Part shown: piece by piece, positions 1 to 64,000 of the stretch
How the letters are laid out: each line of letters starts with the position of its first letter
Position numbering within the stretch: position 1 is the first letter of the stretch
Program-made: the position numbers and the translations under genes
Assembly (NCBI GenBank): GCA_002698785.1
Contig: PAAG01000051.1
Location: forward strand, 186,001-250,000
Direction of reading: 5' to 3'
From: Verrucomicrobiales bacterium
Lineage (GTDB): Bacteria > Verrucomicrobiota > Verrucomicrobiia > Verrucomicrobiales > DEV007
Length of the DNA: 64,000 bases
Notes under the pieces: generated by a model
Told to the model about the DNA's origin: nothing
The model's input: only the letters and a program-made list of their open reading frames with translations
Database searches by the model: none

Positions 1-2
1 AC

Positions 3-914
3 CTTTCCGAGGAATTCGGTGCATTATTTCATGACTTTACGTATCACGTGGAATCAGATGCCTTCGGAGAACCGATGCCCCATTCATCCCCTGTAGTCCC
101 CAATGCAGGCAGGCTGGTCGAGTGGCTTGTGAGCGAAGATGAAGATCGTGAAGGCCTTATCAGGGTTCTGAATGAGAGTTCACCCAATGCAGAAACTATG
201 TGGCTGCAAAAACTCGTGTCTGGATATTTGAATGATTCATTCGACGAAGACTCGAAATCCGCCTACCTCGCCAGCACCTCGGAGCAGCAACTCCAGATTT
301 TGGAGACGCTTCCCTTCTTTGGTGAAATCGGTATCCAGATCGCCAAAGGCATCGTCGAAACGTCGTCACTTCCGGGAACGGAATTCTTCCGAAACGAACC
401 GAGAAGACAACTCTCGTTTTTCACTCGCATCGAAGACCGCGCGAGGATTTTCGAGGTTGTCGACATTCTTCATCAAGAGAGCAAGTCCGATATCTTTCAC
501 CAGTATGGCCTCGACTCGTGGTATCCCACGTTGAGTAATCGAACCCCATTGCCACGACTGCTCTCAAATCTTGGAGAGACTTCTCTCGCGGCAAATCTTT
601 TTGAACAGTATCACAAGCAAATCACCCGGTATGAATGGAATCATCAGCCATTTCTGGACGATTATATCGCATTCCTGATTGAGACCGGACAATACGATCG
701 CGCCGATTCAGTTCTTCGAAAGGCGCTTCGAAAATCGATACGGGTCGACCTACGTTTGTTGATGGAAATGTATCGCGAATCGGGCCATCTGGACGAGTGG
801 GAAGAGCTTTCTGCAGGCTATTTTCTGACGGCAGGTCAGATGGCACTCCTCCGCGACTGGCGGACGGCGCTTGCCGAAGGGCGCGAAATGGTGGAATATA
901 CCCGTCCATGGTAA
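3..914 (+). CDS. C-terminal part of an unknown helical-repeat protein (truncated by window edge)
   Basis: The frame is open from the first bases, so the real start probably lies upstream. A GTG at 48 is possible but has no ribosome binding site. The visible part is acidic and probably all-helical. Its last third looks like tetratricopeptide-type helix pairs (for example around bases 680-800, with a G-x-Y-D-x-A motif followed by a predicted second helix). No catalytic motif or membrane segment is seen in this part. The stop overlaps the start of the downstream lipoprotein gene by 7 bases, so the two are probably co-transcribed and translationally coupled. Function unknown; a scaffold or partner-binding role would fit TPR-like repeats. 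Confidence 0.6.
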   Translation, partial: LSEEFGALFHDFTYHVESDAFGEPMPHSSPVVPNAGRLVEWLVSEDEDREGLIRVLNESSPNAETMWLQKLVSGYLNDSFDEDSKSAYLASTSEQQLQILETLPFFGEIGIQIAKGIVETSSLPGTEFFRNEPRRQLSFFTRIEDRARIFEVVDILHQESKSDIFHQYGLDSWYPTLSNRTPLPRLLSNLGETSLAANLFEQYHKQITRYEWNHQPFLDDYIAFLIETGQYDRADSVLRKALRKSIRVDLRLLMEMYRESGHLDEWEELSAGYFLTAGQMALLRDWRTALAEGREMVEYTRPW

Positions 915-1606
915 CCCCCCACAGCCGAATCCTTTATTGCTCCCTCATCGGGGTCGCATCTCTTCTGCTGTGCCAGTGCGAAACCACGCGAACGGTGAAA
1001 TCGACACGGTCATCGTTTTCCTTCGACGACCAAATGTGGGGCGGGCAAGGTGGAGGCGACAGTGACAAGATCCGCTCGAAGTTCGCTGAGCGTGGCTACT
1101 CCATCAACGAGGATGGCACTATCAAGGCGAACAAGTCGGACCTTTACAAAGGCGATAAGCCGCGTGGATTTGATGGTGAATTTGGCACCAAGAAAGCCAA
1201 GTTTCGAAAAACAGAAGCGAGGACTAATGCGTTTAAGACACCCGAATACCTGAAGATGCAGGACTATGCAGGAGTGACGAATGCGAGGGAGAGCGGCAAT
1301 AGCGCCCGAGAGAACGACAAGCAAAAATCCCGAAACTCGGCTGCAGGAAAGCTGTTCGCCAGCAAGACGGAAAAGACGTCTGCCCTCACTACTTTTGATA
1401 CAGGCGCCGCAGCGGAGTCGGGGGATTCTTTTGCAACAAGTGGTGATCGAGTGGGAAATCGAGCCTTAGAGAGCGCCCCAATCGCCGACGGGCCTTCACA
1501 AACTGCAGCAGGCGCGGGATACACGCGGAACTCTTCTCTCACGGTAGATGACGTGAGAAAGATATTGAGCCCCGGCACCTATGCCGATGCGAGAAATCTC
1601 GATTGA
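908..1606 (+). CDS. Putative lipoprotein of unknown function
   Basis: The 232-residue product starts at ATG 908, inside the end of the previous gene. It opens with a short basic stretch and a hydrophobic segment (about residues 8-21) ending in cysteines at 22 and 24, which resembles a lipoprotein signal, although the lipobox (L-L-C-Q-C) is not canonical. The mature part is hydrophilic, rich in Ser, Lys, Thr and Ala, and probably largely disordered. Only the last 20 residues look structured. A longer in-frame reading from GTG 797 would run deep inside the upstream gene and would bury the signal sequence, so ATG 908 is preferred. I recognise no family. Confidence 0.6.
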   Translation: MVTPHSRILYCSLIGVASLLLCQCETTRTVKSTRSSFSFDDQMWGGQGGGDSDKIRSKFAERGYSINEDGTIKANKSDLYKGDKPRGFDGEFGTKKAKFRKTEARTNAFKTPEYLKMQDYAGVTNARESGNSARENDKQKSRNSAAGKLFASKTEKTSALTTFDTGAAAESGDSFATSGDRVGNRALESAPIADGPSQTAAGAGYTRNSSLTVDDVRKILSPGTYADARNLD

Positions 1607-1617
1607 TTGCCGTCGAC

Positions 1618-2727
1618 TCAGTAAAGTTCGACCGGCGAACGTTTTCCGTCTTCCACTGAGAGTTCTTTTGCCCCTTCTTCCCCAAGAGTCGCCACTCGCA
1701 GATCCCATATCTGGCTGTCGATTTCCTGGAAGCGCTCAATCGACCAAGCATAGGGATCTTTCAGCTTCTTCTTGGTCTTCTCGATTCGGACCAGCGCATC
1801 GTGCAGAATCGGACCAGGCAAGGTCTCGATGACTTCGGCCGCTTTTTCCACGAGCTCCACACGGTGGCATATCATGGCGAGGTCGTTCCCTGCTTCAATG
1901 CAGGCTTTGATGGTCTCTTCGAAAGTCACTTCGTTCAAGACCGCTCCCATGTCGAGGTCGTCGGTCATGACCAATCCGTCATAGGCCAGTTGGTTTCGAA
2001 GAAACTGCCCGATGATATTCTTCGACAACGAAGCGGGCCATCTCGGTCTGTCGGCATCCCAACAAGGATAGTGGGAGTGGCAGGTCATGATACTATCGAG
2101 CTCCGGCAAGAGAGCACGAAAGGGTCTCAACTCTTCGGCTTCCATCTCCTCGAGCGTCTTATTGATGACCGGGAGTTCGTGATGTGGGTCAACTTCCGCA
2201 GAGGCATAGCCAGGGAAATGCTTTCCTGAGCTGAGGACTCCTTCCTTCCTGAGCCCCTGATTGAAGAGAGTTGCGTTGCGAATAACTTCGTCCGGGTCGG
2301 TACCGTAGCAACGTCCTTTGAGGGAATTGTCTGCCTCGTCGTCAAAGGAGATATCGAGAACAGGGCAAAGGTCCAAATTGAACCCGAACATGCGTAGAAC
2401 CTGCCCTGTGAGACGGCCATGTTCCTGGATCAGTTTGGGGTCACCTTTCTTTCGAAGTTGCTGGGCATTCGGCGGTTCACTACCGATGAGCCGGAGACGG
2501 GAAACGCGGCCTCCCTCCTGATCGATTGTGATGAAGGGCTCGATGTCTGAAAGGTCGCGAAGATCGTCGATCAACTTCCTGAGTTGCTCGGGAGATTTGA
2601 TATTTCTACCAAAGAGAATGAAACCACCTGGCTGAAGTTTCTTGAACCGTGCAGCCGTATCGGAATCGAGTTCCGTTCCCGGAACACCAGTGAGGAGAAG
2701 TTGACCCAGAGGAGCGCTAGAATGCAT
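1618..2727 (-). CDS. nagZ: Beta-N-acetylhexosaminidase, glycoside hydrolase family 3 (NagZ-like)
   Basis: The 369-residue product has the GH3 N-terminal barrel. It shows IDQEGGRVSRL near residue 88, the K-H-F-P-G motif near 169, followed by the D-x-H loop (VDPHHELP) that carries the acid/base histidine in NagZ enzymes, and MTDDLDM near 253 with the nucleophilic aspartate. Family knowledge: NagZ removes GlcNAc from 1,6-anhydro-muropeptides during peptidoglycan recycling in the cytoplasm. The length fits single-domain NagZ (about 340), and no signal peptide is evident, which supports a cytoplasmic recycling role over an exported glycosidase. It runs toward the upstream lipoprotein gene and ends 12 bases from it. 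Confidence 0.88.
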   Translation of the reverse strand: MHSSAPLGQLLLTGVPGTELDSDTAARFKKLQPGGFILFGRNIKSPEQLRKLIDDLRDLSDIEPFITIDQEGGRVSRLRLIGSEPPNAQQLRKKGDPKLIQEHGRLTGQVLRMFGFNLDLCPVLDISFDDEADNSLKGRCYGTDPDEVIRNATLFNQGLRKEGVLSSGKHFPGYASAEVDPHHELPVINKTLEEMEAEELRPFRALLPELDSIMTCHSHYPCWDADRPRWPASLSKNIIGQFLRNQLAYDGLVMTDDLDMGAVLNEVTFEETIKACIEAGNDLAMICHRVELVEKAAEVIETLPGPILHDALVRIEKTKKKLKDPYAWSIERFQEIDSQIWDLRVATLGEEGAKELSVEDGKRSPVELY

Positions 2728-2801
2728 ATCCGGGAGTTAACAGGAAGGGCGGGCAATCCACAAAATCTTTTTCAAAATCGGGAAGGCAAGACCAACGAAG
2801 A

Positions 2802-3563
2802 TCAGGCTGATTTGTGAGTCACATACAAGGCCTGTATCGCGACCTCACCATAGGAAGCGGGCTTATCTCCTTTTTCTGTGTTCGACTGGGTGTAGCAGCC
2901 CGCTTTGAAATACAGCTCATCGGCGTCGATCTTCCATTCCATGACTTGCTTTTGCTCGAAAAGTGCACGGATGCGACCGTTGTCGGCAATAATCATGAGG
3001 TTGAAGAAGGTGCCGAGCTCGTAGTTCTCGTCGAGCATGACTGGCTCGAGATCGTTTCGCTCGATGAACAGCTTTTTGCCTTCCAGGCGAACCATAAGAA
3101 GGTCGTCTTTTGCATCGTGGATTTGAGCGCAAACCACGTGCGGTTTTTTCTCGGGCACCGCTGTTATGGCTGCCTTGATCGTCAAATTGTGAACACGCCC
3201 ATCGTTGGTTCCCCAGCTTGCTTTTTCCTTTCCACCCTTCTCCATCTCACGGAGCTCGCTACGAGGATATGAAGAATTCTTTGTCGCCGGAGCTCCGCAC
3301 TGGGCGCGGAAGATGATCGCGTCTTTTTCTTTGGAAAGAAAAAAGAAGTCCGGATCCTCGAAGTAGCGCAGGGTCGGCATCGTTACTTCGTCGGCTTCCC
3401 CGTCTCCGTCGTCGTCGAGTGGTATCGTCAACTTCCAGATATCAAGTGCGAAAATGTCACCGGCGTGCCTTTGCCCGTTGGCAGCCTGACATGAAAACAA
3501 AACAGCAATGGCCAGAGCAGGCCAATTCCAGAAATTATTGATTTTATACGCAACAGTTCTCAC
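2802..3563 (-). CDS. Exported alginate lyase-like protein, polysaccharide lyase family 7
   Basis: The 253-residue product carries three PL7 signatures: RSELRE near residue 101, QIH near 147 and YFKAGCYTQSN near 218. These supply the catalytic Arg, Gln/His and Tyr residues of alginate lyases that cleave mannuronate/guluronate chains by beta-elimination. A hydrophobic segment (about residues 14-28) after a basic start suggests export, and an L-F-S-C-Q sequence there is a weak lipobox. The start is a GTG at 3563. An acidic DDDGDGEAD run near residue 50 may bind calcium. No other alginate genes are adjacent, so its substrate (polyM, polyG or a related polyuronate) is open. Confidence 0.83.
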   Translation of the reverse strand: MRTVAYKINNFWNWPALAIAVLFSCQAANGQRHAGDIFALDIWKLTIPLDDDGDGEADEVTMPTLRYFEDPDFFFLSKEKDAIIFRAQCGAPATKNSSYPRSELREMEKGGKEKASWGTNDGRVHNLTIKAAITAVPEKKPHVVCAQIHDAKDDLLMVRLEGKKLFIERNDLEPVMLDENYELGTFFNLMIIADNGRIRALFEQKQVMEWKIDADELYFKAGCYTQSNTEKGDKPASYGEVAIQALYVTHKSA

Positions 3564-3609
3564 AAAACTCGCAAGTGATGACTATAACGCAAGAGGTCGT
3601 TGAGGGACG

Positions 3610-5145
3610 CTAGAGTCTTCTCCATTCGTGACTATCGTGCTCGAGAAGCTCGTCCGCCTCCTTGGGGCCCCATGATCCAGCTGGGTATTCTGCCATTTTT
3701 GGAGGGTTCGGAGACTTGTGCCAGGCATCCTCGATCTGATCGACATATCTCCATGCGGTCTCAACCTCGTCTTTTCGCGCAAAGAGCGTAGCATCTCCCG
3801 CCATAGCGTCGAGTAGCAGACGCTCGTAGGCCTCGGGGCTGCTCTTACCAAAGCTGGTCTGGTAACGAAAATCCATTTTCACCGCCTGAAGTGTCGCGGC
3901 TGGTCCGGGTCGCTTGGAGCGCATGCCCAGAGAAATTCCCTCGTTCGGCTGAATACGGATTACGAGTACGTTACCGGGCATTGCCTCGGCACCCACCGCG
4001 GCGTTGAAGAGAACGTTCGGTGCTTTCTTGTAGTGGATGGAAATCTCGGTTCCTTTCTTTGGCAGGCGCTTGCCCATGCGGACATAGAAAGGCACGCCTT
4101 CCCAGCGCCAGTTGTCGATCATGATCTTCAACGCGACGTAACTCTCTGTCATGGAACCGGGATTCACTCGATCTTCCCGTCGGTAGCCCACGACTTCTTC
4201 ACCATTCACCGTTCCCGCGGTGTACTGAGCTCGAATGACGCTGTTCCCGACGTCTTCTGCATTTTTGAATGGGCGAAGTGACTTTAGCACTTTTACTTTT
4301 TCATCACGAATGCCATCGGCAGTGAGATCTGCCGGCGGTTCCATAGCAATCAAGCTGAGCAGTTGAAGAAGGTGATTCTGCACCATATCTCGCAAGGCGC
4401 CGGACTTGTCGTAATAGCCACCACGACCACCCTCCATCCCGAGATCTTCGGAACAGGTGACCTGGACATGATCGATGAACTGGTTATTCCACAACACCTC
4501 GAAAAGGTGATTGGCGAAACGAAGCACCATGATGTTCTGCGCTGTTTCTTTGCCCAGGTAGTGGTCGATCCGGAAGGTATCCTTCTCATCAAACACCTCA
4601 TTCACCACATGGTTGAGGTGCTGAGCAGTGGCGAGATCGGTGCCGAAAGGTTTTTCGACAACAGCACGGCACCATCCGCTCTCCGACTCGTTGAGGCCGG
4701 ACTCCCGTAAGTGGAGTAGGATGTCGTCGAAGAACTCAGGAGCCGAAGCAAGATAATAAAGGCGATTAGGGCTCGCGCCCTCTTTCTCCATCTCATCGAG
4801 GCGCTTCTTCAATGCGACGTATCCTTCGCCGTCGTTGAAGTTGCTCTCGTGATAGAAAATGTTCTGTGAAAATTGTTCCCAGAGGTCTTCGTTGTGCCCT
4901 TGGCGGGAAACCTCTCGGTTCAGTTTCTCCAGTCCCTCGCGAAATTCCTCGTCTGATTTTTCACGGCGGGCAAAGCCAACGACCCGCAGCCCCGCAGGCA
5001 AGTCACCATCGGCTGCCAAGTTATAGAGCGCAGGAATCAGCTTCCGGTGCGTGAGGTCTCCGGTTGCACCGAAGATCACAAGTATGCACGACTCCGGATG
5101 GTTCCTCAGACTCAGGTCAGCTTCTCGGAAAGGATTCTCTTCCAT
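3610..5145 (-). CDS. zwf: Glucose-6-phosphate 1-dehydrogenase
   Basis: The 511-residue product matches family length. The N-terminal Rossmann motif G-A-T-G-D-L lies near residue 25, and the active-site sequence RIDHYLGKE near residue 192 contains the substrate-binding His and Lys. The enzyme oxidises glucose-6-phosphate to 6-phosphogluconolactone with NADP+ (or NAD+), the entry step of the oxidative pentose phosphate pathway in the cytosol. It stands alone, without 6-phosphogluconolactonase or gnd beside it; transaldolase, from the same pathway, is encoded about 14 kb away in this window. Confidence 0.97.
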   Translation of the reverse strand: MEENPFREADLSLRNHPESCILVIFGATGDLTHRKLIPALYNLAADGDLPAGLRVVGFARREKSDEEFREGLEKLNREVSRQGHNEDLWEQFSQNIFYHESNFNDGEGYVALKKRLDEMEKEGASPNRLYYLASAPEFFDDILLHLRESGLNESESGWCRAVVEKPFGTDLATAQHLNHVVNEVFDEKDTFRIDHYLGKETAQNIMVLRFANHLFEVLWNNQFIDHVQVTCSEDLGMEGGRGGYYDKSGALRDMVQNHLLQLLSLIAMEPPADLTADGIRDEKVKVLKSLRPFKNAEDVGNSVIRAQYTAGTVNGEEVVGYRREDRVNPGSMTESYVALKIMIDNWRWEGVPFYVRMGKRLPKKGTEISIHYKKAPNVLFNAAVGAEAMPGNVLVIRIQPNEGISLGMRSKRPGPAATLQAVKMDFRYQTSFGKSSPEAYERLLLDAMAGDATLFARKDEVETAWRYVDQIEDAWHKSPNPPKMAEYPAGSWGPKEADELLEHDSHEWRRL

Positions 5146-5214
5146 TAGTCGAACGAATCCGCAGTTTCAGGGCCAATGCAAATGAATAGACCGTTGAAAA
5201 TCTATCGGGATTAT

Positions 5215-6159
5215 TCATTCGACGCCAGTGACGAGGTTTCTCCCTGGTTTTCTGGGGCTTGCGATCCACTCCCTTTCCTTTCTGAACGGGAGGTTTTCCG
5301 GAGTTTTCACCTCGCTCGCGAGCCCCACCCAGATCAGACAACGGATAAACATCCAGCCCGGATCAGCCTGCGCTCCGGTAAAGCCAAGCCGAGCCGATTC
5401 TGGATAGGCATGGTGGTTATTGTGCCAGCTTTCCCCCATCGTCAGGAGCCCTAGGTGCCTCAGGTTGTAGCCCTGCACAGCGTTGTTGTGGAGGTGCCAG
5501 TCCCTGTCGCCACTATTGTGCGCAAAATGGCCTATTAGCCAATGGCCACTTAAAGACAGGAAAATGCGAACCGAGATTCCCCATGCCACCCAGGTCCAAC
5601 CTCCGGCGAAAAACAATAGAATGGCCAGGGGCAACTGCTGCGCCATCCAGGTTCTCTGGAGAAAGCGATAGAAGCGATCGTTCGCAACCTCCTCCTCAAT
5701 CGTGAATTGCGGAGGATAAGTCAGCCGTATTCCGCAATGGAGATTCCAGAACCAATCCCGGACAATGCCGGCCTTGTGAATAAAAAACGGATGGCAGGCA
5801 TCATGTCTCTGCGACCAATCCCGTATATCGTGGAGCCGGATCATCCCAAAGGGGCCTCCCATCCCAACTAACGTCCCCAGATAGACAAGAAGATGCTCAA
5901 GCCAAAGCGGTGCTTTCCAGCTACGATGAATGAGCAATCGGTGCAGGCCGACACTGTGACCACAGCAGAGCGTCACGACAGTCAAGGCGCCGCATACTGA
6001 TGCCGCCTTCCAGTCGAAGAAGAAGGGGACTGTCACGACGGCAACCAGGGCGTGAAAAGAATACCAGATCGACTTCACCGGGTTCCAGTAGACGGTCCCT
6101 TCCACCGGGTTCGTCTCCGCATTCCCGGGTTTCATTCTTTCTGTTTCGATCTGTTTCAT
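5215..6159 (-). CDS. Membrane fatty acid desaturase (acyl-CoA/acyl-lipid type)
   Basis: The 314-residue product has the histidine clusters of di-iron membrane desaturases: H-R-L-L-I-H near residue 73, an H-D-A-C-H box near 117 (in place of the usual HxxHH), and H-N-N-H-H near 245, between hydrophobic segments. It should introduce a double bond into fatty acyl chains in the cytoplasmic membrane. It is the last gene of the minus-strand unit beginning at 8353 and preceded by a GbsR-family regulator, so membrane lipid adjustment is probably part of that unit's job. The second box differs from the canonical form and may affect specificity. Confidence 0.87.
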   Translation of the reverse strand: MKQIETERMKPGNAETNPVEGTVYWNPVKSIWYSFHALVAVVTVPFFFDWKAASVCGALTVVTLCCGHSVGLHRLLIHRSWKAPLWLEHLLVYLGTLVGMGGPFGMIRLHDIRDWSQRHDACHPFFIHKAGIVRDWFWNLHCGIRLTYPPQFTIEEEVANDRFYRFLQRTWMAQQLPLAILLFFAGGWTWVAWGISVRIFLSLSGHWLIGHFAHNSGDRDWHLHNNAVQGYNLRHLGLLTMGESWHNNHHAYPESARLGFTGAQADPGWMFIRCLIWVGLASEVKTPENLPFRKEREWIASPRKPGRNLVTGVE

Positions 6160-6190
6160 TGTTACTCTCGGTTTGAGTTCCTACTTTTTC

Positions 6191-7012
6191 CTATTGGACA
6201 GACACCGGTGGCCCCATCCAGACATCAATCACTCCTGCACTTTGGTGAGCCCCAACCAGGCTCATATTCGCCGCCCACGCTCCCAGTCCGTTGATCAGCG
6301 CATCGTCCTGCCATTCAACTTCCTTGAGAGCGTTAACCCTCCAAGGCTCGTGCCAAATGCGGAATCGCTTCAGTGTTCCGCCTTCCCCGGCGTATGCGGT
6401 GTATCGCTCGACAAGAAACTCGTCGAGGGAGTTCTCCATGACAGGCTGGGGCGCGAGTTCTCCTTTACCGCGGTATCGAAACTCGGCCTTATCCGTCGCC
6501 ACTTCGCCCGATACCTCGGGTAGTGTATTCGTATATTTGATAGAGGCATTCCTGTAGGGAAGCCCGTAAGTCCCGGGACCAAGCGCAACCGCCAAGCGGT
6601 TGTTTAGCCATTCGCTCATGAAGTATATCCCTGCTTCCCCCCGGAATCGCGCATAGGTCCGAAGATTGAAAAACTGATGAGTCGCTATAGGGGCCGTCAG
6701 CCATCGCGTCGCGATTCCCCCTCGAGAAAATCGCATCCCTCTGAGCGTAAAGGCGACGAGACTAACAAACGCCCTGCCTTCCCTAAGATCCAAGGGGATT
6801 GGCACAACCCTTTGGAGGAGATCCGGCTCGACTTCAAAATGGAGAAAGACGACTTCTGTCCAGTCAGCAATGAAGAGACGGCCAAAACGATCTTCTTCAA
6901 TCAACCGCCGAGCATAGGCCGCGTCATGCTTGCTGGCATCGAATTTTCCGCGATGCCCCCTTTCACTGAATTTCGCAGGTTTCGGACAGGTGATGTCGCG
7001 GAGAATCGTCAT
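6191..7012 (-). CDS. YqjF/DUF2071 family protein
   Basis: The 273-residue product resembles the DUF2071 (YqjF-like) family: an N-terminal region with IADWTEVVFLHFEVEP near residue 48, then VPIPLDLREGRAFVSLVAF near 71. No membrane segment or signal is seen. Biochemical function of the family is not established. It lies 9 bases downstream of the epimerase gene (start of that gene's stop at 7022) and 31 bases before the desaturase start, so it is almost certainly in the same operon. YqjF-like, TIGR01777-type epimerase and DCC genes are, to my knowledge, often neighbours, which supports a shared process. Confidence 0.78.
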   Translation of the reverse strand: MTILRDITCPKPAKFSERGHRGKFDASKHDAAYARRLIEEDRFGRLFIADWTEVVFLHFEVEPDLLQRVVPIPLDLREGRAFVSLVAFTLRGMRFSRGGIATRWLTAPIATHQFFNLRTYARFRGEAGIYFMSEWLNNRLAVALGPGTYGLPYRNASIKYTNTLPEVSGEVATDKAEFRYRGKGELAPQPVMENSLDEFLVERYTAYAGEGGTLKRFRIWHEPWRVNALKEVEWQDDALINGLGAWAANMSLVGAHQSAGVIDVWMGPPVSVQ

Positions 7013-7021
7013 GGCAGCAAA

Positions 7022-7996
7022 CTATCGAGGCAGAGGGTTCAAGGCTGGCTTTCCGCTGGCGATGTGCACACCCGGTCGCAACAGGTCGACGAGTGCATCT
7101 TCCAGTTCGTGAAATCGAAAGTGAAAGCCAAGCCCGTGGATTCTGCAGGGCAGGCCACGCCGACCATTCAGAGCCAACTCCGGATCGGCATTGACTATTG
7201 GTGCCGCTACCCGCAGCAACCAATCCGGGGTCGGAATCCCAAACGGCACCCTAAGCACTCGCCGTAAGGTCGCCATGAACTCTGCATTGGGAACCGGCTG
7301 CAAACCGGTCGCGTTACAAATCCCGTACACAGCCGGGTTCTCGATAGCCTCGAGAAAGACCCGCACCATATCGTCGACGTGAACCCAACTGATCCACTGC
7401 TTCCCACTGCCAATGCGACCACCCATTCCGAATCGAGCGAGGTTTGCCAAAGCAGGTAAGGCTCCCCCATCACTACCGAGGACAAAGCCGATACGCAGCA
7501 TCGCCCATCGCATCTCTGGTCGAATGGCTTTTCCCAACGCTTCTTCCCAGGCAACGCAGACATCCGTTGGATACTCGTCCGGAATGAAACCGGTTTCGTC
7601 GCAGACCCGGTCTCCCGCGTCTCCATAGATCGCAAGACTGCCTGCCTGGACCCAGACCTCGGGGACCCGATAGACGAGTCTCAGCGCATCTCCAATCGCA
7701 CGGACCGAATCGACCCTTGAAGTAAGGATCTCTTCTCGATTTTTCTCTGTCTGGCGGCAGTTCACATGTTTCCCGACCAAGTTTACAATTGCCTTGGCCC
7801 CCTCCATCTCAGCGGCCCAACTTTCCTCAACAGTCTTCGCATCCCAGAATACTGCCCTAGCCCCTTCGGGGCATGCTTGTGGATTTCTGGTCAACACGAC
7901 GACTTCATATTTCCTCCGCAAGAGCGCACTGATCAGAGCCCGCCCCAGGAACCCTGTTCCACCAGCAACCACTACTTTCTCTTTCTTCTGATTCAT
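7022..7996 (-). CDS. TIGR01777-type NAD(P)-dependent epimerase/dehydratase
   Basis: The 324-residue product begins with a Rossmann nucleotide-binding motif G-G-T-G-F-L-G near residue 12. It then has the SDR-like core (IVNLVGKHVN near 70, VQAGSLAIYG near 116) and a C-terminal region matching the DUF1731 tail found in the YfcH/SulA-like group. The catalytic Y-x-x-x-K of classical SDRs is not obvious, as is usual in this group. Substrate unknown; it presumably binds NAD(P) in the cytosol. It sits 18 bases downstream of the DCC gene and 9 bases upstream of the YqjF-like gene. Confidence 0.85.
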   Translation of the reverse strand: MNQKKEKVVVAGGTGFLGRALISALLRRKYEVVVLTRNPQACPEGARAVFWDAKTVEESWAAEMEGAKAIVNLVGKHVNCRQTEKNREEILTSRVDSVRAIGDALRLVYRVPEVWVQAGSLAIYGDAGDRVCDETGFIPDEYPTDVCVAWEEALGKAIRPEMRWAMLRIGFVLGSDGGALPALANLARFGMGGRIGSGKQWISWVHVDDMVRVFLEAIENPAVYGICNATGLQPVPNAEFMATLRRVLRVPFGIPTPDWLLRVAAPIVNADPELALNGRRGLPCRIHGLGFHFRFHELEDALVDLLRPGVHIASGKPALNPLPR

Positions 7997-8014
7997 TGTT
8001 CTTAATCCTTTCTT

Positions 8015-8353
8015 CTAGATTCGGCACGCTCCGCCCGTCCCAATGCAGTGCCTGTTTGCCGCAACTTTCTCGTAGAGCTTGTTTGCCACCCAGTGCACTG
8101 GAGGAAGCATTCCGAGCCATCCCGCTGGTGCGGCCCACCAGACCTTTCTCAGCAGAAAAAAGATCACGTCTACGCCCCCGAGGACTCGCCCGTCCTTCCG
8201 GCGAAGTTTCATTTCCGGTTCCGCAGCGCCATTTTCGAAGGGCTCAATTTCCACGTGAGCCTTCTTCAGCAGAAAGCCCAGCTTCCTGACCCCTCCCCGG
8301 CACATCCGGCAGGTATCGTCGTAAAACAATGTTGCGTGGGTCTTGTTCTTCAT
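8015..8353 (-). CDS. DCC-family (DUF393) thiol-disulfide oxidoreductase-like protein
   Basis: The 112-residue product starts with FYDDTCRMCRGGV near residue 10, the family's Y-D-x-x-C-x-x-C motif, followed by a hydrophobic pair of segments around residues 62-80 and a C-terminal Cys-containing tail. The CxxC suggests a thioredoxin-like redox role, but this has not been proved for the family. It is the first gene of the four-gene unit running to the desaturase. An operator-like palindrome (8361-8380) ends 8 bases before its ATG, and no good Shine-Dalgarno sequence is visible there. Confidence 0.83.
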   Translation of the reverse strand: MKNKTHATLFYDDTCRMCRGGVRKLGFLLKKAHVEIEPFENGAAEPEMKLRRKDGRVLGGVDVIFFLLRKVWWAAPAGWLGMLPPVHWVANKLYEKVAANRHCIGTGGACRI

Positions 8354-8360
8354 TTCAGTA

Positions 8361-8380
8361 ATTTCTGTTAAGAGAGAAAT
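8361..8380 (-). promoter_or_regulatory. Operator-like palindrome upstream of the DCC-to-desaturase operon
   Basis: ATTTCTGT-N4-AGAGAAAT, 8-bp arms with one mismatch. It lies 8 bases upstream of the DCC start codon. The same element, perfect, lies at the identical distance before the regulator gene at 8947-8966. The GbsR-family product of 8400-8939 is the natural candidate to bind both. An AT-rich stretch just upstream (8381-8400) could hold the -10 region, so a bound repressor would cover the transcription start. Confidence 0.65.
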
Positions 8381-8399
8381 CCATTTTTAAATAAAAAAG

Positions 8400-8939
8400 T
8401 CACTTCACAAAGGTTCCGATAGATTTGGCTATTTTGTCGCTCATCCGAATCGCTTTGATCGCGTGCTTAGTAGGTAGACGATCCATCTTGTCGTAAAAAT
8501 CACTTACCAGCTCGAAAAATCCCAAAAGTTGCTCGAGTTGGTCCTTGGCATAAGCATCTCCCGCCTCATGGCTCTCGCCCGCTTCGACCGCACAATCCCG
8601 AAGGTTTCTCAAAGTAGGATCGATTTCCCGCCGTTTGCGCTCAGCCGCGATGATTCGAAACATTTCATACACATCCTGAATGGAGGCGAAATGATCTCGC
8701 CGGTCACCAGCCAGGTGAACGACTCGAACAATTCCCCAGTTCTGCAATTCTTTCAGACTGTTGCTAACGTTCGAACGGGCCACCCCGAGCTGCTCGCAGA
8801 TTTGCTCGGCATTCAATGGCTCCTCGGAAATGAATAACAGCGCGTGGATCTGGGCGACTGTTCGATTGATCCCCCATTTGGTGCCCATCTCTCCCCAGTG
8901 GAGGATAAAGTGTTGGGCAAATGGTGGAAGATCCTTCAT
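8400..8939 (-). CDS. GbsR/MarR-family transcriptional regulator
   Basis: The 179-residue product has a winged helix-turn-helix domain (about residues 20-90). The recognition region LNAEQICEQLGVARSNVSNS is near residue 41, followed by a wing containing the G-D-R-R-D-H-F motif typical of the GbsR group. The C-terminal half is helical and probably dimerises. GbsR relatives usually repress nearby genes and sense a small ligand such as choline or a membrane-linked signal. The gene is preceded by a perfect operator-like palindrome and followed by the DCC-epimerase-YqjF-desaturase genes, which carry the same element. Autoregulation plus control of that operon is inferred. Confidence 0.88.
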   Translation of the reverse strand: MKDLPPFAQHFILHWGEMGTKWGINRTVAQIHALLFISEEPLNAEQICEQLGVARSNVSNSLKELQNWGIVRVVHLAGDRRDHFASIQDVYEMFRIIAAERKRREIDPTLRNLRDCAVEAGESHEAGDAYAKDQLEQLLGFFELVSDFYDKMDRLPTKHAIKAIRMSDKIAKSIGTFVK

Positions 8940-8946
8940 TTTCGAA

Positions 8947-8966
8947 ATTTCTGTCTTTACAGAAAT
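8947..8966 (-). promoter_or_regulatory. Perfect operator-like palindrome upstream of the GbsR-type regulator gene
   Basis: ATTTCTGT-N4-ACAGAAAT, perfect 8-bp arms, ending 8 bases before the regulator's ATG. A TATAGA hexamer directly upstream (minus strand) could be the -10 element, which would place the start of transcription inside the palindrome. It matches the element at 8361-8380 in sequence, arm length, spacer and distance to the start codon. Confidence 0.7.
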
Positions 8967-9020
8967 CTATAAAACATGTTCGAGCAAGCTCTTTTTCCGC
9001 ATTTCCAACTATTTCCCTTG

Positions 9021-9049
9021 TTTACGGGTTCACCGGGCAATCGTATAGT
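9021..9049 (+). promoter_or_regulatory. Candidate sigma-70-type promoter for the coiled-coil membrane protein gene
   Basis: TTTACG at 9021-9026, exactly 17 bases, then TATAGT at 9044-9049: close to the TTGACA-N17-TATAAT consensus. The expected transcription start (about 9055-9057) almost coincides with the ATG at 9058, which has no Shine-Dalgarno sequence. This suggests a leaderless message. Confidence 0.5.
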
Positions 9050-9057
9050 TTATCTAC

Positions 9058-9561
9058 ATGGAAACACTCAAGGCCATATTCACTCACTGGTTTTTCTGGG
9101 GCTTTGTCCTCGGATTCTTCCTCTGCGTTCTTTCACTGATTGCTCACGCCAAGACCAGAGGCGAGCTGAAGCGCCTGAAAGGACATCTCAGCGATAAACT
9201 GGAAATCGAAGCCGAAAAGATGGCTGAGATGAAGACCAAGATAGACGACCTCAAGCAGGAGAACGAGAACCTCCGCATGAAGATCAATTCGGGACGCGCC
9301 GGTAGCGATTACCAGTCACTGGAACGGGAGCTCGAAATTTACGCTCGCGCTGAGAAGGGCATGGTCGTGAACGCTCCTGGCTTTGCCCAGGCATGGGAGA
9401 AGGCAAAAGAGGCAGCGCTCCTTGAACTTGAAAGCGAGGAATCGGGAAAGAGTCTACCGCGGCGGATTTTTAAGAAATTCTTTACGAAGAGCAGCGCCGC
9501 CGTGGAAGCAGAAGTTGTCGACGCGCTTCCATCCGAGTCCACTACTAAGGCAAATTCCTGA
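9058..9561 (+). CDS. Membrane-anchored coiled-coil protein of unknown function
   Basis: The 167-residue product has one N-terminal membrane segment (about residues 11-31, WFFWGFVLGFFLCVLSLIAH). A heptad-rich coiled coil (about 36-80) follows, then a conserved-looking helical stretch with VNAPGFAQAWEKAK near 101, and a basic/acidic tail. The N-in or N-out topology is unclear; positive residues after the segment (KTRGELKRLKGH) suggest the coiled coil is cytoplasmic. I recognise no family. It stands alone on the plus strand, divergent from the GbsR-type regulator, with a probable promoter abutting its start codon. Confidence 0.68.
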   Translation: METLKAIFTHWFFWGFVLGFFLCVLSLIAHAKTRGELKRLKGHLSDKLEIEAEKMAEMKTKIDDLKQENENLRMKINSGRAGSDYQSLERELEIYARAEKGMVVNAPGFAQAWEKAKEAALLELESEESGKSLPRRIFKKFFTKSSAAVEAEVVDALPSESTTKANS

Positions 9562-9630
9562 AAGGATTTCTGCCACCGTGCGTCGAAAGACTCACTTGAA
9601 GGATGCGCGTCTCCGCGCACTTTCCGCGAC

Positions 9631-10227
9631 ATGACTCTTGACCTTCCAGACCGGGAATTTGCCGGATACATCTTCGATTGCGATGGAACACTCGTTGATT
9701 CCATGCCGCTACACTACCGAGCTTGGACGGCAAGTTTCGAACATCATGGTGCTCCGTGGAACTGGTCGGAGGACGAGTTCTATGCTTCGGCTGGTGTCCC
9801 AGACCGAGTTACGGTGGGCAAGCTGAATGAGGAGTATGGGGCAAACATCGACCCGGACGACGTACATGCCTACAAGCTCGAATGGTATTCTTCCAGCCTT
9901 CACGAGTTGAGTCCCGTTGCCGCAGTCGAATCAATCGCTCGCGAGCTGCATGCTCAGGGAAAGAAGATCTCGGTCGCTTCCGGTAGTGATCTTTCTATCG
10001 TTCAACCTTCTCTTGAAGTGACGGGATTGATCGAAATGTTTGATATCATCATCACCCCGGCAGATGTCGAGCGCGGCAAGCCGGCCCCGGATATGTTCCT
10101 CCTGGCCGCAGAAAGAATGGGAGTTGCTCCAGAGCACTGTCTCGTTTTCGAAGATGGACAAGCCGGAATTGATGCGGCAAACGCAGCTGGAATGGCGAGT
10201 GTGTTCGTGCCAAGCCGGGATCTGTAA
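9631..10227 (+). CDS. HAD-superfamily phosphatase/phosphomutase, beta-phosphoglucomutase-like
   Basis: The 198-residue product has all HAD motifs: DCDGTLVDSM near residue 16 (nucleophile and acid/base Asp), VASGSD near 114, GKPAPDMF near 149 and VFEDGQAGIDAA near 172. The helical cap between motifs I and II puts it with the YqaB/beta-phosphoglucomutase/DOG phosphatase group. These act on small phosphorylated sugars in the cytosol; YqaB dephosphorylates fructose-1-phosphate. The exact substrate cannot be read from sequence. A small hairpin (TGCGCG-TCTC-CGCGCA, 9604-9619) lies just before the start. Confidence 0.87.
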   Translation: MTLDLPDREFAGYIFDCDGTLVDSMPLHYRAWTASFEHHGAPWNWSEDEFYASAGVPDRVTVGKLNEEYGANIDPDDVHAYKLEWYSSSLHELSPVAAVESIARELHAQGKKISVASGSDLSIVQPSLEVTGLIEMFDIIITPADVERGKPAPDMFLLAAERMGVAPEHCLVFEDGQAGIDAANAAGMASVFVPSRDL

Positions 10228-10283
10228 CCTATCCAAGGCAAAATTTTCGTTGTTTCTGAACGCCTGACGAGAGAAACTGAATC

Positions 10284-10664
10284 GTGTTCCAAGTCATCTT
10301 CAACGAAATCAGCGCGGCCGAGATTTCTCAGCTCCCGACCCTTGAGCAGCTTGAGGTGCTGAATGAATTCCAGGTTCGCCCCGAAGATTTGGAAGGTTTA
10401 GAAGAGAAGGGCGATGAAGCTCCATTTGGACAGATAGAAAGAAACGGGAAGGTTCTCTATCGTTATCGCGCGAGCGATGTGCGGATTTATTTTGAGGTAA
10501 CCGAAAACCACGAATCCATCATCGTACATCGCGTTCTTCACAAAAACACTCTTCAGGATTTCCTCTACCGGGCCAAACTTCCGATGGGTGAAGACGAAAG
10601 CCTCGCAGAGTCAAAACAGTTCTGGGAACTGATCGAAGAAGGGGCCCGCGCACGTAGAGTGTAG
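10284..10664 (+). CDS. Lone RelE/ParE-fold protein
   Basis: The 126-residue product has a central stretch (about residues 51-95) that reads like a RelE/ParE toxin core: a KVLYRYRASDVRIYFEV strand pair, then SIIVHRVLHKNTLQDF. This follows the YR-x-R-x-x-D-x-R-x-x-Y-x-V pattern of RelE-type ribonucleases. It is longer than typical RelE (about 90), with extra acidic residues at both ends. No antitoxin gene flanks it: the HAD gene is upstream and accB downstream. It may therefore be a domesticated regulator or an orphan toxin. The assignment rests on pattern similarity and is moderately secure. Confidence 0.55.
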   Translation: MFQVIFNEISAAEISQLPTLEQLEVLNEFQVRPEDLEGLEEKGDEAPFGQIERNGKVLYRYRASDVRIYFEVTENHESIIVHRVLHKNTLQDFLYRAKLPMGEDESLAESKQFWELIEEGARARRV

Positions 10665-10696
10665 CAGGAACCTGTTATTTCTATCGAGTATCGAAC

Positions 10697-10725
10697 TTGA
10701 CGAAGTGACAAAGTGCGCTTTCTAT
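10697..10725 (+). promoter_or_regulatory. Candidate promoter for accB-accC
   Basis: TTGACG (10697-10702), 17-base spacer, TTCTAT (10720-10725). It lies in a 159-base spacer upstream of accB, leaving a leader of about 90 bases. A GAGAGGGA purine run (about 10810-10817) is the probable ribosome binding site for the accB GTG start. Confidence 0.45.
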
Positions 10726-10823
10726 CCGAGCGCTTTTTACGCTGGAAAGTTATCTGTTTGGCAGTAAGAATGCGGTCGGGCAAACGCCCAACAAACTGAA
10801 TTTCAATCGAGAGGGAAACCGCC

Positions 10824-11309
10824 GTGGACTTCAAAGACATCAAGAAAATCGTAGAGCTGATGGATCAGCACGGGCTTTCTGTTTTCAAACTTGAACAGGA
10901 TGAGACAAAGCTTGAGCTGAAAAAGGGTGGAGACATCGACATCAAAGCCATCCAAAGCCTGATGGCCTCAGCTCCCGTGGCCCAGGCTGTCCCAGCGGCT
11001 GCACCAATTGCAACTTCCACAGGAGCGGCCGCCGCTCCCGCCGGAGCTGAAGGTGGGCTCCCGGAGGGTGTAGAGGAGATTACCTCTCCCATGGTTGGAA
11101 CCTTTTACTCTTCCCCATCACCTGATTCTGATCCCTTTACGACCGTCGGGTCAAAAGTCGCCGCAGACACCACCGTTTGCATTATCGAAGCGATGAAGGT
11201 GATGAATGAGATCAAAGCCGAGATATCTGGAGAGATCGTAGAAGTTCTCATCGAAAACGGCACCGCCGTTCAATTCGGCGAACCCCTCTTCCGCGTTAAG
11301 AAGGGCTAA
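10824..11309 (+). CDS. accB: Biotin carboxyl carrier protein of acetyl-CoA carboxylase
   Basis: The 161-residue product has the usual AccB layout: an N-terminal helix pair, a flexible Ala/Pro-rich linker (about residues 53-80) and a C-terminal biotinyl domain. The E-A-M-K-V-M motif there puts the biotin attachment Lys at residue 125. It carries biotin between biotin carboxylase and carboxyltransferase in the first step of fatty acid synthesis. Translation starts at GTG 10824. accC follows 45 bases downstream, the classical accBC operon; accA and accD are not in the window. Confidence 0.97.
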
Positions 11310-11354
11310 TCTCTTCCCGGAGACGAATCCGGAACACATTCTAGCGCAGACGAC

Positions 11355-12743
11355 ATGTTCAAGAACATTCTTGTAGCCAACCGAGGCGAGATCGCCCTTC
11401 GAGTAATTCGCGCAGCGAAGGAACTGGGAGTCCGAACCACCGCAATTTACTCGGAAGCTGACGTCGACTCCATGCACGTTCACCTTGCTGACGATGCGAT
11501 CTGTATCGGACCGCCATCGAGCGCTGAGTCGTACCTCAAGATGGAAGCAATCCTGTCCGCTGCGGAGATTGCGAATGTCGATGCGATCCATCCCGGATAC
11601 GGTTTCCTATCCGAGAACCCTCGCTTTGCTGAACTCTGCGAGAGTTGTAATGTCAAATTCATTGGCCCATCCGCCGAAGTCATCTCCCTGATGGGAGACA
11701 AGAATCAGGCCCGTGCAACTGCTACCAAATATGGAGTTCCCGTTACTCCCGGTTCTGAGGGCATCGTGGAAACAGAGGAAGAAGCCATCGCGGTCGCAGA
11801 GCAGATTGGCTATCCTGTGATGATTAAGGCGAGCGCGGGCGGCGGCGGTCGCGGCATGCGTCCTGCCCTGAACAAAGCCACTTTTGTCTCAGCATTCCAT
11901 GCAGCACGCGCGGAGGCGGAAGCCTGTTTTGGATCCCCCGATGTCTACATCGAGAGACTCGTGGAGAACCCTCACCACGTGGAATTTCAGATCGTCGCCG
12001 ACAGCCACGGGAACGTCAAAGAACTCGGCGAACGTGACTGCTCGATGCAGCGCCGTAACCAGAAGATCATCGAAGAAACGCCATCCCCGCTGATCAGCAA
12101 CGAGCTTCGCCAGCGTATGGCTGAGGCCTCAGAATCCCTGGTGAAGAATATCGGTTACGAAAACTGTGGAACGATCGAATATCTCGTGGACGACAACGAG
12201 AATTTCTACTTCATGGAGATGAACACCCGAATTCAGGTGGAACATCCCATTACTGAGGAAGTTCGAGGGTGCGACCTCATCAAAGAGCAGATTCGAGTAG
12301 CAGCTGGACACAAGCTTTCCGAGCACGTGGTAGAGAGCGAACCTCGCGGGCATTCCATCGAGTGCCGTATTAACGCGGAGGATCCCTACAACAACTTTGC
12401 CCCGAGCCCCGGTAAGATTCGACTCTTCTACGCACCAGGCGGTCGCGGCGTTCGCGTCGACACCCACGTCTACAGCGGATACGAAGTGCCACCGAACTAC
12501 GATTCGATGATCGCCAAGCTGATCGTCACAGGAGCGACTCGCGACATCGCAATCGCCAGGATGATTCGTTCCCTCAACGAATTTGTCGTGCGAGGAATCA
12601 AGACTACCATTCCGTTCCAGGCGTCTATTTTGAAGCACAACGCTTTCCGTAGCGGCGACTACAACATTGCATGGGTGGAGAAATTCCTCGCTTCGCAGCC
12701 TGGGCCTCCTGAAGTGCCAGACATCATGCTGGAAGAGGATTGA
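11355..12743 (+). CDS. accC: Biotin carboxylase subunit of acetyl-CoA carboxylase
   Basis: The 462-residue product is slightly longer than E. coli AccC (449). It begins with the biotin carboxylase signature [21 protein letters not shown] near residue 4 and contains the ATP-grasp glycine loop [11 protein letters not shown] near residue 159. The [12 protein letters not shown] stretch is near 227, and the catalytic [12 protein letters not shown] stretch with its Glu and Arg is near 289. It carboxylates biotin on AccB using ATP and bicarbonate. It is co-transcribed with accB. Confidence 0.98.
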
Positions 12744-12788
12744 TCCTTCGCAGTTGAATTCCTAGCTACGGCCTGCCAGACTCACCAA

Positions 12789-14183
12789 GTGAAAAAGTTC
12801 TGGCAGAACATTCGCTTCGCTTTCAGAGCCACTCGCTCGTCGATATCGGGTTCGAGTTCTTTTTACGCAGCAGTCACCCTTTGTGCTGCTATTTGCATTG
12901 CAGCCATTGTTCTCTGGTGGGTTTTCAAAGGACAAACACAACAGACCCTCCTGCTTTTCTCAGGGCAGGACGGAGGCACCTACAAACCCCTCGCTGTGGA
13001 AATAGCAAAGCTGGTTGAGCGGGAGAACCCCGGTCTACGTGTCAAAGTGATGGAAAGCCAGGGATCGCTGGAAAATCTCAGACAGGTAGCAGACGATCAA
13101 TCCGGGAGAACACTCGGCATCATTCAAAACGATATAGATATTCCCCTCTCGTTCCCCGAGGACACCCCAAACTCAATTCGCAGCCTGCTCCCGCTCCATC
13201 AGGGTGTGTTGCATTTTTTTGTTCGTGAAGATTCGGGCATTGAGTCGATTCCAGATCTTCGGGGTAAGGTGTTGGCAGAAGGCCTCCCCGAAAGCGGGAC
13301 GCCACGCATCGTGGATTCACTATTGCGGCATTACGAAATTCCACCCGGAGCTGTCGATCGCAGATCGCTCTCACTTCAAGACGCCTGCGATCAATTTCGC
13401 GATGGCGAAGTACAGGCAATCATCATGGCGATGGGATTGAAGTCTCGTAAGTTCGAGGACCTGATCTCTGAGGTTCCAGTAAAATTTGTCGGCATCGGGG
13501 ATACTGTTGATGTTGGCAGCGAAATCGAAGGGTTTCGCCTGACCTACCCATTCGTCCAAGCGACGATGATTCCTAAATACGCCTACAGCGCGCCCAGCGA
13601 AGAACGACAGGGTATTCCCGAGAAGGCAATTCCCGCCATCGGTATTCGAGCCGTTTTGATTGGGCGGACGGATTTACACGATCTCACCGCAAACCGCATC
13701 GCCCGGACTCTGATAGAGAGAAAATCATCCCTGTCACGAAGTCACCCGAGCGCTGCACAGATCACGGAAAAGTTTGATCCCAGCCAACTACAGTTTCCTA
13801 TCCACAAGGGAGCCCACCGTTATTTTCATCGTGACGACCCGGGGTTTCTTCAGCGCAACGCTGAGGTGTTGGGTTTTTTGTTGTCACTCGGCGCCGCCGC
13901 GACTGGCTTTTTCCTTTCTTTGCAGAGATGGCTTCGCAGAATGCGAAAAAACCGCATCGATGCTTATTACATCCAACTCGATCAGTTGATCCAACCGCTT
14001 CACGATTCAGATCTCAACAGAGAGCAGCTAGTGGAACTGGAAGGGAAATTGCAACAAATGCAGCGGCGAGCCATTCGCCAACTCGCGCAGGAGAAGCTGT
14101 TCGCCGATGAATCGTTTCGAATTTTTCAGGCTTTGCTCTTAGAAGGACGCGACGAAGTACGACGTCAATTGGCTGACAGTTGA
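12789..14183 (+). CDS. Membrane-anchored TAXI-family solute-binding protein
   Basis: The 464-residue product starts at GTG 12789. An N-terminal hydrophobic segment (about residues 27-49) is followed by a TAXI (TRAP-associated extracytoplasmic immunogenic) binding domain. This shows LFSGQDGGTYKPLAVEIAKL near residue 56 and the two-lobe fold up to about residue 345. Unusually, a second membrane segment follows (about 360-382), then an 80-residue, charged, helical C-terminal tail that should be cytoplasmic. TAXI proteins normally feed fused TRAP permeases; none is nearby. With its two anchors and cytoplasmic tail it may act as a membrane sensor rather than a transporter component. It follows accC by 45 bases. 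Confidence 0.75.
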   Translation: MKKFWQNIRFAFRATRSSISGSSSFYAAVTLCAAICIAAIVLWWVFKGQTQQTLLLFSGQDGGTYKPLAVEIAKLVERENPGLRVKVMESQGSLENLRQVADDQSGRTLGIIQNDIDIPLSFPEDTPNSIRSLLPLHQGVLHFFVREDSGIESIPDLRGKVLAEGLPESGTPRIVDSLLRHYEIPPGAVDRRSLSLQDACDQFRDGEVQAIIMAMGLKSRKFEDLISEVPVKFVGIGDTVDVGSEIEGFRLTYPFVQATMIPKYAYSAPSEERQGIPEKAIPAIGIRAVLIGRTDLHDLTANRIARTLIERKSSLSRSHPSAAQITEKFDPSQLQFPIHKGAHRYFHRDDPGFLQRNAEVLGFLLSLGAAATGFFLSLQRWLRRMRKNRIDAYYIQLDQLIQPLHDSDLNREQLVELEGKLQQMQRRAIRQLAQEKLFADESFRIFQALLLEGRDEVRRQLADS

Positions 14184-14210
14184 CTTCACATGCACAATTA
14201 TTGCATATAA

Positions 14211-14228
14211 TTACAATAATTATTGTAA
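14211..14228. promoter_or_regulatory. Perfect 18-bp AT-rich palindrome, candidate metalloregulator operator
   Basis: TTACAATAATTATTGTAA is its own reverse complement. It lies in the 91-base spacer 47 bases before the NicO-like transporter start, next to a related CAATTATTG at 14194-14202. Composition and symmetry resemble Fur-family boxes (Zur, Fur, PerR), but it has an even-length centre and is not an exact match to any known box. No hairpin-stabilising GC pairs or T-run follow, so an operator is more likely than a terminator. Confidence 0.5.
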
Positions 14229-14274
14229 ATTACTTCACTTAGGTTAAGCTAATGATGGTTTTCCCACGCCACCC

Positions 14275-14910
14275 ATGACACTTCAATCCGCACTGTTCCT
14301 GATAGGATTCTCATTCTCTCATGTGTTCTTTCCCGGACACCCTACTCCCCTGTTGTTGGCGACGGGCGGGATGGGGCTGAAAAACGCCTGGAAATTCACT
14401 CTCGGCATGGCCATCGCGCATGGCCTCCTGATGGCGCTCGCTCTAGCAGTGGGCGGATTTCTACTTCAACTCCTGACTGCTGCCTGGCCGGCAGGAAAAT
14501 TCTGGCTCAGCCACGTCGATATCCCGATTCTGCTGGTTCTCGGCCTGTTCCTGCTTCGCGAGGCGTTCCGTCGAGGCGATGAGGAAGAACGAGCCGCAAA
14601 GAAACTCGACCCAAAAAGGCCATTCTTAACGGGTGCGGCGATCGGCTTCATTCCCTGCCCTGACACAATCGGTTATGCCATGATCGGCGGAGCTCTGGGG
14701 GCCAGCGGACTACTGGAGCTGACTTTTGCCACTTCCATCGTTTTTCTTGGCACTGCGCTCGGTTTCTGCAGCGTCACGGCGGTCGCGGGTTTTGTTCCTA
14801 AACTGATTCGGAGTCCTAAGCTCGGTCCGGCGATTTGTCTGATCACCGCGCTCGTGTGCTTCGTGAACGTCACCTACCGCACTTGGACAACCTGGAAAGA
14901 CTGGGCATGA
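14275..14910 (+). CDS. Six-helix membrane transporter, NicO/TauE-like
   Basis: The 211-residue product has about six membrane segments. A GFIPCPDTIGYAMIGGAL motif near residue 124 and a histidine-bearing SHVFFPGHPTPLLLATGG motif near residue 14 resemble the paired H-x4-D/G-P-G-H and C-P motifs of nickel/cobalt exporters and their LysE/TauE-like relatives. A charged loop lies near residues 100-112. It probably moves a metal ion or small solute across the inner membrane. The AT-rich palindrome upstream suggests metal-responsive control. Its stop codon overlaps the start of the next gene (ATGA), so the lipoprotein is coupled to it. Substrate is uncertain. Confidence 0.6.
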   Translation: MTLQSALFLIGFSFSHVFFPGHPTPLLLATGGMGLKNAWKFTLGMAIAHGLLMALALAVGGFLLQLLTAAWPAGKFWLSHVDIPILLVLGLFLLREAFRRGDEEERAAKKLDPKRPFLTGAAIGFIPCPDTIGYAMIGGALGASGLLELTFATSIVFLGTALGFCSVTAVAGFVPKLIRSPKLGPAICLITALVCFVNVTYRTWTTWKDWA

Positions 14911-15293
14911 AAAAACTATTTATCCTTCTCTGCGCCTCCTTTTGCCTCATCTCATGCGGGGAAAAGAAGCAACCTGACCCAGAAGCGGAAGCCAGATGGC
15001 AACCCGGCGACGCAACGGTCGCAAAACACATCACGAGCGTGCACGGGTTTACGATCGGAGCCGCTGAAGATGCTTTTCTTCACGTGGAGAAAACCGAAAC
15101 CGGCAAAGTGAATGCCCACTTCCGCGATGAAATCCTCAAGGACCTTGGGGGAGAGCAGGCTCTAACCGTATTTGGCTGGACAGCGAACCCTATGGAGATT
15201 TCCAAAGCAGAGTATCTCTACTTTCTGGAAGCGCTGCACGCCTACCTCGTTCTCAAGGCTCCCAAATGGGACGGTGGAGAAGGGAAAACCTGA
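14907..15293 (+). CDS. Small lipoprotein coupled to the NicO-like transporter
   Basis: The 128-residue product starts at ATG 14907, overlapping the transporter stop by 4 bases. It has a typical lipoprotein signal (MKKLFILLCASFCLISC) with the modified Cys at 17. The mature domain is small and acidic, with no recognised motif; a W-T-A-N-P-M-E-I-S-K segment lies near residue 91. Tight coupling suggests that it works with the transporter at the cell envelope, for example as a metal-binding or accessory subunit, but no metal-binding cluster is visible. Confidence 0.7.
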   Translation: MKKLFILLCASFCLISCGEKKQPDPEAEARWQPGDATVAKHITSVHGFTIGAAEDAFLHVEKTETGKVNAHFRDEILKDLGGEQALTVFGWTANPMEISKAEYLYFLEALHAYLVLKAPKWDGGEGKT

Positions 15294-15297
15294 TTGG

Positions 15298-15642
15298 TTA
15301 ATACACTTTCCGGTTACCGGCCCAGTAGCCTCGCGGGACATTGGTCAGTTTTACAAAGACTCGGTCCTGCGGCACCTCCATCAGTGATTCGGCCAGATCG
15401 GAGAGTGACTGGCACAACTCATTAGTAGGGTCGGAAGGCAGTTCAATTCCCTCAATCTCAAAAAGAGCCGAAGGATCCGGCGCACCGCCAAATGTCATCG
15501 CCGCTCCTGCCTCCAACACCGCCATGGTGATCGACTCGGGCTTTCCGAGTTCTTTTGACACGATCGAAGTCACCTCGCCGCATAGACGGACCGAAGAGGG
15601 ATGATCGAATGGCACGTTGGTGGTAATCCGGACGAGAGGCAT
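15298..15642 (-). CDS. MIF-like tautomerase
   Basis: The 114-residue product has the length of macrophage migration inhibitory factor. After Met it begins PLVRITTNVP, giving the catalytic N-terminal Pro of the tautomerase superfamily. Lys near residue 34 (GKPES) and an AMTFGGAPDPSALFEI stretch near 48 match the MIF substrate pocket and core strand. Such proteins form trimers and tautomerise phenylpyruvate in vitro; the bacterial role is not settled. It is transcribed in the same direction as alaS, whose coding region ends 37 bases upstream. Confidence 0.88.
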   Translation of the reverse strand: MPLVRITTNVPFDHPSSVRLCGEVTSIVSKELGKPESITMAVLEAGAAMTFGGAPDPSALFEIEGIELPSDPTNELCQSLSDLAESLMEVPQDRVFVKLTNVPRGYWAGNRKVY

Positions 15643-15678
15643 GGCTCAACCTAGCGCAATCTTTCGACTGCGCTAGCG

Positions 15679-18510
15679 TCAGGCGCCCAGCAATTCTTTT
15701 GCTTTCGCAATTACTGCTTCTGCCTTGTCGGCTGCGTTCGGAGCGGCTCCCCGAGCCATCTCAGGTTTTCCTCCGCCTTTTCCGTCAGCAACAGCCAGTG
15801 ACTCACGAACGAGGTCCCCTGCCTTGAACTTGTCGGTAAAGCCTTTGGAAACGACAGCACCAAAGTGAAGCGTTCTGTCGGCAATGACCCCAATGGCAAC
15901 GGCCCCTTCGAACTGCCGAGCTTTCACAACATTCATTGCCTCCTGAAGGATCGCTGGTGAGTCACCAGGGAGAAGCCCTGCAAAAACCGTTGAACCGGAA
16001 TCGGCGAGAGTATCGTCGAACCACTTCGAAGCTTCCGCTGCGGCCATGCCAGCCGAGGCTTTCTTGACGGCTTTGTCAGCGGTAATCGCTGCGGCAAGAA
16101 GCGCATCTTTCTGTGCCTCGAATTGCTTAAGAAGGGCGTTGGCCTCCACCAAGTTTCCAGCTTTGATCGATTTTTCGATTTGCCCGCCGAGATCGGTATC
16201 CGCATCAACAGCAACAGTATCTTTGCCGAGTGACTTCAGCTTCTCATTTGCAGCTTCGAGTTTCGCCTGAGCATCTTCGATGTCAGACACCACGGCAGAG
16301 CATTGGTCTGCAATCAATTCCGCTGCAGCATCTCCACAGACAGCTTCGACACGACGAATACCAGCAGCGACAGCGCCTTCGCTCTTTACTTTGAAGAAGC
16401 CGATCGAACCGGTGGAAGGAACATGCGTTCCACCGCAGAGTTCCATGGAGTAGCCGTCGAACGCGCCGTCTTTACCACCGATCTGGACGACACGGACTTT
16501 GCTCCCGTATTTGTCGCCGAAGAACTGCATGATATCCGGATTGTCTTTGATCTCGGACTGAGGCACTTCGTTGACTGAGACAGGGTCATCGGAAGAGATA
16601 CAACCGTTCACTTCCGTTTCGATTTTCTGAATCTGGTCGGCGTCGAGGGCCTTGGAATTGAAGTCAAAACGCAAGCGATCAGGAGCCACCAAAGAACCTT
16701 GCTGGGTCGCATCAGGACTCACGACCTGGTGCAACGCCCAGTGAAAAAGGTGAGTCGCTGTGTGGTGCTTCTCGATCTCACGGCGGCGGGAGGTGTCGAC
16801 TTTGAGAATGACCTGAGTCTTTTCGCTATCGGGCTTCTTCGAAACCTGGAGAAGTGTCGCCTCACCAACGCCTAACACATTCGTGACGGTGATTGCTTCG
16901 CCGTCGACTTCCATGGTTCCGAGGTCCCCGATCTGTCCGCCCTTCTCGATGTAGAACGGGCTGCGATCGACAACGGCGAAAATACCGTCTTCATTTTCGA
17001 TCCACTCGACGACTTCGGCCTCGCACTCGTCTTTCTCATAACCCACGAATTCGGTAACCACGTCGGTGGAGATGTCTAACGCTTTCACCACGCTGCTTTT
17101 CTGGCCCTCGGCTCCAGTGCCCTTGTGTTTTTCGACCAGAGCTTCGACTTCCTTCGGATCGGTCTTGAGGGAACGTTCGTCGAGAAGCAATTCGGTCAGG
17201 TCGGTCGGAAATCCGTAGGTTTCCCAGAGTTTTACGACCGTTTCTGCTGGGAACTGTTCGCCTTTCTTCACTGCATCGGCAGCTTCATCGAAGAGTTTCA
17301 GACCGCGGTCGAGGGTGCGGTTGAACTGCTCCTCCTCGGCGCGGAGTGTCTCGGTAATCTTTTCCTCACGGGCCGCGAGTTCAGGAAAGACGTCTCCGAA
17401 TTCTTTCACCAGCACGGGAACAAGCGTGTGAAGGAATGGATTTTCCGCATCGAATCCGAGAACGCGACCGAAACGGACGGCGCGGCGGAGAATGTTACGG
17501 ATGACGTAGTTCCGGCCTCCATTTCCCGGCTCGATGCCGTCGGCGATGGAAAAGCTGACGGTGCGGATGTGATCGCTGATCACCCGGAAAGCAATGTCGA
17601 TCTGTTCCTGTTCTGTCGGGTTGTTGCGTTTGCCTCCCTCGGGCACGGTTGCCATATATTTGCAACCACTCTGAGACGCGAGTGCCTGGAAGATTGGAGC
17701 AAAAACGTCCGTGTCGTAGTTCGATGCTAGACGCGAGAAATCTTCTCCTCCTTTTGAGCCTTGGATTACGGAGCAAATTCGTTCAAAGCCCATTCCCGTA
17801 TCGACGTGACAAGCAGGAAGGCGGCGGAATGTTCCATCCTCATTCGCATTGAACTGGATGAAGACGAGATTCCAAATTTCGATGCAGCGAGAATCGTCGG
17901 CATTGACCAAGGCGCCCTTGGTATCGCCATTGGGGGTGAGATCTATGTGCAACTCGGAACACGGTCCGCAAGGACCTGTATCACCCATCATCCAGAAGTT
18001 GTCCTTCTTGTTTCCGTCTACAATGTGCACCCTGGGATCAAGGCCTTCCGCTTTGAAAATCTCTTCCCAGAAGTCGTAGGCTTCCTGATCGAATTCAGCA
18101 GGATCCCCTTCGCCGGGGGCATAGACGGTCGCGTAAAGACGAGCAGGAGGTAATCCCCAACGCTTTGTCAGCAACTCCCAAGCCCACTCGATGGCCTCTT
18201 TCTTGAAATAGTCTCCGAAACTCCAATTCCCGAGCATCTCGAAGAAAGTGTGGTGGTAGGTATCGTAACCTACGTCATCCAAGTCATTCTGCTTACCTCC
18301 AGCGCGGATGCACTTCTGGGTATCGGCCGCTCGCGGTGGCTTGTATGGGGCCGCCTCCGTTCCGAGAAAGTACGGAATAAACTGGTTCATCCCCGCGTTG
18401 GTAAACAACAGGTTCGGGGAAGTGGGCATGAGGCTGGCAGAAGGCACAATGGTGTGCTTCTTCTCTTCAAAAAAGTCGAGAAACGACTGCCTAATTTCGC
18501 GTGAGGTCAT
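15679..18510 (-). CDS. alaS: Alanyl-tRNA synthetase
   Basis: The 943-residue product charges tRNA-Ala. It has the class II aminoacylation domain at the N-terminus and GNGGRNYVIRNILRRAVRFG near residue 330. The editing domain carries the zinc-binding HTATH near residue 582 and ELCGGTHV near 690, and a C-terminal helical/DHHA1-type region follows. The start chosen is ATG 18510 (MTSREIRQSFLDFF), the usual AlaS N-terminus; an in-frame start at 18573 would overlap the transaldolase gene and add 21 Arg/Pro-rich residues. Confidence 0.97.
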   Translation of the reverse strand: MTSREIRQSFLDFFEEKKHTIVPSASLMPTSPNLLFTNAGMNQFIPYFLGTEAAPYKPPRAADTQKCIRAGGKQNDLDDVGYDTYHHTFFEMLGNWSFGDYFKKEAIEWAWELLTKRWGLPPARLYATVYAPGEGDPAEFDQEAYDFWEEIFKAEGLDPRVHIVDGNKKDNFWMMGDTGPCGPCSELHIDLTPNGDTKGALVNADDSRCIEIWNLVFIQFNANEDGTFRRLPACHVDTGMGFERICSVIQGSKGGEDFSRLASNYDTDVFAPIFQALASQSGCKYMATVPEGGKRNNPTEQEQIDIAFRVISDHIRTVSFSIADGIEPGNGGRNYVIRNILRRAVRFGRVLGFDAENPFLHTLVPVLVKEFGDVFPELAAREEKITETLRAEEEQFNRTLDRGLKLFDEAADAVKKGEQFPAETVVKLWETYGFPTDLTELLLDERSLKTDPKEVEALVEKHKGTGAEGQKSSVVKALDISTDVVTEFVGYEKDECEAEVVEWIENEDGIFAVVDRSPFYIEKGGQIGDLGTMEVDGEAITVTNVLGVGEATLLQVSKKPDSEKTQVILKVDTSRRREIEKHHTATHLFHWALHQVVSPDATQQGSLVAPDRLRFDFNSKALDADQIQKIETEVNGCISSDDPVSVNEVPQSEIKDNPDIMQFFGDKYGSKVRVVQIGGKDGAFDGYSMELCGGTHVPSTGSIGFFKVKSEGAVAAGIRRVEAVCGDAAAELIADQCSAVVSDIEDAQAKLEAANEKLKSLGKDTVAVDADTDLGGQIEKSIKAGNLVEANALLKQFEAQKDALLAAAITADKAVKKASAGMAAAEASKWFDDTLADSGSTVFAGLLPGDSPAILQEAMNVVKARQFEGAVAIGVIADRTLHFGAVVSKGFTDKFKAGDLVRESLAVADGKGGGKPEMARGAAPNAADKAEAVIAKAKELLGA

Positions 18511-18559
18511 AGCGCGGGACGGTAGCGCACCCGCCGCAGGACGCAAGGGGACAGGCACC

Positions 18560-19516
18560 CTACAATTTCGCACGGATCAGATCCTCCATCTTCACGATAT
18601 CGGCAGCAAACTTCCGAATCCCTTCGGCAGTCTTCTCGGTGGCCATGGCGTCTTCGTTCAGGAGAAAGCGGAATGTTTTCTCGTCGAGGTCGAGTTTTTC
18701 GATGTCGGCGGAAGCAGCAGCTTCTGCGTCGAGTTTCTTTTCCACCGGCTCCTCGGAGTTCTGCAATTCTTCGAGAAGATCGGGCCCAATTGTTAATAAA
18801 TCACAACCTGCCAATTCGACGATCTGGCTGGTGTTGCGGAAGCTGGCTCCCATCACTTCGGTGTCGAAGCCGAATTTGCGGTAGTATGTGTAGATTGTTT
18901 GAACGGACTGAACTCCCGGATCATCAGCTCCTGTGTATTCGTTGCCGGTCTCTTTTTTGAACCAGTCGTAGATACGGCCGACAAACGGGGAAATGAGCTG
19001 AATACCGCCTTCCGCACAGGCAACGGCCTGGCAGAGAGAGAACATGAGGGTGAGGTTGCAATTGATGCCCTCGTCCTGGAGTTTCGATGCGGCCTGGATG
19101 CCTTCCCAGGTCGAAGCGATTTTGATGAGAATGCGCTCGCGGTCGATTCCGCTATCTTCGTAGAGACCGATCAGCTGGCGGGCTTTTTCAATGGTTCCGT
19201 CGTGATCGAAGGAAAGACGAGCGTCTACTTCCGTTGAAACACGACCAGGGACGATATCGAGAATTTCTTTCCCGAAGGCAATGAGCACATGGTCTATGAT
19301 GGATTCGACGAGGGCATCACCAGCCAATCCTGAGCTTTTTCGGTCTTCCACAGCCTTATCGACAATGTGCGCATACTGCTCCTGCTGAGAGGCTTTGAGA
19401 ATGAGAGAAGGGTTTGTTGTCGCATCCTGCGGCTGGTATTCCCGCATTGCTTCGAAATCGCCCGTGTCTGCGACTACCTTCGTGTACTGCTTGAGTTGCT
19501 CGAGTTGATTGGCCAT
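18560..19516 (-). CDS. tal: Transaldolase (TalB type)
   Basis: The 318-residue product matches E. coli TalB length. It contains the TNPSLILKA signature near residue 33 and the Schiff-base Lys in [12 protein letters not shown] near residue 132. It transfers dihydroxyacetone units between sugar phosphates in the non-oxidative pentose phosphate pathway. It lies 49 bases upstream of the alaS start on the same strand and may share its transcript. zwf, from the same pathway, is also in this window. Confidence 0.97.
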
Positions 19517-19604
19517 GACGTAACGTGTTTACAGAGAGTTACGCTGTCCAATGCTTTACTGTTCCGCTGCGTCACGATTTCTTCATGAACGGGAACAAAA
19601 GCAT

Positions 19605-20129
19605 TCATTCGGCAGGTGCATTTTCCGCGGTGTACGTGACTACTGCGTTGTCGTCCGCATCGAAAAAGATGCTCTCGATCCTGACTTTTCCGTCTTCGAG
19701 AAGAGTCAATTGATAGCGCGCCGTTCCATCTCTCATCGGCCCTACGAGCTGCAAACGGTTGTTTTCTGTATCGTAAAATCCCTCGTAATCGATCTTCTGG
19801 CCGACGGTGTCGATATATCGCGCATGCACTTTCAATGCTGCTGTATCCGTGAATACAAACATCCAACGATACAGCCATTCTGCCGGGCCATATTTGGCGT
19901 GACCGTCGATTTGATACCAGAGCCCGGCAATAGCGGGTTGGCCGACTGACTTCGCACCTCCCTGGATAGGAGTAGCATCGGGCTTGGGAATGAGGATACC
20001 TGACTCTGCCATTTCTCCATTCAGCGCCTGAAAAAGAGGTAACTCACCAATCCTGGTTGGGCCATCCTGACCATATCCTAAGGTAAATACCATGATAGTT
20101 AAGCAAAGAGAGAGGTAGCATTTCTTCAT
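19605..20129 (-). CDS. Secreted protein of unknown function
   Basis: The 174-residue product has a clear Sec signal (MKKCYLSLCLTIMVFTLGYG) with a likely cleavage after about residue 20. The mature domain contains an AGLWYQIDGHAKYGPAEWLYRWMFVF core near residue 68 and alternating hydrophobic strands to the end, which suggests a small beta-barrel or lipocalin-like fold; this is a guess from pattern only. No catalytic motif is seen. An imperfect hairpin (19550-19605) covers its 3' end. It is divergent from the ABC ATPase gene. Confidence 0.65.
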   Translation of the reverse strand: MKKCYLSLCLTIMVFTLGYGQDGPTRIGELPLFQALNGEMAESGILIPKPDATPIQGGAKSVGQPAIAGLWYQIDGHAKYGPAEWLYRWMFVFTDTAALKVHARYIDTVGQKIDYEGFYDTENNRLQLVGPMRDGTARYQLTLLEDGKVRIESIFFDADDNAVVTYTAENAPAE

Positions 20130-20215
20130 AGATAAATCAGTGTCAGTTCTACACAGACGTCTAACAAACAGATTTTAGGTGGAAATCGATCTCGATCCTG
20201 ATAGCCTGTCCCCTT

Positions 20216-21049
20216 ATGGCAGCACCAGTATTCGAAATGGAGAACGTGAGCGTCCAACGTGGAGGCCGCAAAATCCTCGAAGATATCAACTGGACGGTCG
20301 AGAAAGGCCAGAACTGGGTCGTGATCGGCGGGAATGGTTCCGGGAAGACCTCTTTATTGAATGTCCTGATGGGCTACCTCACCCCCACGACCGGCGAGGT
20401 GCACATGAGAGGGCGAGAAGATGCTGTCAATTCCGCCTCGCAAAGCTGGGATGATTGGCGCAAGCGAATCGGGTTTGTCAGCAGCAGTATTTCCCAACTG
20501 GTCGACCCCGCTGAGACGGGTCTGGACATCGTTCTGGCAGGCAGACATGCCATGGTGAACTACTGGCAGAAGTCTGACGATCCGAAGGAAATCAAGGCTG
20601 CCGAGAAGGCTCTTGAGAAAGTGAATTGCACGAGTTTGCGTGATCAGCCCTGGGCAACGATGTCGCAGGGTGAACGCCAGCGCACCCTGATAGGAAGAGC
20701 CCTCATGGCGCCACGGATGGATGTGCTGGTTCTCGATGAGCCTTGCGCCGGACTCGATCCAGTAGCGCGAGAGAATTTCCTCAATTTCGTAGAGGAGCTG
20801 ACCCAGAAGGGAAGTTTTCGGTCGCTGATCATGGTGACTCACCATGTGGAAGAGATCATACCGGCGACAACCCACGCCATTGTTCTCAAGGGTGGGAACG
20901 TGGTGTCCCAGGGCGAGAAGCGCCGTGCCCTGAATTCACTGAGCCTTTCGAAGGCTTTTGACAGTGAGCTGAAGCTTCGCTCCCGGCTTGGCCGCTACCG
21001 CCTCTACTACGGGGACGAATTTGTTCCCGAAGGTGGACAAGTTGTCTGA
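20216..21049 (+). CDS. Stand-alone ABC transporter ATP-binding protein
   Basis: The 277-residue product is a complete ABC ATPase: Walker A G-G-N-G-S-G-K-T-S near residue 43, signature MSQGERQRTLIGRAL near 147, Walker B VLVLDEPCAGLDP near 171 and H-loop VTHHVEEI near 206. The signature is M-S-Q-G-E rather than L-S-G-G-Q, as in the YlmA/ModF-like soluble group. No permease or binding protein is adjacent; the next two genes encode small unrelated membrane proteins. It may power a distant transporter or act as a soluble ATPase. Confidence 0.87.
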   Translation: MAAPVFEMENVSVQRGGRKILEDINWTVEKGQNWVVIGGNGSGKTSLLNVLMGYLTPTTGEVHMRGREDAVNSASQSWDDWRKRIGFVSSSISQLVDPAETGLDIVLAGRHAMVNYWQKSDDPKEIKAAEKALEKVNCTSLRDQPWATMSQGERQRTLIGRALMAPRMDVLVLDEPCAGLDPVARENFLNFVEELTQKGSFRSLIMVTHHVEEIIPATTHAIVLKGGNVVSQGEKRRALNSLSLSKAFDSELKLRSRLGRYRLYYGDEFVPEGGQVV

Positions 21050-21142
21050 CCATTGATCTGATCAATAATCAGAAAAGTTTTATCGATTTCGTTAATTCTA
21101 AAATCTCATTGATGCTTTTCCCGAACCGCGACGGGAACTGCA

Positions 21143-21592
21143 ATGAGATTTCCAGATACCAAGGGAACCATCCTCTCAGGCTTTGCTCTGGGTCTGATTG
21201 GTCTCTGCTTTGCCCTGCTGCTCCATGAAGCAGTAATCACCAAGCAGGCCTGGCAGGTCATCCCAAGGGTGATTGCCGGTTTGATGGCGCCGGTCCCGCT
21301 GGCAATTTTCATCGCCTTTCTCTTTGCGAAGAAAGCCGGGACGAAGACTCTCGAACCGTCGCCGGTTCGAATGAGCCTCTACCTGGTAGCCTCGCTGGCT
21401 CTTACGATAGCTGCTGGCTTATTCCTTCGGGATGCTTCCGATACGCCACCGGGCACGGGTGCCGCGATCGCAGAGTCATCGGTCTTTTCTGCCTCACTTC
21501 TCAACTACCTCTTTCTGCGAAGCCCCCTCATCGCTTCCGCACTCAGCGGGATCAGTATCGGACTGACCGTCTTCCTGATTTTCCTTACCTAA
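21143..21592 (+). CDS. Small integral membrane protein, unknown function
   Basis: The 149-residue product has four hydrophobic segments (about residues 10-28, 38-62, 77-96 and 121-148) and short loops. No motif is recognised. The next gene, also encoding a four-helix membrane protein of similar size, starts 16 bases downstream, so the pair is probably co-transcribed and may form a complex. Confidence 0.65.
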   Translation: MRFPDTKGTILSGFALGLIGLCFALLLHEAVITKQAWQVIPRVIAGLMAPVPLAIFIAFLFAKKAGTKTLEPSPVRMSLYLVASLALTIAAGLFLRDASDTPPGTGAAIAESSVFSASLLNYLFLRSPLIASALSGISIGLTVFLIFLT

Positions 21593-21608
21593 CCGAACCA
21601 TATACAAA

Positions 21609-22049
21609 ATGAAAAGAACCAGATTGTTCCAACTTCAGGGATTGCTATCGATCCTACTCATTCTCATCGCAGCGGCCCAGATGGCCCTGTCTTCAGAGGG
21701 CGCACCCGTCCTCAAAGTCGCAATCGCTCCGTTCGGGGCGGTATCCTTGCTGCTTTTCGCTTTCTTCGTCTACAACCGAAGGGTCGCCAAGCTCGACGAT
21801 GAAGAGGACTACAGTGTGAAACGGATACTGGCGAACCTGGGACTCGTGGCTGTGTCAGGAGCTGTGATTGTCGGTGTCATCACCCTGCTTGGTGATCTCA
21901 CGAGTTCACTGGATAGAATCGTCTTTATCTTCGCCATCATCACAGCTGTCGTTTTCTTCATCTACGAGAAGCTGCGTGACTTCAAATCGATGGCAATGCT
22001 GACGGGTATTGGCGAGGGAGTCGTGATCCTACTGATCTTCTTCCGATAG
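21609..22049 (+). CDS. Small integral membrane protein, unknown function
   Basis: The 146-residue product has about four membrane segments (about residues 9-28, 35-54, 72-93 and 100-117, with a further hydrophobic C-terminus). A charged loop with KLDDEEDYSVKR lies near residue 62. No family is recognised. It is paired with the preceding membrane protein gene. Its 3' end overlaps the convergent M42 peptidase gene by 21 bases. Confidence 0.65.
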   Translation: MKRTRLFQLQGLLSILLILIAAAQMALSSEGAPVLKVAIAPFGAVSLLLFAFFVYNRRVAKLDDEEDYSVKRILANLGLVAVSGAVIVGVITLLGDLTSSLDRIVFIFAIITAVVFFIYEKLRDFKSMAMLTGIGEGVVILLIFFR

Positions 22050-23036
22050 ACTTACCTGCCATCCCTTTGCAGCCGCCTTCTCAAACTTACGATGATCCCG
22101 AACTCGTTTCTCCAAGCGCTTCCGAAGCTTTGCCTTCGAAGAGTCGGAAGCCTTGGCTACTCCCATCCGGACGGTGGTGGCGGTGATGAGTTTCACCAAG
22201 TTCTTGGCATCGGCGAGAGACACATATTCCTCAGAGATCCCTTTCTTCGGGGGGCAATTGTGGTAGTTGCCCAAGATAATGGAGATACCGGCTGCGGGGA
22301 CGCCGTAGAGGTTCATGGCGGTCGCTTCGCAGGCTCCGCCATCGAGTAAGGCACGCTGGTGCTCGATCTTTTCCTCCGTTCCCGCATCGACGAGTTCGGC
22401 GGTCACTGCATCATCAAAGACACTGATTCGATCTCCCACTCGGATGACTGGTCCTTTCCCCTGCTCGGCACCCCCTCGGGGAGCGCTGGTTTCAAGAGAG
22501 ACGAAACACACGCCTCTGGGCATGGGCCATTTCTTTGCCATTTCGATGGAACCGATGAAGCCCACTTCTTCTGCACGAGTGAAAAGACCGTAGACTGTGG
22601 TTTCGACTTTATTGGCTTCCAACTCCATGAACATCGCGAGGATGGCAGCGCAACCGACCAAGTCGTCACACACACGGGAATGGATAATGCCGTCTTTCAG
22701 CTCGAATGGCTTCAGTTTCCACATACCAAAATCGCCAAACCATTCGACCTTGTGGGTATCCAAACGGTCCTTAGGGACGCCGCCGAGGAATTCTTCCTCG
22801 CCTTTGAATTTTACCCAACCGGGATGATCCATGTGAGCTGCGAAGGCGAGACGGGGTTTCTTCCTGCCGAGCTGGTATTTCGCGATCAGATTCCCGAATT
22901 TGTCCTCTTCCACCGACACGTGGGGCATTTCTGAGATCTTTTCCCGTATCAGCTTAGCCACGTGATACTCATGAAATGGAGCTGTGGGCGTGCTGAGGAC
23001 ATCGCGGAAGAGAGAGACAAAGGTCTGATGATGCAT
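22029..23036 (-). CDS. M42-family metallo-aminopeptidase
   Basis: The 335-residue product matches the family (FrvX/YsdC, about 350). It shows a first metal His in FAAHMDHPG near residue 63, VCDDLVGCAA near 123 with the bridging Asp, RAEEVGFIGS near 152 with the catalytic Glu pair, and NYHNCPPKKGISEEYV near the C-terminus with the last metal His. These are cytosolic, usually dodecameric, dizinc aminopeptidases. ATG 23036 is preferred over an in-frame start at 23087, which would add a basic 17-residue extension. Confidence 0.9.
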   Translation of the reverse strand: MHHQTFVSLFRDVLSTPTAPFHEYHVAKLIREKISEMPHVSVEEDKFGNLIAKYQLGRKKPRLAFAAHMDHPGWVKFKGEEEFLGGVPKDRLDTHKVEWFGDFGMWKLKPFELKDGIIHSRVCDDLVGCAAILAMFMELEANKVETTVYGLFTRAEEVGFIGSIEMAKKWPMPRGVCFVSLETSAPRGGAEQGKGPVIRVGDRISVFDDAVTAELVDAGTEEKIEHQRALLDGGACEATAMNLYGVPAAGISIILGNYHNCPPKKGISEEYVSLADAKNLVKLITATTVRMGVAKASDSSKAKLRKRLEKRVRDHRKFEKAAAKGWQVSLSEEDQ

Positions 23037-23053
23037 AGCTACTGGCAATCTAA

Positions 23054-23269
23054 TTATACCTCTTACCAAAATTCTTCGCCGAAACAATTTTTGGGTGGAG
23101 AGGAGTCAGCTTCGCTACGCTCAAATATGTTTTGCAGGTCTTGGGTTGAAATTGAGACTAACTTCGTTCCTCACTCGGTCCTTGGGGAAGCCCAACTCCC
23201 TCGCGAGCGCCTCGTCAGCCTCAATTTCAACCTCAAGATTTCAGCAAATAATTTTGGCAAGAGGTATAA
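23054..23269. repeat. 216-bp imperfect inverted-repeat element
   Basis: The outer arms 23054-23084 and 23239-23269 match at 27 of 31 positions in inverted orientation (outer ends TTATACCTCTT and AAGAGGTATAA). The inner arms 23139-23156 and 23220-23238 match along TCTTG-GGTTGAAATTGAG with one unpaired base. The centre holds TTGGG-GAAG-CCCAA (23182-23195). On the right the outer and inner arms are contiguous; on the left a 54-base stretch separates them. There is no open frame of note inside. It looks like a MITE-like or extended REP-like mobile repeat lying just before the acyltransferase gene; no clear target-site duplication is seen. Confidence 0.65.
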
Positions 23270-23290
23270 AAACTGGCTTATTCGCCGCCA

Positions 23291-24256
23291 ATGTCCATCT
23301 GGAAGAAAATCCGATACCGCATCGAGTGGCTCGGTCTGCAATGGCTGTATTTTTCGATTCCTCTCCTGCCTCGTCCGCTCGCGCATGGTTTGAGCAGGGG
23401 CTTGGGAACACTCGGATACTGGGCAGACAAGCGTGGCCGAAAGATCGCCATGGCGAATCTCAGGCTCATCTTTGGCGAGGAAAAGAGCGAAGCTGAACTC
23501 AAAGAACTCGCTCGGGAATCCTACTGTAGCTTTGCCCAGACGGTGATCGATCAATTCTGGAGTCGCCGCCTGACCGCTGAGAATTACTCCAAATACATCG
23601 ATCTCGAAGCGGAGGATATGGATGCCGTTGATGCAGCCCGGGATACCGGTGCGATCTGGGTGACTCCTCACTACAGCAATTTCGAGTGGATCGCCCTCTT
23701 CATGGGATTCCGAGGCTATAAGTTCACCATCGTGGCGCAGGAGTTCCGGAATAAGAGCCTGACCGAGATTTATAGAAAGAACAGAGAGTCGTCGGGACAT
23801 CAGATCATCCCCCAACGAGGAGCGATCATGGGCCTTTTAAGAAGTCTCAAGAAAGGCGGGCACGCGGCTTTCCTCTCTGACCTAACAATCAAGCCGTCCA
23901 AACCCGCGACGATCATCCGCTGTTTTGGAAAAATGACCTGTGTTACAGCGATTCATGCAGAGTTGATGAAACGGACAGGTCTCACCGTGATTCCCGGCAT
24001 CTGCATCCCACAACCCGGCGGACGCTACCTGATGCGAGGGTTCAAGCCTCTCACTTTCGGACCTGACGACACGGATCAGTCAATTGCCCAAGCCTGCTGG
24101 AACGTTTTTGAGCCAATTATTCGGGAGAACCCGGCCCCCTGGCTCTGGATGTATGCTCATTGGAGATATTGCCCTGAGGGTGAAGAAGAAAGCTACCCTC
24201 CCTACGCCGGACGAAACGAACGGTTCGACGAAGTACGCAAGCGGGTTGGAATTTGA
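23291..24256 (+). CDS. LpxL/HtrB-family lysophospholipid/lipid A acyltransferase
   Basis: The 321-residue product has an N-terminal hydrophobic stretch (about residues 14-40). The acyltransferase H-x4-E motif HYSNFE is near residue 136, and DLTIKPSKPATIIRCFG near 198 matches the family's second block. A PWLWMYAHWRY block near 285 lies where LpxL proteins carry W-x-H-R-R. Family role: transfer of an acyl chain to lipid A precursors or related lipids at the inner membrane. It follows the inverted-repeat element by 21 bases, so the element may carry or interrupt its promoter. Confidence 0.87.
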   Translation: MSIWKKIRYRIEWLGLQWLYFSIPLLPRPLAHGLSRGLGTLGYWADKRGRKIAMANLRLIFGEEKSEAELKELARESYCSFAQTVIDQFWSRRLTAENYSKYIDLEAEDMDAVDAARDTGAIWVTPHYSNFEWIALFMGFRGYKFTIVAQEFRNKSLTEIYRKNRESSGHQIIPQRGAIMGLLRSLKKGGHAAFLSDLTIKPSKPATIIRCFGKMTCVTAIHAELMKRTGLTVIPGICIPQPGGRYLMRGFKPLTFGPDDTDQSIAQACWNVFEPIIRENPAPWLWMYAHWRYCPEGEEESYPPYAGRNERFDEVRKRVGI

Positions 24257-24341
24257 CCGGTCGCGTGAGAGAAGATGCGGGATTGAATCAAAACAAAGGC
24301 CAGCGTAGGGTTCCCGGACCTCCTCTGTAGGACCGCTCAGT

Positions 24342-25691
24342 ATGAATATCATCATTGTTGGAGCCGGGGAAATTGGCACCCATATCGCGCTCAGTCTGGC
24401 CGCCGAAAACCACTCGATCGTCGTGATCGAAGCGGAAGATTCGGTAGCACAGGAACTGAATAACAGAATCGATGCCCGAGTCATGGTTGCCGACGGCACC
24501 TCGATCAGCGTCCTCATTGAAGCGGGAGTGGCTGAATGCGACATCCTGTATTCCCTCACGAGCGATAACAATATCAACCTGGTCTCCGCGTCGGTGGCCA
24601 AAAAACTGGGAGCCAAACGTACCCTTTGCCGAGTGCATCCGGGGATTCAGAGAGAGAGCTTGTTCCTCGATATCGAAGACCACTTTGGAATCGACTATCT
24701 TTTCAGTTCGGAGCGTCTAGCCGCAGTCGAACTCGCGAAATATGTCCGAAATCCGAAGTCCTCGATGGTCGAAGAAATCGCACGAGGCTACGTCGAGGTT
24801 CAGCAGGTGACCATCCCTGCCGACAGTAAATATTGCGGCCAGGCTCTATCTGATCTGGATTTCCCTGCTCGAGTTCGTATCGGGGCAATTACAAGAGGAA
24901 AAGAGACCCTTGTTCCTTCTGCTGATGAGATACTGATGACGGACGATCTGGTCACCCTCTTCGGAGATCCTGCCAAGCTGCACGAAACGGTGCTCAAGAT
25001 GCAGAACCGCAGCAGCAAAGACCAGAAGAGCAATATCGTGATCTTTGGTGGTGGTGAATACGGTTTCTCGCTGGCACAGACGCTGGAGAGCTGGAACTGC
25101 CGTATTCGGATCTTTGAAGAGGACCCCGCCCGCTGCCAGGAACTGAGCGACAAGCTCGGAAACGTTACCATTCTGAATGCCGATGCGACTTCCATTGCGG
25201 AGATGAGGGAAGAGCAGATTGGAGAAGCGGACTTTTTCATCGCCGTAACGAATGTGGACGAAGACAATGTGATGACTTGTCTCCAGGCACACAGTCTCGG
25301 AACAAAGTATTGCTTACCACTGATTCACCGCGCCGACTATGCCGATGCGATGACCGGATTCGGTGAGAGAATGGGTATCCTGGCGGCGGTGAGCCCTCGC
25401 GAGGCGACGAGAAAGGATCTTGCACGATACATCACCTCAGACCGATTCCACCTCGTGCAAACCCTCGCTGGTGTTGAATTGATCGAGTCGATCGTGACCG
25501 ACGAATCGAAGATCATTGGTTCTCTGGTTCGCGAAGTAGAGTGGCCAAAGGATTGTGTTCTTGTGGGGCTTCTCCATGGCGTGCGGGGACAGGTCCCAGC
25601 TGCAGACGATAAGATCGAAAAGGACGATAGCCTCTACGCTCTCGTCAAACCCAAGGCCAAACGCGAATTTCTCAAGCTCGTCGCTCCCTGA
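24342..25691 (+). CDS. trkA: Trk potassium uptake system, NAD-binding regulatory subunit TrkA
   Basis: The 449-residue product contains two RCK units. Each has a Rossmann NAD-binding half (G-A-G-E-I-G near residue 7; F-G-G-G-E-Y-G near residue 234) followed by a TrkA-C subdomain. The length matches E. coli TrkA (458). It gates the TrkH channel from the cytosolic side in response to nucleotides. Its stop overlaps the trkH start (TGATG), which gives tight coupling. Confidence 0.95.
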   Translation: MNIIIVGAGEIGTHIALSLAAENHSIVVIEAEDSVAQELNNRIDARVMVADGTSISVLIEAGVAECDILYSLTSDNNINLVSASVAKKLGAKRTLCRVHPGIQRESLFLDIEDHFGIDYLFSSERLAAVELAKYVRNPKSSMVEEIARGYVEVQQVTIPADSKYCGQALSDLDFPARVRIGAITRGKETLVPSADEILMTDDLVTLFGDPAKLHETVLKMQNRSSKDQKSNIVIFGGGEYGFSLAQTLESWNCRIRIFEEDPARCQELSDKLGNVTILNADATSIAEMREEQIGEADFFIAVTNVDEDNVMTCLQAHSLGTKYCLPLIHRADYADAMTGFGERMGILAAVSPREATRKDLARYITSDRFHLVQTLAGVELIESIVTDESKIIGSLVREVEWPKDCVLVGLLHGVRGQVPAADDKIEKDDSLYALVKPKAKREFLKLVAP

Positions 25692-27175
25692 TGAATTTCC
25701 GGATCGTTTCCAAGACTCTCGGGGTGCTCTCGTGCCTGATCGGGCTGGCTCTCGCGCTCTGCTGGTTGTATGCCTACTATGATGCGAACCACGGAGGAGC
25801 TACCGACCTGGAAGCATCGGCAATGCGCGCTTTGATGATTGCCACGTTGGCGTCTTTCGGGATCGGAATCATTCAGATCCTGGCCGGTTTCGGCACTCTC
25901 AATGAGGTTCTACGGCGAGAAGCAATGGTGATCGTGGGACTTTCCTGGATCGAAGTCGGCATTCTGGGAGCCATTCCTTATGTATTCTGCGATCCGGGGC
26001 TGAATCCAGTAGAAGCGATTTTTGAATCGGTGTCCGGATTTACGACGACAGGATCGACGGTAATGACCGATATCGAGGCGTTTCCGAAAGCAATCCTGCT
26101 TTGGCGATCCGTCACTCAGTGGCTCGGAGGGATCGGGATCATTGTGGTGTTCGTTGCAGTGCTTTCGTTTCTGGGAGTAGGTAGCCGTTCTATCCTTCAA
26201 AACGAATCCAGCTTGAACATCAGCGATGCGGGTCGATCACGAATTCAAGATGTCGCATTCATTCTTCTCAAAGTGTATCTGACACTTTCCGTAGTTTGCT
26301 GCATCGGCCTGCTAGGATTAGGGATGAACTTTTACGAGGCTGTTTGTCACACGATGACGACAGTCGCGACCGGTGGTTTCAGCCCCAAGAACAACAGTAT
26401 CGGTCACTATGAAAACATATGGATCGAGGCGTGGATCGCCGTCTTCATGTTTCTGTCCTCAATCAGTTTCATGCTCTATGTCTTCGTGATTTCCCGTCGA
26501 ACCAATCGACTGAAATCGGAAGAAGAGGCAAAGTATTACTTTCTGCTCACTGTCGTTTCCTGCCTGGCCATCGCCTTCGATTTGCATCTTGCGACTGACG
26601 ATCACAGTTACCCCCAGGCATTTCACGAAGCGTTTTTCAATGTTATCTCCATCAGTACCACGACAGGGTTTGCGGTATCCGACTACGATCAGTGGCCCCT
26701 GTTTTCCCGTATGCTCCTGATCATCCTGATGCTGATTGGAGGCTGCGCCGGCTCGACGGCAGGGGGTGTGAAAATGAACCGAATCATCCTGTTCGCGAAA
26801 ATCTCCTGGAGAGAATTGGTTCGCTCTTTTCGTCCAAACCAGGTTTTCCGTATTAAACTGAACGGAACCGCTCCAGATGAGAAGGTGTTCGTAACCACCT
26901 CGTTCTTCATCGCGATGGGGTTCATCATCGCGGGGGTTTCGACTCTAACCGTGACACTATTCGAACCGAGCCTGGATCTTCTTTCCTCTGTTGGTTGTGT
27001 TTTCGGAACGCTCTTTAACACAGGCCCGGGTTTTGAGGCGGTGGGCCCGACCGACAATTTCAGTATATTGAATCCAGCCACACAGATTCTCCTGAGTTTT
27101 CTCATGATCCTTGGGCGTCTTGAATTTTTCGCTCTGCTGGTCCTTTTCGTCCCTTCCCTTTGGAGGAAATATTGA
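25691..27175 (+). CDS. trkH: Trk potassium transporter, channel subunit TrkH
   Basis: The 494-residue integral membrane protein has four repeated membrane-pore-membrane units. Filter loops are visible as SGFTTTGST near residue 115, TVATGGF near 224, STTTGFA near 320 and FNTGPGF near 440. It conducts K+ across the inner membrane with TrkA as the gating ring. It is translated in overlap with trkA and overlaps recG at its 3' end by 4 bases if recG starts at TTG 27172. Confidence 0.96.
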   Translation: MNFRIVSKTLGVLSCLIGLALALCWLYAYYDANHGGATDLEASAMRALMIATLASFGIGIIQILAGFGTLNEVLRREAMVIVGLSWIEVGILGAIPYVFCDPGLNPVEAIFESVSGFTTTGSTVMTDIEAFPKAILLWRSVTQWLGGIGIIVVFVAVLSFLGVGSRSILQNESSLNISDAGRSRIQDVAFILLKVYLTLSVVCCIGLLGLGMNFYEAVCHTMTTVATGGFSPKNNSIGHYENIWIEAWIAVFMFLSSISFMLYVFVISRRTNRLKSEEEAKYYFLLTVVSCLAIAFDLHLATDDHSYPQAFHEAFFNVISISTTTGFAVSDYDQWPLFSRMLLIILMLIGGCAGSTAGGVKMNRIILFAKISWRELVRSFRPNQVFRIKLNGTAPDEKVFVTTSFFIAMGFIIAGVSTLTVTLFEPSLDLLSSVGCVFGTLFNTGPGFEAVGPTDNFSILNPATQILLSFLMILGRLEFFALLVLFVPSLWRKY

Positions 27176-29202
27176 GGGAGCCCCCCGTTTCCATGCTTTC
27201 TCTCGACACCCCGATTGCAGATACCGGTCTGATTCGAATCGATAAGAAATCCAGCTCCGCTCTGGATAAGTTGAAACTGACGACGGTTGGTGACGTCCTT
27301 TCTCATTTCCCTCGGCGGTATGAAGACAGGACACAGTTCGACATTTTTCCGGAAGGCCCCATGGAGACCCCTGTGTGCCTACACGTTGTGGTGACCGATG
27401 CACAAAACCGATTCGGGAGAGGGAAATTTCGGCGCTACTTCGAGGCAACTACGGAACCTGTTGGAGGGTCGATTCTCGGGAACAAGCTTACGCTGAGGTG
27501 GTTCAACCTGAGTTACATTCAAAAGATCATCGCAGTGGGACAGGAGCTCGTCGTCTACGGACAGACGAAGACAAGCGGCCGAAAACTCGTGATGGATCAT
27601 CCCGATTTCGAGATTGTCGAAGGTGATCCTGGCACCCCGAGTGCCCATATGGGGCGGATCATTCCCATCTATCCGTTGGCAAGCGGAATCGGGCAAAAGC
27701 AACTTCGCTCGCTGCAATACGAGGTCTTGCAACGAGTGCCAGACAGTGAGATCCCAGACTGGTTACCGCCGGGATCAGAAGACTCCGGGCTATCCCGCGC
27801 AGCCGCCATTAAGACGGTTCATTATCCAAGTTCTCTTGATTCGCTCGAGCCCGCACGCCGGTATCTGGCGCTCGAAGAGTTCGCTAAGCTTCAGCTCGAA
27901 CTGATGCAGCGAAAAGCGGAACAACGCGATAGGGGTGGCCGACAACATTGTGGAAAAGGCGAACTTTTCGCCAGCCTCATCGACGGTCTCCCCTTCCCCC
28001 TAACAGGCGCACAAGAGAGGACCATTTCGGAAATCCGTGGGGATCTGGCGTCTTCTCATCCCATGGTTCGACTACTCCAGGGCGACGTCGGAGCGGGGAA
28101 GACGCTTGTGGCAGCAGCAGCCATTTCCCTCGTGATTGAAGCAGGGTTCGACGCTGCCCTGATGGCGCCCACCCAGATCCTGGCGGAACAACATTTCTCA
28201 ACGCTTCAGTCACTATTCGAACCGCTGGGTGTAGAAGTCCGTCTCAAGACAGGTGCGAAACAAGCGGGAGGGGAACTACCTCTTTTCCAGTCCATTGAAT
28301 CTCGCAGATATGGCAGCGTCGTTGTCGGAACCCATGCTTTGATCCACGGAGATGATGATTTTCCCAATGGCCTTGGTCTCGCGGTAATCGATGAGCAACA
28401 CAAGTTTGGCGTCGCGCAGAGGCAGGCCCTGATTTCCAAAGGCGACGCTCCCGATGTGCTCGTCATGACCGCGACGCCCATTCCGAGAACTCTCGCGCTC
28501 GCTTTTTACTCGGATCTCGATGTGTCGATTCTTGATGAGCTTCCTCCTGGACGCGGAAAGATCGTCACAGGCATCCGGTCAACTGAGCAGGTAAAAGATG
28601 CCGCCTCTTTCGTCATGGATCAGTTGAATGCAGGCCGGCAAGCGTATGTCGTGTATCCGCTGATCGAAGAATCGGAAAAGCAGGCTCTCGGGGCGGCTAC
28701 GGTCGAGTTTGAGAAGTGGAAGAAACTTCTCCCAGACGCCAAGCTAGCCCTTCTTCACGGGCGGATGAGTCCCGATGAGAAAGATGCGGTCATGGATCAG
28801 TTCAGGACCGGAGACGCCAAGGTGCTCATTTCCACCACCGTGATTGAAGTTGGAGTCGATGTCCCGAATGCCAACACGATGCTGATCTTTCATGCAGACC
28901 GCTTCGGGTTGGCCCAGTTGCACCAGTTGCGAGGAAGAATCGGCCGAAGCGAGAACAAAAGTTACTGCGTTCTCATGATCGATCCAGCACAGGATGATGC
29001 GAGAAAGCGACTGAAGATCCTTGAGGAAACGCGAGACGGTTTTCGCATTGCAGAGGAAGACCTGCGCTTACGAGGACCGGGTGAGGTCCTCGGCACGCAA
29101 CAGAGCGGTCTGCCGGATCTCCAATTTCCGGAGTATCTGGGCGACTCCCGCCTGGTGGAGCAGGCACGGCAAATCGCCTTGGAAATGATTGCTAGTAGTT
29201 GA
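27172..29202 (+). CDS. recG: ATP-dependent DNA helicase RecG
   Basis: The 676-residue product has an N-terminal wedge/OB region (about residues 30-160), Walker A GDVGAGKT near 303 and a DEQH box (AVIDEQHKFG) near 404. ATPIPRT near 433 and the helicase C-terminal half with RGRIGRSENKSYC near 583 follow. RecG remodels stalled replication forks and Holliday junctions. I place the start at TTG 27172: a strong GGAGGA at 27162-27167 sits 4 bases before it, and the TTGA overlap with the trkH stop mirrors coupled starts. ATG 27193 is the alternative. Confidence 0.94.
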   Translation: MREPPVSMLSLDTPIADTGLIRIDKKSSSALDKLKLTTVGDVLSHFPRRYEDRTQFDIFPEGPMETPVCLHVVVTDAQNRFGRGKFRRYFEATTEPVGGSILGNKLTLRWFNLSYIQKIIAVGQELVVYGQTKTSGRKLVMDHPDFEIVEGDPGTPSAHMGRIIPIYPLASGIGQKQLRSLQYEVLQRVPDSEIPDWLPPGSEDSGLSRAAAIKTVHYPSSLDSLEPARRYLALEEFAKLQLELMQRKAEQRDRGGRQHCGKGELFASLIDGLPFPLTGAQERTISEIRGDLASSHPMVRLLQGDVGAGKTLVAAAAISLVIEAGFDAALMAPTQILAEQHFSTLQSLFEPLGVEVRLKTGAKQAGGELPLFQSIESRRYGSVVVGTHALIHGDDDFPNGLGLAVIDEQHKFGVAQRQALISKGDAPDVLVMTATPIPRTLALAFYSDLDVSILDELPPGRGKIVTGIRSTEQVKDAASFVMDQLNAGRQAYVVYPLIEESEKQALGAATVEFEKWKKLLPDAKLALLHGRMSPDEKDAVMDQFRTGDAKVLISTTVIEVGVDVPNANTMLIFHADRFGLAQLHQLRGRIGRSENKSYCVLMIDPAQDDARKRLKILEETRDGFRIAEEDLRLRGPGEVLGTQQSGLPDLQFPEYLGDSRLVEQARQIALEMIASS

Positions 29203-30898
29203 GTTCCTCCTGCACCTCAGGATCGGCACGCAATCGATCATAGGCGCCGTTGAGGTCGTCAATTGCCTTGTCAATTCGATCGGCAATTCCGTTGTATCTC
29301 GGACTTCCCCTGGTGAGCTTGTTATCGCCCATCTCGGTCAGCGCGGCGTAAAGGTCTTCCAGTGCATCTGATGCTGCTTTCGTCCTGGGATCGAGAGTAT
29401 TTCGCAGCAGTCGGAGATCGGAAATGGAGTCTTTGATATCGTCTATAGAGCTGGTGAGGTTTCTGCTGCGGCCCAGTGTGATCATTGGTTTCGAGCAGCG
29501 GTCCAAGGCAACAAACGACCCGGCGAGGCTCAAGTTCGTTGGCGTATTTCCAGTCCCGGCCAGCCGAAGAAAGCGCGCGGACTCGTGATTGGGAGCCAGC
29601 TCCAATACTTTGACCAAACGCTCCTGCACATGCCGGTTAGAGACATAAGAGCTACCGCCGGGACGATTGATAACCTCGGCGACTTCCGCGAAGATCGAAA
29701 TCGCTTCATTGATGTCCGATTCGCGAATGGAGGGATGCAGTGCGAGTTTCCGTGCTTCGTCGAACGAACCGATGGAAAAGATCTGAATCTTTGCAAGGTA
29801 GGCAGGTTCCTCGGTAATACACAGATCGGAAATCGACTTCACATTATCTCTCGGTATCGCCACGTGAGAGCATTTGCTGGTAATGGCGCCACGAATTTTT
29901 CCGTCAATTCCTCCGACAGGCTGAACGATGCCATCGGCACTCATGTCACCGGTGACAGCGAATGAGGTATCCAATTCTTCGCCCGTGAGTACGGAATCCA
30001 GAAGCAGCGCACAGGCGACGGCAGCGGATGGACCGTCTTTGATCGAATTACGCTCTTCAAAACTGATCTCAAGGGAGTCTGTGCTGGGCATCGCTCCGTG
30101 ACGAATGGTCAGATATTTACGAACTTCATTCAATGCCCCGTCCATCATGTCGCCCACGATTTGATTGAACCGTATCATGTCCAACCCTTTAGATTTTCCG
30201 GGCAAAACGGTCGCGTTCATCTTCGATGCACCTCCTGCGTATTCCGAACCATCCAACTCGATGACCAGTAGCCCATGGAGAGAGCTCTGTTTTAATTTGT
30301 ATTTGCCATCGCCCCCTGACATTGAGGATGAATCGTCCGAGGAACTGCTGTTTCCACCGGCAGTCCCGGCATCTATCGATGTCCACAGATCCTCGAACCC
30401 GCCAGAGCCACCACCCAGCGATTGCCCTCCAATCAGGTCGCGTGTTAGATTGATAAACGTGTCGAACCCCTGACCTCCTGATTCGCTGATTCGTTCACAA
30501 TACTGTTCCAGATCCTTAGCCGCTGAATGCGCATCGATCTTCGAGCCAGCGGTCGCGAATAGAGGTTCTTCATTCGGGATTTGGCCGAAACGCAAATAGA
30601 TGTCTGCCTTGGCGACGTCTCCACGAACTTTCCGACCTTTCGAAACACACCATGCCAGCGCCATTGCCCGCTCCCTCGGCTTGGGGTCATCTCCGCAATT
30701 CAAAGCATATCGAATGAGCCCATTCGCAATGAGGTCTCGCATGACGGTTTCGCCACCCTCGGGCAGACCGACTGCTTTTTCGGCAGCCTGATAATTGGGA
30801 GATTCGAATGCCAGTTTCGCCTCTTCTGCCACAAGGCTTCCCAACATAACGGAACCAAGTGCAAGTATACGTACAAACTTCTGCATCGTCCGTTTCAT
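29192..30898 (-). CDS. Exported Lon-type (S16) protease domain protein without ATPase
   Basis: The 568-residue product starts at ATG 30898 with a Sec-like signal (MKRTMQKFVRILALGSVMLG). A helical N-terminal region and a Gly/Ser/Asp-rich linker (about residues 165-205) precede a Lon proteolytic core with catalytic Ser291 in KDGPSAA and Lys334 in GGIDGKIRGA. The 43-residue spacing equals that of E. coli Lon Ser679-Lys722. No Walker motifs are present, so this is not a classical Lon; exported AAA-less Lon domains are uncommon. The C-terminal 170 residues are helical and include NRPGGSSYVSNRHVQERLVKV near 405. It overlaps recG by 11 bases at its 3' end. Substrate unknown. Confidence 0.83.
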   Translation of the reverse strand: MKRTMQKFVRILALGSVMLGSLVAEEAKLAFESPNYQAAEKAVGLPEGGETVMRDLIANGLIRYALNCGDDPKPRERAMALAWCVSKGRKVRGDVAKADIYLRFGQIPNEEPLFATAGSKIDAHSAAKDLEQYCERISESGGQGFDTFINLTRDLIGGQSLGGGSGGFEDLWTSIDAGTAGGNSSSSDDSSSMSGGDGKYKLKQSSLHGLLVIELDGSEYAGGASKMNATVLPGKSKGLDMIRFNQIVGDMMDGALNEVRKYLTIRHGAMPSTDSLEISFEERNSIKDGPSAAVACALLLDSVLTGEELDTSFAVTGDMSADGIVQPVGGIDGKIRGAITSKCSHVAIPRDNVKSISDLCITEEPAYLAKIQIFSIGSFDEARKLALHPSIRESDINEAISIFAEVAEVINRPGGSSYVSNRHVQERLVKVLELAPNHESARFLRLAGTGNTPTNLSLAGSFVALDRCSKPMITLGRSRNLTSSIDDIKDSISDLRLLRNTLDPRTKAASDALEDLYAALTEMGDNKLTRGSPRYNGIADRIDKAIDDLNGAYDRLRADPEVQEELNY

Positions 30899-30946
30899 AC
30901 TACCCCTATTTGTGATAAACAAACGTAATCTGAGAAACAATTTTCT

Positions 30947-33535
30947 CTAGTTGTCTTTCACTTTTCCCAGCTTCTCCTGCATGTCCCGGTAAAGACGCTC
31001 GATCGCCTCCTCGGGACTTTCCATCATCATACTTTCTTTGATTTTGCTGGCAAAGAGGCCAAAGGCGAACGGGGAAACCGCTGGCACTTCGACAAGGTTC
31101 CATTCCAAGTTCTTCGCAGCTTCCAGAAATTCCACCGCTCGGTCTACATCCAGAAACGTGTGCTTGGCCTCCTGAATTGCCTGGCTGAGAAGTGGGTGGT
31201 CGGGTTCGTGATTGGAAAGGACATTGAAGAGAATGTCCGAGCTCCATCTTATCTGGCGCATTTTCCTTTCTGCTCCGGGGAGATTTCGCGGCACCATCAG
31301 CCCCGTCTGGGCGATGCCGGAGAATTGCCATTTCACCAACTGAGAACCGTCGAGAGCTGTATCGAGGGCTTTCTCCGCTCCATCAGGATGGAAGAGCTCT
31401 TTCCATTCTTCTACTTCCATGGTCTGGAATGTCTTGAGTGACAGAAGAAAGCCGTAGTCATCGATGGTGACCAGAGCATTCCCACCGACGGCTTCCTTGA
31501 CCCGGTGACTCACGATGCGCGAGAGGGCATCGTTCGCGCTACGTCCGATGAGTGAATGAAAGAAAAAATGCAGTCGCTCTTCGTCATCTTCCTCGTCCAC
31601 GAATTTCTCGATGAGGAAACGGTTCTCCGTAGGGATAACTGAAATCAGGGATTGCTGAGTGAAATGATCGATGATGGCGGCGGCGTTGGTGCGAGAAATG
31701 GACCATTCTTCGACAAGCCAGTCGATGATGTCATCCGTGGGATCTTTCTTTTCATTGAGGCGTTTATCGAGATCCGTTCGGAGGCGAGCCACCTCTCGGG
31801 CGATACCGGAGGCGAGGGGCATCTTATTGGCATTCCAACTGGGAACGGTCGGGAGACGGCCTGCTGCGTTCTCCACATTGACTTCGTTTGGAGAGCTATC
31901 GATGAGCTTCACTGTTTTTCCTGCAAGAACAAAAATGTCGCCTGGTTTCAGACCTTTCACGAACCGCTCTTCTACCGCACCTAAACGGCGACGATTCAGG
32001 ACCACATTGACCATCCCGTCGGCATGGATGGTTCCGATGTTAACGAGGTATTCCCTTTCTACCTTTTTGGAGACTGTATGAAGCAGCCCGTCTTTTTGGA
32101 CGATTTTGCCGAAGGTCTCTCGGTACTGTTTTTCGAGAGAGCGCCCTCCCCCTTCTAGGTATTCGACAAGGCGGTCGAACAACTCCCTCTCCAGATCGCG
32201 AAAGGGGTATGCCGATCGAATGGTCTGGTAAGCGTCGTCCGGGGAGATGCCGTCATCCATTGCCATACCGACGATATGCTGAATGACCACGTCAGGGGCA
32301 TACTTGAGAATGCCTATCGGATCGAGTTCTCTGCGATGGGTCATGCGTGCACACACAACGCATTCAATAAGATCGTTGATGTTGGTTGCCACGAGAACAC
32401 CATGGCTCATCTGGTGGATAGAATGGCCCGACCTCCCAACCCGCTGTAGAGCTCGTGAGATGCCCTTGGGTGTGCTGACCATGATCACCGTGTCTATGTG
32501 ACCGATGTCGATACCGAGTTCCAGGCTGGTCGAGCAGACCACGGCACGAAGGTCCCCCAGCTTAAGTCTGTCCTCGACTTCCTGGCGAACGTCGCGGTCG
32601 AGTGAGGAGTGATGGCATTCGATCTGATTTTGCAGTTTTGGCAATGCAATTTTCAATCGGTGAGCGATGCGTTCGGCGCCAGAGCGGGTATTGGTGAAAA
32701 TGAGCGTGGCTCGATTTTTGTCCACAATAGCTGCCATGTCGGTGATGACCCTCGTCGCCGTGTAGCCAGCAGGTGGGTAAGCGTGTTTTCGAATGGGAGT
32801 GAGCACCTCGATGATGGCCTGCCGTCCTACACTCGCCTCACGGATTTGACATTTTGGACCCGAGCCCGAAAGAAAATCCGCGACGGTATCGAGTGGCGCG
32901 ACCGTGGCCGACAAACCGATGCGGCACAGGGAGCTCTTCGACGGCCTTCTGATTTCTTCGAGCCGCTCAAGAGAAACAGAAAGGTGCACGCCGCGCTTGT
33001 TTTCGGCAAAGGCGTGCAGCTCGTCTACGATGACGAAGTCGCATTTTTGCAGCGCATCTCGGTAGCCTCGTTGGGGGAGAATAATCGCGAGGCTCTCGGG
33101 GGTGGTGATCAGGATATGAGGCGGCTTGCGCTTCTGTCGCTGACGCTCGGCGGAACTTGTGTCGCCCGTTCGCATGCCAACCGTTATCGTTTCTTCGAGC
33201 CCAAGCCCCGCCAGAGGCTGCTTCAGGTTTTTCTCGATGTCATAGGCAAGGGCTCTTAGAGGCGACACATAGAGGCAGCGGATTCCACGCGATTCGAGTA
33301 TTCCTTCGTCGTTCTCTTTTGCGAGCCTGTCGATGATGCCAAGAAAGCCGGCGAGGGTTTTCCCGGATCCCGTCGGGGAAGAAAGGAGAACGGATTTGCC
33401 CGCCGCGATATCGGGGATGCAGAGTCGCTGTGCCTCTGTTGGCTCACCGAACTGTTTACGGAACCATTTAGCGGTCGCTGGACGAAGGGATTCGTAAAAT
33501 TCCACATCCTGTCGATCTACCTTGGAGCCACCCAT
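30947..33535 (-). CDS. Lhr-like superfamily 2 DEAD/DEAH helicase
   Basis: The 862-residue product has motif I SPTGSGKT near residue 54, Ia VSPLRALAYDIE near 90 and motif II VDELHAFA near 169. Motif III LSATVAP is near 207, motif VI QRVGRSGHSIHQ near 365, and the Lhr-core winged-helix and C-terminal regions follow. Lhr-core proteins of this size are 3'-5' helicases acting in DNA repair. The usual partners (metallophosphoesterase, DNA ligase) are not adjacent; instead a sirtuin gene ends 12 bases upstream, on the same strand. Confidence 0.92.
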   Translation of the reverse strand: MGGSKVDRQDVEFYESLRPATAKWFRKQFGEPTEAQRLCIPDIAAGKSVLLSSPTGSGKTLAGFLGIIDRLAKENDEGILESRGIRCLYVSPLRALAYDIEKNLKQPLAGLGLEETITVGMRTGDTSSAERQRQKRKPPHILITTPESLAIILPQRGYRDALQKCDFVIVDELHAFAENKRGVHLSVSLERLEEIRRPSKSSLCRIGLSATVAPLDTVADFLSGSGPKCQIREASVGRQAIIEVLTPIRKHAYPPAGYTATRVITDMAAIVDKNRATLIFTNTRSGAERIAHRLKIALPKLQNQIECHHSSLDRDVRQEVEDRLKLGDLRAVVCSTSLELGIDIGHIDTVIMVSTPKGISRALQRVGRSGHSIHQMSHGVLVATNINDLIECVVCARMTHRRELDPIGILKYAPDVVIQHIVGMAMDDGISPDDAYQTIRSAYPFRDLERELFDRLVEYLEGGGRSLEKQYRETFGKIVQKDGLLHTVSKKVEREYLVNIGTIHADGMVNVVLNRRRLGAVEERFVKGLKPGDIFVLAGKTVKLIDSSPNEVNVENAAGRLPTVPSWNANKMPLASGIAREVARLRTDLDKRLNEKKDPTDDIIDWLVEEWSISRTNAAAIIDHFTQQSLISVIPTENRFLIEKFVDEEDDEERLHFFFHSLIGRSANDALSRIVSHRVKEAVGGNALVTIDDYGFLLSLKTFQTMEVEEWKELFHPDGAEKALDTALDGSQLVKWQFSGIAQTGLMVPRNLPGAERKMRQIRWSSDILFNVLSNHEPDHPLLSQAIQEAKHTFLDVDRAVEFLEAAKNLEWNLVEVPAVSPFAFGLFASKIKESMMMESPEEAIERLYRDMQEKLGKVKDN

Positions 33536-33547
33536 GTTCTGAATGTA

Positions 33548-34384
33548 TTACGCCCCTAACTCACTATCGATCGCGGTGAGTGCCTTTAGAGCGCCTTCAG
33601 ATATGGAAATCCCCTGCCCCGGGATCTCAGGCTCACGAACGTTGATGCGAATCAGCGTCGAATCGGGAAAGAACCTGGCGGTGCGTTCCGAGAACATTCT
33701 TACCGTAGGCACTCCTTTTCCCGCTCCCAACTCAACGATCGCCAGCTTTTTTCCCTCCAGAGTATGGAGCCACTTCTGCATCAATTGTTCCTGGGCATCA
33801 TTGCGATCAGGAAGGTAACTCCAGTCGCCAAACATCATGATGTTCGGCCGAGCGACATCGCCACATTGCGGGCAAATGGGGATATCGCTGGAGAGCAACA
33901 TCGTCTCCTCGTCGATCTCGATTTTCAGGTCGCCAGCAGGCCAGATTCCCCCGTTACACTGAGTTCGGGTACATTGGAGGAACAGGATACTGCCGTGGAC
34001 TTCGTACACCGAATCCTCCGAAAACCCGCTTCGCTGGAAATGACCATCCACGTTGGAGGTCATCACAAAACTCCCCTTATCCTTCGCTTCGCCCCACTTC
34101 CGAAGAATCCCGAATCCGTCATGGGGTGTTGTTTCGCGGTAGAGATTCAGGCGGTGTCCATAGAACCCCCAGCCAAAGCGAGGGTCTGTGGCGAAAGTCT
34201 CCGGATTCGCCATCTCCACGAAGCTGCGTCCGAGCTTTCGATACGGAGGATAGGCATTCCAGAATCCCTCATTCCCTCGAAAATCGGGAAGACCTGAGTC
34301 CACGCCCATGCCGGCGCCTGCGGTGATGAGCAGAGCGTCGGCTGTAGCGACAGCTTCAGCTGCCTTCTGGATTTTTTCTTTCAA
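33548..34384 (-). CDS. Sir2-family NAD-dependent deacetylase/deacylase
   Basis: The 278-residue product has the sirtuin NAD-binding motif GAGMGVDSGLPDFRG near residue 23, TSNVDGHF near 109 and the catalytic His in EVHGS near 127. A C-x4-C and C-x2-C zinc ribbon (CTRTQC near 137, CPQC near 171) follows, and a GAGKGVPT loop lies near 220. It would remove acyl groups from lysines using NAD+, or act as an ADP-ribosyl transferase. It sits between adk and the Lhr-like helicase, all on the minus strand with 7- and 12-base gaps. Confidence 0.88.
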   Translation of the reverse strand: MKEKIQKAAEAVATADALLITAGAGMGVDSGLPDFRGNEGFWNAYPPYRKLGRSFVEMANPETFATDPRFGWGFYGHRLNLYRETTPHDGFGILRKWGEAKDKGSFVMTSNVDGHFQRSGFSEDSVYEVHGSILFLQCTRTQCNGGIWPAGDLKIEIDEETMLLSSDIPICPQCGDVARPNIMMFGDWSYLPDRNDAQEQLMQKWLHTLEGKKLAIVELGAGKGVPTVRMFSERTARFFPDSTLIRINVREPEIPGQGISISEGALKALTAIDSELGA

Positions 34385-34391
34385 AAAAGAA

Positions 34392-35018
34392 TCACACGTC
34401 TCCCGCGAAAGTCTGCCACTCGGGATGGTTGACGATCACTTCGAGGATATCGTAGGTCACTTTCACCGGTGCCTGGTTGGCATTGATGTCAGCTCGACGG
34501 TCACTGTAGTGCCGAACCAATTCCCTGGTTTCTTCCTCGTAGGTACGAATACGGCGCTGAATTACTTCTTCACTCGCATCGTCGATTCGCCCTTCCTTTA
34601 AAGCCCTTTTCCGTATGCGGGTGATGAGTTCTTCCCGGTCCGGACAAGACAGGTGGAAAAGCTGAAGGACTTCGATGTGTTCTTCGAGAATTTTCGCCTG
34701 CTCCACACTTCGCGGAATCCCATCTAGAATGAGGATATCGATGTCGGGTTTGAACATGTGCAGGTCAGCTCGGGCATCGATCTGCGTTTTAAAATATCGG
34801 ATCGTGAGTTCATCGGGAACGAGCATTCCCTCTCGCGAGTAGGATATGAACTCCTGCCCGATGGGCGTCCGCGTATCCATTGATCGGAAGGCATCTCCCA
34901 TTGAGAAGTGATAAAGTCGAGGAATGGCTCCGAGGATTGCTCCTTGCGTCCCCTTTCCACAGCCGGGTGCCCCCAGGAATATGAAGGCCTTATATTTTTC
35001 GGGTCTCTCGCCGATCAT
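34392..35018 (-). CDS. adk: Adenylate kinase (short-lid form)
   Basis: The 208-residue product has the P-loop GAPGCGKGTQ near residue 16, FSMGDAFRSM near 38, LDGIPRSVEQA near 98 and the arginines RIRKRA near 128. The LID region between residues about 125 and 160 is short and lacks the Cys4 zinc motif, as in short-type AMP/UMP kinases. It most likely interconverts ATP+AMP and 2 ADP; another nucleoside monophosphate specificity is possible. It is the first gene of a minus-strand group with the sirtuin and helicase genes. Confidence 0.85.
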   Translation of the reverse strand: MIGERPEKYKAFIFLGAPGCGKGTQGAILGAIPRLYHFSMGDAFRSMDTRTPIGQEFISYSREGMLVPDELTIRYFKTQIDARADLHMFKPDIDILILDGIPRSVEQAKILEEHIEVLQLFHLSCPDREELITRIRKRALKEGRIDDASEEVIQRRIRTYEEETRELVRHYSDRRADINANQAPVKVTYDILEVIVNHPEWQTFAGDV

Positions 35019-35095
35019 ACGGTTCTTGCGTAGAATGAATTAAACTATCGAATTCGGGATAAGCGGGTAACGTAACCACAATTCATCCCCAAGTC

Positions 35096-36442
35096 ATGCT
35101 TTTCAGCCCCTTCCTGGCGACACGATATTTAAAGCCCAAACGCACATTTGTTTCCATTATTACGGTGATTTCCATCACCGGCGTTGCTTTGGGTGTCTGG
35201 CTCCTTGCCGTGGTGATTGCAGTTTTCACCGGGTATGGGGAGAGAATTAAGGAAAGCATCCTCGGGTTTGAGCCTCACCTGGTGGTGAATTCGGGAGGCT
35301 TCATCGATGACTTTGTTCCGATCTACCAAGATCTGGAAGCAATGGAGGGAATAACCTCTGTTACTCCCTTCGTACAAGGCCAGGTGCTGATGCATTTCAG
35401 CGACCTCCAGAGCGCGCCCACCATCCGTGGAATACTCCAGCCCGAGGGTGAAGAACTTGAGCGAATGACAGCCAAGATTGCCCGCGATGAAAATCCAGAG
35501 TTCCCTGGCGATCCCGATAAAATGATCCTGCGGGGGAAATTCGATGTGAGTGATCCCTATTCCGCGGTCGTAGGAGACGGTCTGGCTAACGCCCAGGGAA
35601 TTGAGGTGGGCGACACCCTTATTTTTCATTCTCCAAACGATGTAAAGGCGATCATGGATGCGATAGACGAAGCAGAGGAGTCAGGCGATGAGGGAGAGCG
35701 GAAATCGATTCTTGAGGACATCCGCGAGATGACCTTGCCACAGGAAGTGGTGGTGAAGGGCATTTTCGATTCGGGGCATTTCGACTTCGACAGCAATATC
35801 GTTTTTGTGAATCTGGAAACCGCCCAGGTGCTCTATAAGTGCGATCTGGAGCAATGCCACGGCATTGCGATGCGGACGGAGGACGCCTTCAAGGTTGATG
35901 TCTACAAGGAGAAAGTGAAGCAAATCCTACCTGAGCATTACAGCGTACTGACCTGGTCCCAGATGCATAAGCTGATTTTTGATGCCGTCGCTGCGGAACG
36001 TCAGGCGATGTATTTGATCTTGTTCATGATCATGATCGTAGGCGGGTTCTGTATTATGAACACAATGATCACGGTGACCTTCCAGAAAAAGTCGGAGATT
36101 GGTCTTTTGAAAGCACTCGGGTGCACAGAATGGCAGGTCGCCGGCGTGTTTCTCTGCCAAGGAATCCTCGTCGGGATCATGGGGGTGATCGTTGGTCTTG
36201 CGGTAGCTCAAATCACCATCGAGAAGAGAAATGACCTCGCCCTTTGGATCGGACAGCACTTTAATGTCGATATTTTTTCCTCCGAAATCTACAAGGTCGA
36301 TGGAGGCCTGCCCGCAAAACAGACGCCAAGGGACTTCATCATCATTTCAACCGGAGCATTCGTGGCCTGTACCCTCGCATCGCTGATCCCAGCGCTGATA
36401 GCCGCCTCTCTTCAACCCGCCAAAGCTCTCCGCAGCGAATAA
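35096..36442 (+). CDS. LolC/LolE-type lipoprotein-releasing ABC permease
   Basis: The 448-residue product has an N-terminal membrane segment (about residues 19-46) and a large periplasmic MacB-like domain (about 48-300). Three C-terminal membrane segments (about 308-332, 350-375, 415-438) form the FtsX domain. The start ATRYL...KRTFVSIITVIS matches LolC/E. With a LolD ATPase (not adjacent) it would extract lipoproteins from the inner membrane for LolA transfer. The many lipoproteins plus lspA and lgt in this window fit that role. It heads a plus-strand run reaching uvrA. Confidence 0.88.
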   Translation: MLFSPFLATRYLKPKRTFVSIITVISITGVALGVWLLAVVIAVFTGYGERIKESILGFEPHLVVNSGGFIDDFVPIYQDLEAMEGITSVTPFVQGQVLMHFSDLQSAPTIRGILQPEGEELERMTAKIARDENPEFPGDPDKMILRGKFDVSDPYSAVVGDGLANAQGIEVGDTLIFHSPNDVKAIMDAIDEAEESGDEGERKSILEDIREMTLPQEVVVKGIFDSGHFDFDSNIVFVNLETAQVLYKCDLEQCHGIAMRTEDAFKVDVYKEKVKQILPEHYSVLTWSQMHKLIFDAVAAERQAMYLILFMIMIVGGFCIMNTMITVTFQKKSEIGLLKALGCTEWQVAGVFLCQGILVGIMGVIVGLAVAQITIEKRNDLALWIGQHFNVDIFSSEIYKVDGGLPAKQTPRDFIIISTGAFVACTLASLIPALIAASLQPAKALRSE

Positions 36443-36469
36443 TTTCTTTCTCGCAGTTTTTCGACACTC

Positions 36470-37294
36470 ATGGAGTTTTACGTATCGATCGACGGAAATA
36501 AGGAAGGTCCTTACTCGCTCTTCAAAATTGGTGACATGCTCGAAGAGGGCGAAATCACCGAAGATACCCTCGCCTGGCATCGCGATCTAGAAGAATGGAA
36601 GCCAATCCGGGATGTCGAAGCGCTGAAATCAGTCATCCCTCGCAAAGAGCCTCCCCCTGAAATGCCCCCACTTCCCGAGAAACAGGAACGGGAGCCCTCC
36701 CTCCCTCCGGGTGAGGTAATTGCCGCAGAGCCAGTCATGATAAAGGAGGTGCGGCCTTTCACCCGTTTCTGGGCGAGGATGTTCGACTACCTGTTGGTAT
36801 CAGTTTTCGTTTTTCTCGTCTCAGATGTGAACCTGCCACAACCGGAACCGAGCGAATCGGCAGCTGACTTTATTGCTCGCTACATCGAGGAGATGCAGAA
36901 CCCTGAAACGCGGGTGTTTGCTCGCACGCAGGTGTTCGCCCTATTGGGGTGGCACTTTCTGGAGGGCGTGTTGATTTTGCTTTTTGGAGTAACCCCAGGG
37001 AAGGCTCTGATGGGGGTGCGTGTGGTCAACGATCTACCTGGAAAACTGTCGTTTCTACGGTCAATTGCGAGGTCCTACTATGTCTACGTCTTGGGTGTGG
37101 GCTTCTACTTATTTCCGTTTATGCTGATCGGAATGGTGTTCGGATTTTTCCGGCTATTGAGCAGTGGAAGTAGCGTCTGGGACACCCAATTGAAAATTCG
37201 GGTTGAAACGAAGCGGTTGAGCGCTGTTAGGATAATGCTGGCCATCGGGGCCTTTTTCGCATTATTTCTGTTACAGTCTCTTAAAATTACATGA
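36470..37294 (+). CDS. GYF_2-RDD membrane protein
   Basis: The 274-residue product has an N-terminal GYF_2 domain (about residues 1-58: GPYSLFKIGDM near 13, LAWHRDLEEWKPIRDV near 38). A Pro/Glu-rich linker (60-85) follows, then an RDD domain with about three membrane segments; TRFWARMFDYLLVS near 98 and GVTPGKALMGVRVV near 168 supply the Arg-Asp signature. GYF_2 domains bind proline-rich peptides, and RDD proteins include some ion exchangers, but the role here is unknown. Its stop overlaps the next start (ATGA), which couples it to the branching enzyme. Confidence 0.83.
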   Translation: MEFYVSIDGNKEGPYSLFKIGDMLEEGEITEDTLAWHRDLEEWKPIRDVEALKSVIPRKEPPPEMPPLPEKQEREPSLPPGEVIAAEPVMIKEVRPFTRFWARMFDYLLVSVFVFLVSDVNLPQPEPSESAADFIARYIEEMQNPETRVFARTQVFALLGWHFLEGVLILLFGVTPGKALMGVRVVNDLPGKLSFLRSIARSYYVYVLGVGFYLFPFMLIGMVFGFFRLLSSGSSVWDTQLKIRVETKRLSAVRIMLAIGAFFALFLLQSLKIT

Positions 37295-38901
37295 GTCGGA
37301 ACTGTTCCATTGTCCTCCACGCCCACGTCCCCTGGGTACGACACCCCGAAGTGTCTCATTGCCTGGAAGAGGACTGGTTGCATAGTGCTGTAATCGAAAC
37401 CCATCTCCCCTTGTTGGAGATGCTGTTCCGTCTTCGCGAGGAAGGGGTTCCCTTTCACCTCACCATGAACATTTCGCCGACCTTGCTGGCGATGTTCCGC
37501 GACAGGCTTCTGAAGCGCCGCACACTGGATTATCTCGACAGGACTCTCCGCCTTTGTCGTGACGAAGTAGAACGTGGCGACATTACCGGGTTCAAGGAAC
37601 TGGCAGAGGGGTATGAAGAGCGCTTTTACCGACTGCGTTCCCTTTACGTCGAGAACTGGGAATCCGACCTCATCCGTGCGTATTCCGATCTACGCGACAG
37701 CGGGCATATCGAGCTAACAGCGAGCGCCGCAACTCACGGCCTACTCCCACTACTTATGCGGGTGCCAGAGACCGTTCAGGCTCAAGTTCGCACAGGCATC
37801 CGACAGTATGTCCAGTCGTTCGGTCGCATGCCACGAGGCTTCTGGCTGCCTGAATGTGCCTACGCACCTGCTCTGAGCAGACTACTCAAAGAAGAAGGTA
37901 TCGATTGGACCATCGTCGAAGAGCACGCCATGACGACGGCTCCGCAGGCAAGCGATGAGTTTCCTTTTCGCCCCGGGGTGACACCAGACGGTCTCTACGT
38001 GTTTGGCCGAGACCAAGCCAGTAGCAGCGAAGTGTGGAATGCGGACAGTGGATATCCAGGTGACGGCAGATATCGCGATTTCCTCCGCGACGTAGGGCTG
38101 GAAGCACCTATCGAGTATCTACGGGATTACCTCGGCGAAACAGAACAGAGACAGCTGACTGGTTTGAAATATTTTCGGTCAGGTCGAACCGGTGATGACA
38201 GTGAGCCCTATGATCCAGCCCTTGCCGCTATCGCACTGGAGGAACATTCGACCCATTTCATCGGAAGTCGTGGCGCACAGCTCGCCGGACTTGAAGCATC
38301 TGGAATCGAGAATCCACTGGTCGTGTGCGCATTCGACGCCGATCTCTTTGGACACTGGTGGTATGAGGGAACTGAGTTTCTCGAACGAATTTTCCGAAAA
38401 GGCGCCGCCCGCAGCGATTTCTCATTCACCACTCCGGCCGGGTATCTGAGTTCAAATTCAGAACAAGAGTATTCGACCATTTCCCCCGTGTCCTCTTCCT
38501 GGGGCGAAGGTGGTTATTTCGAGACCTGGACGCAGGAAGAAAACAATTGGGTCAATGGTGAGATCCAGACGCGGTGCGAGCAATTGGCTCGATTCGTTCG
38601 AATCTTCGAGGAGAATCGGAACGACTATTCGGACAAAGTCATTGAGCATCGACAGCGGTGCATACAGTTGATGACCCGCGAGATCATGCTGGCTCAGTCG
38701 AGTGATTGGGGTTTTCTCATGCAAAACGAACCGTCCATGGAGTATGCAGAGGCCAGAACTCGCGGCCATCTGGAGAACTTTGATAAGATCTGGGGATGCA
38801 CCATGGACCTCGGGAAGACGAATGTTCTCGACGAAATCGAAGAAGCCAATCCGATTTTCCCGGACCTTCCCTGGAACATTTTCGAGCCCTACGTTCGATA
38901 A
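37291..38901 (+). CDS. GH57 1,4-alpha-glucan branching enzyme-like protein
   Basis: The 536-residue product matches GH57 branching enzymes (DUF1957 type): HAHVPWVRHPE near residue 9, the catalytic Glu in GFWLPECAYAP near 189 and the catalytic Asp in FDADLFGHWWYEG near 350. A helical C-terminal domain follows. It would transfer alpha-1,4-glucan segments to form alpha-1,6 branches in glycogen. The flexible loop expected near residue 230-280 is present. No other glycogen genes adjoin it, and the neighbours are membrane and DNA-repair genes. Confidence 0.88.
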   Translation: MSRNCSIVLHAHVPWVRHPEVSHCLEEDWLHSAVIETHLPLLEMLFRLREEGVPFHLTMNISPTLLAMFRDRLLKRRTLDYLDRTLRLCRDEVERGDITGFKELAEGYEERFYRLRSLYVENWESDLIRAYSDLRDSGHIELTASAATHGLLPLLMRVPETVQAQVRTGIRQYVQSFGRMPRGFWLPECAYAPALSRLLKEEGIDWTIVEEHAMTTAPQASDEFPFRPGVTPDGLYVFGRDQASSSEVWNADSGYPGDGRYRDFLRDVGLEAPIEYLRDYLGETEQRQLTGLKYFRSGRTGDDSEPYDPALAAIALEEHSTHFIGSRGAQLAGLEASGIENPLVVCAFDADLFGHWWYEGTEFLERIFRKGAARSDFSFTTPAGYLSSNSEQEYSTISPVSSSWGEGGYFETWTQEENNWVNGEIQTRCEQLARFVRIFEENRNDYSDKVIEHRQRCIQLMTREIMLAQSSDWGFLMQNEPSMEYAEARTRGHLENFDKIWGCTMDLGKTNVLDEIEEANPIFPDLPWNIFEPYVR

Positions 38902-38903
38902 GC

Positions 38904-39467
38904 ATGGTGGAGAATTTCGTTTACTTCGATCTGGAAACCCAGAGATCCGCGAATGACGTCGGCGGGTGGGACCGGAAAGCGGATATGAAGATGTCTGTCG
39001 GAGTCACCTACAGCACAAAGAACGGCGGGTATATGATTTACGATGAGTCCAACGTGCAGGACTTGATCGATGAGCTCTGCAATGCGGATCTCGTAATCGG
39101 CTTTAATCACATTTACTTCGATTACGAAGTGCTGATGGGATACACAATCCTGGATCTGAAGCAGCAGACGAATAATCTCGATCTGATGCTCGACCTGGAA
39201 AAAGAGCTGGAGCATCGCCCCAAGCTCGATGCAGTTTCCGCAGAGACATTGGGTGAAGGGAAGACCGCCGTGGGCACCGATGCCATCAAGTGGTGGCAGG
39301 AAGGCCGTATCATGGATATCGCAGAGTATTGCTGCTTCGACGTCAAGGTGACCAAGATGGTGCATGAGTACGGAGCCGATCACGGCATGGTGAAGTACAA
39401 GAACCGCTTCAATCAGTCGCTTGAGGTCCCGGTGAACTGGCGCAAAGCGAACGGCGTTCTCGCGTAA
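38904..39467 (+). CDS. DEDD-type 3'-5' exonuclease / RNase H-like nuclease
   Basis: The 187-residue product has three exonuclease motifs: YFDLETQ near residue 6 (Exo I, D-x-E), VIGFNHIYFDYEVL near 60 (Exo II) and AEYCCFDVKVT near 142 (Exo III, Y-x3-D). It is a compact single domain like the YprB/helicase-associated ribonuclease H-like group. The start at ATG 38904, just after the previous stop, removes a 36-residue overlap with the GH57 gene. Because uvrA follows, a role in nucleotide excision or DNA processing is possible, but not shown. Confidence 0.77.
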   Translation: MVENFVYFDLETQRSANDVGGWDRKADMKMSVGVTYSTKNGGYMIYDESNVQDLIDELCNADLVIGFNHIYFDYEVLMGYTILDLKQQTNNLDLMLDLEKELEHRPKLDAVSAETLGEGKTAVGTDAIKWWQEGRIMDIAEYCCFDVKVTKMVHEYGADHGMVKYKNRFNQSLEVPVNWRKANGVLA

Positions 39468-39482
39468 GGAATTCGAGATCCG

Positions 39483-39534
39483 GCACACTTATTCGTGTGC
39501 ACACGCATCCTCCATGCGTAACCTCTGCGCGAGG
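39483..39534. other. Three consecutive small hairpins in the spacer before uvrA
   Basis: GCACAC/GTGTGC (39483-39500), ACGCAT/ATGCGT (39503-39519) and CCTC/GAGG (39522-39534) with loops of 5-6 bases follow one another in the 104-base spacer between the exonuclease gene and uvrA. No T-run follows, so this is not an obvious terminator; it may stabilise or separate the transcripts. Confidence 0.35.
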
Positions 39535-39571
39535 CTTGGCAGAATCGCATCTTCCTCTTTTCGATACACCC

Positions 39572-42500
39572 ATGGCGAAGACCAAAAAGGCAAAGAAGCA
39601 ATCGACAGAAGCGCTGATCGAAATCCGTGGAGCACGCCAGAACAACCTGAAGGGTATCGATCTCGACATTCCGGTGGGAAAATTCTGCGTTGTGACCGGT
39701 CCTTCGGGTTCGGGTAAATCGAGCCTCGCTTTCCAGACCCTGTATGCCGAAGGCCAGCGTCGCTATGTGGAAACATTTTCCCCCTATACCCGGCAGTTTT
39801 TCGACCGGATGGACAAGCCACAGGTCGATTCGATCAAGGGCATTCCTCCTGCCATCGCGATCGAGCAACAGAACGCGGTAAAAACGACACGCTCCACTGT
39901 GGGGACGATCACGGAGATCAACGATTACCTGAAGCTTCTCTTTCCTCGGATCTGCCGCGGATTTGATCCGGTAACGGGTGAGGAGATTTCTCCGGAAACT
40001 CCCGAATCAATTTATCGAAAGACGGTAGATCGTTTTGGAAAAGAAAACTCCCTACTCATTTCTTTCCCGGTCGACGTTCCTTCTGGAACCGCCGTCCCTG
40101 ACTTCTTTGAATTTCTCCAACAACAGGGATATCTGCGGATCTGGGTGTATGGAAACCTCTACCGCTCAGATTCACCGGATAGCTACGACCGAAAGTCGCT
40201 CCCCGGAAGAGTCGACGTCGTGCAGGACCGCGTTTCCCCCTCTCGGAAAAGTCGTTTTCTCGAGGCTCTTGAGCGAGCTCTCGACCTCGGGAAAGGAGTG
40301 GTCACGGTTATCGACACAGAATCAGGAGAGCGACTTTCCCTTTCCCGCGGTTGGCACTCCCCTGAGACAGGGACAGAACTGAAACCGCCCACTCCCGGAC
40401 TCTTCAGCTTCAACAGCCCGATCGGTGCCTGCCCAGTGTGTCGTGGATTCGGACGTGTGATCGGTATCGATATCGACAAGGCGATGCCTGACAAATCCCT
40501 CTCCATTGCAGAGGGGCTGGTTCGCGCTTTCCAGGGCGACAGCCACTACGAATGCGAAGAGGATCTCGAACGCTGTGCCCGCGCTCGAGGCTTGAGCCTT
40601 GTCACTCCTTTCGACGAAATGTCGAAAGAGGATCAGGAATGGATCATCGAGGGAGACGGTCACGATCCCGAGGAAGCCTGGCAGCACGGTCTCTGGTACG
40701 GCATTCGCGGATTCTTCGACTGGATGGAGTCGCGTGCCTACAAGATGCATGTGCGTGTCTTCTTAAGCCGTTACCGCAGCTACACAAAGTGCAAAACCTG
40801 CAAAGGCACTCGCCTGAAGCCAGAGGCCCTTCAGTTCCAAGTGAACGGCAAGACCCTCCCAGAACTTTGGGAGATGCCTATCGAAGAGCTTGCCGAATTT
40901 TTCAAAACGGTAACCGTTCCAGAGCGCGACCGGACGGCTAGCATGCTTCACGGAGAGGTGTCCAATCGTCTGGGCTACCTCATGGAAGTGGGCCTCGGCT
41001 ACCTGAACCTGGACCGCCCCACTCGAACGCTGTCCGGCGGGGAAACGGAACGAGTCAACCTGACAACATGCCTTGGGGCCAGCCTGACAAACACCCTTTT
41101 TGTTCTCGACGAACCGACAGTTGGTCTCCACCCGCGAGATACCGCCAAGCTGATCGGCGTAATGGAGCGCCTACGGGATTTGGGGAATACCCTGATCGTA
41201 GTCGAGCACGAGGAATTTGTGATTCGTGCGGCAGATCGCCTGATTGATATCGGACCAGGGCGTGGAGAGTTTGGAGGAGATTTGATTTATCATGGCCCGG
41301 GCGTTGGAGCCGGCTCGGCGGCATCGAAAGCTCTTCGCAAGAACCCCAGCTCTCTAACACTTCAATATCTCAGCGGCGAAAAGTGCATTCCCGTTCCAGA
41401 AAAACGGCGAAAATCGAAACGGGCCATCACGGTAAAACGGGCTACACAGCACAACCTGAAAAAGGTCGACGCCGAGATTCCGCTCGATGTTTTCTGCTGC
41501 GTCACTGGCGTCTCAGGCTCTGGTAAATCCACGCTCATTCACTCCGTTCTCTACGGGAATCTACTGGAGAAACTTGGACTCGCAGGCGGCGATGCCGAGG
41601 TGGGACAATGCAAAGACCTGACCGGTGCCAGCCACGTCCGCGAAGTGGTGATGGTCGACCAGTCCCCACTCGCGAAAACTCCCCGTTCCACGCCTACGGT
41701 GTATACCGGCCTCTTCGAACCGATCCGTAAGTTGCTGTCGGAATGCCCGGATGGAAAATCGAGAGGAGTGACTCCGGGTTACTTTTCCTTCAACACGGGA
41801 GCCGGGCGATGCGGTCGCTGTATGGGAAACGGCTACGAGAAAGTCGAAATGCAGTTCCTCAGCGATCTGTATGTGACCTGCCCGGAGTGTGAAGGAAAAC
41901 GCTACACGCCGGAAGCTCTGGAGATCGAGCTGGAGGGAAAATCGGTTCACGACATTCTCACCATGACGGTGACTGAGGCGATTGAGTTTTTCTTTCGCCT
42001 CGAGGATCGCAAGGCAACCCAAGTCGTCGATGGCCTGCAGCTCCTCGCCGAAGTCGGGCTTGGGTATCTTCGTTTGGGTCAGCCCCTGAACACTTTGTCC
42101 GGGGGAGAAAGCCAACGTCTCAAGTTAGTAGGTCATCTGCTCAGCAAGCCAAAACGTGGCAAACCCGACAAGAAAACGGCGCTACTAATCTTCGACGAGC
42201 CAACGACGGGTCTTCATTTTGACGACACAGCCATGTTGATCAAGGTCTTCAATCGGCTCGTTGATGAAGGTGATTCGATTGTCGTGATCGAGCATAATCT
42301 AGATGTCATCAAATCAGCTGATCACGTCATCGACCTCGGCCCAGAGGCTGGCATTCATGGCGGCGAGATCGTTGCGGAAGGAACGCCTGAGCAAGTTGCG
42401 AAGGTTCCGGAGTCAAGAACCGGACAGTTCCTGGCTGAGGTTCTGACAGCCGATGATGCCTCCGCCTTTTCCAGTCTCAAGATCGCGGAGGAATCAAAGC

Positions 42501-45193
42501 TTTCGCTTTACGAACCGAAGCGAAGCAAAAATGCAATCCAGCTTTTCGGCGCACGAGAGCACAACCTGAAGAACCTGCATGTGGACATTCCACGAGAGAA
42601 ATTTGTTGTCCTGACTGGACTGAGCGGCTCAGGAAAATCGACTCTCGCCTTTGATATTCTCTTTGCCGAAGGGCAGCGGCGCTTTCTCGACAGCATGTCA
42701 ACCTATGCGAGACAGTTCGTCGAGCAGATGGAACGCCCGGACATCGATATCGTCAGCGGGCTTCCACCGACGGTGGCCATTGAGCAGCGTATTTCCCGAG
42801 GGGGCGGAAAATCGACAGTCGCGACGGTTACCGAAGTCTGGCATTTCCTGCGTCTCCTTTTTGCCAAGGTCGGGACACAGTATTCCCCTGATTCCGGAAA
42901 GCCGGTGGTAAAACAGAGCATCACTTCCATCGTAACGCGGATCAGGAAGGAGGCGGCAGGAGCAAAGCGCCCAGTGCCTGTTCTTGCACCTTTGATCAGG
43001 GCTCGAAAGGGTTTTCACACGGAAGTGGCCGACTGGGCTGCGAGGCGCGGATTTGAGAGGCTGCTCGTAGACGGGCAGTTCGTGGAGGTGAGTTCTTTTG
43101 AGCGGCTCGAACGTTTCAAGGAACACACCATCGATGTGGTAGTGGGAGAGATCGACGGCAAGACAGTTCCCGAAGATGCCCGCGAAATGATCGAGACAGC
43201 GCTCACGATCGGGAAGCGATCCCTTCGATATCTTGACCGAAAGAACAAACTGCAGATCGCGAACACAGAGATGTTCGACCCTGAGTCAGGTCGCTCGTTC
43301 GAAGAACTGGACCCGAGGTTGTTTTCCTACAACTCACCACACGGCTGGTGCCCCCTCTGTCGTGGCTACGGAACCATTGAAGAACGCCCTCGTTCCTCCG
43401 ACGAGCGGGATGCCGAGTCCCAGCTCGATGCTGAGCTACGGGAAGAGGCCCGCCGCTCCAGAAGTGATGAAGCGAACGAAGTCGAACCCTGCCCTGACTG
43501 CAATGGCGCCCGACTGAATGAAGTCGCTCGATTCGTTCGCATTGGCGATCTCGCCATTCAGGATATCGCACGACTCTCTGTGTCGGAAGCGCATCGAGTC
43601 ACCGATGATTTTTCTTTCAAAGACCAGGAAGCGCTGATTGCCCGGGACATTCTTCCCGAGATCATACAACGCCTGAAGTTCATGGAATCCGTCGGGCTAG
43701 GCTATCTTCAGCTCGACCGTTCCGCGACAACATTGAGTGGAGGCGAAAGCCAGCGCATTCGCCTGGCAGCGCAGCTGGGATCAAATCTGCGCGGCGTTCT
43801 CTATGTGCTGGATGAACCGACCATCGGACTTCATCCGAGGGACAACGCCCAGCTTCTGGACACGCTCTCTGCCCTGAAGACCAAAGGAAATTCGCTGGTC
43901 GTGGTCGAGCATGATGAAGAGACGATACGCCGATCAGAGCACCTGATCGACCTCGGCCCCGGCGCTGGAGAGCTTGGTGGCGAGATCGTCTGGGAGGGAC
44001 CTCCCGAAGATCTTTTCAAGGCTGGTAAGAACGGGAAAGGTAAGCTTTCCCCTACCCGAGAAGCTTTCGCCCACCCGCTGCAGCATCCCATGATGGGAGA
44101 GCGTCGCAAGTTGCCCGCGAAGAATCGCAAGGAAGGATGGCTGAGAATTCGGGGTGCCTCTGCCAACAATCTGAAAAAGATCGACGTGCGACTTCCGATC
44201 AACCGGCTGGTAGGAATCTCCGGTATTTCGGGGTCGGGGAAATCCAGTTTCATGCGCGGTGTCCTGAAGCCCGCCATCGATTCTGAACTGAAGAAGGGTA
44301 AAAAAGGTGGAAGGAAATCGACGAAATCAGCTTCCACTACTGCCTGGAAGTCGATCGAAGGTGCCGACCAGATCGAGGCAGTCTATGAGGTGGACCAGAC
44401 TCCGATTGGCAAGACATCCCGTTCGACTCCGGCCACTTACGTGAAGGTTTTCGATGATATCCGAAAGCTTTTCGCCCAGGTCCCGGAAGCTCGTGCTCGC
44501 GGATACACCGCGTCGCGTTTTTCTTTCAATACTGAAGGAGGCCGATGCGAGACCTGCAAAGGGAACGGCAAGATCAAACTGGAGATGAACTTTCTCCCGA
44601 CGACCTATGTCGATTGCGAGGAGTGTGATGGCCGGCGTTTCAACTCAACCACCCTCGAAGTCGAATACAACGGCAAATCCATCGGAGATGTGATGGAAAT
44701 GTCGATCGCCGAAGCTTCTGAGTTTTTCAGCGGGCATCCGAAGATCTCTCGAACCCTCGGACTGATGGTCGAGACAGGTCTGGGGTATCTGCGTCTGGGA
44801 CAGGCCAGCCCGACCCTGTCTGGCGGGGAGGCTCAGAGGATTAAATTAGTCACGGAATTGACGCGAGGAGTCGGTCGCGCTGCCAACGCGAGGCTACGCC
44901 AGAACCGGACTCCGAAATCGAATCTCTATCTGATTGAAGAGCCCAGCATTGGTCTCCATGCGGCAGATGTGAAACGACTTCTCGAAGTGCTCCATCGACT
45001 GGTCGACGACGGACACACCGTAGTTGTCATTGAACACAACTTGGAAATTCTCGCCGAATCGGACTACCTGATCGACATCGGCCCGGAAGCAGGAGAAGAC
45101 GGCGGAACGATCGTAGCCCAAGGCACACCTGAAGAAGTCGCAAATTCCGAAGGAAGCCGCACGGCTCCTTTTCTCGCCGAACAACTGAAATGA
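39572..45193 (+). CDS. uvrA: Tandemly duplicated UvrA, excinuclease ABC subunit A with four ATPase modules
   Basis: The 1873-residue product is two UvrA copies fused end to end, each normally about 940. Walker A motifs (G-x-S-G-S-G-K-S/T) lie near residues 43, 646, 1016 and 1551; Walker B near 511, 874, 1413 and 1789; and four L-S-G-G-E signatures are present. The C-terminal zinc fingers of both copies are complete (CGRC...CPEC; CETC...CEEC), but the first CxxC of zinc finger 1 is missing in both copies. In module 4 Walker B reads L-I-E-E-P, so the Asp is Glu. UvrA recognises DNA damage and loads UvrB. Long UvrA proteins of this type are known in Chlamydiae. Start chosen at ATG 39572 (basic MAKTKKAKK); an earlier in-frame ATG at 39497 falls in the hairpin spacer. 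Confidence 0.96.
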
Positions 45194-45205
45194 TTGGGGC
45201 ACAAA

Positions 45206-45233
45206 AAACCTCGCACGTTTCCGTGCGAGGTTT
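45206..45233. terminator. Bidirectional terminator between uvrA and the Lys/Glu/Ala lipoprotein gene
   Basis: A perfect 12-bp stem (AAACCTCGCACG / CGTGCGAGGTTT) with a 4-base loop TTTC lies 12 bases after the uvrA stop. On the minus strand it is followed by six Ts, so it should end the convergent lipoprotein transcript strongly; on the plus strand TTTCTCTT follows. Confidence 0.88.
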
Positions 45234-45259
45234 CTCTTAAGCTTTGATTCTCAGAGTGT

Positions 45260-45703
45260 TCACTGAGTAACCTCTTCAGCCTTCTTGGCCGCGTCGTTAG
45301 CAGCTTTCTTCGTAGCGTCAGCAGCTTCCTTGGTCTTTTCCTTCATTTTTTCACCAGCTTTGGAGGCAGCTTCTTTGGTCGCCTCAGTGGCTTCCTTGGT
45401 CTTTGCCTTCACAGCTTCTTTAGTCTTTGCAGCAGCTTCCTTGGTTGCCTCAGCGGCTTCCTTGGTCTTCTCCTTCATTGCTTCGGTCGCTTCCTTGGTC
45501 TTTTCCTTGACCGCTTCAGTTGCCTTTTCGACTGCTTCTTCAGTCTTTTCTTCGGCTTCTTCAGCAGCTTCCTTGGCGTCTTCGACCATTTCCTCTGTGT
45601 CCTCTTTCATGCCTTCTACCGTCTTCTCGCATCCAACGAATGCGATAGCAGTGAGGGCGAAGAACAATGCAGCAAGCGTATTGATAGTTTTCGTCACTTT
45701 CAT
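45260..45703 (-). CDS. Lys/Glu/Ala-repeat lipoprotein, LEA-like
   Basis: The 147-residue product has a lipoprotein signal with lipobox F-V-G-C (Cys25). The rest is low-complexity and strongly amphipathic-helical, built from repeats such as KEKTKEATEAMKEKTKEAAE, close to 11-residue periodicity. Such sequences resemble late-embryogenesis-abundant and apolipoprotein-like helices, which are disordered in solution and fold on membranes or when dried. The signal suggests attachment to the inner or outer membrane; a stress-protective role is an inference. ATG 45703 is used because an earlier in-frame start would add 21 residues before the signal. Confidence 0.75.
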   Translation of the reverse strand: MKVTKTINTLAALFFALTAIAFVGCEKTVEGMKEDTEEMVEDAKEAAEEAEEKTEEAVEKATEAVKEKTKEATEAMKEKTKEAAEATKEAAAKTKEAVKAKTKEATEATKEAASKAGEKMKEKTKEAADATKKAANDAAKKAEEVTQ

Positions 45704-45873
45704 TTTTTGGTTCAGATAGGGTTTGCCGTTACTCGGCCTATTTGGATACACCCAATTCTTTCTCACTTCAACGCGAGTACTGAAGATATGTTGCCTTTTG
45801 CACGACCAAAGTTTCCATTACCGCTTCGCTTGAGCGTGTGCTAGCTTCGCGAAAAACGACACCCCAATCAGAA

Positions 45874-47301
45874 ATGAGTCAAAGTTTGTTCGAGAAAGTA
45901 TGGGAATCCCACTCTGTTAAAGAGCTGTCCAACGGGCAGACTCAGCTGTTGATCGGCACCCATCTCATCCACGAAGTCACCAGTCCCCAAGCCTTTGGGA
46001 TGCTTCGCGATCTCGACCTGACGGTGAAGTATCCGAATCGTACTTTTGCAACTGTGGACCACATTGTTCCCACTTTGAGCCAGCAGGAGCCTTTCGAAGA
46101 CAACCTTGCTCAGGAAATGATCACTGCTCTCCGGGATAACTGTAAGGAGTTCGGTATCAAGTTCTTCGATATTGGAAGCGGTGGTCAGGGTATCGTTCAC
46201 GTTGTCGGCCCTGAGCAGGGAATCACACAGCCCGGAACGACCATTGCCTGCGGTGATTCCCACACAGCAACACATGGAGCGTTTGGCGCGATCGCATTTG
46301 GTGTCGGAACGACTCAGATCCGTGACATCCTTGCCACACAGACCATGGCACTAAGTAAGCTGAAAGTCCGTCGCATCAACGTGGATGGAGAGCTTCAAGC
46401 CGGTGTCTACGCGAAAGACGTGATCCTTCACATCATCAAGTTGCTTGGTGCTAAGGGCGGTATTGGATACGCCTACGAGTACGGCGGCAGTGTTTTCGAC
46501 AATTTCACAATGGAAGAGCGGATGACCGTTTGCAACATGTCCATCGAGGGCGGAGCTCGTTGCGGATACGTCAATCCCGACGAGAAGACTTTCGAATACC
46601 TGAAAGACCGGCCATTTTCACCTAAGGGTGCAGAGTGGGACGCAGCTGTAGAGCGTTGGAAGGCACTGGCTTCTGATCCGGGCTGCGACTACGACGACGT
46701 GGTCAATATTCGCGCCGAGGACATCGCACCTTCCGTAACTTGGGGAATCTCTCCAGACCACGGTATTTTCGTCACTGAGAATATTCCTTCCCCAGAAGAT
46801 GCAGAAGATGATGTGTCGAAGAAGAGCATCGAAGAAGCTCTCGAATATATGAAACTTGAGGCGGGCGCTCCCATCGCCGGAACGCCTGTGGACGTTTGTT
46901 TCATCGGCAGTTGCACGAATGGAAGACTTTCCGATTTCCGTGAAGCAGCTCACTATCTGAAGGGCCGAAAAGTGGCGGAGGGCGTGAAAGCTATTGCCGT
47001 TCCAGGGTCTGAAATCGTTGCGCATCTGTGCAAACAGGAAGGACTCGACAAGATTTTTGAAGAAGCTGGCTTCGAATGGCGGGGCGCAGGTTGCTCCATG
47101 TGCCTGGCGATGAATCCGGACAAACTGATTGGCGACCAACTGTGCGCCAGCTCCAGTAACCGGAACTTCAAAGGTCGCCAGGGAAGCCCGATCGGACGAA
47201 CTGTCCTGATGTCCCCCGTAATGGTGGCTGCGGCTGCGATTACCGGAGTTATCAGCGATGCACGCGAGGTGTTCGAATTTGAAGACGTCGCAGCTGCCTG
47301 A
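45874..47301 (+). CDS. leuC: 3-isopropylmalate dehydratase large subunit
   Basis: The 475-residue product is an aconitase-family enzyme with three cluster-ligating cysteines (GSCTNGR near residue 346; GCSMCLAMN near 407) and [13 protein letters not shown] near 126. It isomerises 2-isopropylmalate to 3-isopropylmalate in leucine synthesis, and needs the small subunit LeuD, whose gene is not in the window. ATG 45874 ([10 protein letters not shown]) is the standard N-terminus; a GTG at 45838 is in frame but less likely. The SRP RNA gene lies directly downstream on the other strand. Confidence 0.96.
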
Positions 47302-47314
47302 TTGCGAAAGTGCC

Positions 47315-47398
47315 AGAGAACTGCGGCAATGGTGGACAAGCTACCGTTGCTGCCTTCCGGCCCTGGCGGGGTTTACCTGCCATCATTCCGCAGTCTCT
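47315..47398 (-). ncRNA. ffs: Signal recognition particle RNA, small bacterial (4.5S-like) type
   Basis: Read on the minus strand, the spacer between leuC and trpB contains GGTAAACCCCGCCAGG followed by GCCGGAAGGCAGCAACGG, the conserved SRP domain IV with its GGAA tetraloop region and the asymmetric loop motifs. Flanking sequences pair into a long hairpin (AGACTGCGG near 47397-47389 with CCGCAGTTCT near 47325-47316), giving a transcript of about 84 bases. Ends are approximate. It binds Ffh to target membrane and secreted proteins. A TATATT hexamer about 10 bases upstream of the 5' end may be its -10 box. Confidence 0.9.
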
Positions 47399-47478
47399 GA
47401 CGCGGCGAATATACACGGCATTGTAAAAATGCGAGCCTTGAAAACTCAAACGGCTCGCGCATCGTAATATTTCACCCT

Positions 47479-48690
47479 ATGAGCACCATTTCTCCGAGCC
47501 AGACCGTCCCCGATGAAAGCGGCCATTTTGGTACGTATGGAGGGAGTTTCGTCCCGGAAACACTGGTAGCGGCTCTCAAGGAACTCACAGAGGAGTATAC
47601 CAAGGCAAAGGCCGATGAGTCGTTTCAGGCAGAACTTTCGCGGCTTCTCTCCGAATTCTGCGGTCGGGAAACTCCCCTTTACTTCGCGGAGCGATGGACG
47701 GAAAAACTCGGAGGGGCAAAGATTTACCTGAAGAGGGAAGATCTTCTCCATACTGGTGCACACAAGATCAACAATGCTCTTGGCCAGATCCTACTGGCAC
47801 GCCGACTGGGGAAAAAGCGGATCATCGCCGAGACCGGGGCCGGCCAGCATGGCGTAGCCACAGCAACGGTTGCCGCTCGTTTCGGCATGGAATGCATCGT
47901 CTACATGGGTGCCGTCGACATGGAGCGCCAACACCTGAATGTCGTGCGTATGCGACTTCTCGGTGCAGAAGTGCGGGGCGTCGAAGCAGGACAAAAGACC
48001 CTTAAAGAAGCGGTAAACGAAGCCCTCCGTGACTGGGTCACCAATGTCCGGACCACTCACTACATCCTGGGAAGTGCTCTGGGCCCGCACCCCTACCCTA
48101 TGATGGTGAGAGATTTTCACCGGGTTATAGGCCTCGAAGCACGCCGCCAGATCATGGAACGTGAGGAACGCCTTCCCGATCTCCTTGTGGCCTGCGTCGG
48201 GGGCGGAAGCAACGCCATTGGACTATTTCACCCCTTTCTTCAAGACGAGGATGTTAAGATGATGGGCGTCGAAGCAGGCGGCCACGGAATTCGCCACGGA
48301 GAACATGCTGCCCGCTTTCAGGGCGGAAAGCTCGGTGTGCTGCAGGGAACGAAAACCTGGCTCCTTGCAAACGACGATGGCCAAATCGAACTGACCCATT
48401 CTGTATCTGCCGGACTCGACTACGCAGCCGTGGGACCAGAACACGCCTACCTGCAGAACGAAGGCCGGGTTGATTACACCTATGCCACCGACGAAGAAGC
48501 TCTCGATGCATTTCAAGAGCTAGCGAAGATCGAGGGGATCATTCCTGCCCTCGAATCATCCCATGCCATGGCATACGTGAAGAAGATCGCCCCGACTATG
48601 GGCAAAGATCAGATCATCATCGCCAACCTTTCAGGCCGTGGTGACAAAGACGTCGAGCAGGCATCTAAATACCTGCTCGGGGAAGACTGA
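47479..48690 (+). CDS. trpB: Tryptophan synthase beta chain
   Basis: The 403-residue product has the PLP-binding Lys in [15 protein letters not shown] near residue 95, [14 protein letters not shown] near 121 and the phosphate-binding [13 protein letters not shown] near 240. It joins indole and serine to give tryptophan. The length and the sequence match the TrpB1 type that partners TrpA, but trpA is not adjacent. Both trpB and leuC stand apart from their usual partner genes here. Confidence 0.97.
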
Positions 48691-48692
48691 TA

Positions 48693-49631
48693 CTATTCAG
48701 GCACCTCTCCGGAGATCACACCACCAGTCGCGTTCGGCGTTTTGGTGGCCGGCTGCTCGACATTCGGATCGTCAGGGGTCTGTGTCGAAGTGAGAATGAG
48801 ACGCTCGCTACCTGCTATGCGGTCTACCAGTTTCTCCACGAGAGATCTGAGTTCGATCACTTCTGCCTCAGAGAGCACTTCCTGCTCTGGAATGTCCACC
48901 TTCTTCTGAATCACTTTCAGCCGCTCGACGATGGTCGCCACCGTCTTGTCCTCTTTCACCGGAGGAGCAAGGGTCTCCATGTTCAGGACAAAGTATTCGA
49001 CGATATCAGGTCGAGCCAAAACTGAGGCTTTTGCGGGATCGTAGGGGTTCAGGGACGAGGCACAGCCAATCTCGAATGCGCGAAGCCAACCCGCGAGGCT
49101 GATCAAATTCGCCGCATCGACATCGCGAATCATTACCATCTCCTTTTCGACCTCTTTCTGGGTCTTCGCGAGCTCGTTTTTTAATTCCTCCCAGTCGGCG
49201 AGTGCCCCTTTCTCGAGCATGCTCTTCATGTGACTGGAAATGCGTGTGCTTGTTCCCAGTCCCTTTGCGTTTTTCAGCAGTGCACGTCCCACGGGCTCAA
49301 GATCGAAGAATTGTTCCGCCTCTACAGCAAAGAAACCGTCCGCCAACAGGAGGCCGACAGTCAGCGCCAGTTTGGGACGGCTTCTCGGAGTCTTTTCTGG
49401 AACAGGACGTTTCAATTCATCATACGGCAACGGGCGCAGCGCATGCAGATCCTGAAAAATCTTTCGAATTGAGGGAGTTGTGAACTGATTTACTCCGAAC
49501 TCTTCGCGAAAATGCTCGTCCTCGAGGAGGTCGTCAGGAATGTCCCTCTGCTGAGCAACAAGACCGCTTATGGGAGATAATCCCAGAAGTGCAATAAGAA
49601 CCGTGAAAAGAAATGAGCGAGAATTCGACAT
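48693..49631 (-). CDS. Secreted protein of unknown function
   Basis: The 312-residue product starts at ATG 49631 with a Sec signal (MSNSRSFLFTVLIALLGLSP) probably cut after ...GLVAQ. The mature part is mostly helical, with a predicted coiled-coil stretch near residues 148-170 (ELKNELAKTQKEVEKEM) and a low-complexity Thr/Pro tail. No motif or family is recognised. A longer in-frame reading would add 43 residues ahead of the signal and is rejected. It is convergent with trpB, 2 bases apart. Confidence 0.65.
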   Translation of the reverse strand: MSNSRSFLFTVLIALLGLSPISGLVAQQRDIPDDLLEDEHFREEFGVNQFTTPSIRKIFQDLHALRPLPYDELKRPVPEKTPRSRPKLALTVGLLLADGFFAVEAEQFFDLEPVGRALLKNAKGLGTSTRISSHMKSMLEKGALADWEELKNELAKTQKEVEKEMVMIRDVDAANLISLAGWLRAFEIGCASSLNPYDPAKASVLARPDIVEYFVLNMETLAPPVKEDKTVATIVERLKVIQKKVDIPEQEVLSEAEVIELRSLVEKLVDRIAGSERLILTSTQTPDDPNVEQPATKTPNATGGVISGEVPE

Positions 49632-49887
49632 GAATGGAGTGTCTGGTGGACTCTCTTTGAAACGTTTGAAATCTAGATCCAGCCAAAAAGAATGCGAGAA
49701 AATTTGTATTTTGTTTAGATTAGTTGATATTACATGTGAGAACACTCTCAATTCGGCCACTCACTCTATCGAATTGACAACCTCGGATTGCCTACGTCGG
49801 GATCTTTTGTCCCCCTCTGATCGTAATTTCCTTCAGAGGGATCTAAGAGAAACCCAGTAAACCCGTTATAGATCTGCAAATCCGAAG
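49632..49887. other. 256-base intergenic region between divergent genes
   Basis: This AT-rich spacer must hold the promoters of the secreted protein gene (minus) and the L,D-transpeptidase gene (plus). A TTGACA at 49774-49779 has no good -10 at 17 bases. A hairpin CCCTCTGA-N12-TCAGAGGG lies at 49813-49840, 48 bases before the transpeptidase start, and could form in its leader. No further open frame of interest is seen. Confidence 0.35.
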
Positions 49888-50679
49888 ATGAATGTGATTT
49901 TGGTGAGGAAATTCCTCAAAATTGTCGCTCCCTCCTTAGTCGTAGCGTTTTCAGCTGTAAGTTGTTCGGTTCCCACCAGTGCGAGCCGCGACTCCCTGCA
50001 TGTGATGGAAGTTTCTGTCCCTCAGCAGAAAATGGCGCTGTATCGGCAAGGCAGCATGGTAAAAACATACCCTATCTCGACTTCCAAGTTTGGTCTTGGT
50101 GATGAGAAAGGCAGTTACCGAACACCACTTGGGAAGATGGAAGTCGCCGAGAAGATTGGTGACGGAAAACCTGCCGGTGCTGTTTTCAAAAGCCGCCAGT
50201 GGACAGGAGAGGTTGTGAAGCCGAATGCACCAGGTCGCGATCCAATCGTTTCTCGAATTCTCTGGCTCAACGGACTTGAACAGAAAAACCAGAATGCCTA
50301 CTCGCGCTGTATCTACATTCATGGAACTGCTGCAGAGAAAGACATTGGCAAAGCAGCCAGCTATGGTTGCATTCGCATGAAGTCGAAAGACGTCATTGAT
50401 CTCTACGACAAAGTTGGCTCAGGAGCAGAGGTCGTCGTCATGAAAAAGAGCCTCTGGAGAGATTTCGAACGGGCAGAGCAACAAGCACAACCGATACAGG
50501 CGATTCCCCTAGCAGATGCATCGATTCCGATCGCTTTCCACGCAGTTGAGCCCACCGCCACCAAGCCCGTCTGGAATCAGCTGGATCCTGGTCAGACAGG
50601 ATATGATGTTCTCGAAGATGCTGGTTACAATCGCGACTATCTCCTCATGGAAGATCCCGTGCAGTTAGGCCTTGACTGA
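49888..50679 (+). CDS. L,D-transpeptidase (YkuD domain) lipoprotein
   Basis: The 263-residue product has a lipoprotein-like signal ending at Cys26 (AFSAVSC), followed by a YkuD catalytic domain. The conserved His in IYIHGT lies near residue 150 and the nucleophile in SYGCIRM near 168, a spacing normal for the family. Such enzymes form 3-3 peptidoglycan cross-links or attach proteins to peptidoglycan. The C-terminal 70 residues are outside the domain and Pro-rich in part. It precedes rpsT by 58 bases; a small hairpin (50686-50708) lies between. Confidence 0.88.
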   Translation: MNVILVRKFLKIVAPSLVVAFSAVSCSVPTSASRDSLHVMEVSVPQQKMALYRQGSMVKTYPISTSKFGLGDEKGSYRTPLGKMEVAEKIGDGKPAGAVFKSRQWTGEVVKPNAPGRDPIVSRILWLNGLEQKNQNAYSRCIYIHGTAAEKDIGKAASYGCIRMKSKDVIDLYDKVGSGAEVVVMKKSLWRDFERAEQQAQPIQAIPLADASIPIAFHAVEPTATKPVWNQLDPGQTGYDVLEDAGYNRDYLLMEDPVQLGLD

Positions 50680-50737
50680 TTCTTCAGGGCGTGTATGTTC
50701 CGCGCCCTCATTGTAAATCCCGAAATACCGGAAACAC

Positions 50738-51004
50738 ATGGCTAATTCCAGATCTGCTCTCAAGCGCGTTCGCAAGACTAAGACCGAGACCGCACGTAAC
50801 CGTGCTGCTAAGACTCGGATCAAGGTCGCTCGTAAGTCCGCACTTTCTGCCGTTGAGTCCGGCGACGCGAAGGCTGCCCAGTCTGCCTACAATGTTTTCG
50901 CTTCCGAAGCCGACAAGGCCGCCAAGAAGGGTGTAGTCCACAAAAAGACAGCAAGTCGCCTCAAAAGCCGTCTTGCAGCGAAGATCGCCGCGATTTCCGC
51001 ATAA
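50738..51004 (+). CDS. rpsT: 30S ribosomal protein S20
   Basis: The 88-residue, very basic, helical protein has the S20 N-terminus (MANSRSALKRVRKTKTETAR) and the conserved V-H-K-K-T-A-S-R-L-K-S-R-L near the C-terminus. It binds 16S rRNA in the small subunit. S20 often represses its own translation, and the short leader with a hairpin (50686-50708) could serve that, but this is inference. A strong terminator follows. Confidence 0.97.
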   Translation: MANSRSALKRVRKTKTETARNRAAKTRIKVARKSALSAVESGDAKAAQSAYNVFASEADKAAKKGVVHKKTASRLKSRLAAKIAAISA

Positions 51005-51034
51005 GACGAAACTTCTTCCAGTGTTTGATTTTGG

Positions 51035-51058
51035 AAACCCTGCCGAAAGGCGGGGTTT
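51035..51058 (+). terminator. Rho-independent terminator after rpsT
   Basis: A 10-bp stem AAACCCTGCC / GGCGGGGTTT (one G-T wobble) with GAAA loop, followed by further Ts to 51061. It lies 31 bases after the rpsT stop and immediately before the convergent sulfatase gene end. Confidence 0.88.
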
Positions 51059-51059
51059 T

Positions 51060-52520
51060 TTAGTGCCCTGAAGGATCGAATGCCGGGTTCGGCTTGGGCA
51101 TTTTGGCACCGATTTCTTTCTGCCACTTTGCCAGCTTGGCCCGCAACTCCGCTACCTTCTCAGAATTCGCCGCAGAGAGATCATTCCTTTCACCGATATC
51201 ATCGGCCAGATTGTAGAGTTCCACTTCGTCCCACTCCCAGAACTCGATCAGTTTCCAGTCACCATCGCGGATAGCCGCCCCTGGTTTCCAGGCAGAACCG
51301 TGATAGTGAGGGTAGTGCCAGTAGAGAGTTCTATTCTCTTCCCAGTTCCCGCCTTTGAGGACTGGAACAAGGGATGTCCCATCCAGAGCCACCTCAGGAT
51401 CAGGATCGATTCCGGCAAGCTCAAGCATAGTCGGATAGAAGTCGGTGCTGAAAACCAGTTCATCCGAGACGCTTCCGGGCTCCGTCATTCCAGGAACCCT
51501 CACCATAGTCGCTTCACGAATTCCACCCTCGTAGAGCCAACCCTTCCCCGCACGTAGCGGGAGGTTGCAGGTGGAACCGAGTCCCTTGGATCGAGTAGAA
51601 AGACCTCCGTTATCGGAGAAAAAGATGACCACTGTATTCTCGTCGAGTTTCGCCTCTTTCAATGCGGCGAGCACAGCTCCGACGCTGTCGTCGACAGCTG
51701 CCACCATTGAAGCAAACTTGGGGTCATCCTGCCGCATCCGGGTGACGCCGTCGTGTTCCTTCATTGGTTCCGGCGCCTCATCGGGAAACATTTTCTCTGC
51801 TTTCTCGACAAAATGATCGATCCGCTTTTCGTAGGCCTGGATCGGCGTGTGGACGTTGTAGTAACTCAGGTAGAGAAGGAAAGGATCCTCCTCATCTTTC
51901 CGATTCTGGATAAATGAAATCGATTCCTCCGTTAATCGCTCAGTCAGGTACTCTCCATCCTTCTTGGCCTCTAAACGGGGGTTCTTCCATGGTGCGTAGT
52001 ACCCGCCAGGCGGCGACCCGCGATCATGACCGCCAATATTGATATCGAATCCCTGGTCCTCGGGATAGAAACCTTCGTCTCCCAGGTGCCATTTCCCGGC
52101 AAAAAAGGTCGCGTAGCCGGATTCTTTGAGCTTCTCCGCGATGGTCACTTCCTCCAGCGCGAGATTATCGCGATCATCTAGATGGAGGAAACGAACATTC
52201 TTCTTCGGCTCCACTTTCATTCCGGGAATCCAGTCCGTCACGTTCACTCGAACCGGATGCCTTCCCGTGACAATACTCGCTCGGGTTGGAGAACAGATCG
52301 ATGCCGCTGCATAGCCGCTAGTAAAACGCATCGCGGTGGAGGCGAAAGCGTCGATATTGGGAGACTCGTGGTATTCGCTTCCGTAGCAACTCAGGTCTTT
52401 CCAGCCGAGATCATCGACGAGGAAGAAAACGAAGTTGGGACGAGGAGCGTCCTTTGCGTTCGCGAGCAGTCCCCCAAGGACAACCACACACCCGACGAAA
52501 ATCGCTAAGGGAGCCTTCAC
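51060..52520 (-). CDS. Exported type I sulfatase
   Basis: The 486-residue product has the sulfatase signature C-S-P-T-R with Cys76, which must be converted to formylglycine. It also has FFLVDDLGW near residue 31 for the metal aspartates, and HWHLGDE-like and FFSDNGG (near 272) metal sites. The start is GTG 52520, giving the signal [20 protein letters not shown]; it overlaps the preceding stop (GTGA). It hydrolyses sulfate esters, probably of polysaccharides, in the periplasm or outside. No formylglycine-generating or anSME gene is in the window. The gene upstream, tightly coupled, encodes a small secreted Cys-containing protein. Confidence 0.93.
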
Positions 52521-52825
52521 TTGACCGGCCCCAGATCGGTGTAACTGCCTGCCACGACACACTTCCAGGTTCTCGTCGATCCGTCGGAGTAGCGGTCACG
52601 ATAGGTCACCACCTTTACCTTATAGGGAACTTTATTGCCGCATGGAAGACAGTGATAACGAGTCTCCCATTCGGATTTCACCCGGCGCTGCCACACTTTT
52701 ACCACTCCTTTGGGCGGCTCATATTTCACGACACACTCACACTTGGTGAACCAGCGAGCTTCAGCAGGTGAAGCAAAAACAAAGAGAGCAGAAACTGCAA
52801 AGGCAAGTGTGAGAAGGATCTTCAT
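52517..52825 (-). CDS. Small secreted cysteine-containing protein, unknown function
   Basis: The 102-residue product has a Sec signal (cleavage after about residue 23, ASPAEA). Its mature part holds five cysteines (CEC near residue 29, CLPC near 59, and one near 88) in a strand-rich, basic sequence. The CxC and CxxC pairs could bind zinc or form disulfides. Its stop overlaps the GTG start of the sulfatase, so the two are made together. I recognise no family. Confidence 0.68.
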
Positions 52826-52914
52826 CTTGGTGTCGAAAAGCGATTCGTATTGCTAAGGAAATAGGACAAACGCGATTCGGAATCAATCATTTATCCGATG
52901 AATCACGAACCGGA

Positions 52915-53454
52915 TTACAGGACCTGCAACAACTCGACCTCGAAGATCAATGTCTGGTTTGGCCCAATCTTCGGAGGCATGCCGGCGGCCCCATAGGCAA
53001 GATTCGGCGGGATCACAAAGCGATAGACGGCACCTTCCCTCATCAAGGGAATCCCCTCACGCCATCCGGCGATCACTTGGTTCAATCCAAATGTGGCCGG
53101 GGTGCCTCTTTGCTTGCTACTGTCAAAGACTGTTCCGTTTGGCAGGGTTCCGTGGTAATGGACTTTCACTCGGTTGTATGAGGTGGGTCGAGCCCCAGTT
53201 CCCTCGCGAACCACCTGATACTGAAGACCTGAGTAAGTCTTCTGGTAGCCACCAGTCTGCGGCGCTGTTGGCGCACCTCCAGCGGCAGATGGATATTGAG
53301 TTGGTGTTTGCTCGGCAGAGCCACCGCTGATCTCATCCGGATTCGAAGGCTGAACGGTCGGCGATTCGAAATCCGGCTCGTTCGTTTTGCATCCGAACTG
53401 CAGAAATCCGACAACACCGGCCAACATCAAAAGATATGAGAATCTGTCTCTCAT
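52915..53454 (-). CDS. FKBP-type peptidyl-prolyl isomerase, lipoprotein
   Basis: The 179-residue product has a lipoprotein signal with Cys22 (L-Q-F-G-C), a Pro/Gln/Ser-rich linker and a C-terminal FKBP domain (about residues 75-179). This includes VKVHYHGTLPNGTVFDSS near 99, VIAGWREGIPLM near 128, YRFVIPPNLAYG near 146 and a final FEVELL strand. It should speed proline isomerisation in proteins folding at the cell envelope. Confidence 0.93.
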   Translation of the reverse strand: MRDRFSYLLMLAGVVGFLQFGCKTNEPDFESPTVQPSNPDEISGGSAEQTPTQYPSAAGGAPTAPQTGGYQKTYSGLQYQVVREGTGARPTSYNRVKVHYHGTLPNGTVFDSSKQRGTPATFGLNQVIAGWREGIPLMREGAVYRFVIPPNLAYGAAGMPPKIGPNQTLIFEVELLQVL

Positions 53455-53512
53455 GAGGCTCGCAACTTGGCAGAGGTATCACGCAAACGAAAGCAGAATT
53501 TCCCGGCGTAAA

Positions 53513-54061
53513 TCATTGTGCCGCTTTTGGATGAAGATCGGAATTCAGGAGGTGCCCTTCGCTTCGGTCCCCCGGATCGACCTCGATCACAGATTCGCCT
53601 TTGTCGTTAACCATCGGACGCCCCTCGTTGGCCCAGGCAAAAATGGATCCTGCCAGATTTCTTATTCCAGGTATTCCGGCCTCCCCTAACTCTTTCGCCA
53701 AAGCGGCAGAGCGCAGACCCGTGGATCCGTAGAGGACCACGATCTCGAAATCTGTCTCGGAAATCACGGCTCGGATTTGGTCGACCTCAGAGAGATTATT
53801 TGCACCCGGCAGATGGCTGACGGCAAATTCGTGCTTCTCTCGAACATCCACGATCAAAAGGGGTACTTCTTTCTGAATCAGCACTTCCAGAGTCGCCGGG
53901 CTGATGTGCTCCACCCCGGGAAACTGCTCACGAATTGATTCCACTCGACTCTCCATAGTGTGGATCTCTTCGATCTTTTCGTATCCTTTCGTTCCCAGCA
54001 ACAAAGCAACAAAGGCCACCACAAACAGCACGGCGACAACAATGATGGCTCCGGGGCGCAT
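53513..54061 (-). CDS. Membrane-anchored rhodanese-like protein lacking the catalytic cysteine
   Basis: The 182-residue product has an N-terminal membrane segment (about residues 5-23) and a rhodanese domain (about 50-160; LLIVDVREKHEFAVSHLPGA near 68). The active-site loop reads V-L-Y-G-S-T-G-L-R-S near 108, with Gly where the sulfur-carrying Cys should be. It is therefore probably a binding or signalling domain instead of a sulfurtransferase. It lies 9 bases downstream of lspA, in the ileS-lspA unit. Confidence 0.85.
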   Translation of the reverse strand: MRPGAIIVVAVLFVVAFVALLLGTKGYEKIEEIHTMESRVESIREQFPGVEHISPATLEVLIQKEVPLLIVDVREKHEFAVSHLPGANNLSEVDQIRAVISETDFEIVVLYGSTGLRSAALAKELGEAGIPGIRNLAGSIFAWANEGRPMVNDKGESVIEVDPGDRSEGHLLNSDLHPKAAQ

Positions 54062-54070
54062 GGTATCAAC

Positions 54071-54595
54071 TTAGGACTTTGCTGGCGCAGGCTCTTCCTT
54101 CGGCTTGCGAAAAGCAGAGAGAATGAGAAGTGCCGCCGCAATACAAATACAGGAATCGGCGACGTTAAATGATGGGAAATGACCGCCTGAGGAGGGAAAC
54201 AGCTTCCCATAGAGCGGCGGCTGAAAATCGAGAAAGTCGACGACATAGCCACGGCCAGGCAGGATGCGATCCGTGAAATTCCCGAGAATGCCCGCAACCA
54301 GGAGTGCACTGGAGAATTTGGTCAATTTGTCAGGGAATGCTCCCTTTTTCCACAGAATGCCGATACCGGTAAGAGCTGCGATACCGATGACTCCGAAGAT
54401 ATAATTGGAATAGGGATTCCCATTCAAAAGGCCCCAAGCCATTCCCGTATTGTGAACCCGAACCAAATTGAAGAAGCCGGGAATGACCTCGATGTAATCG
54501 GGAGAAGGATACTCAGGAAAACGCTTCAGCACCCAGAGCTTCGTCGCCTGGTCGAGGATAAAGAGCGGAAGGCTGAGTAGCAGGAAATACTTCAT
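54071..54595 (-). CDS. lspA: Lipoprotein signal peptidase (signal peptidase II)
   Basis: The 174-residue membrane protein has four hydrophobic segments. The two catalytic aspartates are in GNFTDR near residue 107 and FNVADSCI near 146, with LDQATK near residue 14 and VHNTGMAWG near 47. It cuts the signal from diacylglyceryl-modified prolipoproteins. It overlaps the end of ileS by 4 bases (ATGA), an arrangement also common in other bacteria. lgt is nearby on the same strand. Confidence 0.95.
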   Translation of the reverse strand: MKYFLLLSLPLFILDQATKLWVLKRFPEYPSPDYIEVIPGFFNLVRVHNTGMAWGLLNGNPYSNYIFGVIGIAALTGIGILWKKGAFPDKLTKFSSALLVAGILGNFTDRILPGRGYVVDFLDFQPPLYGKLFPSSGGHFPSFNVADSCICIAAALLILSAFRKPKEEPAPAKS

Positions 54596-57345
54596 GCTTC
54601 TACCGGATCGAGAGTCTGCACAACTTCATCACAACGAGAGCAGAGACCACTTTCTTCCAACGGAAGGGAGCGTCGGCAACGAGGGCATTCTTCCTCTTCG
54701 GTACTCAGTACAGTGGCGGCTTCCTGCTTACTCTCTTCGACAGTGAAAGAAGAGACCATCAGGAATTCGAGCGCTTCCTCCGGATGCTCTTCGAGCACCT
54801 TCTGGCTATCACTACCCTCGGGCAGCAGGTAGGTCACAGCTGCTCGCTCCCGCTTTTTGAACTGATCGCTCTTCACGGCAGCATCGATGGATACCTGCGC
54901 CAAGTCGCGAAGTTTGCTGAGTGTGTCGATCTTCTCAGTCGCTTCGGCTCCCGCAAAATTGGAATCGGGCTCAGGGAATGTCTCCAAGTGGATTGACGTC
55001 TCGTGCCCGGCAAATTCCCAAGCCTCATCTGCCGTATAAGCAAGGATCGGTGCGATGAGTTTCACCAAGGATTCAAACACGCGATGCATCGCTGTCTGAG
55101 TGGCACGACGGCGAGTCGAATCAGTCGCGTCGCAATACATGCGGTCCTTCGTGATATCGACATAGAGAGCACTAAGATCGACCGCACAGAACTGGTTCAG
55201 CACGTTGAATACCTTGCGGAATTCGAAGTCAGCGTAAGCGTCGCAGCATTCTTTCGTGACCACGTGGAGTCTTTCCAGGATCCAGCGATCGAGGAGCGTG
55301 AGTTCCTCGTCTGAAACAGCGTCCTTGGCTGCGTCAAAGTCATTGAGGTTCGCGAGCAGGATTCGGAGGATGTTCCGGAATCGGCGATATGGCTCTGTGG
55401 TCTGTTTGAAGAGATCTTCTCCAAACGGAACCTCGTTCTGCCAATCAACACTGCTGACCCAAAGACGGAGGATGTCTGCCCCGTATTTGTTGTAGAAATA
55501 GGAAGCCTCCATTGGCTTGCCTGATTTGTCGGACTTCGAGATCTTCTTCTTGTCCTGATCTACCACAAAGCCATGCGTCATGACCGCCTTGTAGGGAGCC
55601 TTGTCCCGAACGGCGACACTCAGCATGAGTGAACTCTGGAACCATCCGCGGTGCTGGTCGGTCGCCTCCAGATACAGATCAGCCGGGCAGCTCAATTCGG
55701 GATGACGATCCATCACGGCGACATGACTCGAGCCGGAGTCGATCCAGACGTCGAGGGTATCTTTGCAACGAGTCGTTCCTTCGGGAAGATTCAGTTTCTC
55801 GGCCCACCAGACATCGTCTTTTTCGAACCAGAGATTGGTGCCGCCCTCTTCTGTGAGATCGGCCACTTTCCGGGCAAGATCCGCATCGATGACAGGCTCA
55901 CTTGTCTTCGCATCGTAAAAAACGGGAAGAGGAACACCCCATGTCCGTTGGCGCGAGATACACCAGTCGGGACGGGATTCGACTGTTCCGTAGATACGAT
56001 TGCGCCCCCAGTGAGGCAACCAGTTCACCTCGTCGATTTCTTTGAGGGCCGTCTCGCGGAGCTCGTCGATTCGGATGAAGAACTGTGGCACGGAGCGGAA
56101 GATGATCGGAGTCTTTGAACGCCAGCAATGGGGATAGCTGTGCATATAGTTCTCCTTGCCGATGAGGTAGCCCTCTTTCGCGAGGAGCTTGATGATAGGC
56201 ACGTTGGACTCGAGCACATGCTTGCCAACGAGAAAGTCGAGACCAACCTCGTCGGTGAAGTTACCCTCGTCATCGACGGGGGAAAGAAGTCCCAGATCAT
56301 TCTGGCGTCCGGCCATGTAGTCATCGGCACCATGTCCGGGAGCGATGTGGACCGCGCCGGTACCGGTTTCGGTGGTGACGAAGTCGGCGAGAATGAGGCG
56401 GGAAGTGCGATCAAGGAAAGGATGCTGCGCTTCTGCACCTTCGAGGATTTCTCCTTTGAACTCGGTGAGTTCACCAGTTGGCACGAAGCCTGTCTTCTCC
56501 CCGAATTTTTCGATGAGGTCTTTGACGACGACGAAGTTCTCCGTCACGTCACGCTCCTCGTTTTTGAACTCGCCACGCACGTAGGTGAATTGCGGGTGAA
56601 CCGCGATACCAAGGTTCGCCGGAAGCGTCCAGGGTGTGGTAGTCCAGATGACCATGGAATACTCACCGGCAAGCTCCCCGGTCACGAGTGGGAACTTTAC
56701 GAAGATCGCGGGATCTTTGATGTCTTTGTATTCCACTTCGGCTTCAGCCAAAGCAGTCTGAGCACCGTAGCTCCACTGAACAGGTTTCTTGCTCTGATAC
56801 ACGAGCCCCTTGTCGACCAGCGTGGCAAAGACACGGATGATGTCTGCCTCGTACTCTGGATTTAAAGTGAGGTAAGGGTTTTCCCAGTCACCAAATACTC
56901 CGAGGCGCTTGAAAGAACCGCGCTGGATGTCGATGAATTCGCGGGCAAATGCCTCGGAACGTCGACGGATCTCAGCTGGCTCAAGGCCACGTGATTCTTT
57001 CACGACCTTGAATTCGATCGGGAGGCCATGGCAGTCCCATCCAGGGATGTATGGGCATTCGAAGCCGGCCATTGACTTGCTCTTGAGGACGAGGTCTTTG
57101 AGCGTCTTGTTGAGAGCTGTACCCATGTGGGCATCTCCGTTGGCAAAAGGAGGACCGTCATGAAGAATGAAGCGTGGTGCCTTCGCTGCCTTACGCTTCT
57201 CAATAATTGCTTCGTACAGCTTTTCGGAATCCCATTTTTCCAGACGGGCAGGCTCCCTTTTTACGAGATCTCCTCGCATGGGGAACTCCGTTTCCGGAAG
57301 GTTCAACGTTGCTTTATAGCTGGTGGATTTGTCCTGCTGACTCAT
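54592..57345 (-). CDS. ileS: Isoleucyl-tRNA synthetase
   Basis: The 917-residue product is a class I synthetase with PPFANGDAHMGTALNK near residue 46 (HIGH-type, here H-M-G-T), an editing domain, the K-I-S-K-S loop near 594 and a C-terminal zinc ribbon CPRC...CSRC. It charges tRNA-Ile. Start chosen is ATG 57345 (MSQQDKSTSYKATLNLPET); an in-frame start at 57402 would add an Arg-rich 19 residues. It is translationally coupled to lspA. Confidence 0.97.
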   Translation of the reverse strand: MSQQDKSTSYKATLNLPETEFPMRGDLVKREPARLEKWDSEKLYEAIIEKRKAAKAPRFILHDGPPFANGDAHMGTALNKTLKDLVLKSKSMAGFECPYIPGWDCHGLPIEFKVVKESRGLEPAEIRRRSEAFAREFIDIQRGSFKRLGVFGDWENPYLTLNPEYEADIIRVFATLVDKGLVYQSKKPVQWSYGAQTALAEAEVEYKDIKDPAIFVKFPLVTGELAGEYSMVIWTTTPWTLPANLGIAVHPQFTYVRGEFKNEERDVTENFVVVKDLIEKFGEKTGFVPTGELTEFKGEILEGAEAQHPFLDRTSRLILADFVTTETGTGAVHIAPGHGADDYMAGRQNDLGLLSPVDDEGNFTDEVGLDFLVGKHVLESNVPIIKLLAKEGYLIGKENYMHSYPHCWRSKTPIIFRSVPQFFIRIDELRETALKEIDEVNWLPHWGRNRIYGTVESRPDWCISRQRTWGVPLPVFYDAKTSEPVIDADLARKVADLTEEGGTNLWFEKDDVWWAEKLNLPEGTTRCKDTLDVWIDSGSSHVAVMDRHPELSCPADLYLEATDQHRGWFQSSLMLSVAVRDKAPYKAVMTHGFVVDQDKKKISKSDKSGKPMEASYFYNKYGADILRLWVSSVDWQNEVPFGEDLFKQTTEPYRRFRNILRILLANLNDFDAAKDAVSDEELTLLDRWILERLHVVTKECCDAYADFEFRKVFNVLNQFCAVDLSALYVDITKDRMYCDATDSTRRRATQTAMHRVFESLVKLIAPILAYTADEAWEFAGHETSIHLETFPEPDSNFAGAEATEKIDTLSKLRDLAQVSIDAAVKSDQFKKRERAAVTYLLPEGSDSQKVLEEHPEEALEFLMVSSFTVEESKQEAATVLSTEEEECPRCRRSLPLEESGLCSRCDEVVQTLDPVEA

Positions 57346-57421
57346 GATTACGGCCTCTCTTCGGAGGGCGCGGAACGTAGCACCCGCCCCCCGCAGGGTC
57401 AAAGGGGAACACCCTTCAGTC

Positions 57422-58483
57422 TCAGCTCTTCTTTTCTGCTGGCTCCGGGAGTTTCGTCTGCCGTTTCGCGATCATCCCGTAAGCAAGGAAGGCGATCCCA
57501 ACGACTATCATAAAGAAAGAGTAAAACTGTCCGCGAGTGAATCCCATGATTTGCTCGGCATCGGGCTCCCTGACGTTTTCGACAACGATTCGGCCGATCG
57601 CGTAGATAATAAAAAACAGCCCGGTGAGAATGCCGTGGTAGAGCTTTCTCCACTTCAGGCGAACGAAGAGCAGAAGTAGGAAGAGGAACAACCCCTCCAC
57701 CAGTCCTTCATACAACTGTGATGGATGGCGGGGATTCAGTATTTCTCCCAGCATTTCCCGGAAAGCAGGATTGCGATTGGACTCTTCAATTACAGTCCGA
57801 ACGATAGCGCCGTGCGGATCGTATCCATTGGCTGCCACGGCAGCTGCCGCTGATTCCACTCTCTCAGCAAGTCCCGGTGCCACCTCTCCGGCTTTAGCTG
57901 CCAGCTCCCTCAACTGCGACGAGGAAAAGGCCCATTCGAAACCATGTGCGGTCTGCTGCGTTTCGTTGAGTTCGTCGGGGAACTTCATGGCCCAGGCGTG
58001 ATCCGTCTTTCTCCCGTAGAGTTCGCCATTCACGAAGTTGGCCATTCGTCCGAAAAAGATCCCAAGAGGAGCGACCGAGACAATGTTGTCCCCCAAACCA
58101 GTCCATGACTTTTTCGTTACTCGGGCATACACCCAGATCGCGATGGCGACTCCTGCGAAACCACCGTGAGAAGCCATTCCGCCTCCCATGAAATTGAAGA
58201 AGATTGCCGGGTTGTGGATAAACTCGTCCCAATCGTAGAGGAGCATAAATCCGAGCCTCCCTCCGAGCATCACACCAAAGATTGCGACTACGGTTATGAA
58301 ATCAGCTACCTGGTCTTTCCTGAGCTCTGACAGCCCGAGTTTCACATACCAGCGGATCACGAGAAAGGCTGCGAGAAAGCCAGCAACGTAGGCCAGCCCA
58401 TACCAGCGAATTCCGAACGATTCGGTAAACTGAATCGCAAAGGGATCCAGGTGATGAATATAGGTGGCCAGGAGGTCGGTCAT
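57422..58483 (-). CDS. lgt: Prolipoprotein diacylglyceryl transferase
   Basis: The 353-residue polytopic protein has GRMANFVNGELYGRK near residue 147, the Lgt signature, and HPSQLYEGLVEG near 259. It transfers diacylglyceryl from phosphatidylglycerol to the lipobox Cys, the step before LspA. It is longer than E. coli Lgt (291): about 75 residues, including an Ala/Glu-rich helix near 190-225, separate the signature from the HPSQLYE motif. Start at ATG 58483. Confidence 0.95.
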   Translation of the reverse strand: MTDLLATYIHHLDPFAIQFTESFGIRWYGLAYVAGFLAAFLVIRWYVKLGLSELRKDQVADFITVVAIFGVMLGGRLGFMLLYDWDEFIHNPAIFFNFMGGGMASHGGFAGVAIAIWVYARVTKKSWTGLGDNIVSVAPLGIFFGRMANFVNGELYGRKTDHAWAMKFPDELNETQQTAHGFEWAFSSSQLRELAAKAGEVAPGLAERVESAAAAVAANGYDPHGAIVRTVIEESNRNPAFREMLGEILNPRHPSQLYEGLVEGLFLFLLLLFVRLKWRKLYHGILTGLFFIIYAIGRIVVENVREPDAEQIMGFTRGQFYSFFMIVVGIAFLAYGMIAKRQTKLPEPAEKKS

Positions 58484-58633
58484 GAGACGTCCTACACAAG
58501 TCGGTGACTTCAGACAAAGCAAGCGCCGTTATCGCCATCCCCTCCAGATGCCGGAAAAGGATTCGGGATGTCATTGATTCAACGTGAACGACTCATGACG
58601 CCCCTCCCCCTCTGAGTTTCACGAAATCCTCCA

Positions 58634-58650
58634 TTGGCACGGGATATGCT
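58634..58650 (+). promoter_or_regulatory. Candidate sigma-54 promoter for the ABC uptake operon
   Basis: TTGGCACGGGATATGCT fits the -24/-12 consensus (YTGGCACGRNNNTTGCW) with one mismatch. The essential GG and GC are 10 bases apart as required. Transcription would start near 58662, giving a leader of about 92 bases that contains two direct repeats. The Rieske gene is preceded by a sister site at 63053-63069. Confidence 0.6.
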
Positions 58651-58673
58651 CCTATAAGTTGTTGTCGCTTAAG

Positions 58674-58706
58674 GTAATACGATTCCAAAAATTTCGTAAT
58701 ACGATT
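58674..58706 (+). repeat. Pair of 11-bp direct repeats upstream of the substrate-binding protein gene
   Basis: GTAATACGATT occurs at 58674-58684 and again at 58696-58706, exactly 22 bases apart (two helical turns). The second copy overlaps the place where a -35 element would lie for a TAATAT -10-like hexamer at 58718-58723. This is the layout of an activator binding as a tandem dimer, as PhoB/OmpR-type regulators do. Confidence 0.5.
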
Positions 58707-58753
58707 TCGACGACTTTTAATATTCCACCAATCGAAAAACCAACTGACGAAAC

Positions 58754-59767
58754 ATGATGATATCAGTGATCAAAAAACCCCGTAAGGGTGCATTGCTTAC
58801 CCTTGCGCTGGCAGCCGGCTTACTTTTGCCCGGATCAATCCACGCCGAGCCTCTCAAAATCGGATACAGTGACTGGCCGGGTTGGGTCGCTTACGAAATC
58901 GGAATCAAGAAAGAATGGTTCAAAGAAGAAGGCGTCGAGGTCGAATTTGAATGGTACGACTACGTTGCCTCCATGGACGCCTATGCAGCGGGACAGCTGG
59001 ACGGTGTCGGTATGACCAACGGTGACGCTCTGGTTACCGGTGCCACAGGCAAACCTTCCGTAGGTATTCTCATCAACGACTACTCGAACGGAAACGACAT
59101 GATCGTCGCTAAGCCGGGCATCGATTCCATTAAGGATCTCGATGGTATGAAGATCGGTCTGGAAGAGGGCTTCGTTCCTCACCTTCTGCTCCTCAAAGGT
59201 CTTGAGATGAACGACATGGAGCCTGACTCGGTAACCGTCGTGAACACTCCTACAAACGAGACTCCTCAGGTTCTCTCATCAGGAGCAGTTGACGCTATTT
59301 CCGCCTGGCAGCCCAGCTCTGGACAAGCTCTCAAAGTGGTTTCCGGCTCCAAGCCGATTTACACCTCTGCTGACGCTCCCGGAATCATCTACGACATCCT
59401 TTTCGTTGATCCTGAAAGTCTCGAGAAGCGCCGCGATGACTGGAAGAAAGTGATCAAGGTCTGGTACAAGATCGTTGAGTTCATTCGCGACGAAGACAAT
59501 CTCGATGAAACCCTGGAGATCCTCGCCTCACGCGTTTCCGTTTCCCCTGAAGAATACGAGCCATTCCTCGACGGCACCTACATCCTTAACGGTGAAGAAG
59601 TGAAGCCAATCTGGGAAAAAGGTGAAGGACTTGAGTCCGTCTATGGTTCAACTGTCATCTCCAACGAGTTCAACGTGAACTTCGAGGTCTACGAGAAAGC
59701 ACTCGACGTAGAGAAATACTTCGATCCCAGCCTGACCCTCGAGGTTCTCGAGGAAATGGAGAAGTAA
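58754..59767 (+). CDS. ABC transporter periplasmic substrate-binding protein (NMT1/SsuA-like)
   Basis: The 337-residue product has a Sec signal ending near residue 32 (SIHAEP) and the two-lobe fold of nitrate/sulfonate/pyrimidine binding proteins: [20 protein letters not shown] near 34, [14 protein letters not shown] near 79 and [14 protein letters not shown] near 175. Many Asp/Glu residues make it quite acidic. It delivers a ligand to the permease and ATPase encoded downstream. The ligand is unknown; the creatininase-family and Rieske genes point to an N-containing organic compound. A large hairpin follows the stop. Confidence 0.88.
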
Positions 59768-59792
59768 CAAACGATAATTTCTTGTCATCATA

Positions 59793-59854
59793 CGGCCGCC
59801 CGGACACCCGGATAGTTCCGCAGCCTCTCTACCTTTAGGGAGTCTGGGCGGCCG
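59793..59854 (+). other. Large intercistronic stem-loop after the substrate-binding protein gene
   Basis: The arms CGGCCGCCCGGAC (59793-59805) and GTCTGGGCGGCCG (59842-59854) pair over 13 bp with one G-T wobble. Inside, CTCTCTA/TAGGGAG with loop CCTT forms a second stem. There is no T-run. It sits 26 bases after the binding-protein stop and 24 before the permease start, a place where such structures protect the upstream message and raise binding protein over permease levels. Confidence 0.7.
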
Positions 59855-59878
59855 AAGACGACCCTCCTTGCTGTTCCC

Positions 59879-61303
59879 ATGGGCGAATCTCCTTCTGGCA
59901 AAAAGCTCAAAGTCAAAGAGCCTTGGTTTGCCGTACGACGGGAACTTCCTTCCCACAGAGCCAGCGTATTAACCGCTATCTCTTTTATTCTTCCGCTGCT
60001 GATCTGGTCTGCTGTCAGCTATTTGCCTTTCCTCTGGCATCCGGATATCAAACTCCAACTTTCGGCAGACCGAAAAGACGTCACTACTGTTTACACAGCC
60101 GGTGACCGGGTGAGTAAGGAATTCTTTCCCGAGTTCCAGGAAGCTGTTCGCTCTCAAAATGAAGAGTTGGAAGCCCAGCTGAAATCGGACGATCCGTTGG
60201 CGGGCTCTTCTGAGTCTTCCGTGAGAAGAGCCAACAAAAAGGTGCTCCGACATCTTGCTCCGGTACTCGAATCCAACGGATGGATCACCTCCGAGCAAAC
60301 GAAGGAGGACGAACTCATCTACGAAGCGTGGAAAGATGTTGCGACCGGGAAGCGAAAACTCAAATCGCCCGGCCTTTCCGAAGAGAACATCGAAATCGCA
60401 AAGCAGAATTGGAATGCGATGTCTGCGGTGTCTCCCGTTTACGACTCTGACAATTTTATCTCCGTTCCCCTTCTCAGTCTTGTTCCGCAGGGGAAACCTT
60501 CAAACCCGGATTACCTCCCAGCCCCCCATCATGTGGCTTCGTCAGGACTCGAAGTATTGATGATGCCTGCAGAGGGCGATCGCCCTTCGATGGTGCAGCG
60601 TATCGGGCATTCAATCCGAATTGTTTTCGGCGGCTTTCTCCTTTCCGCTCTCATCGGAATCCCCATCGGGGTTCTCTGCGGGACCTACGCCTTTTTCTCC
60701 CGCCTGATAGAGCCGTTCACGGATTTCTTTCGCTACATGCCAGCGCCCACATTCAGCACATTGCTCGTGGCGATCTTCCTGGCGAACGACGCTCCCAAAA
60801 TCGCGCTCGTTTTTGTCGGTACTTTTTTCCAGATGGTCCTCGTTGTCTCGAATACAACCCGAGGGCTCAACATGAACCTTCTTGAAGCTGCTCAAACCTT
60901 GGGCGCGAAACAGAGCCAGCTTCTCACTCACGTTGTGATACCGGGAATTCTCCCGAGTATGTATAACGACCTTCGCATTCTCCTCGGCTGGGCCTGGACG
61001 TGGCTCGTAATCGCTGAGCTCGTAGGTGTGAAAAGCGGACTCACGGAATTCATTGAATCACAGGGGCGTTACCGGAACTTCGACTTGGTGTTCCCTGTGA
61101 TCATTCTAATCGGATTGATCGGATTCTTTACAGACCAGTTTCTCGCTTTTCTCAGAGGCATCATCTTCCCATGGACAAAAGAAGGTGAAGCCATGTCGAG
61201 CCACCCCGTTGCGAAGGTGATCCTCTTCATCCCGCGATTGATCAAAAAAGCATTTTCTTCCAAGACCTCGCCCGCACCCACTCCACAAGCAGGACAACCG
61301 TAA
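59879..61303 (+). CDS. ABC transporter permease with a large N-terminal extracytoplasmic insert
   Basis: The 474-residue product has a first membrane segment (about residues 32-54), then about 185 mostly hydrophilic residues. A MetI/SsuC-type permease core (about 243-440) follows, with the ATPase-coupling EAA loop LLEAAQTLGAKQSQLLTHVVIPGILPS near 337-363. The usual SsuC/TauC permease is about 260 residues, so the insert is unusual; it may contact the binding protein or ligand outside the membrane. A basic/Pro-rich cytoplasmic tail ends the protein. The ATPase gene follows 6 bases later. Confidence 0.88.
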   Translation: MGESPSGKKLKVKEPWFAVRRELPSHRASVLTAISFILPLLIWSAVSYLPFLWHPDIKLQLSADRKDVTTVYTAGDRVSKEFFPEFQEAVRSQNEELEAQLKSDDPLAGSSESSVRRANKKVLRHLAPVLESNGWITSEQTKEDELIYEAWKDVATGKRKLKSPGLSEENIEIAKQNWNAMSAVSPVYDSDNFISVPLLSLVPQGKPSNPDYLPAPHHVASSGLEVLMMPAEGDRPSMVQRIGHSIRIVFGGFLLSALIGIPIGVLCGTYAFFSRLIEPFTDFFRYMPAPTFSTLLVAIFLANDAPKIALVFVGTFFQMVLVVSNTTRGLNMNLLEAAQTLGAKQSQLLTHVVIPGILPSMYNDLRILLGWAWTWLVIAELVGVKSGLTEFIESQGRYRNFDLVFPVIILIGLIGFFTDQFLAFLRGIIFPWTKEGEAMSSHPVAKVILFIPRLIKKAFSSKTSPAPTPQAGQP

Positions 61304-61309
61304 TTCGAT

Positions 61310-62212
61310 ATGATTCCTCCTTCTCCAGACATCGTCGACTATCACGAGCAAACGCCAGAGGTAAAAGAGCGCTTCACCCAGCTAAAGCAGCGCCCTGTTG
61401 TTCTCTCGGTGGACAATGTCACTAAGGACTTCCCGACACGAAATGGTGTGGTCAGGGCACTCCACGACATTGATTTCGAAGTCTATCGAAGAGAGTTCAT
61501 GTGTGTCATCGGCCCATCCGGGTGCGGCAAGTCGACACTCATCCGAATTCTGGCTGGCCTGGAAATCCAGTCAGAGGGAGAAGTGCTTCTCGATGGCAAT
61601 CCTGTCGCCGGACCTGGTCCTGACCGGGGGATGGTTTTCCAAACCTACACTTTGTTCCCTTGGCTGACCGTAAAACAGAATGTGATGTTCGGGCCCAAAA
61701 TGACCGGCCACATGAGTGCGGAGATCGAAGCCGACGCTCGTCAGTGGATCGATATGGTCGGTCTTTCGAAATTCGAAAATTCCTATCCCCATCAGCTATC
61801 TGGAGGGATGAAGCAGCGCGTAGCGATTGCACGAGCACTCGCCAACCGCCCTCGCATTCTCCTGATGGACGAGCCCTTTGGAGCACTCGATGCCCAGACC
61901 CGGGCTCAGATGCAGGCCTATCTGCTGGAGATCTGGCGGAATCTCGATATCACGATTCTCTTTATCACTCACGATCTCGATGAGGCGGTCTATCTCGCTG
62001 ACCGCATCCTCGTGCTGAAGGCAAACCCAGGCGAAATCGATGAGATCATCGAAGTCTCCGTTCCTCGACCTCGCTCGATGGAGCAGTTCATTTCTCCGGA
62101 GTTCATTGCGACAAAGCACCACATCAATCAATTGATCCATCCCGAGCAAAAAGGCGATGGCCCCGTACTTCATTTCCCTCGCCTGACCGAAGCAGGCGAC
62201 GACGTTGAGTGA
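61310..62212 (+). CDS. ABC transporter ATP-binding protein (SsuB/TauB-like)
   Basis: The 300-residue product has Walker [10 protein letters not shown] near residue 67, Q-loop FQTYTLFPW near 109, signature [10 protein letters not shown] near 161 and Walker [13 protein letters not shown] near 182. H-loop [10 protein letters not shown] is near 218. A 30-residue N-terminal and a 50-residue C-terminal extension flank the domain. It energises the permease encoded just upstream; the creatininase-family gene begins 9 bases after its stop. Confidence 0.95.
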
Positions 62213-62221
62213 TCTGTCGAT

Positions 62222-62998
62222 ATGGAAAAGGCCTGCCTGTTGCAGCAACTCCCCTGGCCCGAAATCGCAGAGGTGTGTGAAGAGAGCAATGGCTTCCTGG
62301 TTTTACCCATCGGAGCTACCGAGCAGCACGGTCCCCATCTTCCGATTAATACAGATACAGTAATCGCGGAGAAAATTTGTGAATATGCCTCGGCAAAAAC
62401 TGGCATCCCCATTTTGCCACCGATGGCCTACTCCGTTTCGTCGGGTCATACGACTAAATGGCCTGGCACGTTTTCCCTGACCCACGAAGCATTTATCGAA
62501 AGCGTCTGCGAGCTTGCTTCATGGGCCGTCCAGACTGGATGGAAGAAACTCCTGTTCGTAAATAGCCACTTCGGGAACGACTCCTCACTCCGTGTCGCGG
62601 TGGAAAAAATTCGACTCGCCCATTTTGGAAAACTCCAAATCGGCTTGAAGCACACCTTTCTCCTTACGGAATCGATACGAAGCTATTTCGTTTCCGATGC
62701 GGAAGATCTCCACGCCAACAAAGCGGAAACAGACCTCCTACTCTACCTGGCACCTGATACAGTGAGAATGGACAAGGTCGAAGACGATCCCGATCGCACA
62801 GAAGGGAAAGTTTTCAGTTACCCGGTTGCCCAAACAAGCCTGAATGGATTGACCGGCGCCCCCTCTCTGGCTTCCACAGAAAAAGGGAAAGAACTCTTCG
62901 AAGAGATGGGGGATGCCCTTGCCGAGGTATTACTCCGAGCCAAAGACGAAGAGCCTCCCCTTTCATCAGAATATTGGGAAGATCTTGTTCGGCGCTAA
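62222..62998 (+). CDS. Creatininase-family amidohydrolase
   Basis: The 258-residue product has the family's metal ligands: Glu and His in GATEQHGPHLPINTD near residue 31, His in NSHFGND near 115 and Glu in HANKAETDLLLYL near 162. The family hydrolyses cyclic amides or formamides (creatinine; formamide intermediates in riboflavin and related pathways). Position directly after the ABC transporter ATPase suggests that it acts on an imported compound. True creatininase activity is not assured. Probably cytosolic. Confidence 0.87.
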   Translation: MEKACLLQQLPWPEIAEVCEESNGFLVLPIGATEQHGPHLPINTDTVIAEKICEYASAKTGIPILPPMAYSVSSGHTTKWPGTFSLTHEAFIESVCELASWAVQTGWKKLLFVNSHFGNDSSLRVAVEKIRLAHFGKLQIGLKHTFLLTESIRSYFVSDAEDLHANKAETDLLLYLAPDTVRMDKVEDDPDRTEGKVFSYPVAQTSLNGLTGAPSLASTEKGKELFEEMGDALAEVLLRAKDEEPPLSSEYWEDLVRR

Positions 62999-63052
62999 GA
63001 GGCGTTGGGCATATTACGATCCTGGTGAACTGGTAATCCGGGCAGCTTCTCT

Positions 63053-63069
63053 TTGGCACGACTTAAGCT
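63053..63069 (+). promoter_or_regulatory. Candidate sigma-54 promoter for the Rieske oxygenase gene
   Basis: TTGGCACGACTTAAGCT keeps the full TGGCACG -24 box and the GC of the -12 box at the required 10-base spacing. Including the following CCTA it shares 17 of 21 positions with the site at 58634. It begins 55 bases after the creatininase-family stop. Transcription would start near 63080, leaving a leader of about 190 bases. Confidence 0.55.
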
Positions 63070-63119
63070 CCTAAGCTGATATAGTGAGATTGTTTCAAGC
63101 TCACGATTGGAGAGAAGAA

Positions 63120-63191
63120 ATGAGAGATGTTCGCAGCGATTTATGGGCACTCGGAATAACGACATACTGCTTCGTATTCCTGGGTTGCTAA
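63120..63191 (+). CDS. Possible 23-residue leader peptide before the Rieske gene
   Basis: A GGAGAG ribosome binding site (63110-63115) precedes an ATG that opens 23 codons ending at TAA 63191. The second half is hydrophobic (TTYCFVFLGC). It lies in the leader after the sigma-54-like promoter and before a terminator-like hairpin, the position of attenuator peptides. It may equally be chance; there is no homology evidence. Confidence 0.25.
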   Translation: MRDVRSDLWALGITTYCFVFLGC

Positions 63192-63212
63192 TTCCCCTTT
63201 TGCTCGCCCTTC

Positions 63213-63235
63213 CCGGATCATGAATTCCGATCCGG
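63213..63235 (+). terminator. Terminator-like hairpin in the Rieske gene leader
   Basis: CCGGATC (63213-63219), 9-base loop, GATCCGG (63229-63235). Bases TTTCGTTTTTCAATTTTTT follow from 63241. It could end the upstream transcript or act as a conditional terminator before the Rieske start at 63274. Confidence 0.5.
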
Positions 63236-63273
63236 AAATCTTTCGTTTTTCAATTTTTTCCAAACTTACTTTA

Positions 63274-64000
63274 ATGAACGTATCAGAACTTGAAATTCGT
63301 CGTGCCTGCGAGGCTCCGACGGACGCGCTCAGCTTCGCAAGCCGAAGCAATATTCGAAGCGCACAACCAGAACTCTCTGTTGAGGAAATTCTAACAGAGA
63401 TACAACGAGCAGCCGATCTGCCGCTCGAAGAAAGCACTACGCTTCCCGCACAAGCCTATACCTCTCCCGACTTTTTCGATTGGGAAGTGGAGAATATCTT
63501 CCGCAAGGAATGGCTCGCCTTATGTCATGTCTCGCAAATCCCAAATGTCGGGGATTTCCTGAACATCGATCTTCTCGGAGAGCCGCTGATTGTGATCCGC
63601 GACAAATCCAATGAGATCCAGGTGCTCTCTCGAGTATGCCCCCACCGGGGAATGGACATCATGCCTCCCGGTTTTGGCTATGATGGGCACTGCCCGGCAC
63701 AAGCAAAGGAAGGGCAGTCCAATTGCGGAAATACCAGATTGCTTTTGTGCCCCTACCATTCCTGGACTTTCGAACTCGATGGCAAGGTGAAGGCCTGTGC
63801 CGAGATGCAGGAAGCCAAAGGATTCAATCGAGATGAGTGGGGACTGAAAACGTTTCGGAGTGAAATCTGGAACGGCTTTGTCTTTATCAATTTCTCGGAG
63901 GATGCTCCTCAATCTGTCGCGGAACAGTATGAAGGGCTCGGGAAACATCTCGAACCTTGGAACCTCGGAGACATGGAACTCGTGTTTGCCCAGGAATGGG
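63274..64000 (+). CDS. Rieske non-heme iron oxygenase, alpha subunit (3' truncated by window edge)
   Basis: The 242 codons visible start at ATG 63274 and run open to the window end. An N-terminal extension of about 60 residues precedes the Rieske domain. The [2Fe-2S] ligands are Cys122 and His124 (C-P-H-R-G) and Cys159 and His162 (C-P-Y-H-S-W). The gap between the pairs is 34 residues instead of the usual 15-17, with extra cysteines at 140 and 151. The catalytic mononuclear iron domain would lie beyond the window. Such enzymes hydroxylate or demethylate aromatics and quaternary amines. With the transporter and creatininase-family genes, an N-methyl or N-heterocyclic substrate is plausible. 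Confidence 0.88.
   Translation, partial: MNVSELEIRRACEAPTDALSFASRSNIRSAQPELSVEEILTEIQRAADLPLEESTTLPAQAYTSPDFFDWEVENIFRKEWLALCHVSQIPNVGDFLNIDLLGEPLIVIRDKSNEIQVLSRVCPHRGMDIMPPGFGYDGHCPAQAKEGQSNCGNTRLLLCPYHSWTFELDGKVKACAEMQEAKGFNRDEWGLKTFRSEIWNGFVFINFSEDAPQSVAEQYEGLGKHLEPWNLGDMELVFAQEW

Follow-up and report, generated by a model that had tools for sequence, protein, structure and literature searches.

On the minus strand of the window, as the whole 64,000-nucleotide stretch analysed here is called, a gene for a GbsR/MarR-type regulator of 179 aa (8400..8939) is followed by four genes read in the same direction. The first of them encodes a DCC1-like thiol-disulfide oxidoreductase of 112 aa (8015..8353; PF04134, 7.6e-10), and then come the genes for a TIGR01777-family NAD(P)-dependent epimerase/oxidoreductase (SDR) with DUF1731 (7022..7996; TIGR01777, 8.7e-71, above the cut-off), a DUF2071 (YqjF-like) protein (6191..7012; PF09844, 3.3e-36) and a fatty acid desaturase-like protein (5215..6159). 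The last assignment lies below threshold, the PF00487 match (1.1e-05) reaching 25.8 bits against a cut-off of 29.7 and the match to the DesA family (1.3e-14) falling far under its cut-off. A glucose-6-phosphate dehydrogenase gene (3610-5145) comes 69 bases after the desaturase gene; since this gene is found within the downstream run in 9 of the 80 related loci described below, it may be co-transcribed with the operon in the genus to which the window belongs.

The regulator contains a MarR-type winged helix domain (MarR_2, PF12802; 2.3e-12, 47.3 bits against a cut-off of 27), and its nearest solved structure is MJ223 (PDB 1ku9), recognised both by sequence (phmmer 4.9e-14, profile 1.8e-19) and by fold. 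The AlphaFold2 model of the protein (mean pLDDT 88.5, pTM 0.75) has 1ku9 as its best Foldseek match (7.0e-11, TM 0.57/0.64), the other close solved structure being Bcav_2135 (5jbr; profile 3e-08, fold 2.6e-09), with 26% identity to MJ223 and 24% to Bcav_2135 in the fold alignment. The operator of MJ223 is described as unknown in the available part of PMC7396694. The model for the choline regulator CudC gives this protein 48.7 bits, far under its cut-off of 218, and choline sensing is thus unsupported; the GbsR-type assignment holds at the family level. Among the neighbouring genes that were identified, none is of choline or betaine type.

Two 20-base palindromes, both predicted operators, lie on the minus strand of this locus. 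Operator A (ATTTCTGTCTTTACAGAAAT, 8947-8966), upstream of the regulator gene, is the perfect palindrome ATTTCTGT-N4-ACAGAAAT, and operator B (ATTTCTGTTAAGAGAGAAAT, 8361-8380), upstream of the DCC gene, is an imperfect one with 1 mismatch and a TTTCTCT half-site. Seven bases separate each 20-mer from its ATG (8939 for gbsR, 8353 for the DCC gene); thus, both palindromes begin at -8, and the initial annotation, which had described two palindromes on the same strand at this distance from a start codon, was right in this respect. Its description of the operators as identical has to be amended, as operator B differs in one half-site, by a change common to the nearest relatives, and the upstream context differs too. 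A TTGC resembling a -35 element (8984..8987) begins 22 nt before the core of operator A; in its place, operator B has a T-tract (TTTTTTATTT, 8389..8398), whose last T lies 10 nt before the core. This core starts 20 nt past the stop codon of gbsR, which is co-directional, and transcription of gbsR would run into it.

Within the window, the 20-base pattern has three matches at no more than 3 mismatches, compared with an average of 0.25 in 100 dinucleotide shuffles, and the third of them (6852-6871, 3 mismatches), inside the DUF2071 gene, looks like a chance match. A scan of the whole genome (7,015,219 bases), which had been proposed as a check, showed that no sites other than operators A and B match the 20-mer with fewer than two mismatches; five further sites have two, and a reversed control pattern gives one. 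On the basis of the shuffles, the genome scan and the counts across related loci, a chance origin of the palindromes was rejected.

The conservation of the sites was followed in the best 80 of 122 loci encoding a relative of the regulator, which together with the window make 81. Sites were counted against an 18-base core (TTTCTGT-N4-ACAGAAA), allowing at most 3 mismatches for site A and at most 2 for site B, limits that were our own choice. The nearest of these loci come from records titled as Verrucomicrobiales, Verrucomicrobiia and Akkermansiaceae MAGs, and the more distant of the best 80 from records titled Planctomycetota, Phycisphaerae, Acidobacteria and others. Site A stands directly upstream of gbsR in 78 of the 81 loci (44 perfect, 25 with one mismatch, 8 with two and 1 with three), a count that overstates independence, as the loci are the closest matches, mostly MAGs, and related to each other. 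The three misses are L081, where the upstream sequence is N, L097, which has a TTCAGT/ACTGAA variant with 4 mismatches, and L106, where the site stands before an SDR gene that precedes gbsR. In 20 further loci of the same operator class (class I), several of which belong to the same organisms as the 80, site A was found in 19 at the same limit and not in L149.

Site B is found just past gbsR in 45 of the 79 loci with enough sequence, leaving 34 without it. In 12 of these 34 (e.g., L042, L046 and L058), no more than 70 nt separate the start of the epimerase match from the end of the gbsR match, and therefore the genes there look like one operon, with the counterexamples of L039, L041 and L089, in which the two are equally close and site B is nevertheless present. 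When the 728,488 bases of the 80 loci were searched at no more than one mismatch to the core, 99 places were obtained, with about 0.05 expected from base composition. Sixty-eight of them lie before gbsR, 28 directly after it and 3 elsewhere: in L083 and L108 in front of a gene further along the run, and in L106 in front of the SDR gene that is upstream of gbsR. The whole arrangement also occurs in L098, from a record titled Alphaproteobacteria; its gene order and sites resemble those of L087 and L088, which come from Phycisphaera-type records, and either gene transfer or a mis-binned contig would account for this. In L091 (4965-4998), the palindrome is nested in a longer one (CTGTAATTTCTGTTTAGACAGAAATTACAG plus one or two more base pairs per side), and such outer half-sites recur in many A and B sites, those on the right abutting or overlapping the start codon, hinting at a second dimer.

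A second comparison was made with 95 related genomes, 46 of which have an orthologue of the regulator at E <= 4.9e-65, and one more (G031) a fragment of 44 residues that is 68% identical. The exact 18-mer is present in 34 of the 46 genomes with a close orthologue and in none of the 49 without it (Fisher p 5.6e-16, a value to be taken as a guide only, since the genomes are related). By comparison of coordinates, 32 of the 36 places of the exact 18-mer lie immediately before gbsR. Two others precede an epimerase/YqjF operon on another contig (G050, G057) and one a desaturase gene on another contig (G001), and thus the palindrome also precedes genes of the operon that have left the regulator; the last, inside a hisC-like gene (G041), is taken as chance.

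The palindrome also changes with the type of regulator. In a sister set of 20 homologues at 35-46% identity, every gene (20/20) has just upstream of its start a palindrome within 1 mismatch of one of three related patterns, a count that is descriptive, as the patterns were read off the same loci. The class II pattern, TTTCAG-N6-CTGAAA, is found in 16 of the sister loci, and TTTCTGAAATTTCAGAAA or the class I pattern in the other 4. The recognition helix follows the same division: it is of the type SRGNANTNL in the 16 and ARSN in the 4, as in class I (ARSNVSNSL, half-site TTTCTG). There are exceptions among the class I loci, with one TTTCAG half in L064, L068, L075, L076, L078 and L110, one ACTGAA half in L061, L092, L094, L095 and L101, and both halves in L097, whose helix is ARSN. 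The sites of L064 and L068 just upstream of gbsR combine one class II half with one class I half (TTTCAGAACAGACAGAAA and TTTCAGAAATGACAGAAA), and these operators are possibly intermediates between the two classes.

Several of the sister genes adjoin a desaturase, a DCC protein or a small membrane protein. A protein of this last kind, of about 120-180 aa as called and with a motif like RTLFKNGRIFL, lies beside both classes of regulator: in L078 (7424-7795), in similar form in L073, L075, L077, L079, L083, L088, L098, L102 and L103, and, also by eye, in L126, L131, L132, L134 and L140. The copies in L078 and L098 gave no Pfam match, and the protein looks like an unnamed member of the putative regulon.

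It could be argued that these palindromes are bound by another regulator and that gbsR is merely one member of the operon so regulated. The restriction of exact sites to genomes with a close orthologue and the variation of the palindrome with the regulator subfamily and its recognition helix, even with the exceptions listed, both go against this explanation, which is therefore considered most improbable. The initial annotation had proposed an autoregulated local regulon comprising the DCC, epimerase, YqjF and desaturase genes, to be abandoned if relatives with the same operon lacked the sites. What was found instead is that the sites are conserved with the operon, precede its genes where these have moved and differ between regulator subfamilies. 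Taken together, these comparisons of sequence make it very probable that the GbsR-type regulator governs such a regulon, its own gene included.

The two sites differ consistently in what precedes them. A TTG[AC] element at -28 to -19 before the core is present in 72 of the 78 A sites and in only 4 of the 45 B sites, and from the first base of this element to the start of the A core the distance is mostly 21, 22 or 26 nt. Thus, the palindrome covers the -10 or start region, and a bound repressor would exclude RNA polymerase. At B, at least 6 of the 7 bases from -16 to -10 are T in 33 of 45 sites, against 1 of 78 at A, a regularity noticed in the same 45 loci in which it was counted, so that the sister class is the nearest to an independent test. 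A run of at least five T occurs in 30 of the 45, ending at -10 in 22 and at -14 in 6; in these 6, the runs are of the form TTTTTATTT and the last T is again at -10. The T-tract is missing in 12 of the 45 B sites, which tells against the roadblock proposed below, as does the lack of site B in 34 loci.

In the sister class, a class II site is present in the 400 nt that follow gbsR in 10 of the 20 loci, at a limit of 2 mismatches, and at the same offset at least 5 of 7 bases are T in 9 of these 10 and at least 6 in 7 of them. When 387 genomes of the phylum were searched for a T6 run followed by the palindrome at a free gap of 4-22, 4 matches were obtained, too few to carry much weight: the window itself (gap 13, run TTTTTTATTT), two at a gap of exactly 9 and one at a gap of 14.

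The core of site B differs as well. In the 43 loci with both sites, core position 5 is always G at A; at B, 23 have G, 19 have C and 1 has T. This C is confined to 19 of the 21 nearest loci with both sites (L035-L069, L071, L089 and the window) and does not occur elsewhere, and G is retained in other verrucomicrobial loci (e.g., L074, L082 and L099). The equivalent of this position is altered in 9 of the 10 sister B sites.

Taking this asymmetry into account, the following mechanism is proposed. The product of 8400-8939 would be a GbsR-type winged-helix repressor that recognises both palindromes, presumably as a dimer. Operator A would lie in the gbsR promoter behind the -35-like element, where the bound repressor would keep RNA polymerase out and limit its own synthesis. 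At B, polymerase that has escaped repression at A would most likely meet the same protein as a roadblock. A polymerase stops about 14 bp before a tight roadblock, and therefore the 3' end of the RNA would fall in the T-tract or near it, where the weak RNA-DNA hybrid would favour release. Basal transcription would thus supply repressor and none of the DCC-epimerase-YqjF-desaturase products, until a ligand frees both sites and a single transcript runs through the operon. We infer binding, repression, the roadblock and the existence of a ligand from the arrangement of the locus and its relatives. The explanation as a whole, with one repressor at both sites, occlusion at A and a roadblock at B, is given a probability of roughly 0.55. 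Promoter occlusion at A appears the surer of the two actions, and for the roadblock at B the chances are judged to be even.

The ligand is perhaps related to lipids or redox state. Besides the desaturase-like gene, relatives show an MBOAT-type domain fused to DCC, as well as DoxX-like and YndJ neighbours, and hence a membrane-lipid or redox signal is a reasonable guess only.

Another origin for the T-tract would be an ordinary intrinsic terminator of gbsR, of which it would form the tail and which would stand close to the operator by coincidence. A few loci agree with it, since a stem of -6 kcal/mol or better precedes the T-run in 6 of the 45 (e.g., L063, L075 and L076). However, the 23 nt before the T-run have a median folding z of -0.17 relative to shuffles, and no terminator-like site was found between 7900 and 9100 of the window. 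Moreover, the distance of the tract is constant to the operator and not to the stop codon of gbsR, which lies 17-146 nt from B, and in L083 the tract keeps its place at -16 to -10 despite another gene standing between gbsR and the site. As a general source of the T-tract, an intrinsic gbsR terminator was rejected on the folding, the terminator scan and L083, and the explanation is held to be quite unlikely.

More serious is the proposal that the operon has a second, independent promoter to which B belongs. The T-tract would then serve that promoter as an AT-rich spacer or upstream element, and the repressor would block both promoters alike, giving two transcripts with short leaders. The fixed distance between tract and operator would suit this scheme, as would the A at -1 in 37 of the 45 B sites and the ATG at core position 17 that opens a frame of at least 90 aa behind B in 14 of the 45, compatible with a nearly leaderless start. 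Furthermore, the relocated sites of L115 and L116, behind a co-directional nitrilase-like gene, have 1 and 1 T of 7, and that of L108, behind a co-directional DCC gene, has 3 and no T-tract; thus, exposure to read-through alone fails to predict the tract. On the other hand, the columns from -9 to -2 and from -45 to -17 at B carry less than 0.55 bits each, with neither a -10 nor a -35 conserved, and, as already mentioned, TTG[AC] is found at just 4 of these sites, the 12 of 45 that show it at -11 owing it to the end of the T-tract. A consensus promoter scan of the minus strand between 7900 and 9100 gave none, in phyla whose promoter hexamers are poorly known. It also weighs against a second promoter that the sites presumed to have one of their own (L106, L115, L116 and L117) have 1, 1, 1 and 4 T at -16 to -10, and all show TTG[AC] upstream. 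This proposal is possible, on the doubtful side. In the relocated epimerase/YqjF operons of L115 (2506-2523) and L116 (2089-2106), a TTGC starts just 8 nt before the core; if this were a -35, the operator would sit between -35 and -10.

The position of the start codons bears on the length of the leaders, which the initial annotation had supposed to be very short or absent for both transcripts. Past the core midpoint, the first start codon of gbsR falls at core position 26 in 34 of 78 loci, corresponding to the -8 distance of the window, and at position 17, a register 9 nt closer, in 12 of 78, where it shares the final base of the 18-base core. In several planctomycete A sites (e.g., L072, L075 and L078), an AGGAG stretch lies between core and start, and leaders there would be short but not absent. 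Thus, a short leader is plausible for gbsR, whose start overlaps the end of the palindrome in those 12 loci, and doubtful for the DCC operon, as it would need a second promoter, of which the scan and alignments above gave no sign in the sequence.

Some components of the proposed mechanism have precedents. According to the available part of PMC7396694, GbsR of B. subtilis works as a roadblock from an A/T-rich inverted repeat with a 4-bp spacer that lies downstream of the start site, and OpcR acts by covering the -35 region. The resemblance to these regulators (gbsAB, opuB, opuC) lies in the GbsR-type MarR protein and, for GbsR, in the inverted repeat with a 4-bp spacer (PMC7396694, as far as available), the site of the window being a predicted operator with N4. 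The difference is that here a single regulator would have two sites that look like one of each mode, that the genes are others, with none for choline or betaine, and that a T-tract stands at a fixed distance before the second site.

In C. trachomatis, the trpRBA operon also has the regulator gene first and an operator in the gap behind it; through this operator, behind trpR, a second promoter is repressed and transcripts from the upstream one are made more prone to terminate (PMC6504234, in the part available). In that system, the gap site is bound by another regulator, the iron-dependent YtgR, and the alternative promoter has been mapped (same part of PMC6504234), whereas the two sites of the window have one palindrome in common and B shows no visible promoter. 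By analogy with an operator that works in both modes, a mixture of the two may be possible at B.

Roadblocks in general, by LacI and other proteins, consist of a DNA-bound protein that stalls polymerase, which may then backtrack or be released with the aid of Mfd (available part of PMC10310618), and the likeness to operator B lies in the DNA-bound protein proposed to stall polymerase there. A T-tract at a fixed distance before the operator is absent from the portion of PMC10310618 at hand, whose text has 'T-tract' 0 times. Among the matches listed for the GbsR, DCC/DUF2071 and roadblock literature, which give partial coverage, there was no paper on this GbsR-type twin-operator system.

Returning to the roadblock reading, a more specific version of it can be put forward tentatively, with chances somewhat short of even. 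Operator B and its T-tract would form a terminator lacking a hairpin, active only when the repressor is bound, in which the U-tract releases the RNA; a leaky autoregulated promoter would thus feed the repressor gene and leave the operon silent. Such a device would be conserved across Verrucomicrobia, Planctomycetota and Acidobacteria and would be shared by two subfamilies of regulators whose operators differ.

To our knowledge, few regulons have been mapped in these phyla. With this locus, a GbsR-type regulator without adjoining choline genes gains a well-defined candidate operator, and the candidate regulon is made up of little-studied membrane and redox genes (DCC, TIGR01777 epimerase, DUF2071 and desaturase and, in relatives, DoxX-like, YndJ and MBOAT-type). 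If the reading given here to the T-tract is true, a repressor and its targets would share one promoter and yet differ in expression, and the T-tract placed before an operator would provide a sequence signature for repressor-gated termination.
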